The translations under genes were made by a program, and so were the position numbers. Below the pieces are notes generated by a model. The model saw only the letters and a list, made by a program, of their open reading frames with translations. It was not told the origin of the DNA and made no database searches. Shown here piece after piece: positions 1 through 64,000 of a DNA stretch of 64,000 nucleotides. The stretch spans positions 5,890,001-5,954,000 of the forward strand of contig NZ_AP022560.1 in assembly GCF_010726085.1 (NCBI RefSeq), in the 5' to 3' direction. Every line of letters begins with the position of its first letter. Position 1 is the stretch's first letter. This DNA comes from Mycolicibacterium moriokaense (lineage in GTDB: Bacteria; Actinomycetota; Actinomycetes; Mycobacteriales; Mycobacteriaceae).

Positions 1-1099
1 GCGTCCCGGTGACCCCGTCGCGCACCGCGACCGGCAGCCCGCCGACAGCCGCGGCGACCACCGGGGTGCCACAGGCCTGCGCCTCGATGGCGACGAGTCC
101 GAACGACTCCGAATAGCTGGGCACGGCAACCAAATCGGCGGCCCGATATACCTCGACGAGTCGCTCGCGCGACTGCGGCGGCAGGAACGTCACATGTGCG
201 GAGATACCCAGTTCCTCGGCCAATCGAATCAACGACTCGGGCGCGGCCAGTCCGCTGCCGGACGGTCCGCCCGCGACCAGCACCCGCAGCGCGCTGAACC
301 GGTCGGTGAGCCGAGCGGCCGCGCGCAGCAACACATCCGGCGCCTTCAGCGGTTGGATCCGCCCCACGAACGCCAGCACCTGCTCGTCATCGGACAGGCC
401 GAGTGCGGCACGGGCGGCGGCGCGATCGCCGGGCGTGAACACTTCGAGGTCGACACCGGGGTGGACGACGTCGATGCGGGCGGGGTCGGCGTTATGCAGC
501 GAAACCAGTTGCTGCGCTTCGGTTTCGGTGTTGACGATCAGCCGGTCGGCCTCGTCGACCACCTGTTGTTCACCGACCGCGCGCAACGGCGGCTCGGGAG
601 CGTCGCCGTCGGCCAGCGCCGCGTTCTTCACCGCGGCCAGGGTGTGCGCGGTGTGCACGAGCGGGACCGCCCATCGGTCGCGTGCCAACCAACCCACCTG
701 ACCCGACAGCCAGTAATGCGAATGCACGATGTCGTAGTAGCCGGGCTCGTGGGTGGCCTCGGCGCGCAGTACGCCTGCGGTGAAGGCGCACAACTGGGTG
801 GGCAGGTCGTATTTGTCCAGGCCTTCGAACGGGCCGGCGACGACGTTGCGAACGAGCACCCCCGGCGCCACGTGGACGACGGGCGCATCGGTAGACGACG
901 TCGCCCTGGTGAAGATCTCCACCTCGACCCCGCGCCGAGCCATGTGCAGCGCGCTCTGCAGGACGTAGACGTTCATCCCGCCTGCGTCGCCGGTGCCGGG
1001 CTGCGCCAAGGGCGACGTGTGCACCGACAACACGGCTACTCGTCGGGGAACCCCGAGACCGGCGACGTCCGGTCGGCTCAGATCCGTGGCTGGGCGCAC
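1..1099 (-). CDS. mshA: D-inositol-3-phosphate glycosyltransferase MshA (3' end cut by window edge)
   Basis: First enzyme of mycothiol synthesis: transfers GlcNAc from UDP-GlcNAc to 1L-myo-inositol 3-phosphate in the cytoplasm (family knowledge). The reading frame gives [18 protein letters not shown] followed by DAGGMNVYV, the GT4 N-terminal fold and nucleotide-loop signature of MshA. Further on it encodes the conserved [13 protein letters not shown] and [15 protein letters not shown] regions, and an acidic [10 protein letters not shown] motif near the window edge. About 366 codons are present and the C-terminus lies outside the window. I chose a GTG start at 1099 because the in-frame codons leading into RVAVLSV begin there; the ATG at 1107 is in another frame and stops after nine codons. 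It lies 36 bp downstream of the ROK-type gene and is probably cotranscribed, as for Rv0485-Rv0486. Confidence 0.9.
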
Positions 1100-1135
1100 A
1101 CAGTCATGTCTACACCGTGCGGTGACGGCGGTTTG

Positions 1136-2500
1136 TCACGCACTCACTTCGGGGCGTCGGTTCAGCGCCCGCTTCATCGCCCCGATCGGATCGGCGTAGA
1201 GCCCGACGAGGGACACCACACCGGCGCCGGCCTCCTGCACCCGGTTGCCGAACGCCGTCAACCGGATCTGCCGCGGCGGCATCACCGACCGTGCGGCGTA
1301 GGCCGCCTCGACCAGTTCCATGCCCTCCGGATACTCGGTGAAGGCCTGGCCACCGACCACAAGATCGTCGGGATTGAGCATGTCGCGCAGCAGGGCCACG
1401 GCCTCGCCCAGCACCCTGGCCCGCTCGGCGAGCAGCGCCTGCGCTTGCTCATTGCCTCCCCTGGCGGCACGCAGCACCGCCGACATCGTCGACGATGGCC
1501 CGTCGCCTGCGATGATCCGTGCCTTGCGGGCGGCGATCAGCACGGCCTCGTCGCTCACGGTGGACTCCAGCTGACCGGTGCCACCGAGGAGTTCGGAGTG
1601 GGCGGGCAGCGCGGCGATGGTGCCGGGACCGCTCGCGGGTGAGTGCACCCGTCCGCCGATGGACAGCGCGTAGCCGACGGTCTCGCGGGCGTAGACGTAG
1701 AGGCTGGTCGAGCTGGCCGCCGGGGCCACGCCCGCGATCTCGTTGACGGGCAGCCGACGCGCACCGAGCAGCAGTTCGGCACCGGCCATCGCGTCGACGT
1801 GCGAGGCGACCGACACCGGCAGTCCGAGCGCCTCGGCGAGCACCGGGCCGACGGGGGCGTCCGACCAGCCCAGCCGCGGATGGTCGAGGTAGCCCGTCGC
1901 GCTGTCGACGACACCGCCCGCGGCGACACCGACCCACAGCGGGCGGCGGCGGTGCCAGCGGGCCAGATAGCGACGGGCGCTGGCCGCCAGTGAGGCCAGC
2001 GCGGCGGCCTGCGGTCCCCGAGGTGTCGGGGTCTCGACCACGTCGAGCGTGCGGCCGAACAGGTCGGTGGCGACGATGCTGGTGGTGCGGGCGCCGATGT
2101 GGATGCCCAGGGTCAGATACGGCTCGTGGTTGACCTCGACCGGGACGCGCGGGCGGCCGATGGCGCCGGAGACGGCCAGGTCAGCGCGTTCCCGCAGCAC
2201 ACCCGCGTCGAGCAGCGCGGTGACCTGACGGTTGACCGTCGCGATGCTGAGCTGGGTGACCTGGGCGATGACGTCACGCGCGATCGGGCCGCGCAGGCGG
2301 GCGGCCCCGAAGACGGATCCCGCCGCGGCCTCGGCCACCCGCAGTGACGGGGCGACGACGTGGTGGCGGGCGAGCAGCGCACGCTTGGCGTGAGCGGCGG
2401 AAGAGGGCTTACGAAGAGTGGTGGCGGTTGCAGTGCGCACGGGGGTTGTCCTTTTGTGAAGTCGGCCGGTGGGTTCGGTTGCCGCCCCGGCGACTGTCAA
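1136..2500 (-). CDS. ROK-family transcriptional regulator (Rv0485-like)
   Basis: A 454-residue protein with an N-terminal winged helix-turn-helix (about residues 65-115, containing IARDVIAQVTQLSIATVNRQ) joined to a ROK sugar-kinase-like domain that starts near LTLGIHIGARTTSIVATDLFG. The zinc-binding cysteine cluster of catalytic ROK kinases is not seen, which fits a regulator. The M. tuberculosis counterpart Rv0485 has been reported to control pe13/ppe18 expression; that role is not evident from this sequence. The start at 2500 matches the usual length, and an alternative GTG start at 2440 would remove about 20 poorly conserved residues. The gene is immediately upstream of mshA on the same strand and divergent from the SDR at 2623. 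Confidence 0.85.
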   Translation of the reverse strand: MTVAGAATEPTGRLHKRTTPVRTATATTLRKPSSAAHAKRALLARHHVVAPSLRVAEAAAGSVFGAARLRGPIARDVIAQVTQLSIATVNRQVTALLDAGVLRERADLAVSGAIGRPRVPVEVNHEPYLTLGIHIGARTTSIVATDLFGRTLDVVETPTPRGPQAAALASLAASARRYLARWHRRRPLWVGVAAGGVVDSATGYLDHPRLGWSDAPVGPVLAEALGLPVSVASHVDAMAGAELLLGARRLPVNEIAGVAPAASSTSLYVYARETVGYALSIGGRVHSPASGPGTIAALPAHSELLGGTGQLESTVSDEAVLIAARKARIIAGDGPSSTMSAVLRAARGGNEQAQALLAERARVLGEAVALLRDMLNPDDLVVGGQAFTEYPEGMELVEAAYAARSVMPPRQIRLTAFGNRVQEAGAGVVSLVGLYADPIGAMKRALNRRPEVSA

Positions 2501-2532
2501 TCAGGACAGCGGAATCAGGAGCGGCGAGGTGC

Positions 2533-2551
2533 GCAACAACAACAACAACAG
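2533..2551. repeat. (CAA)n microsatellite in the divergent promoter
   Basis: A run of about six CAA triplets lies in the 122-bp gap between the ROK regulator and the SDR. It sits upstream of both start codons, so length variation could alter promoter spacing. There is no direct evidence of function. Confidence 0.6.
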
Positions 2552-2622
2552 TGCCGCGTGGTGCGGGCAGCCTGGCTCCTGGACATAGGGGTGAACTTAG
2601 CACGCCAACTAAAGTTGGGCCT

Positions 2623-3384
2623 ATGACGACACCAGAGCCCGACAAGCGCGTCGCTGTGGTCACCGGCGCCAGCGCCGGGATCGGTGCGGCAACCGCGAAA
2701 ACCCTTGCAGCCCTTGGCTTTCATGTGGTTTGCGCGGCCCGCCGAGCCGAGCCCATCAAGGCCCTCGCCGACGAGATCGGCGGGACCGCAATTGTGACGG
2801 ACGTCACTAATCAGGACTCCGTGAATGCGCTGGCAGACAGCCTGAACAGGGTCGATGTGCTGGTGAACAACGCCGGCGGGGCGCGCGGACTGGAGCCGAT
2901 CGCGGAGGCGGACGTCGACCATTGGCGCTGGATGTGGGAGGCCAACGTGCTCGGCACGCTGCTGGTCACCCGGGCGCTGCTGCCGAAGCTGATCGACTCG
3001 GGCGATGGGCTGATCGTCACGGTCACGTCGATCGCGGCCGTCGAGATCTACGACAACGGCGGCGGCTATACGTCCGCCAAGCACGCCCAGGGCGTACTGC
3101 ACCGCACTCTGCGCAGCGAGCTACTCGGAAAACCGGTGCGGCTCACCGAAGTTGCGCCCGGCATGGTGAAGACGGACTTCTCGCTGAACCGCTTCGAGGG
3201 CGACGAGGAGCGCGCGGCCAAGGTCTACGAAGGTGTCACGCCGCTGGTGGCCGAGGACATCGCCGAGGTGATCGGCTTCGTCGCCAGTCGGCCGTCGCAC
3301 GTCGACCTGGATCTGATCGTGGTGAGGCCGCGGGATCAGGTCAGCGGGGCGAGCGGCTCCCGTTTCAACCGCCGATCCCAGTGA
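2623..3384 (+). CDS. Short-chain dehydrogenase/reductase (Rv0484c-like)
   Basis: A classical SDR of 253 residues. The Rossmann signature TGASAGIGAATA is near residue 12, NNAGG follows about residue 75, and the catalytic Ser-Tyr-Lys are present as TSIAAV and YTSAK. The first ATG that leaves the TGASAGIG motif at the usual distance is 2623; the open frame continues upstream to 2344 but overlaps the regulator and has no family similarity. It is an NAD(P)-dependent oxidoreductase of unknown substrate, cytoplasmic. It is divergent from the ROK regulator and convergent with lprQ, as in M. tuberculosis. Its C-terminal tail (RFNRRSQ) ends at the edge of a palindromic repeat. Confidence 0.88.
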   Translation: MTTPEPDKRVAVVTGASAGIGAATAKTLAALGFHVVCAARRAEPIKALADEIGGTAIVTDVTNQDSVNALADSLNRVDVLVNNAGGARGLEPIAEADVDHWRWMWEANVLGTLLVTRALLPKLIDSGDGLIVTVTSIAAVEIYDNGGGYTSAKHAQGVLHRTLRSELLGKPVRLTEVAPGMVKTDFSLNRFEGDEERAAKVYEGVTPLVAEDIAEVIGFVASRPSHVDLDLIVVRPRDQVSGASGSRFNRRSQ

Positions 3385-3433
3385 TTTGTGTGCGTTCGCG
3401 AGCGGTGAGCGCTCCTGAATGCACACAAATCGC
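3381..3433. repeat. 53-bp palindromic intergenic repeat, copy A
   Basis: The outer arms GATTTGTGTGC (3383-3393) and GCACACAAATC (3421-3431) are perfect inverted repeats around a 27-bp centre holding a small inner AGCG/CGCT stem. The same 53-bp unit occurs in inverted orientation at 40556-40608 (about 42 of 53 positions identical by hand alignment). It sits between two convergent genes and may act as a bidirectional terminator or be a non-autonomous miniature element. Confidence 0.75.
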
Positions 3434-3434
3434 A

Positions 3435-4730
3435 TTAGCGGCCGGGGCCGCCGACGGGTTGTGGCGCACCCGACGGCGTCGCGGGCGCCGTGCTCGGGAT
3501 CCCCGCGGGTGAGGCCTCGGACGTCAGCGCCGACATCGACTTCCACTCGTCCCACGGAATCGCCCAGTCCCAGATGTCGCCGTCGGCGTACGACAGCTGG
3601 ATCCGCGTCCCGGTCACCTCGACCGGATCGCCGTATATCGCGGTGTTGAAGTACTGCTCGGCGTCCTCGGTCGACAGGTTGATGCAGCCGTTGGTGACGT
3701 TGCTGTTGCCCTGCGCACCGGAGCTCGCCGGGTTGGCGTGGATGAATTCGCCGTTGTTGGAGATCCGCACGGCGAACCGCTCGCGGATGTTCGCGTAGCC
3801 CGCGGCGGGGTTGGTCATGTAGAAGTCCTCGTACTTCTCGGTGACCACGTGGATGCCGCTACGGGTAACGTTGCGGTCCACGTCGCCCTCGCCGTAGCTG
3901 CACGGGAAGTCCATGATCACCGCGCCTGCGCCGTCGAGCACCTGGATGCGGTGCGACGAGGCCTCGGCCTTGACCACCTGGCGCCTGCCGATCTCGAACG
4001 TCAGCGTCGAGTCCTGCGCGCCGTAGGCGCCGTCGCCGAACGGGACGCCGTAGAGCCGTGCGTCGACGTGCACCTTGGTGCCCGGCGGGTAGTACTCCTT
4101 GGTCCGCCAGTGCACCCGCGACCCGCCGACCTCGTCGGGCAGCCAAGCCCAGCTGCCCTCGACCTTCGGCTCGGTGGTGACCTTGAGCGCACGCTCGACG
4201 GACGCCTTGTCGCTGATCGACGCGTCGAACTGGATGATGATCGGCGCCGCGACGCCGACGACCTGACCGTCGGCGAGCTGGAAGCGACCGTTGACCTGAG
4301 TAGTCGGAACGACGGTCGAGAAGCTGCCCGAGACCGGGACCGCCTTGCCGTCGCGACCGACCACCGAACCGTCCCAGGTGTATTCGACGCCGTAGCCGAG
4401 CGGCTCGGTGACGTTGAACGCGGTGCGGGCCCGGTTGAGCGCACCCGCAATGACCTTGCCCTCGGGGTTGGTCAACTTCACGCGCTGGAACCAGCCGTCG
4501 GAGACCTTCACGCCGATGGGCGCCGTTGGCACCACGTCGGCGGTGGAATCGGCAGGCTCGAAGGACAGCGTCGGAGCGGACGGTGCACTCGCCTCGCCTG
4601 GTGTGGTCGGCGACGACTGTTTCGAACAGGCAGCCAAGGCGCCCGGCGCGATCACCCCGACCGCCAGTGCGGCCAAGGCATGCCGTCGGGATACCGCCGG
4701 CATGGAGGGCACGGCGTCGGCTGGCTTCAC
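3435..4730 (-). CDS. lprQ: L,D-transpeptidase lipoprotein LprQ (YkuD domain)
   Basis: A peptidoglycan cross-linking enzyme anchored in the cell envelope, 431 residues. The N-terminus has twin arginines ([12 protein letters not shown]) and a lipobox ending GALAAC, so Cys at about 34 should be lipidated. Immunoglobulin-like domains occupy about residues 45-250, and the C-terminal YkuD catalytic domain contains [12 protein letters not shown] and then VTNGCINLS, with the nucleophilic Cys. It forms 3-3 meso-DAP cross-links in mycobacteria (family knowledge). The gene follows murB on the same strand with a 15-bp gap, so the two envelope genes are probably cotranscribed. This matches Rv0482-Rv0483. 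Confidence 0.9.
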
Positions 4731-4745
4731 GTGGACCCAGCGTAC

Positions 4746-5801
4746 CTAGAGAGTGGCCCCGATCAGAATCGGCTCGGGGGTGAGTCGGATTCCGAATGCG
4801 GCTTCGACACCGTCGCGCACCGCCCTGGCCAGCGCGATCACGTCGGCAGTCGTCGCGCTGCCGCGGTTCGTCAGCGCCAGCGCATGCTTCGTCGACAGCC
4901 GCGCCGGGGCGCCGTCACCCGGATAGCCCTTCGCAAACCCCGCTCGCTCCACGAGCCAGCCCGCGGCCAACTTGACGCCCCCCGGCGCCGGATAGTTGGG
5001 CACCTCGCCCTCGACGCGGCTGCGCAGCTGCTCGAACACCTCGGGTGCGACGACGGGGTTGGTGAAGAACGATCCCACGCTCCAGGTGTCGTGGTCGGCC
5101 TCGTCGAGCACCATCCCCTTGCGGGCCCGCAACGCCAGCACCGCCTCCCGCACCCGCGCCGGGTCAACCCGCGAATCTGGTTCTGCGCCAAGCGCGTTGG
5201 TCAACTCGCCGTAGCGCAGCGGCGCGCTGCGACCGTCGGGGTTCAGCTCGAACTCCACCTCGAGCACGATCGCCGCCGCCGAATGCTTGAGGACGGACGT
5301 GCGGTAGCCGAACTGCAGCGTGGACGGTTCGACCCACCGGTCCTCGCCGGCGCGGCGGTCCAGAAGTCGCACCCGCCGGATGGTGTCGGCCACCTCGGCG
5401 CCGTACGCGCCGACGTTCTGCACCGGTGTGGCCCCTGCGGAGCCCGGGATGCCCGACAGGCACTCCAGCCCGCCCAGACCGTGCGCCAGCGAGGTCACGA
5501 CGACGTCGTCCCACACCGCGCCCGCCTCGGCGCGCACGATGTTGCCGACGACGGTGATCTCGGTGTTGGCGAGCAGCACCACGTCGAGGTCGGTCAACTC
5601 GTCGGACAGCACCACGTTGGATCCGCCCGCCAGCACCAGGGCGTCGCTGTCGGGGCCGAGCGCACGGCTCGCCTCGATCACCTTCTCGGTGGTGTCGCAG
5701 GTGATAAGCCGACGTGCGACGGGCCCCACACGCAGAGTGGTCAGCGGCGCCAGCGGCACCGACTCGGAGACGGACGCGCCGCCTATGAGCGAAGTGACCA
5801 C
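4746..5801 (-). CDS. murB: UDP-N-acetylenolpyruvoylglucosamine reductase MurB
   Basis: A 351-residue NADPH- and FAD-dependent enzyme that makes UDP-MurNAc for peptidoglycan. The FAD-binding segment starts at [12 protein letters not shown] and is followed by [11 protein letters not shown] and [18 protein letters not shown]. The proton-donor serine lies in [11 protein letters not shown] and the C-terminal glutamate in PEPILIG. All elements of a type I MurB are present. It lies upstream of lprQ and is divergent from the DUF2505 gene with only 26 bp between the start codons, so the two promoters overlap the coding sequences. Same neighbourhood as Rv0482. Confidence 0.93.
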
Positions 5802-5827
5802 GGGCGGTAACGGTAGCCTGGCCAGCT

Positions 5828-6340
5828 ATGCCGCGTTCATTCGACATGGCTACCGAATACGAGGGCACTGTCGAACAGGTCCACAGCGCATTCCGCGAGG
5901 AACGGTACTGGCTGGCCCGGTTGACGGAGTCCGGCGCCGACGCCTACTCGCTGGACAGGCTGATCGTCGACGACGACGGTGGCATCGACATCGTGACGAC
6001 TCAGGCGGTGCTGGCCCACCGCCTGCCCGGGATCGTTCAGCAGTTCCACCGCGGCGATCTGGTGTTGATCCGAGAAGAGGTGTGGGCGCCGATCCGCGAC
6101 GACCAGGCGACCGCGACCATCAAGCTTCGGATCGAGGATGCCCCGGCGCATCTGAGCGGCAACGCGACGCTGTCGCCCGCAGATCCGTCGACCAGCTCGC
6201 GACTCGACTTCAAAGCCACCGTCGAGGTGAACATTCCGCTCGTCGGCGGCAAGATCGAGAACTTCATCGGGAGCCAGCTCGTCGATCTGTTGATCGCTGA
6301 ACAGCGCTTCACCACGGTGTGGATCAGCGAGAGCGCGTAG
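5828..6340 (+). CDS. DUF2505 family protein (Rv0481c-like)
   Basis: A 170-residue cytoplasmic protein starting MPRSFDMATEY with no signal peptide or membrane segment. It has the START/SRPBCC-like beta-rich pattern of the DUF2505 family, with a conserved C-terminal LVDLLIAEQRFTTVWI. The function is unknown, though a small lipid or hydrophobic ligand is plausible for the fold. The ATG at 5828 is used; a second in-frame ATG at 5846 is possible. It marks the left edge of the conserved backbone before the accessory island. Its last 17 bp overlap the 3' end of the convergent TetR gene. Confidence 0.8.
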   Translation: MPRSFDMATEYEGTVEQVHSAFREERYWLARLTESGADAYSLDRLIVDDDGGIDIVTTQAVLAHRLPGIVQQFHRGDLVLIREEVWAPIRDDQATATIKLRIEDAPAHLSGNATLSPADPSTSSRLDFKATVEVNIPLVGGKIENFIGSQLVDLLIAEQRFTTVWISESA

Positions 6341-6998
6341 GCCCAGAGCCGGCCGGGTTGACGCCGCCGAGCGCCGTCAGGCAGAACCGCCAGAGCTTCT
6401 CCTTGACGGTCTCCAGATCGCTGTCGGTGTGCTCGGCGAAGGCATAGTAGTGGTAGACCGAGCGCACGAGTACGACGAGGAACCACGAATCCCATTCGGG
6501 GTCAGGAGGATTGAGTAGGCCGGCATCGATTGCCGTCTCGATCTCGGTGCGTACCAAATCGACGAACGGCTTTTCGGCCTCCTCGAGTTCCTTCGGGAAC
6601 TGCTTATGCAGGCGCCAGCGTGTCGACACCACGAATTTCGACATTGCGGCGGCGCGAGTGTCGCCGGCGAGCTGCTCCAACGTCGAGGTGATGAAGTACT
6701 TCAACCGCGCCAACGGATCGGGTAGCTCGGCGGCCGTGGCCGCCCAGCGCTCGACGGCGTTGGACATGGCATCGCCGATCACCGCGAGCAGCAGTTCGTC
6801 CTTGCTGGCGAAATAGCGGTAGAAGGTCTGCAGCGCGACGCCCGCCTCCGCGGCCAGCTCCTGAGTCGTGAAGTCGTCACCCTTGGTGTCGATCAGTGTC
6901 CGCGCGGCGTCCAGCATCTGACGCACCTGGGCGGCGATGCGCTCGCGTGACCGCTGTACCGCCGCCGATCGCTCGACGGCTCGCTCCACCCAAGACAC
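6324..6998 (-). CDS. TetR/AcrR-family regulator (paralogue of 12338-13027)
   Basis: A 224-residue TetR protein. The helix-turn-helix lies at about residues 42-65 (TTQELAAEAGVALQTFYRYF), followed by a ligand-binding domain with LEEAEKPFVDLVRTEIE and EWDSWFLVVLVRSVYHYYAF. The same unusual N-terminal sequence WVERAVERSAAVQRSRERIA and the C-terminal LWRFCLTALGG occur in the TetR gene at 12338, so these are clear paralogues. The start is a GTG at 6998. It is convergent with the DUF2505 gene (17-bp overlap) and lies 44 bp downstream of the next TetR gene on the same strand. Confidence 0.88.
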   Translation of the reverse strand: MSWVERAVERSAAVQRSRERIAAQVRQMLDAARTLIDTKGDDFTTQELAAEAGVALQTFYRYFASKDELLLAVIGDAMSNAVERWAATAAELPDPLARLKYFITSTLEQLAGDTRAAAMSKFVVSTRWRLHKQFPKELEEAEKPFVDLVRTEIETAIDAGLLNPPDPEWDSWFLVVLVRSVYHYYAFAEHTDSDLETVKEKLWRFCLTALGGVNPAGSGPTRSR

Positions 6999-7042
6999 CC
7001 CGGAAATGCTAGACCTCGACGCGGGCAGCCGCGCCGCTCACC

Positions 7043-7636
7043 TCACGCCGGGGTCGGCTCAATCCGCATTCCGTAGAGCGATGTTCGCACGTACTGCTCG
7101 AGCACCTGACTACGCGCCGGCTCCATCGAAGGCAGCGTGATCATCAAGGCGTAGAGCCCGACGAGGAAGAAGACGCCGCTGTAGAGCGGGTCAACGTCAT
7201 GCGGGATCAGTCCCCGGTCGCGGGCGCGGCGCAACTCGTCGACCACGGCGACGATCACCGGATGGTTCGTCCAGATCTCCTCGGGAGGACGGGCGGACGA
7301 AAAGTGCAGCGCCAGAAAATCTTTGAACAACGTTGCGCCGAGCCGGTCCTCCAGGCCGCCAACGGCCTCGACGACCTTCGCCAACGCGGCAGGCAGCCCG
7401 GGCGACTCACCGAAGAATCGGATGAGCTCGCCGGCGATGCGGTCCTCTTCGCGCCGTTCCAGCTCGATCAGCACGTGTTCCTTGGTCGGAAAGTGGAAGT
7501 AGAACGTGGCGGGGCTGACGCCGGCATCCGCGGCGATGGCCTTCACGTCGGCTCCGGCCACACCCGCCCGCCGAAATTCGCCGACGGCGGCGCCCAGCAG
7601 ACGCTCGCGGGTCCGCTCGCCCTTACCCGACACCAT
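7043..7636 (-). CDS. TetR/AcrR-family regulator
   Basis: A 197-residue TetR protein, distinct from its neighbour. The DNA-binding domain runs from GERTRERLLGAAVGEFRRAG to the recognition helix SPATFYFHFPTKEHVLIEL. The C-terminal half is helical and ends YGMRIEPTPA. The ATG at 7636 follows GGAGGG almost directly and GTG 7633 would give better spacing, so the true start could be either. It is divergent from the membrane-protein operon at 7759. The 122-bp gap contains the inverted repeat ACTCAGAAAT/ATTTCTGAGT, a good candidate for its own operator. Confidence 0.88.
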   Translation of the reverse strand: MVSGKGERTRERLLGAAVGEFRRAGVAGADVKAIAADAGVSPATFYFHFPTKEHVLIELERREEDRIAGELIRFFGESPGLPAALAKVVEAVGGLEDRLGATLFKDFLALHFSSARPPEEIWTNHPVIVAVVDELRRARDRGLIPHDVDPLYSGVFFLVGLYALMITLPSMEPARSQVLEQYVRTSLYGMRIEPTPA

Positions 7637-7655
7637 GCCCTCCAAAACTGATTCA

Positions 7656-7715
7656 ACTCAGAAATCTATACCATCTGATGCGCACTGTGGTTCGATGACA
7701 TGCAGTATTTCTGAG
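7656..7715. promoter_or_regulatory. Candidate TetR operator pair in divergent promoter
   Basis: ACTCAGAAAT at 7656-7665 and its exact complement ATTTCTGAGT at 7706-7715 lie in the gap between the TetR gene (7636) and the membrane-protein operon (7759). The arms are 40 bp apart, which suggests two bound dimers or a looped repressor rather than one compact site. Regulation of both sides is inferred from position. Confidence 0.5.
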
Positions 7716-7758
7716 TCTGTGGTGCCACTGGACTGACGGTGATCAGAAATGAGGGTTG

Positions 7759-8502
7759 ATGCAACTCGTCTCTGCGGTCGAAGACCTCCCCCGGACGTCC
7801 AACGTCCGCACCCAGTTGATGGCCCTGTGGATCACCGCGATCTCGATGGCGATCATGGCAGTCGCCTACGCGCTCTATCCCGGCTTTTGGCCGCCCATGT
7901 CCCCGCAGCTGTCGGCGCAGGAGGTCGCCGACTTCTACCGCGACAACGCCGGTTGGATCCGGTTCAGCATGGTGACCTTCAACCTGTGCGGCATCATGCT
8001 GCTCCCGCTGTTCTGCGTCATCGTCGTGCAGATCAAGCGGATGGCGACACCGAGTCAGGCCTTCGCCTACTGCTACCTGATGGCGACGGTCAGCGGCGGG
8101 ACGCTCTTCGCGTTCTCCGCGATCTTCTTCGCCACCGCCGTATTTCGACCCGACCGTGACGCCGATCTTGTCCTGGTGCTCAACGATCTCGGTTGGATCG
8201 TGTTCGTGGCGCCGGTGGGCATGGCGCTGGTCCAGAACCTGATGTTGGCGATGGCGATCTACTTCGACAACGGTCCCCAACCCGTCTATCCGCGCTGGGT
8301 CGCCCATTTCTCGGTGATCGTCGCGCTCGCCATGGCGCCTTCGGCGTTCTCGATGACGGTCATGTCGGGTCCGTTCGCGTGGAACGGCGCCATCTCATTC
8401 TGGTTGCGCAACATCGCCTTTGGCACGTATCTCGTCGTCATGCTCGTAGTCACGTGGCAGGCCGTCCATCGACAGGCGGCGGAGGAAGGCCTGACCGTAT
8501 GA
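7759..8502 (+). CDS. Multi-pass membrane protein of unknown function (paralogue 1)
   Basis: A 247-residue protein with about six predicted transmembrane helices, for example WITAISMAIMAVAYALY, LCGIMLLPLFCVIVV and WIVFVAPVGMALVQNLML. I recognise no named family. It shares the motif SGPFAWNGAISFWL and the preceding layout (R/P-rich loop, then L-DLG before a helix) with the next gene, so the two are tandem paralogues that may form a heterodimer. The ATG at 7759 is preceded by a GA-rich ribosome site, and a TTG one codon earlier is possible. It is first in a run with a 4-bp overlap to the next gene and is followed by oxidase-like subunits. Confidence 0.75.
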   Translation: MQLVSAVEDLPRTSNVRTQLMALWITAISMAIMAVAYALYPGFWPPMSPQLSAQEVADFYRDNAGWIRFSMVTFNLCGIMLLPLFCVIVVQIKRMATPSQAFAYCYLMATVSGGTLFAFSAIFFATAVFRPDRDADLVLVLNDLGWIVFVAPVGMALVQNLMLAMAIYFDNGPQPVYPRWVAHFSVIVALAMAPSAFSMTVMSGPFAWNGAISFWLRNIAFGTYLVVMLVVTWQAVHRQAAEEGLTV

Positions 8503-9245
8503 GCGTCGACGCCACCATCGCCGACACCGACCCGTCGGCGCCGCCCGCCAGCAAGCGCACTCTCTGGATCGTGCTCTGGATCTTCCCGGTCTTCTTCGGG
8601 GTCTTCGGGATCATCTTCGTGCTGTTGTTCAGGGTCATTCCGCCGCCGCGACCCGACGTCGGCGTCGAGTACATCACCCACTACTTCGACACGCACCGCA
8701 CCACGATTCTCATCGGCCTGGGACTGCTGTGTCTCGTCTGTGGCGGACACACAGTAGCCAACGGGTTTGTCACCTACCACATGAAGCGAATGACCTCCGG
8801 ATCCACCTTCGCCTACGTGTACATGGGCGGACTGGCGATCGGGGCGCTGCCCGGAATGTTCCTCGTCGCCGTCTGCTGGGGAGCCGCGGCGTTGCGACCG
8901 GAGCGCGAGCCACGAATCATCGCTCTGCTCTACGACCTGGGAATGCTGTCCTTCAACGGGTCCCTCGGTTGCTTCGCCACCGCGTATCTGGCATTCGCGC
9001 TTGCCATCCTCGTGGATAAGAACCAGATCTTCCCCAAATGGCTTGCCTACCTGACGATCTGGCAGGTCGTCACAGAGGTGATCGCCACCCAGATGTGGCA
9101 GCAGACGTCGGGGCCGTTCGCCTGGAACGGGTCCATCGCCTTCTGGCTCGCGGTCATCGTCTTCGCGGTCTGGCTCAACTGTCAGTTCATGCTGCTGAAG
9201 AAGGCCACCGACGAACATCTCGCCGGCACCAGGCCGCCGGACTGA
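8499..9245 (+). CDS. Multi-pass membrane protein of unknown function (paralogue 2)
   Basis: A 248-residue protein with about six to seven membrane helices, including LWIVLWIFPVFFGVFGIIFV and LGCFATAYLAFALAILV. The signature SGPFAWNGSIAFWLAVIV matches SGPFAWNGAISFWL of the upstream paralogue. The start ATG overlaps the previous stop (ATGA, 8499-8502), indicating translational coupling. A short charged cytoplasmic N-terminus (MSVDATIADTDPSAPP) precedes helix 1. The substrate is unknown. The neighbouring oxidase subunit III/IV-like genes suggest a respiratory or redox-linked membrane complex, but this is inference. Confidence 0.75.
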   Translation: MSVDATIADTDPSAPPASKRTLWIVLWIFPVFFGVFGIIFVLLFRVIPPPRPDVGVEYITHYFDTHRTTILIGLGLLCLVCGGHTVANGFVTYHMKRMTSGSTFAYVYMGGLAIGALPGMFLVAVCWGAAALRPEREPRIIALLYDLGMLSFNGSLGCFATAYLAFALAILVDKNQIFPKWLAYLTIWQVVTEVIATQMWQQTSGPFAWNGSIAFWLAVIVFAVWLNCQFMLLKKATDEHLAGTRPPD

Positions 9246-9260
9246 ATCTAGAAGAGGGAC

Positions 9261-9848
9261 ATGACCACATCGACGTCGACACCGGCGGTGCTCGACCGCG
9301 ACGACACCCACCTGCCCGGCGACGGCGCCATGTGGGTGATGGTCCTCGGCGACCTGGCGATCTTCGGTGCGTACTTCATCGTCTACATGGTGCACCGCGC
9401 GATGGCGCCGCAGGCCTTCCTCTCCGCGCAGCAGCATCTCGACGTGACCGTCGGCGTCGTCAACACGATGGTGTTGCTCACCAGTTCATGGCTGGTCGCC
9501 CGCAGCTTGTACGCCACACGGGCCGGGAGTCACCGCGAGGCGATCCGGCTCATCTACGCCGGCGGCGCCTGCGGCGTCTTGTTCATCGCCATCAAGGCCT
9601 ACGAATGGTCGACGGAACTCCTTCAGGGACACACGGTTTCGAACGAGTTCTTCTCGTTCTACTACGTCCTCACCGGAGTGCACATGTTCCACGTCGCGCT
9701 CGGCCTGATCATTCTGGGGGTATGCGTGCGGGAACTGCGCAGCCCGTTGCGCCGCCGGGTCTCGCTGGTGGAGCAGGGCGCCACCTACTGGCACATGGTC
9801 GATCTGCTGTGGGTCGCGATCTTCGGCCTGCTCTACGTGATGAGGTGA
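9261..9848 (+). CDS. Cytochrome c oxidase subunit III family protein (NorE-like)
   Basis: A 195-residue integral membrane protein of the heme-copper oxidase subunit III family. About five helices are visible, with conserved motifs MWVMVLGDLAIFGAYF near the N-terminus, GVVNTMVLLTSSW in the second helix, and the characteristic HMFHVALGLIIL and YWHMVDLLWVAIFGLLY. At fewer than 200 residues it resembles NorE and alternative-oxidase subunit III proteins more than the seven-helix aa3 subunit. No subunit I or II gene lies in this window, so its partner must be elsewhere or its role has diverged. It is followed 3 bp later by a subunit IV-like gene. Confidence 0.85.
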   Translation: MTTSTSTPAVLDRDDTHLPGDGAMWVMVLGDLAIFGAYFIVYMVHRAMAPQAFLSAQQHLDVTVGVVNTMVLLTSSWLVARSLYATRAGSHREAIRLIYAGGACGVLFIAIKAYEWSTELLQGHTVSNEFFSFYYVLTGVHMFHVALGLIILGVCVRELRSPLRRRVSLVEQGATYWHMVDLLWVAIFGLLYVMR

Positions 9849-9851
9849 GTG

Positions 9852-10133
9852 ATGACGACAGCGATGACAGGTCTACGGGGCATCACGACCGCATGGCTGG
9901 TGCTGTGTGCCCTGACGATCGGATCCTGGTGGCTGTCACCGGCACACGGCGGTGCTGCGGCGGTACCCAGTCTGCCCATCACAGTGGCCGTGATTGTGGT
10001 CGGTTTCGTCAAGTGCCGCCTGATCATTCGTTATTTCATGGAGGTCGCGACCGCGCCCCGCTGGCTCAAGCTGGCGACCGACGGCTGGCTCGTCGCGCTG
10101 TGGACGGCCGTGCTGGTGATCTACGTCTACTGA
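9852..10133 (+). CDS. Small membrane protein, cytochrome c oxidase subunit IV/NorF-like
   Basis: A 93-residue protein with three predicted helices (TTAWLVLCALTIGSWWL, LPITVAVIVVGFVKCRLII, WLVALWTAVLVIYVY). Size, helix pattern and position directly after a subunit III gene match the prokaryotic COX4/NorF group. The segment VKCRLIIRYFMEVATAPRWL is typical of that group. The start ATG at 9852 lies 3 bp after the previous stop, and GTG 9849 is possible. Its 3' end overlaps the convergent cupin-like gene by 7 bp. Confidence 0.75.
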   Translation: MTTAMTGLRGITTAWLVLCALTIGSWWLSPAHGGAAAVPSLPITVAVIVVGFVKCRLIIRYFMEVATAPRWLKLATDGWLVALWTAVLVIYVY

Positions 10134-10525
10134 GAATCGCGGAACCGTTGAGCCAGCGACTCGATGTGGTCCATCAGGGTCTGCAGGGCCGCCGCCGGAT
10201 TCAGCTCCAGCGCCTCGGTTTCCTCCTCGTAGATCAATACATGCCCCGCGGGAAAGAAATAGGCCTCCCCGGTGGAAGCCACCTCGTCGGGCCAGTCCGA
10301 GCCCGGGAACCGGCACCGGATCCGGCCGGTGAAGACGTACCCGTAGTGCGGAACTGGGCACACCCCACCCGGTAGTCCCTGATACACCGGGGTGTGATCA
10401 CCAACGCCGGTCGTGGTGTATCCGACTTCCATGTCGCCCCACTGTGCGGACCGGAATCCGCTGCCGCACAGGGGCCACCGACCGCCACCGCCGACTGGTA
10501 GGTCGGCGGGTCTGCTTACCGGCAT
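10127..10525 (-). CDS. Cupin-like conserved hypothetical protein
   Basis: A 132-residue soluble protein. The core PHYGYVFTGRIRCRFPG followed by GEAYFFPAGHVLIYEEETE has the shape of a single-domain cupin: a short glycine-turned strand, then GEAYFFPAGH. Only one of the usual metal-binding histidines (PHYG) is obvious, so enzymatic activity is uncertain. It is the last gene of the long minus-strand operon that begins with the aldehyde dehydrogenase at 18207, and has its own strong Shine-Dalgarno (GGAGGT) five bases before the ATG. It could be a small-molecule sensor or isomerase for the pathway (inference). Confidence 0.6.
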   Translation of the reverse strand: MPVSRPADLPVGGGGRWPLCGSGFRSAQWGDMEVGYTTTGVGDHTPVYQGLPGGVCPVPHYGYVFTGRIRCRFPGSDWPDEVASTGEAYFFPAGHVLIYEEETEALELNPAAALQTLMDHIESLAQRFRDSQ

Positions 10526-10539
10526 GGACTACCTCCGCG

Positions 10540-11049
10540 TCAGTCGAGCTTTTCGAGCCGGAACGGTATCTCGATTTGGAGGGTGTCGTTCTTACCGCAT
10601 CCGCCACTTCGTCCCCTGGTCTTGTCGATGCCTGCGAAGACCCGCGACCCCGGCTGCAGAAATCCGCTGGGTGCGACCGGGAAGAACCGGAATCGCTGAT
10701 GACCCTCGATCGCGGTGCCGTCCGGACAGGGTTCCCAGTTGGGCCGAACGACGTCAACGATGTATTCACTGTTGGTGATCACTATGTCGGCACTCCATCC
10801 CTCGTCGCTGTCGACGCGACCCGAGCAGGTGATGTAGGTCGTGCACGTCATGGCGATGGTCCACGTGCTACGCACGGAGGGCAAGTCATGGTAGACCTCG
10901 TTGATCTGTGCCCAGTCACCGTTGGATGTTGCGAGGTACCTACCGTTGAGCGCCCAGTCATCCGCCTGAGCGACGGGAGCGGTTGCGACACCGGCCATTG
11001 CCGCTGCTCCGACGATCGCTGCGGCCCGCAGAGCCACCCTGCTGGTCAT
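10540..11049 (-). CDS. Secreted conserved hypothetical protein
   Basis: A 169-residue protein with a clear Sec signal peptide: a basic start (MTSRVALRAAAIVGAAAMAG), then a hydrophobic core and an AQA-D cleavage site near residue 29. The mature part has four or five cysteines (MTCTTYITCSG, EPCPDG, GGCGK) that could form disulfides, and it resembles small exported mycobacterial proteins often seen beside P450 or mce genes. I recognise no enzymatic motif. The start ATG overlaps the stop of the upstream P450 (ATGA), so it belongs to the same operon. Confidence 0.7.
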   Translation of the reverse strand: MTSRVALRAAAIVGAAAMAGVATAPVAQADDWALNGRYLATSNGDWAQINEVYHDLPSVRSTWTIAMTCTTYITCSGRVDSDEGWSADIVITNSEYIVDVVRPNWEPCPDGTAIEGHQRFRFFPVAPSGFLQPGSRVFAGIDKTRGRSGGCGKNDTLQIEIPFRLEKLD

Positions 11050-12341
11050 CGCGCGTCGTGTGGTCCCGACGGGATGGGGGTGAACCGAAGGTGCAGATCG
11101 GTCAACCCGCGCAGAATGTACGTCGGCTCGTAGGTCAACCTGCGATCGTCGGCCGGCCCGTGGAAGCGCTCATCGATTTCGATGTCCTTCATCCTCGCGA
11201 GAATGCGCTCTAGCGAGATGCGTCCCTCGACACGCGCGAGGGGCGCGCCGGGGCACGAATGCACCCCGCGGGCGAAGGCGACCTGTTCGCGGACGTTCTT
11301 GCGGTCGAGACGGAACTCATGCGGGCATTCGAAACGATCGGGGTCGCGGTTGGCCGCGCCCGGTGCGATCATCACGGTGGTGCCCGCCGGAATATCCACC
11401 CCGCCAAGTGATGTGGACCTGACGGCCAGCCGGAATTGGGTCTTGACCGGACTCTCCATCCGCAGTGTCTCTTCGATGAAGACCGGTACCAGGCTCGGAT
11501 CGTCACGCAGTGTCTGCTGCAGCTCCGGGCGGTCGCACAAGATTCGCAGCGCGGCACCGAGCAGTTTCGCCGTGGTTTCCTGGCCCGCGCCGAAGAGAAA
11601 GCTTGCGGTGCGGACAACCTCGGTGACGGCAGGTACGGATCCATCCGGATACGTGGCATTGGCCAATTCGCTCAGCACGTCATCTCGTGGATCCGCGCGA
11701 CGTTCTTCGATGTAGGCGGTGAACTTCTCGTCGAGGAACTGCAGCGGGTTGATCGCAGCGGCCTCGCCTTCGATGTTGCCCATCAGGTGGGGGTTGGCCA
11801 GCGCGTCGCGAAAGTTCTTGTGGTCCTCACGCGGAACGCCGAGCAGGTCGGCGACGGCCAGCAGCGAGAACGGCTTGCTGTACGCGGTGAGGAACTCGCA
11901 CGCGCCATCTTCGACGAATTCGTCGAGCTGCTCGTCGGCGAGCTCCCACAAGAAATCCTGATTGGCCTTCAGGCGGCTGGGCGTCAACAACCGGCTCAGC
12001 AGTGAGCGCGCCCTGGTGTGATTCGGCGGATCCATGGCGACCATATGCTCGTGCAACGGCATCTGAGTTCGATGCGCGTCGATCTGGTGCCTGATGTCGT
12101 CGCCCTCGGGGGTGAACGGCAGCGGCGGGAACGGACCCCCGACGGACACGCAGTTCGACCACTGCTCGGCGTCTTTGTAAACCTCGAGGGTCTCCTCGTA
12201 CCGCGTCACGGCGACCACACCGTGGTGCGGTTCCCGCACCACCGGCCCTTGGCTACGCAGATAGTCGAAGTAGGGCTGCGGATCGGGCACGAACGACGGG
12301 TCGGTGAAGAAGTCCTTCGCGCCGAGATCAGAATCGGTCAC
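11046..12341 (-). CDS. Cytochrome P450
   Basis: A 431-residue soluble P450. The I-helix oxygen-activation motif is FGAGQETT, the K-helix ExxR is in EETLRM, and the heme-binding loop is FARGVHSCPGAPLAR with the proximal Cys. All canonical residues are present. The GTG start at 12341 (VTDSDLGAKDFF) is supported by GAAAGGA upstream and by the 4-bp overlap with the TetR stop; the open frame extends 20 codons further but without a ribosome site. It probably hydroxylates a hydrophobic substrate. The family number is not assigned. No ferredoxin gene lies in this operon. Confidence 0.9.
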   Translation of the reverse strand: MTDSDLGAKDFFTDPSFVPDPQPYFDYLRSQGPVVREPHHGVVAVTRYEETLEVYKDAEQWSNCVSVGGPFPPLPFTPEGDDIRHQIDAHRTQMPLHEHMVAMDPPNHTRARSLLSRLLTPSRLKANQDFLWELADEQLDEFVEDGACEFLTAYSKPFSLLAVADLLGVPREDHKNFRDALANPHLMGNIEGEAAAINPLQFLDEKFTAYIEERRADPRDDVLSELANATYPDGSVPAVTEVVRTASFLFGAGQETTAKLLGAALRILCDRPELQQTLRDDPSLVPVFIEETLRMESPVKTQFRLAVRSTSLGGVDIPAGTTVMIAPGAANRDPDRFECPHEFRLDRKNVREQVAFARGVHSCPGAPLARVEGRISLERILARMKDIEIDERFHGPADDRRLTYEPTYILRGLTDLHLRFTPIPSGPHDAR

Positions 12342-13027
12342 TGCCCATTTCCTTTCAGGTTTCCGGTGGCACCGCCCAGCGCTGTCGCGCAGAAGCGCCA
12401 CAACTGATCCTTGACGCTGCCCATCATGTCCGGATCGGGATCGGCGAAGGCGTAGAAGTGATACACCGACCGCACGAGTTCACCGAGGAACCACGAATCC
12501 CATTCCGGATCCTGCGGATTGAGTTGTCCAGCTTCGATCGCGTCGTCAATAGCCTCACGCAGCAGATCGATGAACGGTTGCTCGGCTTCGGCAAGTTCTT
12601 CGGGGAATTGTCTGTGCAGCCGCCACCGGGTCGCGACCACGAATTTCGACATCGCGACGTTACGGTTGTCACCGTCGAGTCGGTCCAGTGTCGAGAGGAT
12701 GAAGAAGCGGACACGGTCCAGTGGGTCTGCATAACCCGCGGCGGTATCCGCCCACCGCTCACAGGCTTCCGACATCGCGTCGCCGATGACCGCAAGCAGA
12801 AGCTCGTCCTTGCTGGTGAAGTACCGATAGAACGTTTGGAGCGCAACACCGGCCCTGACGGCCAGCTCCTGGGTGGTGAACTCGTCACCCTTCTCTTCGA
12901 TGAGCGTCCTCGCGGCATCGAGCATCTGTCGCATTTGGACGGCGATCCGCGACCGTGACCGCTGCACGGCGGCCGACCGCTCGACGGCGCGTTCCAGCCA
13001 AGCCGACGAGTTGCTCGCGCTGGTCAT
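12338..13027 (-). CDS. TetR/AcrR-family regulator (paralogue of 6324-6998)
   Basis: A 229-residue TetR protein with the recognition region TTQELAVRAGVALQTFYRYF. It is strongly similar to the TetR protein at 6324, sharing ERAVERSAAVQRSR, EEKGDEFTTQELA, DELLLAVIGDAM, MSKFVVATRWRLH and LWRFCATALGG. The ATG at 13027 overlaps the stop of the deazaflavin-type enzyme (ATGA), and its own stop overlaps the GTG of the P450. A regulator embedded mid-operon suggests autoregulation of the pathway. The two paralogues may bind the same operator. Confidence 0.88.
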   Translation of the reverse strand: MTSASNSSAWLERAVERSAAVQRSRSRIAVQMRQMLDAARTLIEEKGDEFTTQELAVRAGVALQTFYRYFTSKDELLLAVIGDAMSEACERWADTAAGYADPLDRVRFFILSTLDRLDGDNRNVAMSKFVVATRWRLHRQFPEELAEAEQPFIDLLREAIDDAIEAGQLNPQDPEWDSWFLGELVRSVYHFYAFADPDPDMMGSVKDQLWRFCATALGGATGNLKGNGQ

Positions 13028-13458
13028 GACGGCGAGAGCACCACGACGGGGATATCGCGGTCCGTCCGCGACTGGTAGACATCGTAATTGGGCCAGACCT
13101 CGGTCATGATGCGCCACAGCCGCGGCTTCTCGTCGGGTGTCGCCGTGCGCGCGATCACTGGAATTCGCGCGTCACGCACCTGGATCTCGGCATCCGGGTG
13201 CGCCTGTAAATTCAAGTACCACTTGGGGTGTACCGGCGCGCCGCCCATCGACGCGACGACGAGATAATCATCGCCGTCGCGACCGAAGATCAGCGCCGAC
13301 GTCCTCGGCTCGCCGCTGCGCCGTCCGACCACAGTCAGCAGCAGCGTCGGTACACCGTTCCAGAGATAACCGGTTTCGCCGTTCGTCTCGCGGTAGGCCG
13401 CGACGTGGGTTTCGCCGACGAGCGCGAGATCCGGTGCGGTGTAGTTCTGCTCAGACAC
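13024..13458 (-). CDS. Deazaflavin (F420)-dependent nitroreductase-family protein
   Basis: A 144-residue split-barrel protein of the Ddn/FDOR group. It has GVPTLLLTVVGRRSGEPRTS and the family hallmark GGAPVHPKWYLNLQAHPDAE, which form the F420-binding face. Ddn relatives use reduced F420 to reduce quinones, enones or nitro compounds. It lies 6 bp after the P450 at 13465 and overlaps the TetR start. In a P450 operon it could reduce an enone or quinone intermediate. Specificity cannot be read from sequence. Confidence 0.85.
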   Translation of the reverse strand: MSEQNYTAPDLALVGETHVAAYRETNGETGYLWNGVPTLLLTVVGRRSGEPRTSALIFGRDGDDYLVVASMGGAPVHPKWYLNLQAHPDAEIQVRDARIPVIARTATPDEKPRLWRIMTEVWPNYDVYQSRTDRDIPVVVLSPS

Positions 13459-13464
13459 GATGCC

Positions 13465-14718
13465 TCATCCTGCATCGAAGAGGACGGGAATGGCGGTGGC
13501 TCCGCGCTCGTACAACCCGATGATCCGAGGCGCCTCCTGATCGGGGTCGAGTCGCAGGTTCGGCAGCCGATCGAGCAATGCCGAGATCGCCGTGGTCATC
13601 TCTGCACGAGCCACGTGCATACCCAGACAGATGTGCGACCCCTGCCCGAACCCCAGCGAGGGCTTCATCTTTCGAGTGATGTCGAATTCGTCGGGACGAT
13701 CCCACCGCGCGGGGTCTCGATTCGCAGGCCCAATCCCGATGTGCACGACCGACCCCGCGGGGATCTCGACACCTCCCAATTCCGTGTCGACAAGTGCATG
13801 TCGGGAGAACATCGGGTCGGTGGGCATCCATCGCACCGATTCCTCGATGGCCGGTCGAAGCAGAGAGCGATCCTCGCGCACCGCTTCCAGTACGTCAGGG
13901 CGCTGCAACAGTGCAGTCAACGTGATTCCCATCTGCTTCCACGTGGTACCTGAACCAGCGCCCAGCAGCAGTAGGACGAATGAGTCGATCTCCCGGTCGG
14001 TCAGACGGTGGTTGACACCGTCGTCGTCGGTGATCTCAGCCTGCACCAGCGTGCTGATCAGATCATCGGCGGGATTTTTGCGACGCGCCTCGACGATCGG
14101 CCTGACGATGTCGACCACCTTCTGGGGGTCGCGGGCGAGTGCGGACCGGATCTCCAGTGCCTGAGCCATCGGCACCCCGAAGCTGCCGGTGATCGTCAGC
14201 AACGGAATCGCCGCGCAGAAGTCGACATTCAGTTCGGCGCGCCCGTCCCGCGCGAAGCCGTCGATGAGTAGATCCACGATGTCGGAGACCCAGTTCGTGG
14301 TCCACCAGGTGCCGTTCGACGGTAAGAACGACGGTTGCACCAGAGCGCGGTACCGCTTGTGCTGGTCCCCGTCCATCGACAGCATGCTGTTCATGACCCC
14401 GAGCGGTCCGTTGTCGAGATCGATCGGCTCCGGCGAGGACGCCAAGACTTCTGGATTGCGGTAGGCGGCGAAGCCGGTCTCGAAGTCGAATGTGGTGAAG
14501 TGCGGGCGATCCGGGTTGGGCAGGCCGTGCCAGTACAGCGTGCCGGGCACGCCGGTGAGTTCGTGAAGGATCCCGGGCAGCACCGGGCCCTGTTCCCGCA
14601 GCCGGTGCCATATCGGATAGGGATCGTCGTGGTAGCGCCCCCCGATGTACTCGTTGAAGGAGCTACGCAGATCGAAGAGTTCCCTGATCCGCTGACGATC
14701 CAACGTGGGACTGGTCAT
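13465..14718 (-). CDS. Cytochrome P450 with atypical I-helix
   Basis: A 417-residue P450. The ExxR motif is in EESVRW and the heme loop is FGQGSHICLGMHVARAE with the proximal Cys. The I-helix reads LLGAGSGTTWKQMG, so the acidic residue that usually precedes the conserved threonine (AGxD/ETT) is Gly. That can occur in P450s with substrate-assisted proton delivery or unusual reactions. The start ATG at 14718 overlaps the stop of the SDR (ATGA). It also contains the long N-terminal SSFNEYIGGRYHDDPYPIW segment seen in some actinobacterial P450s of unknown substrate. Confidence 0.9.
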   Translation of the reverse strand: MTSPTLDRQRIRELFDLRSSFNEYIGGRYHDDPYPIWHRLREQGPVLPGILHELTGVPGTLYWHGLPNPDRPHFTTFDFETGFAAYRNPEVLASSPEPIDLDNGPLGVMNSMLSMDGDQHKRYRALVQPSFLPSNGTWWTTNWVSDIVDLLIDGFARDGRAELNVDFCAAIPLLTITGSFGVPMAQALEIRSALARDPQKVVDIVRPIVEARRKNPADDLISTLVQAEITDDDGVNHRLTDREIDSFVLLLLGAGSGTTWKQMGITLTALLQRPDVLEAVREDRSLLRPAIEESVRWMPTDPMFSRHALVDTELGGVEIPAGSVVHIGIGPANRDPARWDRPDEFDITRKMKPSLGFGQGSHICLGMHVARAEMTTAISALLDRLPNLRLDPDQEAPRIIGLYERGATAIPVLFDAG

Positions 14719-15500
14719 TTCGCCACGAACCCACCATCGACCGGCAACGCCACCCCGGTCACGTTGCGCGCGGCGTCCGACACCAAGTACAGCGCCGCCT
14801 CGGCGCAGTCCTCGGCCGTGATGGCCTTCCCGAGCGGGTGCTGACCACCCACCGCCTCTGCGATTTCGGCCTGCTTGGCCTCGTCGACCTGTAGCCCGCC
14901 CGCCGCCATGAAACCGGTCAGTGGCATCGCGGCCGGGCAGATGGCGTTGACGCGAATCCCGAACGGAGCCGCCTCGATCGCGACGCCTCGGGTCAGCTGG
15001 ATGACGCCGCCCTTGGTGGCGCCGTAGACCGAGCCGCCCCATCCCACCAGCCCCGCGACGGACGCGGTGTTGAGGATGACGCCGCCGCCACCCTGCTTCT
15101 TGAACTGCAGCACAGCGTATTTGCAGCCCAGGAATACTCCGCCGAGGTTCACCGCCACCAGGCGGTTGAAATCCTCCAGCGTGTGGTCCTCGAACACCAT
15201 GCCAAGGCGCGGCGTCGGAATGCCGACGTTGTTGAACAAGATGTCCAGCCTGCCGTTGGCCTCGACCGCCGCCGCGATCATCGACTGCACCTGACCGTCG
15301 TCGGAAACGTCGACTCCGACAGCAACACCCGTGCCGCCGGACGCCTCGATCCGGCGGACCGTCTCCTTGGCGTTGTCGACGTTGATATCCGCCGCGACCA
15401 CCCGCGCACCCTCCTCGGCGAACCGCTGCGCCGAGACCCGTCCAACACCGGAGCCGGCGCCGGTCACGATGGCGCTCTTGCCCTCCAGCAGGCCGGTCAC
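14715..15500 (-). CDS. Short-chain dehydrogenase/reductase
   Basis: A 261-residue classical SDR with [15 protein letters not shown] (cofactor loop), the dinucleotide-selecting DIN after the second strand (NAD-preferring), [17 protein letters not shown] (Ser) and YGATKGG (Tyr-Lys), and a C-terminal PVDGGFVAK. The GTG start at 15500 overlaps the amidohydrolase stop (GTGA) and directly precedes [11 protein letters not shown]. It probably oxidises the alcohol formed by a P450 of this operon (inference from context). Confidence 0.88.
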
Positions 15501-16741
15501 ACGCCCGCCCGTGCCGGTGGCTCGGCCGGAGTGAAGCGGTAGAGCCGTTCGGCGTTGCCGCGCAACAACTTGTACTGCACCTCGGGGGCGAGGCCTGCCA
15601 TCGTGTTGCGGGCGACGTCGATGCAGTTCGGCCACGTCGAGTCCGAGTGCGGGTAGTCGGTCTCGCACATGATGTTGTCCTCGCCGAGTTCATCGAGACT
15701 CTTGATGGCGTGGCGATCCTCGATGATGCAGCCGTAGATGTGGTTACGGAAGGTCTCCCGGATGTCGAGGGTGTCGAGATCGGCGTCGTTTCCCGCGTGG
15801 CCCATGAACTTCGTCCCGCGCTTGACCCAGTACCGCTGCTTGTCGAGTACCTGCTCGGCGCGCTCCAGGAAGTAGGGCATCCACCCGACCTCGCCCTCGG
15901 ACAGTGCGATCTTCAACTTCGGGAAGCGTTGGAACAGCCCGCTGAACAGCCAGGAGAGCATGGTTCCCGAGGTCCTCGACGCACCCCAGGTGAGGTTGGC
16001 CATGAACGGCGCGTCGCTGCAGATCTTCGGCAGCTGGGAGGAGGAACCCACGTGCATGCTGGCGACCATCTCCAGCTCGTTGGCAGCCGCCATCACCGGA
16101 TCCCAGTACCCATTGGGGTCGTGAATCGTGGGCAGCCCCAACGGTTCCGGATTCTCGGAGAACGCGAAGGTCGTGACGCCCTTGGCCGCCATCCGCTCCA
16201 TCTCCTTGGCGGCGAGCTTGGGATCCCACATCGGGATCAGCATCAGCGGGATGTAGCGGCCGGGTGCGGCAGCGCACCACTCCTCGACCAGCCAGTCGTT
16301 GTAGTGCTGCAGGCACTCGAAGCCGAACTCGCGATCGCTGGCCTCCATGAACAGCTGACCACAAAACCGCGTCACCGTCGGGAAGCACAGAGACGCAAGC
16401 ACTCCCGAGCGGTCCATGTCCTCGATGCGGGCCGCCGCGTCGTAGCAGCCCGGCCGCATCTCGGAGTACGACAGGGGCTCGGGGCTGAACTCCTCCTTGG
16501 ACTTGCCGACGACGGCGCTGAGTCCCGAACCCGGATAACGCTTTCCGTCGTAGACCCAGGCTTCTACGCCGTCGGGACCCGTTTCCATGTGGGGCGCCTT
16601 GTCCCGGTCCTTGGCGGCGACACGGTCGACCCACAGGTTCGGCGGCTCGAGAATGTGATCGTCGACGGAGATCAACCAGTTCAGATCGATATCGGCGCCC
16701 CCGTTTTCGGCTGTTTCACTACGCGAGTCGGTGATCGTCAT
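15497..16741 (-). CDS. Amidohydrolase-family metal-dependent hydrolase/decarboxylase
   Basis: A 414-residue protein of the ACMSD-like amidohydrolase_2 family. It has the N-terminal [13 protein letters not shown], a mid-chain [12 protein letters not shown] histidine and the C-terminal [13 protein letters not shown] aspartate, all expected metal ligands on a TIM barrel. Members hydrolyse or decarboxylate cyclic and aromatic acids, and mycobacterial homologues sit in steroid and aromatic degradation clusters. The stop overlaps the SDR start and the start overlaps the aldehyde dehydrogenase stop (ATGA), so it is part of one polycistron. Substrate unknown. Confidence 0.85.
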
Positions 16742-18207
16742 TTGGCCAGCTCTCCAATCGACATGTGCTTGACTTCCTGAAACTCGCGGATCCCGTCGGG
16801 CCCGCGTTCGCGGCCGAGACCGCTCTGCTTGTATCCCCCGCTCGGGGCGTATGCCGAGAAGACGGTGGTGTTGACATTCACCGCGCCGGTGCGCAGTCGC
16901 CGCGCCACGCCGACGGCGGCGGCCACATCAGCCCCATACACCTGGCCCGACAGCCCGTAGATGCTGTCGTTGGCGATCGCGACCGCATCATCGATGTCGC
17001 GATACCCCAACACTGCGATGACTGGACCGAAAATCTCCTCCTGCGCAGCGGGATTCGCGTTGTCGGGGACGTCCAGCACGGTCGGCTCGAAGTAGTAACC
17101 GCGCTCCAGACCCTCAGGGCGCCCTCCACCACAGGCGACCTTTCCGCCACTGTTCTCGGCGGCGGCGACAATGCGTTCGCATCGTTCCCGCGCCGCCGCG
17201 CTGATGACCGGGCCCATCAGGGCGTCGGGCTGGCTGGGCGGCCCCACCTTGATCGTGGAATAGACCCTGCTGACGGCCTCTACGACCTGGCTGCGATGTT
17301 CGTCGGGCACCAGCATGCGCGTCGCGGCCACACAGGCCTGACCCGCCGTGCCCATCACCACCATTGCCGCGCCCATGGCGACCTTGTCGATCGCGTCCGG
17401 CAGGTAGATCTGAGCTGACTTGCCGCCGAGTTCCAGCGAGACCCGCTTCACGGTCGGTGCGGCCTGCGCGAGAATCCTGCGTCCGGCCGCCGTCGACCCC
17501 GTGAACGACACCATGTCCACTGCGGGGTGACTGGTGAGCAGCTCCGCTCCCGCCGTTCCGGATTCGACGACGACGCTCAACACTCCGGCGGGCAGATTCG
17601 CGGCCTCCGCGGCCTTGGCGAAGATCAAGGACGACATCGGCGTCAGCGGACTGGGTCGCAGGATCACCGAATTGCCTGCCATCAGTGCGGGAATGAGCTT
17701 CTGAAAGCCCATGATCACTGCGGCGTTGTACGGCGTGATCGCGCTGACCACCCCTACCGGTTCGTGGCGGCGGATACTCAGCGCCACCCTGCCCCGCACC
17801 AGATCGTCGACGGGCACCGGACTTGCCTGCTCGTGCGTCATCGATTGATACAGGTCGATGGTCTGGCGGGCCATGCTGGTTCCCGCGCCTACCTGCGTCA
17901 TCTCGGCGAACCGGGTCGACTGACCCGCCTCGGCGACGATGGTCGGAACCAAGGCGTCGGCACTTGCCTCGATGTGGTCGACGAATTCGGTGAGCATTCG
18001 GGCCCGCTCCCCGACCGGCAGGTCTGCCCACACACCGTCGTCGAAACTCCGCCGCGCCTCGGCGATGGCCCGCTCGACCTCCGGCAGCGGCGTGACAGTG
18101 ACGTCGCCGGCGTGGGTCTCGTCCGCCGGGTTCTCGACGCTCAGCAGCTCCTCGCCGGTCACCCAGTCGCCCGCGATGTAAGTCCGTTGCTCCGCGAGGA
18201 TCTCCAC
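16738..18207 (-). CDS. Aldehyde dehydrogenase family protein
   Basis: A 489-residue NAD(P)-dependent aldehyde dehydrogenase. The catalytic glutamate is in SLELGGKSAQ, the nucleophilic cysteine in GTAGQACVAATR, and the cofactor loop in FTGSTAAGRR. It is the first gene of the minus-strand operon that runs to 10127 and oxidises an aldehyde to the acid. Its promoter must lie in the 380-bp gap shared with the mce operon. The start ATG at 18207 is preceded by AGGAGCAGC, a good ribosome site. Confidence 0.9.
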   Translation of the reverse strand: MEILAEQRTYIAGDWVTGEELLSVENPADETHAGDVTVTPLPEVERAIAEARRSFDDGVWADLPVGERARMLTEFVDHIEASADALVPTIVAEAGQSTRFAEMTQVGAGTSMARQTIDLYQSMTHEQASPVPVDDLVRGRVALSIRRHEPVGVVSAITPYNAAVIMGFQKLIPALMAGNSVILRPSPLTPMSSLIFAKAAEAANLPAGVLSVVVESGTAGAELLTSHPAVDMVSFTGSTAAGRRILAQAAPTVKRVSLELGGKSAQIYLPDAIDKVAMGAAMVVMGTAGQACVAATRMLVPDEHRSQVVEAVSRVYSTIKVGPPSQPDALMGPVISAAARERCERIVAAAENSGGKVACGGGRPEGLERGYYFEPTVLDVPDNANPAAQEEIFGPVIAVLGYRDIDDAVAIANDSIYGLSGQVYGADVAAAVGVARRLRTGAVNVNTTVFSAYAPSGGYKQSGLGRERGPDGIREFQEVKHMSIGELAK

Positions 18208-18397
18208 GCTGCTCCTAAAATCGCTGCTCGCAGTAGAACGTTATTCTTATCGAATCTAGAGCGCAACTACATTCTTGAGAAGATCCACGCCGGTTGAGAT
18301 GCCGATAGCGGCAGATCCTCAATGGGCATGGGACATCTTCCGGCCCACCCATACCACACTCGTCGACCTATATACCGAGTTCATAGTAGAACCATGC

Positions 18398-18413
18398 TCT
18401 CGTAACAACGAGA
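18398..18413. promoter_or_regulatory. Palindromic operator, copy 1 (TCTCGT-N4-ACGAGA)
   Basis: TCTCGTAACAACGAGA is a perfect inverted repeat with 6-bp arms and a 4-bp spacer. It lies 192 bp upstream of the chosen mceA start. The same layout recurs 67 bp downstream. The arrangement is typical of a dimeric repressor site. Confidence 0.6.
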
Positions 18414-18464
18414 TCTATCCACCACAATTAGCATCTTGAGCTTCTGATATCGCCTGTGTACGCT

Positions 18465-18480
18465 TCTCGTCACTACGAGT
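18465..18480. promoter_or_regulatory. Palindromic operator, copy 2 (TCTCGT-N4-ACGAGT)
   Basis: TCTCGTCACTACGAGT repeats the motif of copy 1, with 5-bp perfect inner arms (CTCGT/ACGAG) and a 4-bp spacer. The centre-to-centre distance is 67 bp, about six helical turns, which would place both sites on the same face of the DNA. Confidence 0.6.
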
Positions 18481-18589
18481 ATGCGATTTGGATCACATCC
18501 ATGAGGGGAAACTCAGTGATCGCCTCCGAAAGGTCATCGCTTGCCGGTGGATCGTTGGCCGCTTTTCCCTGCCTCTTCCTATGCCGGGA

Positions 18590-19849
18590 ATGAAGAGAGC
18601 GGCCTGGAGCGCCGCGACCAGCGCGCGTCCCGTCGCTGCCGAGCCTGGCAAGGATTTCGGTTCCCGTAGCTACGTACGCCCTCTCGCCGGACTGATCGCG
18701 GTGGTGGTGGCGGTCATCGTCGTGATGGTCACGATCGCCCTCTTCAACGGGAGGTTCATCGACTCGGTTCCGGTCACCGTCATGGCGGATCGAGCCGGGC
18801 TGTTGATGGATCCCGGAGCAAAGGTGAAGTTGCACGGCGCCCAGGTGGGTACGGTGTCAGCGGTCAAGGAGACTCCGGACGGGCAAGCGGAGCTCCGGCT
18901 GGCGATGGACCCTGAGCGGCTGAAGATCGTGCCGTCCAACGTTGAAGTCGAGATCGCCAACACCACGGTCTTCGGTGCGAAGTCGGTTGACCTGCTCCCC
19001 CCTGCGGACCCGTCGGCGACGCCGCTGCGCGCAGGCCAGGTGATCAACTCCCGGCATGTCACCGTCGAGGCGAACACGATCTTTCAGGACCTCGAGTCCT
19101 TTCTGTCCCACATCGATCCGGTGAAACTCAACGAAACCCTCGGTGCGATCGCAACGGCGATGAGCGGACGGGGCGAGGCCTTCGGGCGCTCATTGACCGA
19201 CTTCAACCAATTTCTCGGAACCATCGAACCGAGCCTGCCGCAATTGGGTGACGAGATAGCGATGTTCGCCGACGTCGCAAATTCGTACGCCGACTCAGCA
19301 CCCGCCTTACTCGACACCCTCTCCAACGCAACGCAAATCAGCACTACGCTGATCGACCAGGAATCCAGCCTCGACCGAATTCTGTTCTCGACGATCGGGC
19401 TGGCCGACACGGGCCAGGACGTCATCGGCTCCAACTCCGATGCGCTCGCCGACTGGCAGCGGTTGCTGGTGCCGACCACCGACCTCATCTACGAATACCG
19501 CGAAGCGCTCGACTGCAGCTTGGCCGGCATCTACGACAACTACGTGCTGAAACCACCGGGGCCCAACCCGGGCGTCACCGACGTCGGCGCGCTCGCACTC
19601 GGAATCGAACGCTATCGATATCCGGGTGACCTACCGAAGGTCGCCGCGTCGGGACCGCCACAGTGCAAGGGACAACTGCCGCTTCAATTCAACAGCTGGC
19701 CGCCCAAGGTCGTCGCCGACATCGGGACGAACCCGTACAAATACGGCAATGTGGGTCCGTTGGTGAATTCCGACCTGCTCAAAGAGATCCTGTACGGCCC
19801 GCTCGACGGCCCGCCCCGCAACAGCGCCCAGATGGGGATGCCGGGATGA
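18590..19849 (+). CDS. mceA: MCE family protein MceA
   Basis: First subunit of a mammalian-cell-entry lipid transporter, 419 residues. One transmembrane helix (PLAGLIAVVVAVIVVMVTIA) precedes the MlaD/MCE domain with AGLLMDPGAKVKLHGAQVG, a hallmark of MceA. A helical region follows. The start is uncertain: ATG 18590 gives a 35-residue cytoplasmic leader; ATG 18581 and TTG 18488 are in frame but have no better ribosome site. No yrbEA/yrbEB permease genes precede it, unlike classical mce operons. The stop overlaps the mceB start (ATGA). Confidence 0.88.
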   Translation: MKRAAWSAATSARPVAAEPGKDFGSRSYVRPLAGLIAVVVAVIVVMVTIALFNGRFIDSVPVTVMADRAGLLMDPGAKVKLHGAQVGTVSAVKETPDGQAELRLAMDPERLKIVPSNVEVEIANTTVFGAKSVDLLPPADPSATPLRAGQVINSRHVTVEANTIFQDLESFLSHIDPVKLNETLGAIATAMSGRGEAFGRSLTDFNQFLGTIEPSLPQLGDEIAMFADVANSYADSAPALLDTLSNATQISTTLIDQESSLDRILFSTIGLADTGQDVIGSNSDALADWQRLLVPTTDLIYEYREALDCSLAGIYDNYVLKPPGPNPGVTDVGALALGIERYRYPGDLPKVAASGPPQCKGQLPLQFNSWPPKVVADIGTNPYKYGNVGPLVNSDLLKEILYGPLDGPPRNSAQMGMPG

Positions 19850-20874
19850 GCGTCCGCCGCACACTGGTGAAATTCGGTGCCTTCGTTGTCGTCATGACCG
19901 CGCTGACAACATCTTTGTTCCTCATCTTCGGTGAGTATCGGGGCGGCTCGACCCACGGCTACTCGGCCGTCTTCAACGACGCCTCCGATCTGGAACCCGG
20001 CGACTCGGTCCGGGTGGCGGGGGTACGGGTCGGAACGGTCAGTGATGTCACTCTGCGTGAGGACAACTCGGTGGTCGTGGATTTCGACGCCGACGACACC
20101 GTGGTGTTGACGACCGGTACGCGCGCTGCCGTGCGGTACCTCAACCTCGTCGGCGATCGGTATCTGGAGCTGCTGGACAGCCCCGGCTCGACCCGGGTGA
20201 TGCCGCGTGGCTCGCAGATCCCCGAAGACCGCACCCAGCCGGCGTTGGACCTCGACCTCCTGCTTGGTGGCCTCAAACCCGTGATCCGCGGGTTGGACCC
20301 GCAGGACGTAAACGCTTTGAGCGGTGCGCTGTTGCAGATATTCCAGGGTCAGGGAGACACGATGCGCTCGCTGTTCGACCAGACATCCTCATTCACCAAC
20401 GCGCTGGCCGACAACAACGAGGCGCTCGAACAACTTGTCGGCAACCTCGAGACCGTCGTCTCGACGCTGGGCAAAGAGGGCGACAGGTTCTCCGACGCAC
20501 TCGATCGGTTCGAACAGCTGACCACCGAGCTGGCGGCCGACCGTGACACGATCGCAACCGCAATCGAATCATTGAACAGCGGCACCGCTTCGATGGCCGA
20601 CCTGTTGACCAATGCCCGTCCGCCCCTTGCGGATACCGTCGACCAGCTCAACCGGCTGGCTCCCGCACTCGATGACGGCAAGGACCAAATCGACGTGGCG
20701 CTGCAACGGGCACCGGAGAACTACCGCAAGCTGATCCGGCCCGCCTCGTATGGGAGTTTTGTGAATTACTACCTGTGCGGGCTGTCTGTCCGGGTGACCG
20801 ACCTGCAGGGACGCGCAGCCGTCTTCCCGTGGATCGAGCAGAAAGACGGGAGGTGTGCGGAACCGGATGCTTAA
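19846..20874 (+). CDS. mceB: MCE family protein MceB
   Basis: Second mce subunit, 342 residues. It has an N-terminal membrane anchor (FGAFVVVMTALTTSLFLIF), then the MCE domain with FNDASDLEPGDSVRVAGVRVG, and a long amphipathic helical stretch (residues about 150-300) rich in heptad leucines. It ends near CGLSVRVTDLQ, the conserved cysteine-containing tail of MceB. It is translationally coupled to mceA by the overlap 19846-19849. Together the subunits are thought to form a periplasmic tunnel for lipid import. Confidence 0.88.
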   Translation: MSVRRTLVKFGAFVVVMTALTTSLFLIFGEYRGGSTHGYSAVFNDASDLEPGDSVRVAGVRVGTVSDVTLREDNSVVVDFDADDTVVLTTGTRAAVRYLNLVGDRYLELLDSPGSTRVMPRGSQIPEDRTQPALDLDLLLGGLKPVIRGLDPQDVNALSGALLQIFQGQGDTMRSLFDQTSSFTNALADNNEALEQLVGNLETVVSTLGKEGDRFSDALDRFEQLTTELAADRDTIATAIESLNSGTASMADLLTNARPPLADTVDQLNRLAPALDDGKDQIDVALQRAPENYRKLIRPASYGSFVNYYLCGLSVRVTDLQGRAAVFPWIEQKDGRCAEPDA

Positions 20875-21922
20875 GTACCGCAACGCCAAACTCGTCAGGG
20901 TCGGAGTCCTCGGCGTCGTGCTCGCGACGCTGATCATAGCCATCGGACTGCAGCCCGAGCGACTGGTCTCCTGGGCCACAGGTATCCGCTATTACGCCGA
21001 GTTTGCGGAGGCGGGCGGTCTGGCCAGCGGCGCCGACGTCAAGGTCTCGGGTATCGACGTGGGCACCGTGACCGATGTCTCGCTCGGCGAGCAAGGGGCA
21101 GTGGTGACCTTCGTCGTCAGGGACACCGTGCGCCTTGGCGACCAGACCACCGCACACATCCGGACCGGATCTCTGTTGGGTGCACGGATTCTCACGCTGG
21201 AGCCCACCGGTTCGAAGCCCATGCGTTTCGGCGACACCATCCCGCTGTCGCGTACGGGTTCGCCGTATTCGCTCAACGAGGCGGTCAACGATCTGACGAC
21301 GAACGTCGCCGCGACAGACATGGGAGCTCTCAACGAGTCGCTCGACACGCTTTCGGCGACACTCGATCAGATCTCACCGCAGCTGGGCCCGACGTTCGAT
21401 GGTCTGTCCCGACTTTCGCGGTCACTCAACAGCCGCAGCGAATCTTTACAAAAGCTGCTGACGAGCGCCGTCACCGTCACCGATGTGCTCGCCGAGCGCA
21501 GCCAGCAGGTCAACACGCTGATCCTCAACGCCAACGATCTGCTCGCGATGCTGGTGCAACGGCGGCACGCCATCAGCGAACTGCTCGCGAACACCGCCGC
21601 GGTGGCCAGAAATCTCACCGGTCTCGTGGCCGACAACGAGGCGGAACTCGCACCGACCCTGGACCGTCTCAACTCGGTGACAGCGATGCTGGAGAAGAAC
21701 CGCGACAACATCTCCAAGGCGTTACCGGGTCTGAAGAAATTCCAGATCACCGCCAGTGAAGCCGTCGCCAACGGGCCCTACTACAGCGCATACGTTCCCA
21801 ACCTCGCATTGCCAGGTCTGGTTCAGCCGTTCTTCGACTATGCCTTCGGCTTCCGTGACGGTGACCCCTACCTACCCCGCGCGCGGATTCAGTGGCCCCG
21901 CAATGGGATTCCAGGGGGTTAA
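20855..21922 (+). CDS. mceC: MCE family protein MceC
   Basis: Third mce subunit, up to 355 residues. It carries a single N-terminal helix (VGVLGVVLATLIIAIGL), an MCE domain with FAEAGGLASGADVKVSGIDV, and coiled-coil helices. GTG 20855 and ATG 20867 are both in frame; the GGGAGG ribosome site sits better for ATG 20867. It overlaps mceB by 20 or 8 bp and its stop shares bases with the mceD start. Probable conserved tail ARIQWPRNGIPGG. Confidence 0.87.
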   Translation: MRNRMLKYRNAKLVRVGVLGVVLATLIIAIGLQPERLVSWATGIRYYAEFAEAGGLASGADVKVSGIDVGTVTDVSLGEQGAVVTFVVRDTVRLGDQTTAHIRTGSLLGARILTLEPTGSKPMRFGDTIPLSRTGSPYSLNEAVNDLTTNVAATDMGALNESLDTLSATLDQISPQLGPTFDGLSRLSRSLNSRSESLQKLLTSAVTVTDVLAERSQQVNTLILNANDLLAMLVQRRHAISELLANTAAVARNLTGLVADNEAELAPTLDRLNSVTAMLEKNRDNISKALPGLKKFQITASEAVANGPYYSAYVPNLALPGLVQPFFDYAFGFRDGDPYLPRARIQWPRNGIPGG

Positions 21923-23238
21923 TGGTGAACCGCTGGAAGCGCAACATTCTGCTCGCAGTGCTGACCCTCTGTCTGGTCGTCGGCTCAGCTGTCGTCGTGC
22001 GCCAATCATTCTTCGCGCCCACGACGATAACCGCCGACTTCGTCTCGGCAACCGGGCTGTACCCCGGGGACGAGGTTCGCATCGCCGGGGTGAAGGTCGG
22101 CAAGATCCGCGCCGTCTCTCCGCAACCCGATCGCGCCGTCGTCGTCATGGAGATCGACCACGGCGTGCGCGTGCCCGCCGATGCGAAGGCGGTGATCGTC
22201 GCGCAGAACCTGGTGGCCGCGCGTTACGTGCAGCTGGCTCCGCTCTACAAGCGCGGCCAACCGCAGATGGCCGACGGCGCCACCATCCCTCAGGAGCGCA
22301 CCGCCGTGCCGGTGGAGTGGGATGAGGTCAAGACGCAACTGACCAGGCTCGCAACCGAGTTGGGCCCGACGAGTGAGTTGTCGGACACCTCCGTAAGCAG
22401 ATTCATCGACAGTACGGCCGACGCGATGGCGGGCAACGGCGCAAAGCTACGGCAGACCTTCGCGCAGCTCTCGCAGCTTGCCCGCATCCTGTCCGACGGC
22501 AGCGGCGACGTCGTCGCAACGATCAAGAACCTGCAGACGTTCGTCACCGTGCTTCGCGACAGCAGTGAGGAACTCGTCCTGTTCGGCGACCGCCTTGCCA
22601 CCTTCAGCACGGTGCTCGCAGACAGCAGAAGCGATCTCGACGCCACGATGAAAGAGCTCTCCGTGGCGGTTTCGGAAGTCCAGCGCTTCATCGCAGGTAC
22701 CCGCGACAAGGCCAGCGAGCAGGTGGCGCGCCTCGCCAACGTGACACAGGTGCTGGCGGACCAGCGGTTGGATGTCGAGAACATTCTTCACATCGCACCG
22801 ACGTCATTCGCCAACGCCTACAGCATCCTGAACCCCAACTATCCCGGCGCGGTCGGATCGTTCATCCTCAACAACATCTCCGACCCGCTCAGTTTCCTGT
22901 GCGGTGCGATCACGGGCGCGGCGAACGTGACCGCCGCGGAGTCGGGCAAACTCTGTGCGCAGTATCTCGGTCCGGCACTCAACACGGTAGGCCTGAACTA
23001 CCTGCCGGTTCCGCAGAACTTCGCCCTCCAATCGACAGTCACCCCGGACAAGTTGATCTATACCGATCCAGCGCTGGCTCCTGGTGGTGTCGGACCGGTT
23101 GACCCGCCCGAACCTCCCCCAGCCGTGTCGGCGTATACCGGTGCCAGCGATGTCCCGCCTCCGCCAGGGTTCGCACCGCCGCCGGGTCCACTGCCCGCCG
23201 AGGCGCCACCGTCGGCCGAAGGGACGCCACCGTCATGA
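21922..23238 (+). CDS. mceD: MCE family protein MceD
   Basis: Fourth mce subunit, 438 residues. The membrane anchor is ILLAVLTLCLVVGSAVVV and the MCE domain contains FVSATGLYPGDEVRIAGVKV. Helices follow, then a proline-rich tail (PPPPGFAPPPGPLPAEAPP) typical of MceD. The ATG overlaps the preceding TAA (TAATG). The C-terminal tail is expected to be extracytoplasmic. It is coupled to mceE by a 4-bp overlap. Confidence 0.88.
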   Translation: MVNRWKRNILLAVLTLCLVVGSAVVVRQSFFAPTTITADFVSATGLYPGDEVRIAGVKVGKIRAVSPQPDRAVVVMEIDHGVRVPADAKAVIVAQNLVAARYVQLAPLYKRGQPQMADGATIPQERTAVPVEWDEVKTQLTRLATELGPTSELSDTSVSRFIDSTADAMAGNGAKLRQTFAQLSQLARILSDGSGDVVATIKNLQTFVTVLRDSSEELVLFGDRLATFSTVLADSRSDLDATMKELSVAVSEVQRFIAGTRDKASEQVARLANVTQVLADQRLDVENILHIAPTSFANAYSILNPNYPGAVGSFILNNISDPLSFLCGAITGAANVTAAESGKLCAQYLGPALNTVGLNYLPVPQNFALQSTVTPDKLIYTDPALAPGGVGPVDPPEPPPAVSAYTGASDVPPPPGFAPPPGPLPAEAPPSAEGTPPS

Positions 23239-24503
23239 GCACACGCGCCCTCGCCCGTATGGTTTCCATCGCCCTCAGCGTCTCCCTCGCGGTGGCGTCA
23301 TGTGGGTTCGGCGGCGTCAACTCCTTACCCCTGCCCGGTGCGGTGGCCAGCGGTTCCGACAACACCGTCTACCACGTTCACATCTCGAACGTCGGTACGC
23401 TGGAATCCAATTCACCGGTGATGATGGACGACGTCGTGGTCGGAAGCGTCGGCACCATCGGGGTGCAGGACTGGCATGCCATCGTCGAGGTGCGTGTCAA
23501 GCGCGATGTGGTCATACCCGCCAACGCGGTCGCCACTGTGGGCCAGACGAGCCTGCTCGGGTCGATGCACCTGGCACTGAATCCCCCGTTGGGCGAGGCC
23601 CCACAGGGCCGCCTGGAGCCAGGAGCCACGATAGGTCTGAACAGGGCGTCGACCTACCCCTCGACCGAACAAACCCTGTCGGCGCTGTCGTTCGTGGTCA
23701 ATGCCGGCGGTCTCGGACAGGTGGGTGAGTTGATCCACAGCGCCTCGACGGCGCTTGCGGGCCGCGAGGGCGAAATCCGCCAACTGATCGCCCGACTCGA
23801 TGCTGTTGTGGGAACCGTTGATGGACAACGGGACCGCTTCAATGCCGCGGTCGAAGCACTCAATCGTCTGATGGGCACCGTTGCCGCCGACAGGGACGAC
23901 ATCATCGACGCCTTGAAGACCATCCCGCCCGCCATGGACGTGCTGTTACGCGAACGCGCCCAGTTCGTCACCGCCCTGCAGAAACTCGGGCAGTTCAGCG
24001 ACACCACGACCGACCTGATCAACCGCACCCAGGATGATCTCGTGCGCAATCTGAACAACCTCGGTCCCACATTGGCGTTACTGGCCGACCAGGCGCCCAA
24101 GGTTGCTCCCACGTTGGCCTACGCGCCGACATTCCCGCTCAGCCAGAACATGATCGACCGGGCTGTGCGCGGTGACTACTTCAACATCTGGGCGCAGATG
24201 GACATCAGCGTGCCACGGCTCAAGCGCACACTCTTCCTCGGGACACGGTGGGGGGATCCGAACGCGGCGTTGACGCCGGCCCCAGGCGAGCCCAATTACC
24301 TCAGCCACACCTATGAACCACCCGACCTCGCAATGCCTGCCCCACCAGCCGATGGCAGTACGCCAGGCCAGATCCCCAACGCCGTACCCTCGTCGGCCCC
24401 TGCTCCCGTCGCGCCGGTCGTGGCGCCTCCCGTTGCCACCACATCTGCGACCGGACCAAGTCCCATCTTCGCCGGCCCCTATCCGAACCCCGGCGGTCCC
24501 TGA
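23235..24503 (+). CDS. mceE: MCE family lipoprotein MceE
   Basis: Fifth mce subunit, 422 residues, and the lipoprotein of the set. The signal peptide has a lipobox LAVASC (Cys at about 23), so the protein should be membrane-anchored by acylation. The MCE domain begins at VYHVHISNVGTLESNSPVMM. A proline/alanine-rich tail closes the protein. It plays the role of LprK/LprL-type subunits of mce1-mce4 (family knowledge). It overlaps both neighbours by 4 bp or 1 bp. Confidence 0.9.
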   Translation: MSTRALARMVSIALSVSLAVASCGFGGVNSLPLPGAVASGSDNTVYHVHISNVGTLESNSPVMMDDVVVGSVGTIGVQDWHAIVEVRVKRDVVIPANAVATVGQTSLLGSMHLALNPPLGEAPQGRLEPGATIGLNRASTYPSTEQTLSALSFVVNAGGLGQVGELIHSASTALAGREGEIRQLIARLDAVVGTVDGQRDRFNAAVEALNRLMGTVAADRDDIIDALKTIPPAMDVLLRERAQFVTALQKLGQFSDTTTDLINRTQDDLVRNLNNLGPTLALLADQAPKVAPTLAYAPTFPLSQNMIDRAVRGDYFNIWAQMDISVPRLKRTLFLGTRWGDPNAALTPAPGEPNYLSHTYEPPDLAMPAPPADGSTPGQIPNAVPSSAPAPVAPVVAPPVATTSATGPSPIFAGPYPNPGGP

Positions 24504-26032
24504 TGCTGACCAAAGGCGTCCGGATACAGCTCGCGATATTCACCATCGTGGGCGTTATCGGTATGGCCACCATGATCTTTGGGTACATGTCGGTACCCAC
24601 CTGGATGGGAATCGCCCATATCACGGTGAAGGTCGAGCTGCCGGGGACGGGCGGCCTCTACCGGTTCGGCAACGTCACCTACCGCGGCGTACAGGTCGGC
24701 AGCGTCAGCAGCGTGACTCCGACGGCAACCGGTGCGGTGGCCGAACTGTCTCTGGCGTCGTCGCCGAAGATCCCCGCCAACGTCGAGGCCCATGTGCGCA
24801 GCGTGTCGGCCGTCGGCGAACAGTATGTGGATCTGATCCCGCGCGGCGGCGGGCCGCCGTTCCTGGCCGACGGGTCGGTGATCCAGCGACAGGACACGAC
24901 CATTCCGCAGCGGGTCGGACCGATGCTCGACCAACTCAATGCGCTCGTGAAAAGCGTTCCCAAGGACAAGGTATCGGACCTCCTCGACGAGACGTTTCTG
25001 GCATTCAACGGGGCGGGTTACGACATCCAGTCGCTCCTGGACTCCGGGTCACGCATCGCCGCCGACGCCAACGCCACCGCGGCGGAAACCAGGACGCTCA
25101 TCGACGACAGCGCGCCGCTGCTCGACTCGCAGGTACGCACCGCGGAGTCGTTGCGCACTTGGTCCGAATCGCTGAGCGTCGTGACAGGCCAGGTCGTGAC
25201 CAACGATCCGGAACTGCGCAAGGTGCTGACCACCGGTCCCGACACCGCAGACGAGGCGGCCCGGCTCCTCGACCAGCTCAAGCCGACATTGCCTGTGCTG
25301 CTGGCGAACATGACCACAGTCGGTGAGATCGGCGTGACGTACAACCCGTCGCTTCGCCAGCTGCTGGTGCTGCTGCCGCCTTATGTCGCGGGCTTCGCCT
25401 CGATGTCCAGCATGAACAATCCCACCGGGATGTCGCTCGGTGCGTTCTCGCTGATGATGGCCGACCCGCCGGTGTGCACGGTCGGCTTCCTTCCGCCCTC
25501 GCAGTGGCGTTCGCCTGCCGACGAGACCACGATCGACACGCCGGACAATCTCTACTGCAAGCTGCCGCAGGACTCGCCGATCGCGGTCCGCGGCGTCCGG
25601 AACAACCCGTGCATGGGCCGGCCGGGCAAACGCGCCCCCTCGGTCGAGATCTGCAACAGCGACCAGGAATTCAAGCCCCTGGCGCTGCGTCAGCACGCCT
25701 TGGGGCCCTATCCGATCGACCCCAACTTGATAGCCCAGGGCATACCGCCCGATCGCCGGGCGAACCCCGCCGAGCAGATCTACGCGCCGGTCCAGGGCAC
25801 GCCCCTGCCATCGGGAGCCGTTCCCTCCGGCACCCCACCGGCGGGCCCACCTACGCCGGGCTCGAGAAACGTGCCACCCGTCTGGCCGCCGCCACCACCG
25901 CCGACCGCAGTCGCGCAATACGATCCGCGCACCGGACGCTACGTCGGATCCGATGGTCAGGTGTATGAGCAATCCGACCTGGCCGCGCGGCCCGGCCCCA
26001 CAGATTGGCGGCAGATGCTGCCGGTCGGGTGA
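24503..26032 (+). CDS. mceF: MCE family protein MceF
   Basis: Last mce subunit, 509 residues. The N-terminal helix is QLAIFTIVGVIGMATMIFG and the MCE domain has LPGTGGLYRFGNVTYRGVQV, the MceF hallmark with GGLY and NVTYRG. A long helical region and a proline-rich C-terminus follow (VPPVWPPPPPPTA), and the cysteine-rich segment near NPCMGRPGKRAP is typical. It starts on the mceE stop (TGATG) and is convergent with the ligase gene 30 bp later. No mas (mce-associated) genes follow. Confidence 0.88.
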   Translation: MLTKGVRIQLAIFTIVGVIGMATMIFGYMSVPTWMGIAHITVKVELPGTGGLYRFGNVTYRGVQVGSVSSVTPTATGAVAELSLASSPKIPANVEAHVRSVSAVGEQYVDLIPRGGGPPFLADGSVIQRQDTTIPQRVGPMLDQLNALVKSVPKDKVSDLLDETFLAFNGAGYDIQSLLDSGSRIAADANATAAETRTLIDDSAPLLDSQVRTAESLRTWSESLSVVTGQVVTNDPELRKVLTTGPDTADEAARLLDQLKPTLPVLLANMTTVGEIGVTYNPSLRQLLVLLPPYVAGFASMSSMNNPTGMSLGAFSLMMADPPVCTVGFLPPSQWRSPADETTIDTPDNLYCKLPQDSPIAVRGVRNNPCMGRPGKRAPSVEICNSDQEFKPLALRQHALGPYPIDPNLIAQGIPPDRRANPAEQIYAPVQGTPLPSGAVPSGTPPAGPPTPGSRNVPPVWPPPPPPTAVAQYDPRTGRYVGSDGQVYEQSDLAARPGPTDWRQMLPVG

Positions 26033-26062
26033 TCCGGCGTCGACCTGGACAGCGCGCTTCGC

Positions 26063-27532
26063 TCAGCCTCCGCGCGCTTCGACCATCGCTGACCGGCTGA
26101 CTTTCGTTGCGGCACTTCGTGGTATCTCAGCGACGAACTCGACCGTCTTGGGTGCCTTGTATGACGCCAACTTCGACTTCGCGTAGTCGATGACCTGCTG
26201 TTCGGTCAGCGGATTCGCGGGGTCGGCCAGCTGGACGACGGCGTGCACACGTCTGCCCCACTCCGGATCCTTCAGACCAAGGACCACGACGTCGACGATG
26301 TCGTCATGTTCGGCGAGCGCGGCCTCCACTTCGGCCGGGAAAACGTTGGCACCTCCGGTCACGATCATGTCGACGCGCCGATCTGTCACGTACAGATAGC
26401 CGTCCTCGTCGACTCGACCGATGTCGCCCCCGGTGTGAAACCCGTCGGGCGTGGACGGAAGTGGCTGTGCACCACCGATATACCGATAGAGTTCGCGAAT
26501 CGGCGACCGCATGTAGATCTCGCCGAGCTCACCCGTCGGCACCTCGTTGCCGTCAGCGTCCAGAATCTTGATCTCGGTGTCACGGAAACCCCGGCCCGTG
26601 CTGCCGCGGTGCTCGAGCCATTCATCGCCGCGCAGCACCGTCAGACCGAAGTTCTCCGTCATGCCATACGCCATCAGAATCTGTTCCGGGTTCAGCAGTT
26701 TGAACCATGTCTCCAAGAGGGCTGCGGGCATGACCGCGGCACCCTGCAGCATCCACACCACGCTGGACAAGTCGCGCTCACCCACGCCCGGCACCCGCGC
26801 GACGCGGGACAGCATGGTCGGCGTCGCAGTGAAGTTGGTGATCCGATGCTTTTCGATGACGTCCAGGAACAGCTCGGCGTCGAACTTCTCCAGAACCACC
26901 AGCCGATCGCCACCGAGAATGTAGAACAATGTGTTGAAACCGTTGGTGTGGTACATCGGCGCAGGAACCAGAATCCTTTGCGGACGCGGCACCGGCGTCC
27001 AAACCGCCATGAACGGTTGCGTCTTCAGCTCAGTCCACAGCGCGGGCTGAGTATCGAGAATGACCTTCGGCATGCCAGTCGAACCGCTGCTGCAGATGCC
27101 ACTGGTCATCGGTGTGACGACCTCAGGCAGAGCGGAATCGGGTTGGCGCGCAGCAGCTGCGGCGAACGCGGAACAGATCGCTTCGTCGATGAGGACAGCC
27201 GGAGAGATCGCCTCCACCAGTCTCGAGCGTTCCCATTCGGGTAGATCCCAGCGCACCGGGATCGGCACCGCACCGATCTTCCAGCAGCCATACGCGGCGA
27301 GGACGAGTTCAATCGAATTCGGGACGATCAGCGCAACATACGCACCCACCGTCGCACCGCGCTCCGCCAGCTCACGGCCCCACTGGTTGGCTCCCGCCTC
27401 CAATTGACCGAGTGTGATGGTGCGTTCGGTGCCGTCAGGCGCAACGGTGGTCACCACGGCGTCGTCGGGGCGCTCCGAGGCCAGCTCTGTCAGTCGGGTG
27501 CCGTACGGCACGCCCTCGTCGGGCTTGTCCAC
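26063..27532 (-). CDS. AMP-dependent synthetase/acyl-CoA ligase
   Basis: A 489-residue ANL-superfamily ligase. The phosphate-binding loop is SSGSTGMPKV, the A5 motif AYGMTENFG, the A7 motif HTGGDIGRVDEDGYLY, the A8 hinge TDRRVDMIVTGGANVFP, and the catalytic lysine lies in PRSAATKVSRS. It activates a carboxylic acid to acyl-CoA via an adenylate. Substrate unknown. The catalytic-lysine loop has Thr where Gly is usual, a mild deviation. It lies 24 bp downstream of the P450 at 27557 and is probably cotranscribed with it. Confidence 0.88.
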   Translation of the reverse strand: MDKPDEGVPYGTRLTELASERPDDAVVTTVAPDGTERTITLGQLEAGANQWGRELAERGATVGAYVALIVPNSIELVLAAYGCWKIGAVPIPVRWDLPEWERSRLVEAISPAVLIDEAICSAFAAAAARQPDSALPEVVTPMTSGICSSGSTGMPKVILDTQPALWTELKTQPFMAVWTPVPRPQRILVPAPMYHTNGFNTLFYILGGDRLVVLEKFDAELFLDVIEKHRITNFTATPTMLSRVARVPGVGERDLSSVVWMLQGAAVMPAALLETWFKLLNPEQILMAYGMTENFGLTVLRGDEWLEHRGSTGRGFRDTEIKILDADGNEVPTGELGEIYMRSPIRELYRYIGGAQPLPSTPDGFHTGGDIGRVDEDGYLYVTDRRVDMIVTGGANVFPAEVEAALAEHDDIVDVVVLGLKDPEWGRRVHAVVQLADPANPLTEQQVIDYAKSKLASYKAPKTVEFVAEIPRSAATKVSRSAMVEARGG

Positions 27533-27556
27533 AGTCGGCAGTCTACTGAGGCCGCA

Positions 27557-28777
27557 CTACCAGGTGACCGGCATCGTCTCCAAGCGGTAGATCGCCTGAT
27601 CCTCCATGAAGTTCAACTCCTCGAACGGCACTGCGAGCGCGAGGCCCGGCAGACGGCGCGCGACGGTGGTCAATGCGATCTGCAGTTCCGTGCGCGCCAG
27701 GTTGTGGCCGATGCACTGGTGGACCCCGTAGCCGAACGCGAGATGCCCACGAGGGTTGCGGTCGGGGTCGAACACCTCGGGATTGTCGACGAAGTCGGGA
27801 TCCCAGTTGCCCGCAACGAGGTTCATCGCGACGTGTTCGCCGCGCCGGATCGTCTGACCACCCAACTCCATGTCTTCGGTGGCTACCCGGTCGACCAGCG
27901 GTCCATGCACGATTGTCAGATAGCGCAGCAGTTCGTCGACGATGTTCAGCGCGACGGCGGGATCGTCGGATTGACGCAGACGCGCCATTGCCTCGGGATG
28001 CTGTAGCAGAACGAGGGTTCCGAGCGCGATCATGCTCGCCGTCGTCTCGTGTCCCGCCTGCAGCATGATGAAACCGGTCATCGCCGCCGTGGCGACGCTC
28101 ATTTCGCCGTTGGCGACATTGTCGTTCATCAGCCGGCTCAGGAGATCGTCGCCTGGCTCGCGTTTCTTTCGCTCCAGCAGTTGGCTGATATAACCGAACA
28201 TGGTCCCGATCGCCGCGACCTTGTCCTCCTCGCTGGTCGTGACGTCTAGCGCGCCGGTGCTCTGGTCTTGGAAGAAGTCATGGTCCTCGTACGGAACTCC
28301 AAGCAGCAGACAGATGACCAACGAGGGGACGGGCAGTGCAAAGTCGCGGACGAAGTCGGATGGTGGTCCAGTGGCGATCATCTTGTCGATGAGGTCGTCG
28401 ACGAGTCGCTGGATCTCCGGGCCCTGCTCCTTGGCCCGTCTGGCTGTGAAATCTCGCGTCAGCATCCTCCGCAGGCGGTTGTGTTCCGGGTCGTCGGTGC
28501 GGGGGAAGATCACCGGAGCCTGATCGTCGTCACCCGTCGGGGTGAATGCGTCGGGAATCGTCATCGCGCTCATTCGCGGATCGGTCAACGCGGCCCGGAT
28601 GTCTTCGTATCGGCTGGCGACCCACGTCGGCTGTGCCAGGAACAAGTTTGTCGCCCTGCGCATCCCGGGCTCATCGCGCCACTGGGTGAATTCGGGTGGC
28701 GGCGCGAGCGGACAGGCTTCGGCTCGGCGGGCCGGCACCGTGGGCAGTAGGGCGTCAGTGGAGGTTGGACTCGACAT
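27557..28777 (-). CDS. Cytochrome P450 (CYP105/CYP107-like)
   Basis: A 406-residue P450 with I-helix LQAGHETT, ExxR in DELLRY, and heme loop AFGYGVHQCIGHNLARTE. These motifs match the large actinobacterial CYP105/107-like group of broad-specificity monooxygenases. The start ATG follows GGAGAG. It is divergent from a truncated Rieske ferredoxin gene across a perfect palindrome, suggesting the two were once a regulated redox pair. It is followed by an acyl-CoA ligase. Confidence 0.9.
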   Translation of the reverse strand: MSSPTSTDALLPTVPARRAEACPLAPPPEFTQWRDEPGMRRATNLFLAQPTWVASRYEDIRAALTDPRMSAMTIPDAFTPTGDDDQAPVIFPRTDDPEHNRLRRMLTRDFTARRAKEQGPEIQRLVDDLIDKMIATGPPSDFVRDFALPVPSLVICLLLGVPYEDHDFFQDQSTGALDVTTSEEDKVAAIGTMFGYISQLLERKKREPGDDLLSRLMNDNVANGEMSVATAAMTGFIMLQAGHETTASMIALGTLVLLQHPEAMARLRQSDDPAVALNIVDELLRYLTIVHGPLVDRVATEDMELGGQTIRRGEHVAMNLVAGNWDPDFVDNPEVFDPDRNPRGHLAFGYGVHQCIGHNLARTELQIALTTVARRLPGLALAVPFEELNFMEDQAIYRLETMPVTW

Positions 28778-28848
28778 GGTCTCTCCTGCTCGCGTTGTCG
28801 CGGAACATCGACATTGGGCTGCCAGTCCAAGACGTTAGTATGCCTATA

Positions 28849-28868
28849 AATGGCAGTCAACTGCCATT
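28849..28868. promoter_or_regulatory. Perfect operator palindrome AATGGCAGT-CA-ACTGCCATT
   Basis: Nine-base perfect arms with a 2-bp centre, located between the divergent P450 (start 28777) and Rieske gene (start 28897). On the minus strand the centre reads TTGACT, a plausible -35 for the P450, so a bound repressor would block it. A related site (TGACAG-N4-CTGCCA) lies at 30263-30278 before another gene pair of the same region. Confidence 0.7.
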
Positions 28869-28896
28869 ACGCCAACAAGGAGCGACGTAACGAACC

Positions 28897-29118
28897 GTGT
28901 GGACCTACGCCGCGGACGCAGCTTCGATCCCACCCGGCGACGCCATCTGCTACTTGACCGAAAAGTACGGCCCGTTAGGGATTTTCAACTCCAACGGCGA
29001 GTTCTTCTGCACCACGGACAACTGCACCCACGAAGTGGCCTCGCTGTCCGAAGGATTCATCGGCGGCGGATCTGTTGCGGCAGGAAGGAATTGGGCTTCA
29101 GTCCAAGTATATTGCTGA
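28897..29118 (+). pseudogene. Truncated Rieske [2Fe-2S] ferredoxin
   Basis: A 73-codon frame whose first 59 residues read as a Rieske ferredoxin: YGPLGIFNSNGEFFCTTDNC, then CTHEVASLSEGFI, which supplies the first Cys-x-His cluster ligands. The family continues with a second Cys-x2-His loop and about 40 more residues. Here the sequence departs after EGFIGGGSV and stops, so the second ligand pair is missing and no cluster could form. No other frame restores it, so a deletion or insertion scar is likelier than one frameshift. The GTG start has a good AAGGAG site. Confidence 0.65.
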
Positions 29119-29160
29119 TGCGCCCGATTAGATGCTGCCTCAGACCGTCGTGCGGCACAC

Positions 29161-30138
29161 CTATTTCACCGTGGTGGCAGTGCCGGTCACAGCGGTGAGT
29201 ACTTGCCCGACCTCCTCGGCCGGATCGGTCATCACCGTGTAGCCGGTTTCGTCACGGATCTCGTCGAAATGCTCGGCGACGTCTTCGATCGTCAGCCCGC
29301 GGTTGAAGTACCCCGCGGTCCTGCCGATGAACCATCGCGACACCTGACCCCCACCGGCCGTGTAGAGCTCGCCCGACACCGGACAATCCTCATGCGCGAG
29401 AAATGCGACCGCGGGCGAAACGAGTCCGGGATCGAGGGTTTCGGTGAACATCTTGGTCAGCTGCTCTTTCGCAGCGTCGGGGTCGGGACCCAGTTGTTCG
29501 TCGGCTTCCGGCCCTTCCAGCGAGTGCGCGAGCATGCGGGTGTAGGCGATCGGACTCAAGGCGTTCGCCTTGATGTTGTGTGCCGCCCCCTCCGCGGCGA
29601 GTACGCGAGTGAGTCCGATGAGACCGGTCTTGGCGGCGGCGTAGTTGGCCTTCGACGGCGACCCCAGGATCCCCGACGCCGAGCAGGTGCTGACTATTCG
29701 TCCGTAGCCCTGCCTCTGCATGATCGCGAAGGCCGGCCGCGTTACGTTGAAGGCTCCCTTGAGATGGACGTCGAGGACCGGATCGACGAGGTCCATCGTC
29801 ATGTCCTCGAACATCTTGTCCCGCAGAATCCCAGCGTTGTTCACCACGATGTCGACGCGCCCGAAGTTGTCCATCGCGGTCGCCACGATCGCCGCACCGC
29901 CTTCGGGTGTGGCGACACTGTTGGCGTCCGCGGCCGCCTCTCCGCCGTTCGCCCTGATCTCGCTGACCAGCAGCTCGGCGGGTCCCGTGTCGGAACCCTC
30001 GCCGGTCACCGAGCCGCCGACGTCGTTGACGACTACCTTTGCACCGCGGGCAGCGAGCAGCAGTGCATGCGACTTACCAAGTCCCCCACCGGCACCGGTG
30101 ACGATGGCGACTCTGCCGTCGAATCTGAGTTCGGCCAT
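29161..30138 (-). CDS. SDR-family 3-hydroxyacyl-CoA dehydrogenase-like protein
   Basis: A 325-residue SDR with GAGGGLGKSHALLLAARGAK, the insert VNDVGGSVTGEG, NNAGILRDKMFEDM, Ser in STCSASG and YAAAKTG. The NDVGG insert and RDKMFEDM are typical of the hydroxyacyl-CoA dehydrogenase domain of peroxisomal multifunctional enzyme type 2 and its actinobacterial stand-alone relatives, so beta-oxidation of a CoA ester is likely. The ATG at 30138 follows the stop of the 29-codon gene by 2 bp. Its C-terminal extension (beyond 250 residues) ends TAVTGTATTVK. Confidence 0.85.
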   Translation of the reverse strand: MAELRFDGRVAIVTGAGGGLGKSHALLLAARGAKVVVNDVGGSVTGEGSDTGPAELLVSEIRANGGEAAADANSVATPEGGAAIVATAMDNFGRVDIVVNNAGILRDKMFEDMTMDLVDPVLDVHLKGAFNVTRPAFAIMQRQGYGRIVSTCSASGILGSPSKANYAAAKTGLIGLTRVLAAEGAAHNIKANALSPIAYTRMLAHSLEGPEADEQLGPDPDAAKEQLTKMFTETLDPGLVSPAVAFLAHEDCPVSGELYTAGGGQVSRWFIGRTAGYFNRGLTIEDVAEHFDEIRDETGYTVMTDPAEEVGQVLTAVTGTATTVK

Positions 30139-30140
30139 GC

Positions 30141-30230
30141 TCACCCGACCGCAATCACGTAACCGTCGGTGGTGCCGAACACCATGTCGATGTTCTCGGC
30201 GATGAACTCCGGGGTGATCTTCTCCGTCAT
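30141..30230 (-). CDS. 29-residue small protein of unknown function
   Basis: A short frame of 29 codons starting ATG at 30230, with a strong ribosome site AAGGGG four bases upstream, ending two bases before the SDR start. The peptide starts MTEKITPEFIAENIDMVF and ends with TTDGYVIAVG. It has no membrane segment. Evidence for it being real is its ribosome site, tight coupling to the SDR and gene-like composition; it may be a genuine micro-protein, a leader peptide, or the remnant of a longer gene. Confidence is moderate. Confidence 0.5.
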   Translation of the reverse strand: MTEKITPEFIAENIDMVFGTTDGYVIAVG

Positions 30231-30262
30231 GGCACCCCTTGTCTCTCCTAGGGCAGCGGTAC

Positions 30263-30278
30263 TGACAGCCGTCTGCCA
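30263..30278. promoter_or_regulatory. Operator-like palindrome TGACAG-CCGT-CTGCCA
   Basis: Six-base arms with one mismatch, 33 bp upstream of the small gene at 30230. Read on the minus strand it is TGGCAG-ACGG-CTGTCA, matching the core of the perfect palindrome at 28849-28868 (TGGCAG-TCAA-CTGCCA). It is probably a second site of the same regulator, giving the SDR gene pair its own promoter within the 36.6-29.2 kb gene run. Confidence 0.5.
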
Positions 30279-30292
30279 CTTATGCCGACAGG

Positions 30293-31477
30293 CTATATCG
30301 GCGCGGAGGAATAGGCAACGACGCCGCCAAAGTGCGGCGATGCCTGGCAGGCGATTCCGATCGACACGTCGCGCTGTCGCTCGCCCGCGCGGCGCGCCAA
30401 CTGCAGGTAGCACTCGAGCATCTGGGGCACGCCGTGCATGCGGCCGTTGCCCAACGCACCGCCACCGGACAGTGCCGGGACCGCGCCGGGTTTGTCGGCG
30501 TCGATGCCGCCTGACTCGACGAAGCGATGCGCCTCCCCGACCGGGCACACTCCCAGCACCTCGAGCCAGAACCAGACGAACGGCGAGAAGCCGTCATACA
30601 CCTGCGGCAGGTCGACGTCGCCGATGCTCAAACCTGTTTGCGCCCAGAGCCGTCGCGCGGTCTCTGCGCCCCCGTCCAGGATGTCGTCGAGCGGCCAGTG
30701 CAAGGGCAGTCGGCGGGGCGCACCGGGACTGCCCGCATAGCCGGCGACGTACACCGGCCGATTCGGCAGATCCTTGGCGCGTTCTGCGGACGTCAGGACG
30801 AAAGCGGCGACGCCGTCGACCGGGATGTCGCAGTCCAACCGGCAGACCGGATCGACCAGTGTCGGTTCGGCGAGGTAATCGCCGACCGTCAGCGGCCGGT
30901 CCCGCCAGTACGACCACGGTAGGCGTGCACCGTTCTTGCGGGCCTCCGTCACGACGGCGGCCATCGACTCCCGCCGTGCGCCGAAGCGCTGCAGATACTC
31001 GTTGTAGGGCAGTGCGATCATCGCCAACGGGCCGAAAAACCCCTGTGGCGCAGTCCATTGTGTGGCGCCGCGCGCCTCGCGCATCGCGTTGCCGTGGTAA
31101 CTGCCGGCGGGGTTGTGCAACGCCCGGTGGACGAGGACGTAGTCGGCGGCACCGCTGATCACCGCGTTGACTGCCATCGCGACCGACCCACTGACCTGAC
31201 CGATGCCGTCGAAGCCGGCGACGTACCGGGGCGACGCCGACAGACTGCGTGCAAGCCACGTCGACGACACCGTGCTGACCCCGTCGACCACCTGATGGCC
31301 ACCCGCCGCAGGCAGCAGGCTCGAGCTGACGAACCCGTCCACCGCGTCCACCGACAGCCCCGCGTCGGCGACGGCGGCCCGCGCGGTGTCGACGGCGATG
31401 GCACCGAGCGGGCGGTCGGCGCGCCGTTCGATCGTGCTCTGTGCGTAGCCGACGATCGCGACCTTGCTGCGGATCAT
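30293..31477 (-). CDS. SCP-x/Ltp-type thiolase-fold protein (probable lyase partner of DUF35)
   Basis: A 394-residue thiolase-fold protein: MIRSKVAIVGYAQST at the start, YVLVHRALHNPAG in the middle and a C-terminal GGGALGNGRMHG with CQASPHFGG. It belongs to the sterol-carrier-protein thiolase (Ltp) group. The usual nucleophilic cysteine stretch appears as GIGQVSGSVAMAV with no Cys, as in Ltp2-type enzymes that cleave beta-hydroxyacyl-CoA side chains by retro-aldol reaction. ATG 31477 overlaps the DUF35 stop (ATGA). The ATG at 31492 is also in frame but would overlap the DUF35 gene further. Confidence 0.82.
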   Translation of the reverse strand: MIRSKVAIVGYAQSTIERRADRPLGAIAVDTARAAVADAGLSVDAVDGFVSSSLLPAAGGHQVVDGVSTVSSTWLARSLSASPRYVAGFDGIGQVSGSVAMAVNAVISGAADYVLVHRALHNPAGSYHGNAMREARGATQWTAPQGFFGPLAMIALPYNEYLQRFGARRESMAAVVTEARKNGARLPWSYWRDRPLTVGDYLAEPTLVDPVCRLDCDIPVDGVAAFVLTSAERAKDLPNRPVYVAGYAGSPGAPRRLPLHWPLDDILDGGAETARRLWAQTGLSIGDVDLPQVYDGFSPFVWFWLEVLGVCPVGEAHRFVESGGIDADKPGAVPALSGGGALGNGRMHGVPQMLECYLQLARRAGERQRDVSIGIACQASPHFGGVVAYSSAPI

Positions 31478-31881
31478 GTCGCCAACTCCCATGCCGGGAC
31501 GGCAATTCCGTCGGCAAGATCCTCGAAGGCCACCCGCACGTCGGCACCGAGACGCAGGTCGGCATCCAACCCGTCGAGCAGGCGTCCGATGACGCGCAGC
31601 CCCTTCTGCTCGGTGAGTTCGACATCGACGAGCACGAACGGCACCTCGAAGCCGGGCAGGAACGACTGGCGCACAACGGTCCAGGACCGCACCGTGCCGC
31701 GGCCACTGACCGCGGTGAACTCATAACGGGGTTCGGTCGACCCACAGGCCATGCACACGACATCCGGCGGCAACGCGAGCGTGCCGCAGTGCCTGCAGCG
31801 GGCCACGGTCAGCACGTGCCGGGCGGCGGCTTCCCAGTAGGGCGCCGACGATTCGTCGGGCACCGGCAGCGGGCGCGTCAC
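31474..31881 (-). CDS. DUF35 zinc-ribbon/OB-fold protein
   Basis: A 135-residue acyl-CoA-associated OB-fold protein with an N-terminal rubredoxin-like zinc ribbon (CRHCG and CMACG) and the OB domain starting GRGTVRSWTVVRQSFLPGF. DUF35 proteins form complexes with thiolase-fold partners, for example the ChsH2 C-terminal domain with Ltp2 in steroid side-chain cleavage. It sits between the CoA transferase and the Ltp-like gene, overlapping both by 4 bp, which strongly supports such a complex here. No MaoC hydratase is attached or adjacent. Confidence 0.87.
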   Translation of the reverse strand: MTRPLPVPDESSAPYWEAAARHVLTVARCRHCGTLALPPDVVCMACGSTEPRYEFTAVSGRGTVRSWTVVRQSFLPGFEVPFVLVDVELTEQKGLRVIGRLLDGLDADLRLGADVRVAFEDLADGIAVPAWELAT

Positions 31882-33101
31882 GGGATCACGCCGGCCTCGG
31901 CGAGTTCGGTGATGCGGTCCCAGTCGTAGCCGAGTTCGACGAGGACGGCCTCGGTGTGCTCACCGTGCTCGGGCGCACGCCGCAGCGGCGGAGGCTGGCC
32001 GTCAAATTGCACTGGCACCGAAGGCAACCGGTAGCTGGTGCCATCGTCCATCTCGACCTCGCCGATGTAGGAGTTCGCGATCACCTGCGGGTCCTCGATG
32101 ACTTCCTCGATCGACTGGATCGGTGACCACGGCGCATCCATCGAGGCGAGGACATCCTTCCACTCGGCCAGCGTCTTGGTCGCGAACACGGCGTCGAGTT
32201 CGGCGACGCATGCCGCACCGTTCGCTCGCCGGCGGGGGATGTCGACGAACCGTTCGTCCTCGGCGAGGTCGGGCCGCCCGATTGTGCGGCAGAACTCTTT
32301 CCAGTACCGATCCCCCTGAAGGAACATCAGCTGGATGTGGCGGTCGTCCTTCGTGCGGTAGGTTGCCGTCAGCGGGCTCATCACAGCGGTGCGCCCCGAA
32401 TTACGCATGACGTCACCGCCATTGAGCGCAGCAAGCAGATCAGACGACAGCATCCACATCGCCGTCGCGAGCAGCGATACGTCCACCACCGAACCGGTGC
32501 CGGTGCGCGTGCGCTTGAGCAGTGCGGCGGCGATGCCGAACGCAAGCGCCATCGCACCGTTGCGGTCCCCCATCGCGCCGCGCTGGCTGATCGGATAGTC
32601 CCGTTCGGGCGGGGTGAGAATGTGCCCGACGCCGCCACGTGCCCAGAACGCCGAGGCGTCATAGCCGGGTTCGTCGGCGTCGGGCCCGCGGATGCCGAAC
32701 CCGTTGCCGCGCGCGTAGATAAGATGGGGATGCCGCTCACGGACCGCATCCGCGCTGAGGCCGAGCCGCTCCAACGCGCCGGGTCGCAGGCTGGTGAGCA
32801 GCACATCGGCCGATGCGAGCAGCTCGTGCAGCACGTCGAGACCCTTCGGGTGTTGCAGGTCGAGCGCAACCGACCGCTTGCCCCGATTGGCAAGTGCCAT
32901 CGAGAGATTCACGCCACCGCGATCCGTTCCGATACCCTGGGTCGCCAATCCCCTATAGGGGTCGCCCTCGAGGCGCTCGACGCGAACGACGTCGGCGCCC
33001 CAGTCCGCGAGCAGCGCCCCGGCGACGGGGACGAACACCCACTGCGCGAGTTCGACGACGCGGATGCCCTCGAATGCGCCGGAGGTCGGGTCTACGCTCA
33101 T
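31878..33101 (-). CDS. Family III CoA transferase (CaiB/BaiF)
   Basis: A 407-residue class III CoA transferase. The N-terminal LADWGADVVRVE is the CoA-binding signature. LALANRGKRSVALDL-type and GFGIRGPDADEPGYDASAF sequences follow, the latter holding the expected catalytic Asp. Moves CoA between acids. The ATG at 33101 is favoured because the upstream frame overlaps the phosphotransferase gene without similarity. It overlaps the phosphotransferase stop and the DUF35 start by 4 bp each, placing it centrally in the catabolic operon. Confidence 0.87.
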   Translation of the reverse strand: MSVDPTSGAFEGIRVVELAQWVFVPVAGALLADWGADVVRVERLEGDPYRGLATQGIGTDRGGVNLSMALANRGKRSVALDLQHPKGLDVLHELLASADVLLTSLRPGALERLGLSADAVRERHPHLIYARGNGFGIRGPDADEPGYDASAFWARGGVGHILTPPERDYPISQRGAMGDRNGAMALAFGIAAALLKRTRTGTGSVVDVSLLATAMWMLSSDLLAALNGGDVMRNSGRTAVMSPLTATYRTKDDRHIQLMFLQGDRYWKEFCRTIGRPDLAEDERFVDIPRRRANGAACVAELDAVFATKTLAEWKDVLASMDAPWSPIQSIEEVIEDPQVIANSYIGEVEMDDGTSYRLPSVPVQFDGQPPPLRRAPEHGEHTEAVLVELGYDWDRITELAEAGVIP

Positions 33102-34147
33102 CGTGCCGCCGTTCCTACATGGTCGGTCACCGCGGTGCCGAGGCGTTCGAGCAGCACCGCGATGACGTCGGGTTTGACCTTCGTGGTGATCGACCACAGA
33201 AAGAAGCCGTGAATCATGCCGTTGGTGATCGCCGCCCAGGCCTCGCCGAATGGCATCGTCGAGATTCCTTGGGCGGCAAGTGCATCGAGATAGTGGTGCA
33301 GCAGGTCTCGTTCGGACGCGCGCCGCAGGTCCGGAGACAGGGTCGCTGCGATCAGATACCCCACGTCGACGTCCCAGAAGCCGCGTTGCACGAGCTGCCA
33401 GTCGACCATCCACGGACGTCTTTCGGCGTCGACCATGATGTTGCCGACGTGCGCGTCGCCGTGAATGACGCACCACTGTGCGTTGCCATCCGGCGTGCGG
33501 CCGCTGACCCTGCTGTGCGCAGCAAGTAGTTGTCCGGCGTCGCGCACGGCAGGAGGTGCACCAAGACCGTTGGGCCCGTTGAGATTCGCCGACATGATCT
33601 CCAGAGTGCGGGCCGCACCCCAGGCCTTGACCGCCGCGCCCAGCCGCGGCTGCAGCCACGTCGCGTCTGCCCACATCTGCGCGCGCCAGGTGGTGGCGTG
33701 CAGCCGCGCGAGCTCGGTCAGGGCATCGGCGGCCTGATCGACGTCGAACGGACTATTGCCGTCGAGGAAGTCGCCGCCTGCGGCGGCCTCGTCGCGGGTG
33801 ATGACGACACCGTGTCTGCTGTCCGGATGCACATCGGCGTACACGCAGTGCAGCGTCCTGATACCCGATACGACGGCGAGGTCGCGGTAGAAGTAGGCCT
33901 CCGGTTCTCCGACGTGCGCGATGTGACGGCCCAACTCACTGAAGTAGCCTTTGATGCACAGGTGCCGCGGCAGGTCGAAATCGCCGTCGTAGTCGACAAT
34001 GAACCGCGCATTGGTCGACAGTCGTTCGACCACCGGACCCCGCTGCACCGCACGGATCTCGATACCAGGGAACCGCGGCTGTAGCGCCTGCGTCAGCCAC
34101 CCCGGCGACAGCGCGACGTCGATGTCTTCGGGAACCGCAACGCCCAT
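33098..34147 (-). CDS. Phosphotransferase-family protein (APH/ACAD10-like)
   Basis: A 349-residue kinase-like protein with the catalytic loop VIHGDAHVGNIMVD (HGDxxxxN) and the metal-binding MVDWQLVQRG (DxQ in place of the DFG-like DxD). It belongs to the APH/choline-kinase-like superfamily; actinobacterial members beside acyl-CoA ligase and CoA transferase genes may phosphorylate hydroxyacyl intermediates, as ACAD10/11 kinase domains do. That role is inference. ATG 34147 is used; ATG 34156 is also in frame. It lies 9 bp from the SDR upstream. Confidence 0.82.
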   Translation of the reverse strand: MGVAVPEDIDVALSPGWLTQALQPRFPGIEIRAVQRGPVVERLSTNARFIVDYDGDFDLPRHLCIKGYFSELGRHIAHVGEPEAYFYRDLAVVSGIRTLHCVYADVHPDSRHGVVITRDEAAAGGDFLDGNSPFDVDQAADALTELARLHATTWRAQMWADATWLQPRLGAAVKAWGAARTLEIMSANLNGPNGLGAPPAVRDAGQLLAAHSRVSGRTPDGNAQWCVIHGDAHVGNIMVDAERRPWMVDWQLVQRGFWDVDVGYLIAATLSPDLRRASERDLLHHYLDALAAQGISTMPFGEAWAAITNGMIHGFFLWSITTKVKPDVIAVLLERLGTAVTDHVGTAAR

Positions 34148-34156
34148 GTGCACCAC

Positions 34157-34990
34157 CTACTTCAAGCAGCTGCCCGCGTCGATGGGAAGTGGTACCCCGG
34201 TGACGTAGCGCGACTCGTCGGATGCCAGGAACAGTACGGCGTTGCTGACGTCGATGGCGTCGACCCACGGGATCGGCAGGATGTGGAAGTTCTGGCAGAT
34301 CGGCGCCATGTCGTCGGGTCCAGGGTTCTCCAGGTCCGGCCGGAAGGTCCGGAACGTCGACTCGTTGAGCAGCAGCGTGGTGCTCACGTGCGTCGGGTGC
34401 ACCGAGTTCACCCGGATCGAGAACTGGCCCAGCTCAACGGCGAACGTGCGCATCAGCCCAACGACACCGTGTTTCGCGCTCACGTAGTGGCCGACGTGCG
34501 GGTACGCCTTCAGGCCGCCCACCGAACTCGTCAGGATCACCGATCCGCCACGTCCGCCTGCCTTGATGTGCGGCACACCGGTCTTCACCGACTTCCACAC
34601 GCCGGTGAGGTTGACATCGAGCATCTGCTGCCAGCGCGACTCGTCCATCTCGTCGAGCATCGCTCCCGGCGTGCCGATGCCCGCGTTGGCCACGATGATG
34701 TCGAGGCGGCCGAGTTGTTCGACCCCGCTGTCGACCGCGGCCTGCAGCGCGTCGAAGTCGCACACGTCGACCTCGGCTGTGACGATGCGGCGGCCCTGTG
34801 CCTTGACGAGGTCTGCCGTCTCTGCGAGATCGTCCGGCGTCGAGCCCGATGTGGTGTTCTCGATCTGACGGCAGATGTCGACTGCGATGATGTCGGCGCC
34901 CTCTTCGGCGAGCCGTACCGCATGGCTGCGACCCTGTCCGCGCGCTGCTCCGGTGACGAAGGCGACTTTGCCTTCCACCCGTCCAGTCAA
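34157..34990 (-). CDS. Mycofactocin-coupled SDR-type oxidoreductase
   Basis: A 277-residue SDR. The opening GKVAFVTGAARGQGRSHAVR and the following EEGADIIAVDICRQIEN are hallmark sequences of SDRs that hold a non-exchanging nicotinamide and are thought to hand electrons to mycofactocin. Catalytic residues: SSVGG and YVSAKHG. It ends PLPIDAGSCLK. The start is a TTG at 34990, chosen because AAGGAG lies just upstream and TGRVEGKVAFV follows; no better codon is in frame. It lies 16 bp downstream of fadD, so it is likely in the same operon. Confidence 0.85.
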   Translation of the reverse strand: MTGRVEGKVAFVTGAARGQGRSHAVRLAEEGADIIAVDICRQIENTTSGSTPDDLAETADLVKAQGRRIVTAEVDVCDFDALQAAVDSGVEQLGRLDIIVANAGIGTPGAMLDEMDESRWQQMLDVNLTGVWKSVKTGVPHIKAGGRGGSVILTSSVGGLKAYPHVGHYVSAKHGVVGLMRTFAVELGQFSIRVNSVHPTHVSTTLLLNESTFRTFRPDLENPGPDDMAPICQNFHILPIPWVDAIDVSNAVLFLASDESRYVTGVPLPIDAGSCLK

Positions 34991-35006
34991 CGAATTCTCC
35001 TTGCTT

Positions 35007-36566
35007 TTAGCTGTTTTCGCGAATCTGTTGTCGCACCAGATATTTCTGCACCTTGCCGCTCGCCGTGCGCGGGTAGTCGTCCACCTGCCGCAGTTCCTCC
35101 GGCCATTTCTGCCGGGCCAGTCCGAGCGCTGCGAAGTGGGTGCGGACGTCATCACGGGTGGGCATCGTCTCGCCGGGCCGGAGTCTCAGGACCGCCACCA
35201 CCCGCTCCCCGAAGGCTTCGTCGGGACCTGCGACCACGACTGCCTCGGCGATCTGCGGCATCGCGAGCAGCGCCTCCTCCACCTCGAGCGCGCTGACGTT
35301 CTCGCCGCCGCGGATGATCACGTCGGCCTTGCGGTCGGTGATCGTGAGGTAGCCGTCGTCGTCGAGTACGCCGATATCCCCGGTGTGATACCAGCCGTCG
35401 GCGTCAAACGCCTTCTCGGTCAACGCCGGATCGAGATAACCGATGCACATGTCCGGCCCACGGGACAGTATCTCGCCGTCCGGTGCGAGACGGATCTCGA
35501 CGCCCAGGCGGGCGTCTCCGTCGGTGCACAACCGTTTGTCCACGGGCGCGTCGGCGCGAGACGCGGTGATCGACGGGTGTTCGGTACTGCCGTAGGACCG
35601 AGTGACCAGCAGGCCCAGGTCGGTCAATCGTCGCGTGACCGCCACCGGGATCGCCGATCCGCCCAGCCCCAGGTACGACATCCACTGCAGATGTTCGTCG
35701 GTGAAGTCCGGGTGGTCCAGCAGGCTGGTGATGAAATACGCTGGCCCACCGCCGAATCGGACGCCGTGCCGCAGCATCAGCTTCAGCACGAGGGCCGGAT
35801 CCCAGGCATCGCACAGGTGGATGGGCAAGCCCTCCAGCACCGGGCGCAACAGCCCGCCGAGCATGCCGATGAAGTGGCCGACCGGCAGCGGCATCACCAT
35901 GCCAGCCGTGTTTCTCGGGTGGCTGTCGTCGATCTGACGGAGCTCGAAACCCAGCGTCTGATGGGTGTGCACAACGCCTTTGGGGTCGCGCGTCGTTCCC
36001 GAGGTGAACGCAATGAGCGCAGGCGCCGAAGCATCGGTTTCGACGGTGCCTTGCATCGGTTCGGGCGCAAGCAGCTCGTCGAAATCGCGGTCCACCACCG
36101 CCACGATCGGCACGCCCGCGCTCACCTCGGGCTGGTAGGACATCCGCCCGAATTCCTCGGCGGTGATGAACACCTTCGGCCGCGCGGTGCGCAGTATGTA
36201 GCCGAGTTCCTTGGGGCCGTAGAAGTGCACGATGGGCACGACAACCGCACCCAGCAGCGTCGACGCCCAGAACGTCGCCGCCGCCTCCATCCAGTTCGGC
36301 AGCTGCAGCGCAATCACATCGCCGGGCCCCACCCCACGGGACCGCAGACCGGCTGCCAGTCGGCGCGCGACGAGTTCGACGTCGGCGAACGTGCCCTCGT
36401 ATGGCCGGACCGCGGAGTGCACCCAGAACGCGCAGTCGGGTTGGTCCGCGAGGGCCCTGGACAACAGATCGCCGAGAGTGTCCGATGTCCACCACCCCTC
36501 GGATTCGTACCGAACCCGCAGCTCCGCGGGCATCGGCCGGGAGGTGACATGAAACACAGTGCTCAC
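35007..36566 (-). CDS. Fatty-acid/cyclic-acid CoA ligase (FadD-like)
   Basis: A 519-residue ANL ligase. P-loop FTSGTTRDPKGVVHTH, A5 motif RSYGSTEHPS, A7 YHTGDIGVLDDDGYL, A8 TDRKADVIIRGGENVS and catalytic Lys in PRTASGKVQKY are all intact. It is first in the minus-strand run that continues with SDR, phosphotransferase, CoA transferase, DUF35 and Ltp-like genes. The GTG at 36566 (VSTVFHVTSRP) was chosen; the frame stays open to an ATG-like codon at 36593 that overlaps a palindromic operator. Probably activates the pathway's carboxylic acid. Confidence 0.87.
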   Translation of the reverse strand: MSTVFHVTSRPMPAELRVRYESEGWWTSDTLGDLLSRALADQPDCAFWVHSAVRPYEGTFADVELVARRLAAGLRSRGVGPGDVIALQLPNWMEAAATFWASTLLGAVVVPIVHFYGPKELGYILRTARPKVFITAEEFGRMSYQPEVSAGVPIVAVVDRDFDELLAPEPMQGTVETDASAPALIAFTSGTTRDPKGVVHTHQTLGFELRQIDDSHPRNTAGMVMPLPVGHFIGMLGGLLRPVLEGLPIHLCDAWDPALVLKLMLRHGVRFGGGPAYFITSLLDHPDFTDEHLQWMSYLGLGGSAIPVAVTRRLTDLGLLVTRSYGSTEHPSITASRADAPVDKRLCTDGDARLGVEIRLAPDGEILSRGPDMCIGYLDPALTEKAFDADGWYHTGDIGVLDDDGYLTITDRKADVIIRGGENVSALEVEEALLAMPQIAEAVVVAGPDEAFGERVVAVLRLRPGETMPTRDDVRTHFAALGLARQKWPEELRQVDDYPRTASGKVQKYLVRQQIRENS

Positions 36567-36593
36567 AGTAGAACGCGACTCTCGCCCAAACAA

Positions 36594-36611
36594 GGGTCAA
36601 ACTATTGACCC
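36594..36611. promoter_or_regulatory. Operator-like palindrome GGGTCAA-N4-TTGACCC
   Basis: Perfect 7-bp arms around ACTA, 28 bp upstream of the fadD-like start and 52 bp upstream of the divergent methyltransferase start. A plausible repressor site for the catabolic operon. The complement of one arm also supplies a TTGACC -35-like element. Confidence 0.5.
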
Positions 36612-36662
36612 GGGCGCGGCGTGGTTCAGGGGCAACACGGTCCGTCGGCCTAAAATCGCAGC

Positions 36663-37460
36663 ATGGGCGCCCCTGTCGGACAGCTGACGCGGGGCACCAC
36701 CGGGTACAACCGACTGCGCCGCAGCGACCGCTGGCTGGTGCATTCGCCACGGGTGCGCGCCGCGCTGCTGTCCACCGCCGAGCCGTTGGTCATCGACCTC
36801 GGCTACGGCGCGCTGCCGGTGACCACCCTCGAACTGGCCGAACGCCTGCGGGCCGTGCGCGGCGACGTGCGCGTCATCGGCCTCGAAATCCACCCCGACC
36901 GAGTGGCGTCGGCACAGGCCGCCGGCGGCGAAGGTGTCGAATTCGCCTTAGGTGGTTTCGAACTGGCCGGCCGACGGCCGACGCTGGTGCGGGCGTTCAA
37001 CGTGTTGCGTCAGTATCCGGTCGACGCGGTGGCCGAGGCGTGGTCGACCATGCAGCGTCAGCTGGCTCCCGGCGGGCTGATCATCGACGGCACGTGCGAC
37101 GAGCTCGGCCGACTGTGCTGTTGGGTGTTGCTCGACGCCGACGGTCCACTGAGCCTCACGATGGCCTGCGACCCGTTCGCCATTGAGCGCCCTTCCGACC
37201 TCGCCGAGCGGCTGCCGAAGGTGCTGATCCATCACAACGTCGAGGGTCAGCCGATTCACACGCTGCTGACGGCGGCCGACCGGGCGTGGGCCACCGTCGC
37301 AGGGCACGGTGTCTTCGGTCCGCGGGTTCGCTGGCGCGCAATGCTGGATGCACTGCGCGACAGGAATTTTGGGGGCTTCCCCATCGATCCCCCGCGGCGG
37401 CGAATGCGTGACGGCGTGCTTACGGTGCCGTGGCCAGCCGTGGCTCCGCTTCCGCACTGA
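36663..37460 (+). CDS. Class I SAM-dependent methyltransferase-like protein
   Basis: A 265-residue protein with a Rossmann SAM-binding pattern: VIDLGYGALPVTTLELAERL (motif I, where the usual GxGxG is GYGALP), VRVIGLEIHPDRV (acidic loop) and LAPGGLIIDGTCDE (motif III region). The C-terminus is proline- and arginine-rich. Substrate unknown; no catalytic signature for a specific class. Its last 41 bp overlap the 3' end of the convergent symporter gene. It may belong to the mycobacterial backbone rather than the inserted DNA. Confidence 0.75.
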   Translation: MGAPVGQLTRGTTGYNRLRRSDRWLVHSPRVRAALLSTAEPLVIDLGYGALPVTTLELAERLRAVRGDVRVIGLEIHPDRVASAQAAGGEGVEFALGGFELAGRRPTLVRAFNVLRQYPVDAVAEAWSTMQRQLAPGGLIIDGTCDELGRLCCWVLLDADGPLSLTMACDPFAIERPSDLAERLPKVLIHHNVEGQPIHTLLTAADRAWATVAGHGVFGPRVRWRAMLDALRDRNFGGFPIDPPRRRMRDGVLTVPWPAVAPLPH

Positions 37461-38964
37461 CGGGCTCCGCCTCGGACACCTCGACGGCGGCCAGCGCGTC
37501 GTCGACGTCCTCGGCCAGCCTGATGTCCAGACCCCGGATCGGTGAAGCGGGCGTCAGCAGCGCGATGACCACGTAGGTGACCAACGACGCCGCGAACGCG
37601 ATGAACGTCGGCCATCCGTCGAACGACGCATCGATCAGCCCGTTGGGGATGTACAGGATCGTGTTCTCGAGGCCGTACATCGTCGGCGTCATCACGAACA
37701 GCACCAGGCGCACCGCGAGGCCGATCACGATCGAGACGATGGCCGCGGCGGAAGTGCCCTTGCGCCAAACCAATCCGAGGATGAACGGCACCACCAGACA
37801 CGCCAGCAGCAGATCGAACGCGAGCGTCAGCAGGATGCCGGTCTGCTTGACGTAGATCGCGATCAGGATCGAGACGAGCGTCATCGGAACCATCGCGGTG
37901 CGGGTGGCCCACAGCAGCGGGTCCCGCTGGCCCGGAACATGAACGCGCCGAACGCCGCCCAGGTTGCGCACCGAAACGTTCGATATCGCGAGGATGGCCC
38001 CGTTGGCGGTGCTCATGGAGGCCCCGACCAGGCCGCACAGCACGATGATGGTCAGGAACAGTGGCGCGTACTTGTCGAGCAGGACGAACAGGATCGGCCC
38101 GTCGAGTTCCTCGGGCATGAACGCCTTCGCCGAGAGCACGACGAGGCCGAACGGCACGCAGATCGCCACGACGCCGGTGGCCGCACCGAAGCACGCACGG
38201 CGTGCGGTCTCCGGCGACTTGGCGGCGAACACCCGCTGCATGAAGTCGATGGCGACGATGTCGCCGATGCCGAGCGCGATGAGCGTCGCCCAGTTGATCA
38301 CTGCGCCCTGCGCGGGATCGGTCATCTGGCCCATGTCGAAGGGGCCCATGCCCTCGGCGATCGCGATGCCGTGGGTGGAGGCCATCCAGATGAGCAGGCC
38401 GACGGCGCCGACGAGTACCAACGCCATCTGGATGATCGCGGTGTACGCGTCGGCGATCAGGCCGCCGGTGCCCGTGTAGGCCACCGCGAGCACCGCGATG
38501 ATGACGGTGCCCAGCCAGTAAGGGATGCCGAGGAAGTAGTTGAAGAGGAACCCGCCCGCCACCAGGTTTCCGGCGACGAGGATGCAGAACCCGACGATCA
38601 GCATCACCGACGCAGCAATCTCGACAACCCGACCGAAGCGCAGTCGGTAGTAGTCGGGGAAGGACGTCAGGCCCATCCGGTTCATCGGTTTGGCGAAGAA
38701 CAGGCCGGTGAAGAACAGACACAACGCGAGCCCCAGCGGCAAGCAGGCACCCGCCCAGAACCCGAACTCCGCAGCGAGGTCGGTGTTGCCGAGCGTGGCG
38801 TTGGTGTCGACGGCCGAACCCATCAACGCGCCGCCGACCAAGACGAGCGGCAGCATCCGGCCACCGACCAGGAAGTTGGCGCTGTCGCCGGCGATTCGCT
38901 TGGAAGCCAGGAAGCCGACGAGCACGACGACGGCGATGCTGATTCCTACGCCGAGAAGAATCAT
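37420..38964 (-). CDS. Sodium:solute symporter (SSF) family, probable guanidine uptake transporter
   Basis: A 514-residue membrane protein with about 13 predicted helices. SSF features: N-terminal ILLGVGISIAVVVLVGFLAS, AYTGTGGLIADAYTAIIQMA (the family GG-ADxxT-QM region), GASMSTANGAILAIS (sodium-site helix 8, with Ser-Ser/Thr) and a late EEL-rich loop. The ATG at 38964 is preceded by AGGAGA; an open frame extends 46 codons upstream but runs through the riboswitch and is not coding. The upstream guanidine-I riboswitch and the adjacent guanidine hydrolase make guanidinium the likely substrate (inference); an unrelated cation or urea is possible. Confidence 0.85.
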   Translation of the reverse strand: MILLGVGISIAVVVLVGFLASKRIAGDSANFLVGGRMLPLVLVGGALMGSAVDTNATLGNTDLAAEFGFWAGACLPLGLALCLFFTGLFFAKPMNRMGLTSFPDYYRLRFGRVVEIAASVMLIVGFCILVAGNLVAGGFLFNYFLGIPYWLGTVIIAVLAVAYTGTGGLIADAYTAIIQMALVLVGAVGLLIWMASTHGIAIAEGMGPFDMGQMTDPAQGAVINWATLIALGIGDIVAIDFMQRVFAAKSPETARRACFGAATGVVAICVPFGLVVLSAKAFMPEELDGPILFVLLDKYAPLFLTIIVLCGLVGASMSTANGAILAISNVSVRNLGGVRRVHVPGQRDPLLWATRTAMVPMTLVSILIAIYVKQTGILLTLAFDLLLACLVVPFILGLVWRKGTSAAAIVSIVIGLAVRLVLFVMTPTMYGLENTILYIPNGLIDASFDGWPTFIAFAASLVTYVVIALLTPASPIRGLDIRLAEDVDDALAAVEVSEAEPVSAEAEPRLATAP

Positions 38965-38973
38965 GGGGAGTCT

Positions 38974-39100
38974 CCTAGAAACTAGGTTGGAGCCTCCCGG
39001 GCTTTTGTCCCGCCGTGGAACGACCGGCGTCGCTGCGCAGCCGCTTGCGTCTCTCGGACCAGACCCGGCGAGCCGGCGGAACCCTAGGCGCGCCTCACAC
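38974..39100 (-). ncRNA. Guanidine-I (ykkC) riboswitch upstream of the SSF transporter
   Basis: Read on the minus strand, the 5' conserved block CTAGGGTTCCG lies at 39087-39077, GGTCCGAGAG at 39060-39051, and ACGGCGGGACAAAAGCCCGG at 39016-38997. These three in this order and spacing are the defining sequence of the guanidine-I aptamer. The end of the element leads into CCTAGTTTCTAGG (38986-38974), a small hairpin whose 3' arm contains the start of the AGGAG ribosome site, so translation control is likely. Ligand binding should expose the ribosome site and switch on transporter synthesis. Confidence 0.92.
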
Positions 39101-39203
39101 AACCGAATGTGAGTCGTCGATCAGACAAACTCCGATCCGTTACGGCGGTTCGCGCGTCGTGTTAACGATGCGTTGCAGTTCCTTCACCGCCTCCTTCACG
39201 GCC

Positions 39204-39261
39204 GAATCTGAAGTTCTGCAGGTAATCCGGTGGTTTCGCCTGCACAACCTCAGATTCGGTT
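39204..39261. other. Nested 58-nt hairpin between the two riboswitches
   Basis: The outer stem CCGAATCTGA (39204-39213) with TCAGATTCGG (39252-39261) and inner stem TGCAGG (39219-39224) with CCTGCA (39241-39246) form a long interrupted hairpin. It lies upstream of both divergent transcripts' structured leaders and could be an insulator, a regulator-binding site or part of the longer leader of the plus-strand gene. The remainder of the 438-bp gap (38965-39402) holds the two riboswitches and no open reading frame. Confidence 0.5.
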
Positions 39262-39348
39262 GGGCCGCATTGCCGTTACCCCCTGCCGGGTTCGCGAATC
39301 GCTGCCAAGATATGGACCCAGGAGCCGGCCAGCTTTCCGGTGGGCTCC

Positions 39349-39390
39349 CCGGACGAGGTGCGTCGTACCCGGCTTGCGACAAGACGGCGC
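39349..39390 (+). ncRNA. Guanidine-III (ykkC-III) riboswitch upstream of gdmH
   Basis: The 42-nt core begins CCGGACGAGGTGCG and ends GACAAGACGGCGC, nearly identical to the structurally characterised guanidine-III aptamer of Thermobifida fusca. Both pseudoknot stems are intact: CCGG (39349-39352) with CCGG (39369-39372), and GCGTCGT (39360-39366) with ACGGCGC (39384-39390), where one C-G pair is replaced by a U-G wobble. Three nucleotides after the core begins the ribosome site GAGGAG (39393-39398), followed by GTG 39403, so ligand-dependent translation is expected. Confidence 0.92.
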
Positions 39391-39402
39391 GTGAGGAGCC
39401 CC

Positions 39403-40551
39403 GTGACCGAGCAGAACGTCAACCAACCACTCAACGCCGAAGGCGCATGGGCCCAGCAGGCCGAGGCACGACTGCCGGAGCGCCGCGAACGCGAGGAGAT
39501 CGAGCGCAGCCTGGCGTACGGCCTCGAGGCGGCGCCGACGATCAACGACCGTCGCATCTCGACGTTCGTTCGCGGCGAGCTGCCCCATTTCGCGGGTGAA
39601 CGCGGAACGTTCCTGAAGTGCCCGTTCATCGAGGACGTGAACCAGGTCGACGACGCCGAGGTGGCGATCTTCGGGGTGCCGCTGGACGCGGGGGCGACGT
39701 ACCGGCCGGGCACTCGCTTCGGCCCACAGGGAATCCGGCGCTCCACCAACCTGTTCGGCACCTACAACTACGAGTCGGGTGTCGATCTGCGCGAGCAGCT
39801 CAACATGGTCGACATCGGCGACGTGTTCACCATCCCGGGCAACCTGGAGAAGTCCTTCGACCAGATCAGCCAGGCCATGGCCCACGTCGTGTCGAAGGGC
39901 GTCATGCCGGTCGTGCTCGGCGGCGACCATTCGATCGGCTTCCCGACCATCCGGGGCATGACGCCGTATCTGGACGGCAACGTCGGCATCATCCACTTCG
40001 ACCGCCACGTCGACACCCAGGAGTCCGATCTCGACGAGCGCATGCACACCACCCCGTGGTTCCACGCCACCAACATCAAGAACGCGCCCGCGACCAACCT
40101 GGTGCAGATCGGGATCGGCGGCTGGCAGGCGCCCCGGGCGGGCGTCAAGGTCGGCCGGGAACGCCAGTCGACGGTCATCACGGTCGGCGACGTCGAGCGG
40201 GTCGGTGTCGAGAAGATCGCCGAGATGGCGCTGGAGATCGCGTGGAAGGACGCCAAGGCGGTGTATCTGTCGTTCGACATCGACGTCATCGACGCCGGCT
40301 TCGTGCCTGGCACCGGTTGGCCCGAGCCGGGCGGCCTGCTCCCCCGCGAGGCGCTGAACCTGGTCAAGATGGTGTCCGAACCCGGCCTGGCAGGCATCGA
40401 GGTCGTCGAGTGCTCGCCGCCGTACGACTGGGCGGAGCAGACGGCGCTGCTGAGCTCGCGCGTGATCCTCGACAGCCTGGCCGCCCAGGTGCGGTCCGGA
40501 AAGCTCGGCAAGAAGGCCGCGTCGCTCGACCGTCCCGCCTGGGGCCCGTAA
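39403..40551 (+). CDS. gdmH: Guanidine hydrolase (ureohydrolase family; often misannotated agmatinase)
   Basis: A 382-residue ureohydrolase. Metal ligands are intact: GGDHS (H), HFDRHVDTQ (D-x-H-x-D) and SFDIDVIDAGF (D-x-D). In agmatinases and arginases the second motif is DAHxD; the Arg in DRHVD, together with DLDERMHTTPWFHATN and GWPEPGGLLPREAL, are features I recall from the nickel-dependent guanidine hydrolase GdmH rather than agmatinase. It would convert guanidine to urea and ammonia. A guanidine-III riboswitch sits directly upstream. The GTG start at 39403 follows GAGGAG by 4 bp. Loading needs nickel-chaperone genes, not seen here. Confidence 0.8.
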   Translation: MTEQNVNQPLNAEGAWAQQAEARLPERREREEIERSLAYGLEAAPTINDRRISTFVRGELPHFAGERGTFLKCPFIEDVNQVDDAEVAIFGVPLDAGATYRPGTRFGPQGIRRSTNLFGTYNYESGVDLREQLNMVDIGDVFTIPGNLEKSFDQISQAMAHVVSKGVMPVVLGGDHSIGFPTIRGMTPYLDGNVGIIHFDRHVDTQESDLDERMHTTPWFHATNIKNAPATNLVQIGIGGWQAPRAGVKVGRERQSTVITVGDVERVGVEKIAEMALEIAWKDAKAVYLSFDIDVIDAGFVPGTGWPEPGGLLPREALNLVKMVSEPGLAGIEVVECSPPYDWAEQTALLSSRVILDSLAAQVRSGKLGKKAASLDRPAWGP

Positions 40552-40555
40552 CCCA

Positions 40556-40608
40556 GCGATTTGTGTGCGTTTAGGAGTGCTGAGCGCGCCGAAACGCGCA
40601 CAAATCGC
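40556..40608. repeat. 53-bp palindromic intergenic repeat, copy B (inverted relative to copy A)
   Basis: Outer arms GCGATTTGTGTGCG (40556-40569) and CGCGCACAAATCGC (40595-40608) pair with one mismatch. The unit matches the reverse complement of the 53-bp element at 3381-3433 at about 42 of 53 positions. It lies between gdmH and the nitrilase gene, at the right edge of the accessory island. Confidence 0.75.
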
Positions 40609-40627
40609 GAAAAAGTAGGCTGGTCGC

Positions 40628-41440
40628 ATGCGCGTGGCCCTCGCACAGATCCGTAGCGACACCGACCCGTCGATCAATCTCGGCCTGGTCGACGAGTACA
40701 CGCGCCGCGCCGCCGACGCCGGTGCACAGCTCGTGCTGTTCCCCGAGGCGACGATGTGCCGGTTCGGGGTTCCACTCGCCGCGATCGCCGAGCCGCTGGA
40801 CGGGGCGTGGGCGACGGGTGTCCGACAGATCGCCGAGCGAGCGGGCATCGTCGTCGTCGCAGGCATGTTCACCCCCGCGGACGACGGCAGGGTGAAGAAC
40901 ACGCTGATCGCGACGGGACCAGGAGTCGACGCGCACTACGACAAGATCCACCTCTACGACGCGTTCGGGTTCAAAGAGTCGGCCACCGTGGCACCCGGCC
41001 ACGAGCCGGTGATGATCACGATCGACGGCGTCGGCGTCGGCCTCACGCTCTGTTACGACGTCCGCTTCCCCGAGCTGTACATCGAATTGGCCCGCCGCGG
41101 AGCACAACTCATCACCGTCCACGCGTCGTGGGGCACCGGCCCTGGCAAGCTCGAGCAGTGGACGCTGCTGGCTCGCGCCCGCGCGATCGACACCACCGGG
41201 TTCGTCGCCGCGGTCGACCAGGCCTATCCAGGCGACGAGATCGCCGCCCTCGGGCCGACCGGGGTCGGCGGCAGCCTGGCCGCCTCGCCGACGGGTGAAG
41301 TCCTCGCATCGGCGGGTGACGACCCGTCGTTGGTCATCGCCGACATCGACGTCGACGCCGCCAAAAAGGTGCGCGAAACCATCGCGGTGATGAACAACCG
41401 CGTGGACCACTCGTGGGGTAAGGCAGAATCGCGGGGATGA
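40628..41440 (+). CDS. Nitrilase/carbon-nitrogen hydrolase family protein (Rv0480c-like)
   Basis: A 270-residue CN-hydrolase. The Glu-Lys-Cys triad is present: LFPEATM (Glu), YDKIHLYD (Lys) and TLCYDVRFPEL (Cys). The family includes omega-amidases and beta-ureidopropionases; the short length and start RVALAQIRSD resemble Rv0480c, whose substrate is not settled (possibly deaminated glutathione repair). It overlaps the next gene by 4 bp (ATGA). This gene marks the right edge of the accessory DNA and resumes the conserved order. Confidence 0.88.
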   Translation: MRVALAQIRSDTDPSINLGLVDEYTRRAADAGAQLVLFPEATMCRFGVPLAAIAEPLDGAWATGVRQIAERAGIVVVAGMFTPADDGRVKNTLIATGPGVDAHYDKIHLYDAFGFKESATVAPGHEPVMITIDGVGVGLTLCYDVRFPELYIELARRGAQLITVHASWGTGPGKLEQWTLLARARAIDTTGFVAAVDQAYPGDEIAALGPTGVGGSLAASPTGEVLASAGDDPSLVIADIDVDAAKKVRETIAVMNNRVDHSWGKAESRG

Positions 41441-42330
41441 CAGACCCCTGGGACCCCCGGAACCAGCCACCGCAGCGACCGCAGGCCCCGTACCCGCAGC
41501 CACCCCAGCAGCAAGGCCCGCCACCGGGGCCGCCGCCGAGCTACACCCCGCCACCTGCGCCGTCGCAGGAAGAGCCCGCACCTGAGAAAAAGGGGTTCCT
41601 GCGCGATCCGCTGTCGATCATCCTCGTCCTCATCATCGTGGTGGCGGTGGTCGCGGGCACGCTGATCGGCATCGAGCTGTACGCCCGCAACGAGGGCGAG
41701 ACCAGGGTTGCGAACGCCGTCGAATGTCTCGTCGAAGACAAGGCCGAGGTGTCGTTCGCCTTCATGCCGCCGTTCCTGACGCAACACCTGTCGCGCCACT
41801 ACTCGAGCCTGCACATCGAGACGGCGGGAAACCAGATCCGCGATCTGCAGGGGATGAAGGCCGATGTCACCGTCAAGGATGTGAAGCTGGCGGAGGACGC
41901 CGGCTCCGGCGGCGGCGGCACGATCGGCTCGCTCGTCGCAAAGATCAACTGGACCGCCGAGGGCATGACGCAGTCCATTCAGAACGCGATTCCGCTCGTC
42001 GGTTCCCTCGTCTCCGGCGTCACGACCAACCCGTCCGACGGCACCGTCGAGCTGGAGGCGGCGCTCGGATCCATCGTGACCAAGCCGGAGGTTCGCAACG
42101 GCGCTCTGACCCTGCAGGTGAAGGAGTTCACCGGACTCGGTTTCACGCTGCCGCGTGAGTCCATCCAGCCCGCGCTCGATTCGCTCACTTCGCAGCTGAC
42201 GCAGGAGCTGCCGTTGGGTATCAAGGCCGATTCGGTGAAGGTCACCGAAACCGGTGTCGAGTCGCAGTTCTCGACCCAGAACGCGACGATCCCCAAGAGC
42301 GAACAGAATTCCTGCTTCGCCAGCATCTGA
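41437..42330 (+). CDS. DUF2993 (LmeA-like) membrane-anchored protein (Rv0479c-like)
   Basis: A 297-residue protein. The proline/glutamine-rich cytoplasmic leader (residues 1-45, with PPPGPPPSYTPPP) precedes one membrane helix (LSIILVLIIVVAVVAGTLIG). An extracytoplasmic LmeA-type domain follows with ANAVECLVEDKAEVSFAF and LGFTLPRESIQPALDSLTSQ. LmeA relatives bind phospholipids and act in mannan/lipomannan maturation; a similar envelope role here is inference. It is coupled to the nitrilase gene by ATGA overlap and converges on the zinc-ribbon gene with a 3-bp gap. Confidence 0.82.
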   Translation: MTDPWDPRNQPPQRPQAPYPQPPQQQGPPPGPPPSYTPPPAPSQEEPAPEKKGFLRDPLSIILVLIIVVAVVAGTLIGIELYARNEGETRVANAVECLVEDKAEVSFAFMPPFLTQHLSRHYSSLHIETAGNQIRDLQGMKADVTVKDVKLAEDAGSGGGGTIGSLVAKINWTAEGMTQSIQNAIPLVGSLVSGVTTNPSDGTVELEAALGSIVTKPEVRNGALTLQVKEFTGLGFTLPRESIQPALDSLTSQLTQELPLGIKADSVKVTETGVESQFSTQNATIPKSEQNSCFASI

Positions 42331-42333
42331 CGA

Positions 42334-44127
42334 TCAGGCGTCGGGGTCTTTCCAGCGAAAGCTGTTGATGTACTTGCCCATATCCATGGCGAGTTGCATG
42401 TTGACGCCCGACGGATGGCCCGTGCCGAAGTCCCTGGTGAACTCGTGGTACGGACCGACCGCGGCGGCCACCAACGCGTAGTCGTACTTGATCGAGACCA
42501 TGACGAGCACCCGCAGATGGGTGAACGTGCTGCCTGCGTCCTGCGGATACTCGTCGGCGACAACGCCATACCCGGGCTCGTATCCGACCATGGCGTTGGG
42601 GATTTCGTAATCGACAGTCGCGTTCGGATACTTGTCCTTGATCAGGCCGAGCGTGATCTCCTCCGGAGTACGGCCGTCAGCGGGCATGCCGAACAACGCC
42701 ATGGTTCCGGTGTCACCGCCGTTGAATTTCAGGTCGACGCCGTCGTCGGCGAGCGTCGCCTCGTATGCCGTTCCCGGGCCGGGATACTGGACCGAGAACC
42801 GACCGTCCGGTGAGATGAAACGCGGATAGGATTCGATCGGTTCGCCGATCGGCGGCCGCCCGCAGTCCGGCGGGCACACATACGCCGGCTTGGCGGGTGT
42901 GGCCACCAGCGAGATCGTAACGCCCGCTGCCGCAACGACTGCCACGGCGATGCCCAGCTCCGTCAGCAGTCTCCTGTTGGACGTTTGGCGTACCGCTTCG
43001 GTATCGCCGTCCGCCGCGGCGCGCCGCGCGACGCGCGCTGCCCGCGAGGCCGCGTGATTGGCGACGCCGCAGTTGGGGCAGAACGGCATCTCGGGTACGA
43101 CGGTGTTGCACTGCGGGCAGAGCTCCCGCGCGTTCGGATCGACCGGTTCCTGCTGTTCGTTGACCAGAGCGATCTGCACGCCGATGCGCAGTGCGACCAT
43201 TGCGAGCACCGCGAACAGGAAGTACAGCGCGAACTGCCAAAGTAGCGGGATCTGCCAGAGATCCATGAGCGCAATCGCGGCGTACAGGCCAAGTGTGACA
43301 AGCACACTGACGGCGATGACGGATCGGCGGCCGAACCACAGTGCGACACCGACCAATCCGCCCAACGACGCCGAGGCCACGGGTACCGCGATGACCTGGA
43401 TTCCCGCCTGGAGGACGAGATTGTCGATCGGACGGGGACCGGCGGTGACGCCCGTCTCGAACAGCGGGGCCAGCCGGGTCAGTGTCCATGCGGCGGTGAA
43501 CATGGTCGCGCCGAACGCCCCGATCACGAAGCCGTCCAACGATTCCCAGGTTTTCGGTCGCATCAGCCGCATCACCACCGCCGGGACCAGGGAGAGGATC
43601 CCGAACCCGACGGGGACAGCGAACGTGGAAATGATGTCGAACCAGGTGAGCTTGTAGTCGGCGTTGACGAATGCCACGGCGGCGGGATCAGCGAGCAGGG
43701 CGCCGGTCACGTAGGCCCAGCCGACACCGAGGACGATCCCGATCACCGCCGTCAGCACGAGCGATCTTCTCGGTATGTCGTCGTCGACCTCCGACTCGTG
43801 CAGATAGAGCACGAAAAGCAACGGAAGACCGAGCGCCCCGACCGTGATCAACGGCGCTTGCCAGCCCAGCAGGGCGAGCGCGGTCAGGACGAGGAACAGC
43901 AGTGCCAACCCGACGCGGAACGGGAGCAGCGCCCGCTTCGCCAGGTGCGGGAACAACGACGTCGCGACCGACGGCAGCAGGGTCGACTCGCCCGTCGTCG
44001 CCGCGTACGCCCTGCGCCTTCGAGTCGCTCCCCGACGCGCGCCGCAGAGTCCGCAGAACGCCGCGTCGGGTACTTCGGTTTCGCATGCCCGGCAGACCAT
44101 GGTGGCTGTGTCACCGGGACTGGTCAC
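42334..44127 (-). CDS. Zinc-ribbon membrane protein of unknown function
   Basis: A 597-residue protein. An N-terminal zinc ribbon (CRACETEVPDAAFCGLCGAR) is followed by about seven to eight membrane helices (residues 65-300), a second zinc ribbon (CPQCNTVVPEMPFCPNCGVA), another helix (LLTELGIAVAVVAAAGVTISLVA) and an extracytoplasmic domain with CPPDCGRPP. Two C-x2-C pairs per ribbon are present. The function is unknown, though the topology suggests a sensor or scaffold. It overlaps the S53 protease stop region by 4 bp (44124-44127), so the two may be cotranslated. Confidence 0.75.
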   Translation of the reverse strand: MTSPGDTATMVCRACETEVPDAAFCGLCGARRGATRRRRAYAATTGESTLLPSVATSLFPHLAKRALLPFRVGLALLFLVLTALALLGWQAPLITVGALGLPLLFVLYLHESEVDDDIPRRSLVLTAVIGIVLGVGWAYVTGALLADPAAVAFVNADYKLTWFDIISTFAVPVGFGILSLVPAVVMRLMRPKTWESLDGFVIGAFGATMFTAAWTLTRLAPLFETGVTAGPRPIDNLVLQAGIQVIAVPVASASLGGLVGVALWFGRRSVIAVSVLVTLGLYAAIALMDLWQIPLLWQFALYFLFAVLAMVALRIGVQIALVNEQQEPVDPNARELCPQCNTVVPEMPFCPNCGVANHAASRAARVARRAAADGDTEAVRQTSNRRLLTELGIAVAVVAAAGVTISLVATPAKPAYVCPPDCGRPPIGEPIESYPRFISPDGRFSVQYPGPGTAYEATLADDGVDLKFNGGDTGTMALFGMPADGRTPEEITLGLIKDKYPNATVDYEIPNAMVGYEPGYGVVADEYPQDAGSTFTHLRVLVMVSIKYDYALVAAAVGPYHEFTRDFGTGHPSGVNMQLAMDMGKYINSFRWKDPDA

Positions 44128-45701
44128 CGAGGCGAGACCCCCTTCTGGAGTTCGAGGAAGTTCTGGGCGAGGTTGTAGACGTCGGGGGTACCCAGGCCTG
44201 ACACCAGGTCATAGCCGGGGCCCGCGAAGTCGACCGCGTTGCCTCCGCGAACGATATCGCGGAACCCGGGCAGACTCGCGCCCTCGGCCACGCGATACAG
44301 CATCGCGTTCGCATTCCCGATCGGTCGACCGCCGTTGGCCTCGAGGTACTGGTTCATCAGCACGGTGAACGCGGCCCACATCGGCGCGGCCTGCGAGGTG
44401 CCACCGCCGAGGACCTCGGTCTGCTTGTAGATGAATCGGACGCCGGTGAACGGATCCGCGAGTGCGGAGACATCGGGCGAGAGGCGTCGACCTTCGGTGT
44501 CGCGTTCGACGCTCAGCCGTCTCTGCCACCTCGGACGTTCGAACAACGTCGACACCCCGCCGCTGGTGCCCTGCGAAAGGGGGGAATCCACCCAGGCGTA
44601 TTCGCCAACCCACTGTCCGCGCGGGGTGGTCGACAGGGTGGTGCCGCCGACCGTGGTCATGTTCGGTATCGACGAAACCGCGTCCAGCCCAATGTCATCC
44701 GGGCCCGGAGGTGCTGACCAGTCCTCGCCGCTCTTGCACTCCAGCCCCGCGGTATCGCCGCTCGCATCGAATGCCGAGGTGCCGCGCCGTTGCGCTGCGA
44801 CCAGCGCGGCCTGCACCGGTGCCAAATCCGCTGCGGTGACCAGCTTTTCGCAACCCCACCCGATCGACAGGCTCCACACCGCGCCGGGGAACTGGCGATC
44901 GACGTCTTCGAACAACTTGCCGATCTTCTCGTAGGCGCCGTCACCCTCGACCGTGGGGCGGGCGTTGACGACGACCAGCTTCGCATCGGGCGCAATCGCA
45001 TGCGCCACTTGAAGATCCATCGCCGTTTCGCCGTGCTGCTCCGCTGGCTTCCCACCGACGATCTCGGGGGTGAAGCGGGGCAGGCCGGAGGTATCGGCAA
45101 AGAGGTCGAGGTCCGCTTGGTCGGCGCTGTCGAAGGCGAAGAACACAATTGTCTCCCCCTCGCCGGTGAAGCCCTGTTCGGCCAGCGGGGTCGCGTCGTA
45201 CGCCTGCAACAAGCCGTCCGGCGTCAAACCGCCCCACCGGACGTCGAGCGGCAGGAATCCGGGACTCGCCGTGTGGTGCGGCGTGTAGCCGTTGATCCGG
45301 CCCATCCCGGTCACGACGCCGCGCAGCGGTGCGGGTATCGACGGCTGATGTGTGGACGCATAGAACACCTGGCCCTTGCGTCCCCGGTAGTCGTGGATCG
45401 GAACGCCGAACGCCCGTTCCATATCCGGCGCCGCGCCCTCGACCACCGCCCAGCCGTCGTCGGGCCGCGCGCGGACCCACAGGCCGGCATCGGCGGCCCA
45501 CTGGGTCAGCGCGCCCGCCTGGGTGGGATCGGCGAGTGTGACGGTCACCTGCGCGTCGCCGGCCTGCGAGGGCCCCAGGTCGGAGGAACTCGCGAGCAGC
45601 GACGCGTACGGACCGGTGATGACATCGGGAGATTGCCGTGCGCAGGCTGCGCCGGAAGTGACGATCAGCGCCGCTGCCGCGAGCGCCGAGAGTCGGCGCA
45701 C
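44124..45701 (-). CDS. S53 family peptidase (sedolisin/kumamolisin type), secreted
   Basis: A 525-residue secreted serine-carboxyl protease. Signal peptide RRLSALAAAALIVTSGAACA has a lipobox-like TSGAAC. A prodomain occupies about residues 30-150. The catalytic domain carries GETAMDLQVAHAI (Glu and Asp), the oxyanion FDASGDTAG and nucleophile GGGTSQAAPMWAAF. Calcium-site sequence DIVRGGNAVDFAGPGYD is near the C-terminus. The GTG at 45701 starts four bases after the lipoprotein stop; the frame runs further upstream as an arginine-rich shadow of the lipoprotein and is not used. Confidence 0.88.
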   Translation of the reverse strand: MRRLSALAAAALIVTSGAACARQSPDVITGPYASLLASSSDLGPSQAGDAQVTVTLADPTQAGALTQWAADAGLWVRARPDDGWAVVEGAAPDMERAFGVPIHDYRGRKGQVFYASTHQPSIPAPLRGVVTGMGRINGYTPHHTASPGFLPLDVRWGGLTPDGLLQAYDATPLAEQGFTGEGETIVFFAFDSADQADLDLFADTSGLPRFTPEIVGGKPAEQHGETAMDLQVAHAIAPDAKLVVVNARPTVEGDGAYEKIGKLFEDVDRQFPGAVWSLSIGWGCEKLVTAADLAPVQAALVAAQRRGTSAFDASGDTAGLECKSGEDWSAPPGPDDIGLDAVSSIPNMTTVGGTTLSTTPRGQWVGEYAWVDSPLSQGTSGGVSTLFERPRWQRRLSVERDTEGRRLSPDVSALADPFTGVRFIYKQTEVLGGGTSQAAPMWAAFTVLMNQYLEANGGRPIGNANAMLYRVAEGASLPGFRDIVRGGNAVDFAGPGYDLVSGLGTPDVYNLAQNFLELQKGVSPR

Positions 45702-45705
45702 CGTC

Positions 45706-46011
45706 TCAGTGGTGACCCGGCAGGCTGTGATGACCCGGTGCCTGGGTGCCGGCCGGCGGCGCAACGACGGTCGGCGAGAACGGGTTCGGCGAGCCGGGAT
45801 CGATGCGGGGCGCATTCTCCGTCGGCGCGACGGTCGCGGAAGGCGACGTCGTCGTTGTGGTGGTGGTCGTGGTGGTCGTGGTGGTCGTCGAGGTCTCCGG
45901 CGCCTTCTCCTCTTCCTTCGCGCACGAGGCGGTGAAGAAGCCCATAGCGGCGATGGCGGTGAGTCCCGCAACCGTAGAAGCCTTGCGAAGCAAATATCTC
46001 TGCGTAGTCAT
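45706..46011 (-). CDS. Small threonine-rich lipoprotein
   Basis: A 101-residue lipoprotein starting MTTQRYLLRKASTVAGLTAI, with lipobox FFTASC and Cys near 28, followed by KEEEKAPETS and a run of about 13 threonines, then a proline-rich tail. The poly-Thr tract is a simple repeat and may be length-variable and O-glycosylated. It sits directly before the S53 protease gene with a four-base gap, so they probably form an operon; it may anchor or inhibit the protease (inference). No homologue is recognised. Confidence 0.7.
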   Translation of the reverse strand: MTTQRYLLRKASTVAGLTAIAAMGFFTASCAKEEEKAPETSTTTTTTTTTTTTTTSPSATVAPTENAPRIDPGSPNPFSPTVVAPPAGTQAPGHHSLPGHH

Positions 46012-46143
46012 ATCACACACCATAACCCAGATTACCTGGGCAATGCGCGGTATCTGTGCAAGTAGATGCGATTTTGGCACACTTGTAACCTACACTGAGC
46101 AAAATATTTTTGTTTGCGTCAAATGTTGTTGTATTCATATTCG
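46012..46143. promoter_or_regulatory. A+T-rich promoter region of the lipoprotein/S53 operon
   Basis: A 132-bp gap downstream of deoC and upstream of the lipoprotein gene, both minus-strand. It is strikingly A+T-rich (for example AAAATATTTTTGTTTGCGTC near 46100) for a high-GC genome. On the minus strand TTGACG lies just before the A+T-rich stretch and may be a -35. No open reading frame. Confidence 0.45.
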
Positions 46144-46824
46144 CTACTCGAGCCCGTCGAGCACGGATCGAGTCCCTGACAACCCTAGTCGCGTCGCTCC
46201 GGCGTCGAGCATCGACAGCGCATCTGAGGTCGTGCGAATGCCCCCACTGGCCTTGACCTCGACGGCAGGACCGACAGCCGCAACCATCAGCTCCACCGCC
46301 CGCACCGACGCGCCGCCCGCAGGATGGAATCCCGTCGATGTCTTGACGAAGTCCGCCCCGGCATCCGCCGCCGCCCGGCAGGCGGAGCGCAGTGCCTGCT
46401 CCCCCACGATGCTGAGCAACGCCGCCGACTCCAGGATGACCTTGAGCACGATATTCGGTTCGATGGCGGCCCGGACCGCTGCGACGTCGGCTTCCACCGC
46501 AGCGAAATCACCGTCTACCGCGGCCCCGATGTCGATCACCATGTCGATTTCAGCGGCCCCCGCCGCCACCGCCAGGCGGGCCTCTTCGGCCTTGATGACC
46601 GAAAGGTGCTTACCCGACGGGAATCCCACGACGGCCGCGACGGGCCGCTGCCCGGTCTTCGCAGCGGTGACCATGGGCGGGGACACACAAACCGCGTACA
46701 CCCCGAGTTCGGCAGCTTCCTCGACGAGGCGTGCGACGTCGCATTCGGTGGCTTCGGGTTTGAGCAGAGTGTGATCGATGAGCGCGGCGACGTCGGCGCG
46801 GCGGTAGCTGTGCCGCGAGGGCAT
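46144..46824 (-). CDS. deoC: Deoxyribose-phosphate aldolase DeoC
   Basis: A 226-residue class I aldolase that splits 2-deoxyribose 5-phosphate into glyceraldehyde 3-phosphate and acetaldehyde. Catalytic Lys is in [12 protein letters not shown], the second conserved lysine in [11 protein letters not shown], and an early Asp-His in [10 protein letters not shown]. All family motifs are intact. It overlaps nothing but abuts the DUF2599 gene by one base (46824/46825). Matches Rv0478. Confidence 0.93.
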
Positions 46825-47235
46825 CTAGAACGGTTCCTCGGTGCCGCCCGGGTTGCAGCCGGTCGCCAACAGCGTGGTCTGGTCGACCTCCGGCCGCCAG
46901 GGCTCCAGATTCCAGCTGATCTTGCCGGGCTGGCCCCGTTCGGCGAATTCCCAGTGGCAGACGAACTGGTCCCACATACCGGGCATGTCGGCGTCCGGCG
47001 ACAGCGCCAGCACTTCCGACCACGCCTGGTTGACGGCCGCGTCGGTGGCGACGGTCGAGGCTTGCCGCCCCGCGGGCGTCGGGTATACCCGCAGGCTGGA
47101 CAGGTCGCCCCACTTGGCCCATTCGACGTGGTCGATATACGGGGGAGGCGGTAAGGGAACGGCGGACGCAGCGGGCGCGCAGATCAGGGGGACGAGAACC
47201 GTCGCGACCGCAACGGCTGTACGCAAGAAACGCAT
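46825..47235 (-). CDS. Secreted DUF2599 family protein (Rv0477-like)
   Basis: A 136-residue exported protein. A signal peptide (MRFLRTAVAVATVLVPLICA) with cleavage after APAASA precedes VPLPPPPYIDHVEWAKWG, the family signature. Two cysteines (VCHWEF and TGCNPG) may pair. Function unknown. The gene is 7 bp from DUF2516 and directly abuts deoC, so the hbhA-distal genes may be read together. Confidence 0.85.
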   Translation of the reverse strand: MRFLRTAVAVATVLVPLICAPAASAVPLPPPPYIDHVEWAKWGDLSSLRVYPTPAGRQASTVATDAAVNQAWSEVLALSPDADMPGMWDQFVCHWEFAERGQPGKISWNLEPWRPEVDQTTLLATGCNPGGTEEPF

Positions 47236-47242
47236 CGACGCG

Positions 47243-47539
47243 CTAACGGGACTTGCCCTGGATCTCCAGGATCTTCGGCCGCACGTCGACGAGATAGATA
47301 CCCGTGGCGACCGCGGCTATCGCGACCGCGAAAACCGACACCCCGGCGAGACTGGTGAGCAGTGCGAAAGCACCTGCAGCACCGAGGATTAGCAACCAAA
47401 CCGGCTTGGTGAGCTTGCCCGCCGCGGTATATGCGTCCGGACGCTGCATGGCGGCGTGGACGAAGGCGTACAGGGTGAAGGCCAACACCACGACGGCCAA
47501 AAGCAAGAGGATGTAACCCGCCAGAGTTTGGAGCTGCAC
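47243..47539 (-). CDS. DUF2516 family membrane protein (Rv0476-like)
   Basis: A 98-residue integral membrane protein with three helices ([52 protein letters not shown]) and the C-terminal [14 protein letters not shown]. Function unknown. Conserved in mycobacteria between hbhA and the DUF2599 gene. The hairpin terminator of hbhA lies just upstream, so it probably has its own weak promoter. Confidence 0.82.
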
Positions 47540-47574
47540 ACTCCAAGCGTAGGCGGGCTACGTCCCCGGGTCGA

Positions 47575-47604
47575 CTCTGAGTCGCCCAACCGGGCGACTC
47601 AGAG
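47575..47604 (-). terminator. Strong hairpin terminator downstream of hbhA
   Basis: CTCTGAGTCGCCC (47575-47587) and GGGCGACTCAGAG (47592-47604) form a perfect 13-bp stem with a 4-nt loop, 9 bp beyond the hbhA stop. There is no U-tract, as is common for mycobacterial terminators. The symmetry means it could stop transcription from either strand. Confidence 0.8.
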
Positions 47605-47612
47605 CCGAAATG

Positions 47613-48233
47613 CTACTTCTGCGTGACCTTCTTGGCAGCGGCCTTCTTGGCCGGAGCCTTCTTGGACGGGGCCTTCTTGGCGGGCGCCTTCTTGGCAGCG
47701 GTCTTCGCAGGAGCCGCGGCCTTCTCGGCCTTCTTCGGCAGCTCGACGCCGACCAGCTTGGCGGCACGCTCGCCCACCGCGCGGGTCTGCGAAGCGACGT
47801 TGCCCAGCGCCTCCTGGGTCAGCTCGACGGCCTGGTCCGAGTAACGCTCGACGCGACCGGCGGCCTCCTCGAGGGCGGGCTGGTTGCGCAGCCGCTCCAG
47901 AGCGGCCTCGCCACGCTCGACGAGCTTGTTGTACGACGACTGCGCGGCCTCGGCGTAGCTCTCGGCGAACTTGCGCAGTTCCTCGGAGGTCAGACGCTCA
48001 CGAAGGTCGCCGAACTGCGTCGGCAGCTCCTCCTGCAGCTTCGTGACGCGGGCGCGGGTCTCCTCCACGCGGGTCTCGGCGTCGGACCGGGCCTCGCCGG
48101 CACGCTCACGCAGAGTCGCGACGATCTCGTTGACGCGCTCCAGGGCCAGGTCGGCGGCGCCAACGGCGGCGAGCAGCGGGGCCTTGAGGTCGTCGGCGGT
48201 GGGCTGGCTCTTGCCCGTGGTCTTCTTAGCCAT
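47613..48233 (-). CDS. hbhA: Heparin-binding hemagglutinin HbhA
   Basis: A 206-residue surface adhesin also implicated in lipid-inclusion formation. The body (residues 15-150) is a long amphipathic coiled coil ([20 protein letters not shown]), and the C-terminal 45 residues are lysine/alanine-rich ([20 protein letters not shown]), the heparin-binding, normally methylated tail. No signal peptide, as for M. tuberculosis HbhA. ATG 48233 ([10 protein letters not shown]) is chosen over ATG 48251. It overlaps the XRE gene upstream by 8 bp, so they are cotranscribed. Confidence 0.93.
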
Positions 48234-48756
48234 TGGGGTGATTCCTTTCATCTTCTTCGAGATTTGGTGCTTCGAGATTTGACGTTGTGCTTCCGACTAA
48301 TTCGGGTGTCGAGATGGTCTGGTCAGTCGTCGGCTCCTCGTTGTTCGTCGCTGCGGCGTCGTTCTTCTGCGCCTCGTTTTGTTGAACAAACGACGTGTAG
48401 ATCTCGAGCAGCACCTGCTTCTGCCGCTCCGTGATCGCCGTGTCGGTGATGATGACGTCGCGGACTTGGTTGTTCTCGCTGGGTTCCAGAATTCCGGCCC
48501 TGATGTAGAGAACTTCCGCGGACACTCGGAGTGCCTTGGCGATCTGGTTGAGCACGTCGGCTGAGGGTTTACGCAATCCCCGCTCGATCTGGCTGAGATA
48601 GGGATTGCTGACGCCGGCCTTCTCGGCCAACTGCCGCACCGATACCTGTGCTGCCTCGCGTTGCGTGCGAATGAAGGTGCCGATGTCCTGCGCAGCGTTG
48701 GACACCACAGCGGCGATGTTTTCATCCTGCGGCACGCGCGAAACCCCCTCGTGCAT
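48226..48756 (-). CDS. XRE-family transcriptional regulator (Rv0474-like)
   Basis: A 176-residue protein with an N-terminal helix-turn-helix ([20 protein letters not shown], residues about 40-60) and an acidic, disordered C-terminal tail. Upstream of and overlapping hbhA, so probably its regulator. ATG 48756 is used; it is possible the true start is a GTG at 48741. The C-terminal tail is longer than in Rv0474. The HTH pattern [17 protein letters not shown] is nearly invariant in the family. Confidence 0.88.
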
Positions 48757-48828
48757 CGGGTAACCGGTTAGCGACAGCGCCTACCGTACGCTGGGGTGCT
48801 AACTTTTGCAAGCACTAGTTAGCGCAGG

Positions 48829-50193
48829 TCAGAAGAGTAGCTGGGCTATCGAATAGATCGCCAGGCCCGCCAGCGAACCCACCACGGTGCCGTTGATGCG
48901 GATGAATTGCAGGTCACGACCGACATGCAATTCGATGCGGCGACTGGCCTCGTCGGCGTCCCACCGCTCGATCGTCTCGGTGATGATCGCTGTGATCTCG
49001 GCCCCATATTCGGTGACCAGGTGCTGGGCCGCCCGGATAATCCAGTTGTCGACCTTGTCGCGCAGGTCGGCGTCGTCGCGCAGCGACTCTCCGATGTGCA
49101 CGACCGAGTCGGCGATCCGGGTTCTCAGGGCCGACGACGGGTCGTCGACCGACTCGAGGAAGATCCGCTTGGCGGTGGCCCAGGCCGTCTCGGCGGCCTT
49201 GGCGACCTCGTCGCGGGCCATGATCTGTTCCTTGACGTTCTCGGCGCGCGCAATGGTGGCGTCGTCGTGCTGCAGGTCGTCGGCGAACTCGAAGAGGAAC
49301 CGGGTGGCCGAGCGCCGCAGCTCGTGTTCGGGGTTACGCCGCACCTTGTCGGTGAAGTCCATCAGCTCGCGGTGGATGCGGTCGCCGACGAGGTGGTCGA
49401 CCCAGCGGGGCGACCAGGTGGGTGAATCCCGCTCGACGACCCGCTCGATGATGTCGCCCGCATTGAGCGACCACTGGAAGGCGCGGTCCGCAAGCAGTTG
49501 CAGCAGCGCCTCCTGGCGCCCTTCGGCGAGCAGCGAGGCGAGCACCCGCCCGATCGGCGGTCCCCACTTCGGTTCGGCTATGCGTTTGACGATCATCCGG
49601 TCCAGCACATGTTGCACGTCCTCGTCGCGCAGCATCTCCACCAGAACCCTTAACACCGTTGATGTTTCGGCAGCGACGCGCTCTGCATGCAAAGGTTCGG
49701 AGAGCCACTTGCCCAGCCGCCCAGCCACCTGCGCGTCGCGCAGTTTGGTCTCGACGACCTCGGCCGACATGAAGTTCTCCCGGACGAACGTGCCCAGGCC
49801 CTCGCCGAGCTGGTCCTTCTTGCGCTTGATGATCGCGGTATGCGGGATCGGGATCCCCAATGGGTGCTTGAACAGCGCCGTGACCGCGAACCAGTCGGCG
49901 AGCGCGCCGATCATGCCGGCTTCGGCGGCGGCACGGACGTAGCCGACCCATCCCGGCGCTGTGCCGGTGGACTGTGCCCAGGTGCAGACCAGGAAGATCG
50001 CGGTGGCACCGAGCAGGAACGACAGCGCGACGAGCTTCATCCTGCGCAGGCTGCGTCTGCGCTCGGCGTCCGCGGCACTGTCGGCGCCTGCCAGCGACTC
50101 GGCGAAGCTACGACGGGGCGGATCAGCGGCGGCATCACGCCGGTTCGGCAACGGCGTCATCGCCCGTGCGCCGACGTTCGGTCTGTGTGCCAC
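48829..50193 (-). CDS. DUF445 membrane protein (Rv0473-like)
   Basis: A 454-residue protein with a helix near residues 52-70 (LVALSFLLGATAIFLVCTW), a second at residues 85-110 including AGMIGALADWFAVTALF, and a C-terminal helix (GSLAGLAIYSIAQLLF). The central part is charged and helical. DUF445 function is unknown. The ADWFAVTALFKHPLG motif is the family hallmark. It is convergent with nothing and divergent from the TetR gene at 50299; the C-terminus overlaps the membrane-spanning edge expected for a tail-anchored protein. Confidence 0.85.
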   Translation of the reverse strand: MAHRPNVGARAMTPLPNRRDAAADPPRRSFAESLAGADSAADAERRRSLRRMKLVALSFLLGATAIFLVCTWAQSTGTAPGWVGYVRAAAEAGMIGALADWFAVTALFKHPLGIPIPHTAIIKRKKDQLGEGLGTFVRENFMSAEVVETKLRDAQVAGRLGKWLSEPLHAERVAAETSTVLRVLVEMLRDEDVQHVLDRMIVKRIAEPKWGPPIGRVLASLLAEGRQEALLQLLADRAFQWSLNAGDIIERVVERDSPTWSPRWVDHLVGDRIHRELMDFTDKVRRNPEHELRRSATRFLFEFADDLQHDDATIARAENVKEQIMARDEVAKAAETAWATAKRIFLESVDDPSSALRTRIADSVVHIGESLRDDADLRDKVDNWIIRAAQHLVTEYGAEITAIITETIERWDADEASRRIELHVGRDLQFIRINGTVVGSLAGLAIYSIAQLLF

Positions 50194-50298
50194 CCCTACA
50201 TCATCCGCTACATCCGGAGTGGCGGGCCGAGCCGACAGCCCCTGGAGCCAAGATCGCCCGTACTATCGAGGGGAACTAGGGAATGGATTACGGCGATC

Positions 50299-51003
50299 GT
50301 GGCACAACAAACCTCGTCCGTCGCGGTCAAAACCGATGGCCGCAAGCGACGCTGGCACCAGCACAAGGTGGAGCGGCGCAATGAACTGGTGGACGGGACC
50401 CTAGAGGCGATTCGGCGCCGCGGCAGCAACGTCAGCATGGATGAGATCGCGGCCGAGATCGGGGTGTCGAAGACCGTGCTCTACCGCTACTTCGTCGACA
50501 AGAACGATCTGACGACTGCGGTGATGATGCGGTTCGCGCAGACCACCCTGATCCCGAACATGGCCGCGGCCCTGTCGTCGAACCTCGACGGCTACGAGCT
50601 GACCCGGGAGATCATCCGGGTGTACGTCGAGACGGTGGCCTCCGAACCCGAGCCGTACATGTTCGTCATGGCCAACAACTCGGCCAGTAAGAACAAGGCC
50701 GTCGCGGACTCAGAGCAGATCATCGCGCGCATGCTCGGCGTGATGCTGCGCCGCCGGATGGCCGAGGCGGGCATGGACACCGGCGGCGCGTCGGCGTGGG
50801 CGTTTCACACCGTCGGCGGTGTGCAGTTGGCGACGCACTCGTGGATGTCGAACCCGCGCATCACCTCCGACGAGCTGATCGACTATCTGACGATGCTGTC
50901 CTGGAGCGCGCTGTGCGGCATCGTCGAGGTCGGCGGCTCGTTGGAGAAGTTCCGCCAAATGCCCCATCCGTCGCCGGTGCTTCCGCCGAAAAAGCTTGAC
51001 TGA
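50299..51003 (+). CDS. TetR-family regulator (Rv0472c-like)
   Basis: A 234-residue TetR protein with recognition helix SMDEIAAEIGVSKTVLYRYF and a ligand domain typical of the Rv0472c group (ANNSASKNKAVADSEQIIAR). The GTG at 50299 gives exactly the expected length and no ATG is in frame nearby. Divergent from DUF445, and the PPK2 gene follows 4 bp later, so it may be cotranscribed with it; PPK2 is not at this place in M. tuberculosis. Confidence 0.87.
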   Translation: MAQQTSSVAVKTDGRKRRWHQHKVERRNELVDGTLEAIRRRGSNVSMDEIAAEIGVSKTVLYRYFVDKNDLTTAVMMRFAQTTLIPNMAAALSSNLDGYELTREIIRVYVETVASEPEPYMFVMANNSASKNKAVADSEQIIARMLGVMLRRRMAEAGMDTGGASAWAFHTVGGVQLATHSWMSNPRITSDELIDYLTMLSWSALCGIVEVGGSLEKFRQMPHPSPVLPPKKLD

Positions 51004-51007
51004 CCGC

Positions 51008-51871
51008 ATGAGCGAGTCCGATCTCCCGTCGCTGTGGACGCACGAGCCGCATACCCATCTCGAGTTCCGTCCCGGCGACAAGGTCGCCGACATCGACACC
51101 AGCGCCACGCCGGGATTCAAGGGCAACAAGGCTGACGCACCGACGCTGCAGGCCGAACGCAACCAGCGATTCGCCGACCTGCAGGAGATGCTCTACGCCA
51201 ACAGTCGATCCGGCGATCACAGGTCGATACTGCTGGTGCTGCAGGGCATGGACACCGCAGGCAAGGGCGGAATTGTCAAACATGTTGTGGGAGCAGGTAA
51301 TCCACAGGGGATCCGGTACACCAGCTTCGGTAAACCGACCGAGGAGGAGCTCTCGCACCACTATTTGTGGCGAATCTGGAAGGCGCTGCCGGGTGCTGGC
51401 GAGATCGGCGTCTTCGACCGCAGCCACTACGAGGATGTGCTTATCGTGCGGGTGCACAACCTGGTTCCACCGGAGGTGTGGGGCGCGCGCTACGACGAGA
51501 TCAACGCGTTCGAGAAGGAACTCGTAGACGGCGGTATCACGCTGATCAAGGTCGCGATGTTCGTCTCGCTGGAGGAGCAGAAGGCGCGGCTGGCCGAACG
51601 GCTCGAGCGTCCCGACAAATACTGGAAGTACAACCCCGGGGACATCGACGAACGGCTGAAGTGGCCGCTTTATCAAGAGGCCTACCAGGCGGTGCTGGAC
51701 AAGACATCGACGGATTATGCGCCGTGGCATGTGATTCCGTGCGACCGCAAGTGGTACGCCCGACTGGCCATCACCGAGCTGCTGATCGAGGCGCTCAAGG
51801 GACTCGACTTGTCGTGGCCGCCAGCCGATTTCGATGTCGAGGCGGAGAAGAAGCGCCTAGCCCAGGCCTAA
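51008..51871 (+). CDS. ppk2: Polyphosphate kinase 2 family protein
   Basis: A 287-residue PPK2. Walker A is GMDTAGKGGIVKHV, the Walker B-like FDRSHYEDVL, and the lid EEQKARLAERLERPDKYWKY. These are PPK2 class I hallmarks. It uses polyphosphate to phosphorylate a nucleotide (usually GDP or ADP), or the reverse. Start ATG 51008 is four bases after the TetR stop. It is inserted in the conserved order between the TetR gene and fadB2. Confidence 0.9.
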   Translation: MSESDLPSLWTHEPHTHLEFRPGDKVADIDTSATPGFKGNKADAPTLQAERNQRFADLQEMLYANSRSGDHRSILLVLQGMDTAGKGGIVKHVVGAGNPQGIRYTSFGKPTEEELSHHYLWRIWKALPGAGEIGVFDRSHYEDVLIVRVHNLVPPEVWGARYDEINAFEKELVDGGITLIKVAMFVSLEEQKARLAERLERPDKYWKYNPGDIDERLKWPLYQEAYQAVLDKTSTDYAPWHVIPCDRKWYARLAITELLIEALKGLDLSWPPADFDVEAEKKRLAQA

Positions 51872-51922
51872 TCTTTGACGCCGAGTGCACGTTTCGCGCC
51901 TCTGCCCACGCCTCGCGCCGAA

Positions 51923-51970
51923 ACTACGGTTTCTGACGGATTTCGTGTAATTTTCGTCAGAAACCGTAGT
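51923..51970. repeat. Perfect 16-bp inverted repeat (hairpin)
   Basis: ACTACGGTTTCTGACG (51923-51938) and CGTCAGAAACCGTAGT (51955-51970) are exact complements separated by 16 bp. The element lies downstream of PPK2 and upstream of a truncated gene. It may be a terminator or a dispersed palindromic element. Confidence 0.75.
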
Positions 51971-52008
51971 CTCGGGAACCGATCAGTCGGCTCATGCGCC
52001 ATATATGA

Positions 52009-52506
52009 ATGCAACGCATCATCGTGGGCAGTGAAGCCCTGGCTGCGGGGACAGTCACTCGACAAATGTTGCGCACCAAGTACGTGAAGCTGCATCACAA
52101 CATCTATGCCCCAGTCGACATGACGCTCGACGCAAGGGATCGAGCCTTCGCAGCATGGCTTTGGTCACGTGGTGAGGCGACACTCGTCGGGCACTCAGCA
52201 GCAGCGATGCACGGCACGAAGTGGATCCCTAGAGACGCGCCCGCCGAACTCGCGCGAATCCGTCATGCCGCAACACGAGACATCATCGTGCGCAACGACA
52301 CCATCCGCGCCGACGAGATATGCGTACGAGGCAGTATCGACTGCACAACGCCTGCCAGAACCGCTTTCGACATCGGACGGCGCGTAACCGGCGATAGCGC
52401 GATCATTCGTGTCGACGCCCTCCTGAACGCGACCGGCTGCAAGGTTTCAGAGGTTGAGTCGATCGCGGCGATTGTGCGCCGAGTCGCGCACGCCCTCGCT
52501 CAGTAG
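52009..52506 (+). pseudogene. N-terminal fragment of an AbiEi/DUF559-type protein
   Basis: A 165-codon frame starting MQRIIVGSEALAAGTVTR. The residues TRQMLRTKYVKLHHNIYAP, SRGEATLVGHSAAAMHGTKW and GSIDCTTPARTAFDIGRR follow the N-terminal half of mycobacterial proteins that pair an AbiEi-like winged helix with a C-terminal DUF559 (Vsr-like) nuclease. After ATGCKVSEVESIAAIVRRV the sequence leaves the family and stops inside the fadB2 3' end (7-bp overlap), so the nuclease half is missing. It is probably a decayed toxin-antitoxin-like or defence-associated gene. Confidence 0.55.
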
Positions 52507-53354
52507 GTGTAGAAGCCCTGGCCCGACTTCTTACCCAACCGGCCCGCCTCGACCATCCGCAACAACAGCGGAGGCGGGGCGTAATTCGGGTCCTTGTACT
52601 CCTCGTACATCGAGTCGGCGATCAGCTTCATCGTGTCGAGCCCGATCAGATCGGACAGCCGCAGCGGGCCCATCGGATGCGACAGCCCCGCGACGATCGC
52701 CGTGTCGATGTCCTCGACCGAAGCCACTCCCGCCTCGGCCATCCGAATGGCCGACAACAGATACGGCACCAGCAGCGCGTTGACGATGAAACCCGAACGG
52801 TCCCCGCAGCGTACGACCTTCTTACCGAGTTTCTCGCTCGCGAACTCCTCCACCCGCGCAATCGCAGAGTCAGAGGTCACTAGGGTGTTGACGAGTTCGA
52901 CCAGCGGCAGCACCGGGACCGGATTGAAGAAGTGCAATCCCAGCACCCGCGACGGATTCTTCGTCGCCGCAGCGATTTTCATGATCGGGATGCTCGACGT
53001 GTTCGATGCCAGCACCGCGTCGGGGTCGGTGATGATCTCGTCGAGCTGAGCGAAGATCTTGCCCTTGACCGTCTCGTCCTCGACCACGGCCTCGATCACG
53101 AGCTGGCGATCGGCGAGGTCGGCGAGGTTCGTCGTGAACGTCAACCGCGCCAACGCGGCGTCGCGGTCAGCTTCGGAGAGCTTGCCCTTGCTCGCGGCGC
53201 GCTCCAACGACCCGGTGATGCGCTTGCGTCCCGCGTCGAGCAGCGCGTCGGTCGGTTCGTAGACGACGACATTCGCACCGGCCTTCGCCGACACCTCGAT
53301 GATCCCCGAGCCCATCTGTCCGGCTCCGACGACACCTACCCGTTCGATACTCAC
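52500..53354 (-). CDS. fadB2: 3-hydroxybutyryl-CoA dehydrogenase FadB2
   Basis: A 284-residue NAD(P)-dependent dehydrogenase. Cofactor loop GVVGAGQMGSGIIE, catalytic His in GLHFFNPVPV, and the conserved NTSSIP and GRLGKKSGQGFYTY are intact. It catalyses the third step of beta-oxidation or hydroxybutyryl-CoA metabolism. It follows icl on the same strand with a 104-bp gap that contains a strong hairpin, as for Rv0467-Rv0468. Its 3' end overlaps a decayed gene on the other strand. Confidence 0.92.
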   Translation of the reverse strand: MSIERVGVVGAGQMGSGIIEVSAKAGANVVVYEPTDALLDAGRKRITGSLERAASKGKLSEADRDAALARLTFTTNLADLADRQLVIEAVVEDETVKGKIFAQLDEIITDPDAVLASNTSSIPIMKIAAATKNPSRVLGLHFFNPVPVLPLVELVNTLVTSDSAIARVEEFASEKLGKKVVRCGDRSGFIVNALLVPYLLSAIRMAEAGVASVEDIDTAIVAGLSHPMGPLRLSDLIGLDTMKLIADSMYEEYKDPNYAPPPLLLRMVEAGRLGKKSGQGFYTY

Positions 53355-53373
53355 TTCGCTGTCTCCTCACAAG

Positions 53374-53410
53374 CATCAGGCCCCGCCCAATATAAGGACG
53401 GGGCCTGATG
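53374..53410 (-). terminator. Hairpin terminator between icl and fadB2
   Basis: CATCAGGCCCCG (53374-53385) and CGGGGCCTGATG (53399-53410) form a perfect 12-bp GC-rich stem with a 13-nt loop. It lies downstream of icl (stop 53459) and upstream of fadB2 (start 53354), so it should partly insulate fadB2 from high icl transcription. Confidence 0.8.
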
Positions 53411-53458
53411 ACAAGCCGTTGGGCCTCGTGAGCCTACTGGGCCTGGCTTAGTGGGTTC

Positions 53459-54745
53459 CTAGTGGAACTGACCCTCTTCGGTCGAACCCGCAAGCGCGGT
53501 GGTCGAGCTGGTCGGGTCGACGGTGGTGGCGATCCGGTCGAAGTAGCCGGCGCCAACCTCGCGCTGGTGCTTCGTCGCGGTGTAACCCCGCTCCTCGGCG
53601 TCGAATTCGCGCTCCTGCAGCTCGACGTAGGCGCTCATCTGGTTGCGGGCGTAGCCGTAGGCCAGATCGAACATCGAGTAGTTGAGGGCGTGGAAGCCGG
53701 CCAGCGTGATGAACTGGAACTTGAAGCCCATCGCGCCGAGCTCCTTCTGGAACTTCGCGATCGTCGCGTCGTCCAGGTGCTTCTTCCAGTTGAACGACGG
53801 TGAGCAGTTGTAAGCCAGCATCTGGTCGGGGAACTCCGCCTTGACGCCCTCGGCGAACTTCTTGGCCAGCTCGAGATCCGGAGTACCGGTCTCCATCCAG
53901 ATCAGGTCGGCGTACGGCGCGTAGGCCTTGGCGCGCGCGATGCAGGGCTCCAGACCGTTCTTCACCCGGTAGAAGCCCTCGGCGGTGCGCTCACCGGTGA
54001 TGAACGGACGGTCACGCTCGTCCACATCGGAGGTGATCAGCGTCGCCGCCTCGGCATCGGTACGGGCGATGACGACGGTCGGCACGTCGGCGACGTCGGC
54101 GGCCAGCCGGGCCGAGGTGAGCGTGCGAATGTGCTGCTGGGTCGGGATCAGCACCTTGCCACCGAGGTGGCCGCACTTCTTTTCCGAAGCCAGCTGATCT
54201 TCCCAGTGCGACCCCGCGACGCCTGCGGCGATCATGGCCTTCTGCAGCTCGTAGACGTTCAGTGCGCCACCGAAGCCGGCCTCACCGTCCGCGACGATCG
54301 GGGCGAGCCAGTTCTCGACGGAGGTGTCGCCCTCGACCTTGGCGATCTCGTCGGCACGCAGCAGCGCGTTGTTGATGCGGCGCACCACCTGCGGCACCGA
54401 GTTGGCCGGGTACAGGCTCTGGTCCGGGTAGGTGTGGCCGGACAGGTTCGCGTCACCGGCGACCTGCCAACCCGAGAGGTAGATGGCCTTCAGGCCTGCG
54501 CGCACCTGCTGCACGGCCATGTTGCCGGTCAGGGCGCCCAGCGCGTTGACGAACTCCAGGTCGTGCAGCTGGTTCCACAGCACCTCGGCGCCGCGACGGG
54601 CGAGGGTGTGCTCTTCCACCACGTGGCCCTGCAGAGCGACGACGTCCTCCGGGGTGTAGGTGCGGGTGACGCCCTTCCACCGCGGGTTGGTGTCCCAGTC
54701 GTGCTGGATCTGTTCGGGTGACTTCGGCGTTCCGACGGTGGACAT
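53459..54745 (-). CDS. icl: Isocitrate lyase (Icl1-type)
   Basis: A 428-residue isocitrate lyase, the same length as M. tuberculosis Icl1. The catalytic loop KKCGHLGGK, the [11 protein letters not shown] metal region and [16 protein letters not shown] are present. It splits isocitrate to succinate and glyoxylate and doubles as methylisocitrate lyase (family knowledge), supporting growth on fatty acids. Good ribosome site AAGGAG. Its promoter region (54746-54997) carries TTGCAAA repeats and palindromes; RamB is encoded 1.1 kb away. Confidence 0.96.
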
Positions 54746-54997
54746 TGGTGCTCCTTCGCGTGCGCGTAGCTGGCGGTGGCCGGCTTGCTAATCCTTGAAC
54801 AACTTTGGTGTTGCGCTTATTCGAGGATGCACTACGACATATATGCAGGTCCAGTCGCTGTGATTGCCAATTTCGCCAACCGTCCGCCTCAGGTTGCAAA
54901 TTTTGCAAAGACAGCTATTACCTGAACCGGTTCAGTTGCTACTGGCCAGTAGCCCATTTCCGCACGTCAGTACGGTCGTACTGTTAAACGGGACGAG
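54746..54997 (-). promoter_or_regulatory. icl promoter region
   Basis: A 252-bp gap with three clear sites. TTGCAAA occurs twice as a direct repeat at 54894-54900 and 54903-54909 (9 bp apart), matching the RamB/PrpR core. CTGAACCGGTTCAG (54922-54935) is a perfect 14-bp palindrome, and GCTACTGGCCAGTAGC (54938-54953) a perfect 16-bp palindrome. RamB is expected to bind the TTGCAAA core; the palindromes have no factor assigned. Confidence 0.75.
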
Positions 54998-55804
54998 TCA
55001 GAGCGCGAAGATCGATGCCACGGCTTTGGTCTCGTCGCCGACGGCATATGTGAGGGTTGTAACAGTGCGATCCATCAGTTCGGGACCGAATTTGTCCGTC
55101 GACCCGGGCGGGTGGACGTGGGTGATGATCTCCAGCTTGTCCCCGAGCCCCACCGGCGCATCGTGCTCGATGGTCACCCGCAGGGGCGCCTCGAGAAGTT
55201 CGGGGGTGCTGAACAGATGGTCCTCGACCACCGACCAGTACACCGAGTTGTTCATGTGGTCGAAGATGTCGATGTCGCTGACCCGTACCGGATAGTCGCG
55301 AATCGCGGTCGCATCCTCGCGGCTGCCGGGCTTCAGATAAGGCTTCCACCGCAGCCGGTCGATATCGGTGGTGCGCCGCAGGCCTTCGAGGAAGTCGTCG
55401 GAGATGCGCGCCGGCCCCTGCGTCTCCTGGTTGATGTTGATCCAGAACGCCTCGGACTCCATCAGTCCGCCTTTGCGCCCGTCGACGCGGACCCGCATCT
55501 CGCACCATCGGTTGGAGGTGCCCGAGCACCAGCGCCGCAGCCGAAGCATGTCCTTGAACTCGATTGGCCTGATCAGATCGACCATCGTGCGGCGGACGAT
55601 CCACAGCGGATGCGTCTCCTCGTAGCCCATCTCACGCAGTTGATCGGAGCCGACGTCCTGGATGTGCCTGGTCGCCGCGTCGAATTTGAGCCTGCCCGCA
55701 CGATCGACATCGGCGACCCGCAGCGGCCACTCGACATCGAATACGTCGGGGTGCGGATCGGGAACAGGCATCATCACCTTGGCCAGACCCGTACTGCTTT
55801 CCAT
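54998..55804 (-). CDS. Acyl-ACP thioesterase-family protein (Rv0466-like)
   Basis: A 268-residue double-hotdog thioesterase. The two halves are seen as DRAGRLKFDAATRHIQDVG and DIDIFDHMNNSVYWSVVEDH; the second contains the typical NNSVY helix. Actinobacterial homologues are described as acyl-ACP or acyl-CoA thioesterases. The start ATG 55804 (MESSTGLAKVM) is chosen; the frame extends six codons further. It lies upstream of icl on the same strand and is divergent from ramB. Confidence 0.85.
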   Translation of the reverse strand: MESSTGLAKVMMPVPDPHPDVFDVEWPLRVADVDRAGRLKFDAATRHIQDVGSDQLREMGYEETHPLWIVRRTMVDLIRPIEFKDMLRLRRWCSGTSNRWCEMRVRVDGRKGGLMESEAFWININQETQGPARISDDFLEGLRRTTDIDRLRWKPYLKPGSREDATAIRDYPVRVSDIDIFDHMNNSVYWSVVEDHLFSTPELLEAPLRVTIEHDAPVGLGDKLEIITHVHPPGSTDKFGPELMDRTVTTLTYAVGDETKAVASIFAL

Positions 55805-55842
55805 GTCGCACGATCCTGCCACAGCCGTCGTTCTGCCAAGAA

Positions 55843-55861
55843 TGCGAAGCCAACCTTCGCA
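55843..55861. promoter_or_regulatory. Palindrome TGCGAAG-N5-CTTCGCA upstream of ramB
   Basis: A perfect 7-bp inverted repeat in the 77-bp gap between Rv0466-like (start 55804) and ramB (start 55882). The arms resemble the RamB half-site core (T)TGCRAA found twice before icl, so autoregulation by RamB is plausible. It would sit 21 bp upstream of the ramB start. Confidence 0.55.
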
Positions 55862-55881
55862 GGGTTGTTAGGCTGGCTGAC

Positions 55882-57297
55882 GTGGCGAAAACGTACGTCG
55901 GATCGCGCGTTCGGCAACTTCGCAACGAACGTGGCTACAGCCAGGCCGCGCTGGCCCAGCTGCTGGAGATCTCGCCGAGCTATCTCAACCAGATCGAGCA
56001 CGACGTCCGGCCGCTCACCGTGTCCGTGCTGCAGCGCATCACCGAGGTGTTCGGGGTCGACGCGACGTTCTTCGCCTCCGAGGACGACACCCGACTGGTT
56101 GCCGAACTGCGCGAGGTGACTCTGGACCGCGACGTGGCCATCGACGTCGACCTAGCCGAGATCGCCGACATGGTCAGCTCGCATCCGGCGCTCGCCCGCG
56201 CGATGGTCAATCTGCACCAGCGCTACCGCTTGACCGCCGCACAACTGGCGGCCGCGACCGAGGACCGGTACGCCGACGGCAGCGGCAGCGGCGCGATCAC
56301 GATGCCGCACGAGGAAGTCCGCGACTACTTCTATCAGCGGCAGAACTACCTGCACGAGCTCGACACCGCGGCCGAGGACCTCACCATCCGGATGCGGATG
56401 CACCGCGCCGAGCTCACCCGTGAGCTCGCCGACCGGCTGACCAGGGTGCACGGGGTTCGCATTCGGCGCCGAACAGACCTGGGCGGCAATGTGTTACACC
56501 GCTACGACCCGGAATCCAAGACGCTGGAGATCAGTGACCACCTGTCCTCGGGACAGACGGTGTTCAAGATGGCCGCCGAGTTGGCCTACCTGGAGTTCGG
56601 CGATCTGATCGACAGGTTGGTGGACGAGGGCAACTTCACCAGCCACGAGTCCACCGTGCTCGCCCGGCTTGGGCTGGCGAACTACTTCGCCGCCGCAACG
56701 GTGTTGCCCTACGGGCAGTTTCACGCAACCGCGGAAGACTTCCGGTACGACGTCGAACGTCTTTCGGCGTTCTACTCGGTGTCATACGAGACCATCGCGC
56801 ACCGGCTCTCGACCCTGCAGCGGCCATCGATGCGAGGGGTGCCACTGTCGTTCGTGCGGGTGGATCGCGCGGGGAACATGTCAAAACGGCAGTCCGCCAC
56901 CGGCTTTCATTTCTCGTCCAGCGGCGGAACATGCCCGTTGTGGAATGTGTACGAGACGTTCGCGAGCCCCGGCAAGATCACCGTGCAGGTCGCGCAGATG
57001 CCCGACGGGCGCAACTACATGTGGGTGGCCCGCACGGTCGAGCGTCGCGCCCACCGATACGGCCAGCCGGGCAAGACGTTCGCGATCGGCCTGGGCTGCG
57101 AGCTACGGCATGCGCACCGGTTGGTTTATTCGGAGGGCCTGGACCTGTCGGGCGACAACTCGACACCGATCGGCGCGGGTTGTCGCGTCTGCGAACGCGA
57201 CAACTGCCCGCAGCGGGCCTTCCCGGCACTGGGCCGCGCACTGGACCTCGACGAGCATCGCAGCACCGTGTCGCCCTACCTGGTCAAGCAGACCTAG
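55882..57297 (+). CDS. ramB: XRE/Cro-type regulator RamB (Rv0465c-like)
   Basis: A 471-residue regulator of glyoxylate-cycle genes. N-terminal helix-turn-helix (SQAALAQLLEISPSYLNQIE) and the central domain common to short-chain-fatty-acid regulators (ScfR family) with a metallopeptidase-like HESTVLARLGLANYFAAATV. The C-terminal cysteine cluster includes GTCPLWN, GLGCELRH and CRVCERDNCPQRAFP, which may bind metal and acyl-CoA. In M. tuberculosis it represses icl1. It starts with GTG and is divergent from the thioesterase. Confidence 0.92.
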   Translation: MAKTYVGSRVRQLRNERGYSQAALAQLLEISPSYLNQIEHDVRPLTVSVLQRITEVFGVDATFFASEDDTRLVAELREVTLDRDVAIDVDLAEIADMVSSHPALARAMVNLHQRYRLTAAQLAAATEDRYADGSGSGAITMPHEEVRDYFYQRQNYLHELDTAAEDLTIRMRMHRAELTRELADRLTRVHGVRIRRRTDLGGNVLHRYDPESKTLEISDHLSSGQTVFKMAAELAYLEFGDLIDRLVDEGNFTSHESTVLARLGLANYFAAATVLPYGQFHATAEDFRYDVERLSAFYSVSYETIAHRLSTLQRPSMRGVPLSFVRVDRAGNMSKRQSATGFHFSSSGGTCPLWNVYETFASPGKITVQVAQMPDGRNYMWVARTVERRAHRYGQPGKTFAIGLGCELRHAHRLVYSEGLDLSGDNSTPIGAGCRVCERDNCPQRAFPALGRALDLDEHRSTVSPYLVKQT

Positions 57298-57307
57298 ACT
57301 CGATTCG

Positions 57308-57859
57308 GTGAGCTCACTTGAGCCGGCACGCATCGCGCCGGGCGGATTCAAAGAACTCGGACCCCTCAACTGGGTCATCGCCAAGATCGGCGCCAGGGCG
57401 ATCCGGGCACCGCGGTTCAGCCTCGTCAATGTGCTTGGCCAACATCGGCTTCTGTTCCTGGCGTGGCTGCCGTACAGCATCATGTTGCTGGGCCACCTGA
57501 GCAAACTGCCGCTGAAGGACGCCGAAACCGTCATCCTGCGCGTCGGCCACCTGCGCAACTGCGAATACGAACTGCAGCAGCACCGCCGCTTGGCCCGCAG
57601 CCGCGGCATCGGTCCCGAGGTTCAGGCGAAGATCTTCGAGGGTCCCGACGCCGAAGGGTTGACCGAGCGCCAGCGCGCACTGATCACCGCCACCGACGAG
57701 TTCGTCGTCACCCGGGGCGTCTCACCAGAAACGTGGGCGGTGTTGGCCAGGCACCTCTCCAAGCCACAGCTCATCGAGTTCTGCTTACTGGCAGCCCAGT
57801 ACGACGGGTTGGCGGCGACAATCACCACGCTCAGCGTTCCGCTGGATTTTCCTGACTAA
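57308..57859 (+). CDS. AhpD/carboxymuconolactone decarboxylase-like protein (Rv0464c-like)
   Basis: A 183-residue all-helical protein of the AhpD-like superfamily. The alkylhydroperoxidase core normally has CxxC before a histidine; here the region reads RVGHLRNCEYELQQHRRLA, so only the first Cys remains (CEYE). Peroxidase activity is therefore doubtful. Function unknown. The GTG start at 57308 lies 10 bp after the ramB stop, so it is cotranscribed; its stop is 5 bp from the convergent small membrane protein. Confidence 0.82.
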   Translation: MSSLEPARIAPGGFKELGPLNWVIAKIGARAIRAPRFSLVNVLGQHRLLFLAWLPYSIMLLGHLSKLPLKDAETVILRVGHLRNCEYELQQHRRLARSRGIGPEVQAKIFEGPDAEGLTERQRALITATDEFVVTRGVSPETWAVLARHLSKPQLIEFCLLAAQYDGLAATITTLSVPLDFPD

Positions 57860-57864
57860 CCCGA

Positions 57865-58133
57865 CTACAGGTACGTCACACCGAGTACCACCAGCGACAG
57901 CAGCACCGGCGACACAGGAAGCGCCAAGAGGAACGCGGCCCACACGTCCGACTTGCGCTTGTACGCGCGCCAGCCGAGCGCCCCGACGACGGCTCCCACG
58001 ACAAACGATGTCGCGACGACGACCAACACCCACGAGCTGATGGTCGCCGTCGAGGTGGCAGCCGTGATCCCACTCAGCCACAGGATGTGACCGAGCACCA
58101 ATCCGCCGATCGCGGCGACCCAGATCGCGGCTC

Positions 58134-58137
<4 letters not shown>
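57865..58137 (-). CDS. Small membrane protein (Rv0463-like)
   Basis: A 90-residue protein with three membrane helices ([58 protein letters not shown]) around a basic loop [10 protein letters not shown]. Function unknown. The start is a TTG at 58137 overlapping the lpdC stop codon (TTTGA); the frame extends upstream inside lpdC without similarity. Length agrees with Rv0463 (97 residues, recalled). Confidence 0.65.
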
Positions 58138-59528
<1,391 letters not shown>

Positions 59529-59537
59529 GCCCCCACC

Positions 59538-59990
59538 CTAGTAAGGAATCAGCCCCACGAAACATCGGCTGGCCCATTCGCAGAAGTAGAGACCGTGCAG
59601 CACCGCGGCACCGGCGGTCGCCGCGAAGGGCGCGGAGGTGCAGGCGATGGCCAGAGCCGAGGCCACCGGGCGGTTCGGAACCATGGCGATGAGCAGGCCC
59701 GCGACGGTGCAGAGGATCAGGAACACCAGCACCACGAACACCGGCGCGGTCTTGTCGATCGAGTGGTACCACCAGTGGTACAGCCCCCATCCCGCCGCGG
59801 CAGCGAGCGCCCACACAAACGCCACCACGAGGACGAACTTCCACCGTTTGAGGAACTGGTATTCACCCGGCACGACGACCGGAGGGGCCGGGACGGGGAG
59901 TGGTTCCGACGGCGCGTCGACAGCGTCGAATTCGCCGGTGTCCCACGTCGGGGTGAATTCCTGGGTGTCTTCGAGCAGGTTGTGGTCCAT
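59538..59990 (-). CDS. Membrane protein (Rv0461-like)
   Basis: A 150-residue protein with a negatively charged cytoplasmic leader (MDHNLLEDTQEFTPTWDTGE) and three to four helices (FVLVVAFVWALAAAAGWGLY, VFVVLVFLILCTVAGLLIA, ALAIACTSAPFAATAGAAVL). Function unknown. ATG 59990 is used; GTG 59999 is equally placed and overlaps the upstream stop. Nine bases from lpdC. Confidence 0.78.
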   Translation of the reverse strand: MDHNLLEDTQEFTPTWDTGEFDAVDAPSEPLPVPAPPVVVPGEYQFLKRWKFVLVVAFVWALAAAAGWGLYHWWYHSIDKTAPVFVVLVFLILCTVAGLLIAMVPNRPVASALAIACTSAPFAATAGAAVLHGLYFCEWASRCFVGLIPY

Positions 59991-59991
59991 G

Positions 59992-60270
59992 TCAGGCACC
60001 GTTCACCGATTGAATCGCCACCAGCACGCCGAACCAGCCGGGGGCGATCGCGAGGACGAATGCGCCGACCGCGGTCACCCAGCGTGCGCGGGAGAACAGG
60101 ATGGTCAACATCCCGATCGCACCGGGCACGCCGACCACGAGCGCGATCGCCACATCAGGCCGAATCTTGGCGCTGACCAGCAGCGTCAACCCGATTCCCA
60201 GAAGCAGCCCGACCGCCGTGCCGATCAGTAATGCACTGGTCAGCAACCGCGGGCGCGGCAGCGGTATCAC
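59992..60270 (-). CDS. Small membrane protein (Rv0460-like)
   Basis: A 92-residue protein with three hydrophobic helices (LLTSALLIGTAVGLLLGIGL, VAIALVVGVPGAIGMLTILF, AVGAFVLAIAPGWFGVLVAI). The GTG start at 60270 is preceded by AAAGG. It is translationally adjacent to the next membrane gene (stop within 2 bp of its start). Function unknown. Confidence 0.75.
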   Translation of the reverse strand: MIPLPRPRLLTSALLIGTAVGLLLGIGLTLLVSAKIRPDVAIALVVGVPGAIGMLTILFSRARWVTAVGAFVLAIAPGWFGVLVAIQSVNGA

Positions 60271-60306
60271 CCTTTCGACGATACTGCGGCACCGCCCGTT
60301 AGCCCG

Positions 60307-60816
60307 TTAGCCGCCCGGCGTGGCACGGCAGGCATCGATGGCCTCCGCGACGATGTGGGTGCCGTTCCGGCGCGGGCGTGTGCCCTGCGCGAAGTCGGCA
60401 CCCGTCACAGGCGCTTGCGCGCTGAGCAGCTGGTTCTCGGTGTCAGTGAACGCCCGACCCCGCGAGAGGAAACGCAGGCCTTCGGGGGCTTCGACGCTGA
60501 AGCCGCCGCCCCTGCCGGGCACCACGTCGATCACCAACTGCGTGTGCTTCCACGCCTCGAACTGCGGTCCGGAGATCCACACCGGAACCCCGTCCCCGAC
60601 ATCGAGGACGGCGAGCAGGACGTCGCGGTCGCCGACGAGGAATTCGCCGTCGGGGTAGCACATCGGCGACGACCCGTCGCAGCATCCGCCGGACTGGTGG
60701 AATATCAGCGCGCCGTGGCGCTGCTGCAGTTTCGCCAGCAGGTCCGCTGCGGCCCGCGTGATCAACGCCCGCGGTGGGGCCTCCTTTCCCTGCCGAGCAG
60801 ACGCAAACTCCCCCAT
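60307..60816 (-). CDS. DUF779 family protein (Rv0459-like)
   Basis: A 169-residue cytoplasmic protein. The hallmark FHQSGGCCDGSSPMCYPDG, cysteine-rich and probably metal-binding, is followed by VWISGPQFEAWKHTQ. DUF779 genes are typically next to an aldehyde dehydrogenase, as here. Start choice: ATG 60816 gives the family length but lies inside a palindromic repeat; GTG 60867, two bases after the aldehyde dehydrogenase stop, is an alternative that adds 17 residues. The repeat may have replaced the original start region. Confidence 0.82.
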   Translation of the reverse strand: MGEFASARQGKEAPPRALITRAAADLLAKLQQRHGALIFHQSGGCCDGSSPMCYPDGEFLVGDRDVLLAVLDVGDGVPVWISGPQFEAWKHTQLVIDVVPGRGGGFSVEAPEGLRFLSRGRAFTDTENQLLSAQAPVTGADFAQGTRPRRNGTHIVAEAIDACRATPGG

Positions 60817-60851
60817 TTCCCCGCGATTTTGGGGGGTTTCGCGTCTGCTCG
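60795..60851. repeat. Palindromic element overlapping the DUF779 start
   Basis: CGAGCAGACGC and GCGTCTGCTCG form perfect 11-bp outer arms, with inner CTCCCCCA/TGGGGGG pairing. It lies between the aldehyde dehydrogenase stop and the DUF779 gene and supplies the first codons of DUF779 if ATG 60816 is used. Coordinates are good to about one base. Confidence 0.65.
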
Positions 60852-60869
60852 CGCTGGAGGGTGACACCG

Positions 60870-62393
60870 TCAGAAGAATCCCTGCGCCTTGTTGCTGTAC
60901 GACACCAGCAGGTTCTTCGTCTGCTGATAGTGGTCGAGCATCATCTTGTGGGTCTCGCGGCCGATGCCGGACTGCTTGTAGCCGCCGAACGCCGCGTGTG
61001 CGGGATAGGCGTGGTAGCAGTTGGTCCACACCCGACCCGCCTTGATGTCGCGCCCGGCGCGGTAGGCGACGTTGCCGTCGCGCGACCACACCCCGGCACC
61101 GAGCCCGTAGAGCGTGTCGTTGGCGATGGCGATCGCATCGTCGTAGTCCTTGAACGACGTCACCGCGACGACGGGGCCGAAGATCTCCTCCTGGAAGATG
61201 CGCATCTTGTTGTTGCCCTCGAAGATCGTCGGCTGCACGTAGTACCCGCCGTTGAGATCGCCACCCAGCTCTGCGCGCTCACCGCCGGTGACCACGCGAG
61301 CACCTTCGTCTTTGCCGATCTCGATGTAGGACAACACCTTTTCGAGCTGGTCGTTGGACGCCTGCGACCCGATCATCGTCTCGGTGTCCAGCGGATCGCC
61401 CTGGCGCACCGCCTTGGTGCGAATGGCGGCCAGTTCCAGGAACTCGTCGTAGATGTCGGCCTGGATCAGGCTGCGCGACGGGCACGTGCACACCTCACCC
61501 TGGTTCAGCGCGAACATCGTGAACCCCTCCAGCGCCTTGTCCTGGAAGTCATCGCCCGCCGCCATCACGTCGGAGAAGAAGATGTTCGGGCTCTTACCGC
61601 CGAGCTCGAGCGTGACGGGGATCAGGTTCTGCGACGCGTACTGCATGATCAGCCGACCCGTGGTGGTCTCGCCGGTGAACGCGATCTTGGCGATGCGGTT
61701 ACTCGACGCCAGCGGCTTGCCCGCCTCGAAGCCGAACCCGTTGACGACGTTCACCACACCGGCGGGCAGCAGGTCGCCGATCAAGCTCATCAGGTACAGG
61801 ATCGACGCAGGCGTCTGCTCGGCCGGCTTCAGCACCACGGCGTTACCTGCCGCCAGTGCGGGCGCCAGCTTCCACGTCGCCATCAGGATCGGGAAGTTCC
61901 ACGGGATGATCTGACCGACGACTCCGAGCGGTTCGTGGAAGTGATAGGCGACGGTGTCGTCGTCGATCTGGCTCAGCGAGCCCTCCTGCGCCCGAATGGC
62001 ACCCGCGAAGTACCGGAAGTGGTCGACGGCCAGCGGCAGGTCGGCATTGAGGGTCTCGCGGATCGGCTTGCCGTTGTCCCACGACTCGGCCAGCGCCAGC
62101 GACTCGAGGTTGGCCTCGATGCGGTCGGCGATCTTGTTGAGGATGTTGGCGCGTTCAGCCACAGCTGTCTTGCCCCATGCGGTGGCGGCGCCGTGCGCCG
62201 CGTCCAGCGCCTTCTCGACGTCCGCCTCACCCGACCGCGGGATCTCGCAGAACGGCTGCCCGGTCACCGGCGTCGGGTTCTCGAAGTACTCCCCCGACGC
62301 GGGCGGGACCCACTCTCCCCCAATGAAATTGCCGTATCGCGACTCAAAGGACATCAAGGCATCGGCGGCACCCGGGCGAGCGAAAACGGTCAT
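60870..62393 (-). CDS. Aldehyde dehydrogenase (Rv0458-like)
   Basis: A 507-residue NAD-dependent aldehyde dehydrogenase. Catalytic Glu is in [10 protein letters not shown], catalytic Cys in [11 protein letters not shown], the cofactor loop in [10 protein letters not shown], and the C-terminal [10 protein letters not shown] is typical of the acetaldehyde dehydrogenase II/ExaC group. ATG 62393 is preceded by GAGGAGG and gives the same length as Rv0458; an ATG ten codons earlier lacks a ribosome site. Heads a minus-strand run with DUF779. Confidence 0.92.
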
Positions 62394-62478
62394 CGTGTCC
62401 TCCTCATTGAGACGCTGCGTCACGGCCGATTGTGCTCTCGATCACTTCGACGCGCCAGCGCCAGGTCAGAATGGGGGC

Positions 62479-63957
62479 GTGGATCCGACGGTCGGAAGTC
62501 GCACGCGAAGTTCGCGACCCTCGACGGGCTACGGATTCGTCCTGCTGCCGGTGACCCTGTCGATCAGCGATTTCACCATCGCCGACGCCGTCATCCCACC
62601 CCTCGTACGTGATCTGGGTTTGACCGTCGCAGACATCGGCCTGGCCTTCACCGCCTACTTCGCCGCGGCGGCGGCCTTCATGGTCCTGTTCGGCCGGCTC
62701 GGTGACGTGTTCGGCCGACGGCGTGTACTGCTCATCGCGGTCGGCCTGTTCACCGCCGGGTCCGTGCTCAGCGGCATCGCCTGGAACCTGCCGTCGTTCT
62801 TCGCCGGCCGCGTGCTGGCCGGGTTGGCGTTGGCGGCAACCCTGCCCACCGGTCTCGGCTTACTGAGCACGCTGTTCCCGGCGCCCGGGCCGCCGCGCGA
62901 GCGTGCGTTCGGCTGGTGGGCGGCGGCCATCGGAATGGCGGCGGTCGTCGGACCGCTCATCGGCGCGGTAGCCGACACCGCGATCAGTTGGCGCTGGGCC
63001 TTTTTGGGATCCGCACTGCTTAGTGTGCTGGCTGCGGCGGGGATCAGAGTCACGCTCGCCGAAAGCCCTCGAACTCGCCTCACCGACATCGACGCCGGCG
63101 GCGCGCTCCTGTTGGCGACGGCTGCGGGCAGTCTCGCTCTCGCCGTCGACCTCGGCGGCGCATTCGATGACCAACTGCGAACGGCGGTCGTGCTTTTCGG
63201 CGTCGCCTTCGCGGCAGTGGTGGCATTCTTTGCTGTGCAGCGTGGACGTATCCGACGACGCCAGGACACCATCGCCCCACCACACCTGTTCCGGTTCAGG
63301 TCATTTCGCTTGGCCACGTTCAGTTCGGCATTCATGTCGGTGGGTGACACCGGGTTCCAACTCGCGTTACCGCTCGTCCTGGGGTTCGTCCTCGGGATTG
63401 GTGAACTGGGCGTCGGTATCGTGCTGGCCTGTTACGGCGTGGGCGCGGTGGTCAGCGGGACGGTGTCCACGACGCTGGGTCGCCGCCTCGATGACCGCAC
63501 GGTCGCCAAGTACGCGTTGGCAGCGCTGCCGCTGTTGTTGCTCGGACTGCTCGTACTGATCTCCCGGGACACCCCGCTGGCCGCCGTCGGAGCGGTACTG
63601 GTCGCGTACGGAGTGGCATGGGGCGTCGCCTACGCGCGCCTGGTGAACGTCTCGTACTACGAAGTGCCCGAACAGGACTCAGCAGTGGCCGGTGGAATCC
63701 AGAGTGCGTTGCGGTTGTTGGCGGGTGCGCTCGGCGCGGGGGTGCTCACGGCGGTGTTCAGCGGTGTCGCCGGGCGGTCCGCGATCGACGCGGCAGTCCC
63801 GTCCCACGCGCGGATCACACCGTCGGCAGACCCACACGTGCTCACATCGGCACTCTCGGCCGGTGCACAGGCGACGATCGCGGTCGCAGCCGCCATCACG
63901 GCCGTCGCGCTGATCATCGCGCTGCGACTACCCGAAGGACAGCACGTCAAATCGTGA
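62479..63957 (+). CDS. MFS transporter, DHA2 (14-helix) type
   Basis: A 492-residue drug:proton antiporter-like protein with about 14 helices. Motif A is GRLGDVFGRRRV, and the DHA2 motif C region reads AIGMAAVVGPLIGAVA. Substrate unknown; an exporter of hydrophobic compounds is likely. The GTG at 62479 is chosen because VDPTVGSRTRSSRPSTGYG leads straight into the first helix; the open frame runs 175 codons further upstream across the aldehyde dehydrogenase start and is not coding. Divergent from the aldehyde dehydrogenase. Confidence 0.85.
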   Translation: MDPTVGSRTRSSRPSTGYGFVLLPVTLSISDFTIADAVIPPLVRDLGLTVADIGLAFTAYFAAAAAFMVLFGRLGDVFGRRRVLLIAVGLFTAGSVLSGIAWNLPSFFAGRVLAGLALAATLPTGLGLLSTLFPAPGPPRERAFGWWAAAIGMAAVVGPLIGAVADTAISWRWAFLGSALLSVLAAAGIRVTLAESPRTRLTDIDAGGALLLATAAGSLALAVDLGGAFDDQLRTAVVLFGVAFAAVVAFFAVQRGRIRRRQDTIAPPHLFRFRSFRLATFSSAFMSVGDTGFQLALPLVLGFVLGIGELGVGIVLACYGVGAVVSGTVSTTLGRRLDDRTVAKYALAALPLLLLGLLVLISRDTPLAAVGAVLVAYGVAWGVAYARLVNVSYYEVPEQDSAVAGGIQSALRLLAGALGAGVLTAVFSGVAGRSAIDAAVPSHARITPSADPHVLTSALSAGAQATIAVAAAITAVALIIALRLPEGQHVKS

Positions 63958-64000
63958 CGGGCCGCTCCAGACGGTCGCGCACCGAGTCCAGGAACGGATG
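63947..64000 (-). CDS. Possible C-terminus of a gene entering from the right edge
   Basis: On the minus strand the last 17 codons before a TGA at 63947-63949 read HPFLDSVRDRLERPVTI. A short, charged tail with gene-like composition is all that is visible, so neither function nor reality can be judged. It overlaps the MFS stop by 11 bp. Confidence 0.3.
   Translation of the reverse strand, partial: HPFLDSVRDRLERPVTI

Follow-up and report, generated by a model that had tools for sequence, protein, structure and literature searches.

Known guanidine riboswitch systems

The closest described systems are two operons. In Synechocystis, a guanidine-I riboswitch controls gdmH, which is accompanied by an ABC transporter and Ni chaperones, and in Nitrospira inopinata a guanidine-I-controlled guanidinase gene stands together with an APC permease (PMC12186494, PMC11410670). 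The ykkC-III RNA, now guanidine-III, was reported in 2010 upstream of actinobacterial emrE and speB genes (PMC2864571), and in Mycolicibacterium and others it also lies close to arr and SMR genes (PMC8492726). For one mycobacterium, a ykkC RNA was called automatically (PMC6582537). Guanidine-I and guanidine-III have both been reported as ON switches (PMC12186494). According to the accessible part of a 2022 review, guanidine riboswitches of whatever class were not observed in tandem, guanidine-I and guanidine-III being listed among the classes without such cases; the statement concerns tandem and not divergent riboswitches (PMC9481103).

The locus described here lies in a window of 64 kb, by which we mean the whole stretch of DNA analysed. 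We consider it likely that it is a divergent guanidine-use locus, in which two unrelated aptamers would switch on an importer and a guanidinase in response to guanidinium, where we infer ligand binding, the direction of switching and the substrate of the SSF carrier. As in the Synechocystis and N. inopinata operons, in so far as the accessible text of the two papers describes them, a guanidine riboswitch, a guanidinase gene and an importer gene occur together, and the genome contains a urease. Those systems have one class in one operon, whereas here there are two classes in two divergent units, the carrier is of the SSF type, and no Ni chaperone was recognised among the neighbouring genes scanned. 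With the cases in PMC2864571 the locus shares a guanidine-III RNA ahead of a "speB"-type gene; the opposed guanidine-I unit, present here, has no mention in the accessible part of that paper. Like the SAM-II/SAM-V tandem riboswitches, the locus brings together two unrelated aptamer classes for one ligand, but the SAM aptamers are placed in series before a single gene according to the accessible part of PMC9481103, while the guanidine aptamers lie on opposite strands and in separate mRNAs. A tandem riboswitch is defined by both aptamers belonging to one mRNA and one gene; with opposite strands and divergent units, the present pair is a different arrangement.

A divergent guanidine-I/guanidine-III pair was not described in the accessible literature searched; the founding papers of the classes lie outside its coverage, and priority is therefore uncertain. 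In the part of the literature searched, the terms "sodium solute symporter" and "SSF family" did not occur. What appears new is the arrangement; each part was already known. The locus allows two convergent guanidine aptamers to be compared side by side as they occur in nature, within the same cell, locus and pathway, it points to the SSF protein as a guanidine importer, and it makes guanidine use by mycobacteria directly testable.

Two guanidine aptamers in divergent leaders

A search with all 4227 Rfam families (Infernal) gave two matches above the gathering thresholds in the whole window, in the leaders of two divergent genes:

37420-38964, minus strand: SSF sodium:solute symporter, 514 amino acids (PF00474, E 2.4e-23, 83.1 vs 22.8 bits)
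38992-39098, minus strand: guanidine-I (ykkC subtype 1) aptamer in the symporter leader (RF00442, 73.4 bits, cut-off 63, E 3.8e-11)
39202-39259, no strand assigned: inverted repeat with 21-nt arms, 90% complementary, between the two proposed promoters; copy of a dispersed repeat
39326-39393, plus strand: guanidine-III (ykkC-III) match in the gdmH leader (RF01763, 58.1 bits, cut-off 36, E 2.1e-9)
39403-40551, plus strand: gdmH, putative guanidinase of the ureohydrolase superfamily, 382 amino acids, with Ni-dependent relatives (structure matches, specificity residues)
40628-41440, plus strand: carbon-nitrogen hydrolase of the nitrilase superfamily (PF00795), 76 bp downstream of gdmH

Both covariance model matches are full length (1-107 of 107 for RF00442, 1-67 of 67 for RF01763), and 227 nt separate them on opposite strands. 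An earlier reading of the sequence alone had proposed that a 438-bp intergenic region holds two adjoining, divergent riboswitches of different guanidine classes, together with an Infernal run using the two models; the scores above place both classes over their gathering cut-offs, and the length agrees with the start codons, ATG at 38964 (-) for the symporter and GTG at 39403 (+) for gdmH. Under loose thresholds (38900-39450, E up to 10), the sole extra match was to the sRNA family Ms_IGR-8 (14.1 bits, cut-off 44), which is at chance level. A second copy of either class was not found in the 6,225,779-base single-contig genome at E 0.001.

For the inverted repeat at 39202-39259, four other genomic sites give five further matches with 72-81% identity, two being weak (E 0.07 and 0.25), so it is probably a dispersed palindromic repeat of this genome. 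No transcription terminator was found in 38940-39420. GlnR sites between the promoters were considered and rejected: the M. smegmatis consensus, as given in the accessible part of PMC3662644, matched in 2 of 19 intergenic regions, and two stricter patterns in 0 of 19. The nitrilase-type gene is possibly co-transcribed with gdmH. It also adjoins the SSF gene in species that lack gdmH, and therefore probably lies outside the guanidine system and is not specific for guanidine.

The hydrolase as a guanidinase

The plus-strand gene had been read as a ureohydrolase. This assignment stands at the level of the superfamily, and a published residue criterion refines it: judged from its sequence, the protein is the guanidinase GdmH, because its best solved relatives are two characterised guanidinases and because it carries their specificity residues. 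These relatives are the N. inopinata guanidinase (9fek, 512 bits) and Synechocystis GdmH (7esr/7oi1, 489 bits); the next solved relative, a guanidinobutyrase, scores 163 bits. According to the accessible part of PMC11410670, guanidinases are inferred from Thr105 and Trp313 (N. inopinata numbering), and further from His222 and Glu344. In alignments read by eye, with a numbering offset of two anchored on the tryptophan in both chains, GdmH of the window matches these residues with Thr99, Trp306, His215 and Glu336. Its metal-site motifs are GGDH, DRHVD and DID. Five NCBIfam models match GdmH, none of them over its cut-off; the agmatinase model TIGR01230 stays only just under (170.2 vs 174.3), and this would account for an annotation as agmatinase.

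A urease alpha gene is present in the genome (173.9 bits). In a sister locus (L118, 1178-4031), a lone gdmH with a guanidine-III RNA about 115 nt ahead of its start is divergent from ureG and ureD, a neighbourhood that gives an independent hint of a route from guanidine via urea to urease.

The SSF symporter as a probable importer

SSF proteins are importers as a rule. The SSF protein of the window is a probable guanidine importer, with the substrate deduced from gene context, because its relatives adjoin gdmH in other groups as well (Pseudonocardia, cyanobacteria). If the system instead served detoxification and not nitrogen supply, the SSF protein would act as an exporter or transport some other solute. 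This seems unlikely to us. The substrate assignment comes from context only, and SSF relatives in Nocardia and Glycomyces (53-58%) have no gdmH in the stretch examined, both of which would suit such a role; the usual direction of SSF transport, the gdmH neighbours in Pseudonocardia and cyanobacteria, the urease in the genome and the ureG/ureD genes beside the sister gdmH argue against it.

In two mycobacterial loci (L153, L154), the SSF gene lies beside the nitrilase gene, has neither gdmH nor either riboswitch near it, and has, directly at its start, motifs resembling the symporter promoter proposed below. Elsewhere, the SSF start position in L151 (5001) reads ATC, and the SSF frame G139:C1:815973-817496 contains an internal TGA; decay or sequence errors are possible explanations.

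The symporter leader

Two further features were assigned on the minus strand:

38966-38998, minus strand: predicted expression platform of the SSF leader (minimum free energy (MFE) folds; repeat in relatives)
39137-39165, minus strand: candidate symporter promoter, TTAACA (39165-39160), 17 bp, TAACGG (39142-39137), found by eye

For statistics on guanidine-I, we used 42 mycobacterial aptamers positioned by the Rfam model, 19 from a sample of the genus and 23 reached via SSF loci. The blocks CUAGGGUUCCG, CACGG and CCCGGGAG occur in all 42, and CUGGUCC in 40 of 42. The guanidine-I aptamer read earlier in the SSF leader is borne out by the full-length RF00442 match. One adenosine, A46, distinguishes guanidine-I from its ppGpp/PRPP variants (PMC6031431, accessible part). 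We assigned A46, by inference from that paper, to the second A of GAGAG; the window has A at this letter, as do 41 of 42 aptamers (38 by script, 3 by eye), and L174 has G. The guanidine-I RNA of the window would be expected to bind guanidinium. A separate set of 34 leaders was picked by a pattern that fixes core letters including GAGAG, so that core invariance in this set is circular. In these 34 leaders, double changes that preserve the pairing were seen at 6 of 28 predicted guanidine-I pairs, and the covariation term is small (-0.87 kcal/mol).

The conserved 3' end of the aptamer, GGGAG at 38998-38994 (-), is predicted to pair with CUCCC at 38970-38966, and CUCC at 38992-38989 with the Shine-Dalgarno sequence GGAG at 38975-38972. 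The hairpin of the 38966-38998 segment has an MFE of -13.9 kcal/mol, or -4.5 without GGGAG (z -1.5 against shuffles), and also appears in the MFE fold of the window's symporter leader. Of the 42 symporter leaders, 37 have the strict repeat GGGAG-R-CUCC ... GGAG-(R)-CUCC (17 of the 19 from the genus sample, 20 of the 23 from SSF loci), as do 28 of the 34 pattern-chosen leaders, with 3 of the 34 lacking a start codon by pattern; in the 64-kb window the pattern matches once. Five non-mycobacterial aptamers compared (L189, L192, L196, L218, L222) lack CUCC at this place. Across the 34 leaders, the median hairpin energy is -12.2 kcal/mol, and -4.3 with GGGAG withheld. Compared with shuffled sequences, the hairpin does not stand out (median z -1.8; 12 of 34 leaders below -2), and in a crude ensemble test on the same leaders withholding the aptamer 3' end did not show release of the Shine-Dalgarno sequence (median free fraction 0.02 to 0.07).

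A translational ON switch would be the likeliest mode of the SSF leader, because the terminal GGGAG can form a hairpin that hides the Shine-Dalgarno sequence and because 37 of 42 leaders preserve the repeat. The published guanidine-I RNA differs in being a transcriptional switch (PMC12186494, accessible part).

TTAACA-17 bp-TAACGG is the probable symporter promoter. Its columns are largely conserved across 19 aligned intergenic regions; a consensus scan gave no sigma-70 site.

The gdmH leader

On the plus strand, the guanidine-III match was resolved into the following features:

39321-39348, plus strand: hairpin ahead of the guanidine-III core, GGAGCC 39321-39326 / GGCUCC 39343-39348 (sequence, Vienna fold)
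39349-39390, plus strand: guanidine-III aptamer core (both pseudoknot stems in the sequence, RF01763)
39394-39398, plus strand: Shine-Dalgarno sequence AGGAG of gdmH, 3 nt past the last paired aptamer base

The stems of the H-type pseudoknot are CCGG 39349-39352 / 39369-39372 and GCGUCGU 39360-39366 / ACGGCGC 39384-39390, and both pairs named by the sequence-only reading are found in this segment. The hairpin ahead of the core is longer than in the Rfam alignment, and its inner part is longer than in most relatives compared. In the Thermobifida fusca structure, the ligand contacts are C6, G7 and G17 (PMC5696562, accessible part); with the numbering placed by inference, the corresponding letters of the window are C, G and G at 39354, 39355 and 39365. 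This RNA, too, would be expected to bind guanidinium.

Guanidine reportedly frees the Shine-Dalgarno sequence of guanidine-III leaders and also shields the mRNA against RNase E (PMC12186494, accessible part). We presume an expression platform of this class in the gdmH leader; the folding picture is inconsistent. With the P2 stem forced and the pseudoknot strands free, median access to the gdmH Shine-Dalgarno sequence went from 0.57 to 0.51 and rose in 9 of 25 leaders. This folding was confined to those 25 of the 34 loci whose core a pattern recognised as standard; the pattern overlooked L166 (= G113), L167 and L170, all three of which have a guanidine-III RNA according to the Rfam model.

Five relatives (L159, L173, L174, L177, L179) carry an inserted segment in the guanidine-III RNA before gdmH and give no Rfam match at E 0.5; two of them, L177 and L179, also have altered core letters. 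L174 combines the insertion variant with the changed guanidine-I marker letter. Such variants, and the G in place of A at the L174 marker, are what one would expect if one aptamer were worn or had switched its ligand, leaving only one unit responsive to guanidine. For the locus of the window we regard this as quite improbable, because both aptamers score well above cut-off and have standard letters at the positions checked.

Proposed mechanism

In the mechanism that we favour, intracellular guanidinium would bind both unrelated aptamers in the divergent leaders. In symporter mRNA free of ligand, GGGAG would pair near the start codon, and the hairpin would close over the Shine-Dalgarno sequence; ligand-bound guanidine-I would retain its own 3' end, GGGAG, and translation of the importer would be on. 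In gdmH mRNA, the ligand would fold the guanidine-III pseudoknot, which ends 3 nt short of the Shine-Dalgarno sequence, leading to more translation and/or greater mRNA stability. The SSF protein would import guanidine, GdmH would split it into urea and ammonia, and urease would complete the route; this sequence of import, hydrolysis and urease is suggested by the gene content.

An "independent tuning" of uptake and breakdown by the pair, as proposed earlier, is a hypothesis, and both switches are expected to be on with the same ligand. A more tentative idea, rather less likely than not, is that evolution has kept two unrelated folds on the opposed units to let import and breakdown react to separate guanidine levels or through separate mechanisms (translation block versus mRNA stability), in a system with a previously undescribed SSF guanidine importer.

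Conservation in mycobacteria

The divergent pair is conserved across mycobacteria. In a sample of 148 genomes of the genus (in the GTDB sense), 81 have a guanidine-III match, which exceeds the cut-off in 79, and 44 have a guanidine-I match, which exceeds it in 23; the divergent pair occurs in 19 genomes. The gaps between the two aptamers range from 113 to 227 nt, with 113-123 nt in 14 of the 19 and 117-119 nt in 12; the gap of the window, at 227 nt, is wider in part because the repeat at 39202-39259 sits in it. The pair was also found in 18 of 26 mycobacterial genomes reached via the SSF gene. These 26 were selected from 80 loci of SSF proteins, 3 are labelled merely as actinomycete MAGs, and one (L224) equals G051 of the genus sample by its match coordinates, so that 25 are additional. 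The total comes to 37 pairs (19 + 18), without duplicates among the 36 compared; L214, which was outside this comparison, has a pair visible in its sequence. The eight genomes without a called pair are the four with a guanidine-III variant that evades the model (L159, L173, L174, L177), L153 and L154 (SSF, no gdmH and no riboswitch at the locus), L160 (guanidine-I, no gdmH) and L224 (no gdmH and no guanidine-I at the locus).

In the genus sample, guanidine-I over cut-off lies beside the SSF gene in 22 of 22 genomes with an SSF protein of at least 70% identity (28 matches, minus five at 48-50% and the broken copy in G051). A called guanidine-III RNA lies upstream of gdmH (at least 80%), no more than about 120 nt from the predicted start, in 30 of 33 genomes (35 matches, minus G086 at 56% and a fragment in G058). 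The three gdmH genomes without a called guanidine-III are G002, G028 and G043, the last of which (L179) has the insertion variant.

The central earlier claim, that unrelated guanidine classes head the divergent leaders of a transporter and a hydrolase, is hence backed by the covariance models, the ligand-site letters, the identity of the hydrolase and 37 mycobacterial loci. The two units may nevertheless be independent modules that happen to be neighbours, their pairing having no regulatory meaning beyond the common ligand. This reading is compatible with the proposed mechanism, and we think it has only slightly less than an even chance of being right. Nine genomes (L105, L108-L110, L112, L117-L120) have gdmH with guanidine-III and lack both a neighbouring SSF gene in the stretch examined and this SSF in the genome, while L140, L141 and L160 have SSF with guanidine-I and no gdmH in the stretch. 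Guanidine-III is moreover the common sensor of the genus, with an SMR-like gene after 55 of 90 guanidine-III places according to a signature script; one example was confirmed as SMR, its best model being SugE, under its cut-off. What speaks against mere neighbourhood is that the pair is kept in 37 loci and that its gap stays within 113-123 nt in 14 of the 19 genomes of the genus sample.

Related loci outside the genus

By their content, 37 of the 80 SSF loci are mycobacterial; gdmH is present in 33 of the 37. Among the 43 non-mycobacterial loci, 16 have gdmH (at least 59% identity), and five haloarchaeal ones have a ureohydrolase of 33-35%. Three of four Pseudonocardia loci (L192, L196, L218) and an actinomycete MAG (L195) have guanidine-I, gdmH and SSF in this order on one strand; the fourth Pseudonocardia locus (L193) has gdmH and SSF, and no guanidine-I reaching cut-off. 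In Virgisporangium (L189) the order on one strand is guanidine-I, SSF, gdmH, and in two cyanobacterial loci with converted coordinates (L217, L222) guanidine-I is ahead of gdmH, with SSF further downstream. Four Nonomuraea loci have divergent gdmH and SSF genes with a gap of about 50 bp, in which no riboswitch was found (L184 and L186 at E 0.5, L187 and L188 at cut-off). Their gdmH is 83-86% and their SSF 59-61% alike to those of the window; this difference is a hint of either separate histories or horizontal transfer. Among 394 genomes sampled across the class, seven were seen to have divergent pairs, all from the genus of the window (G000, G011, G078, G122, G132, G141, G531); G212 and G352 carry both families and were left unjudged, as their guanidine-III places were not listed.

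The simplest history would be an ancestral gdmH-SSF unit under guanidine-I that was rearranged in mycobacteria, where SSF kept guanidine-I and gdmH gained guanidine-III. The RNA acquired by gdmH would then be of the class that otherwise serves mycobacterial SMR exporters.

Several loci contain ykkC-like RNAs that differ from guanidine-I at the marker. In L056, L057, L058, L061 (1501 to about 1613) and similar others, the RNAs score 54-59 bits (cut-off 63), read GAGCG for GAGAG and have an altered 3' part; they are possibly a variant with another ligand. Those of L056, L057 and L061 precede a TauE/SafE-like membrane protein (by eye, with Pfam on L057). Two further ykkC-like RNAs, L060 (1501-1596, 55.1 bits) and L054 (1501-1597, 66 bits, over cut-off), have GAGGG at the marker and precede a creatininase-family gene (PF02633; nearest model MftE, under cut-off; L060 scanned).
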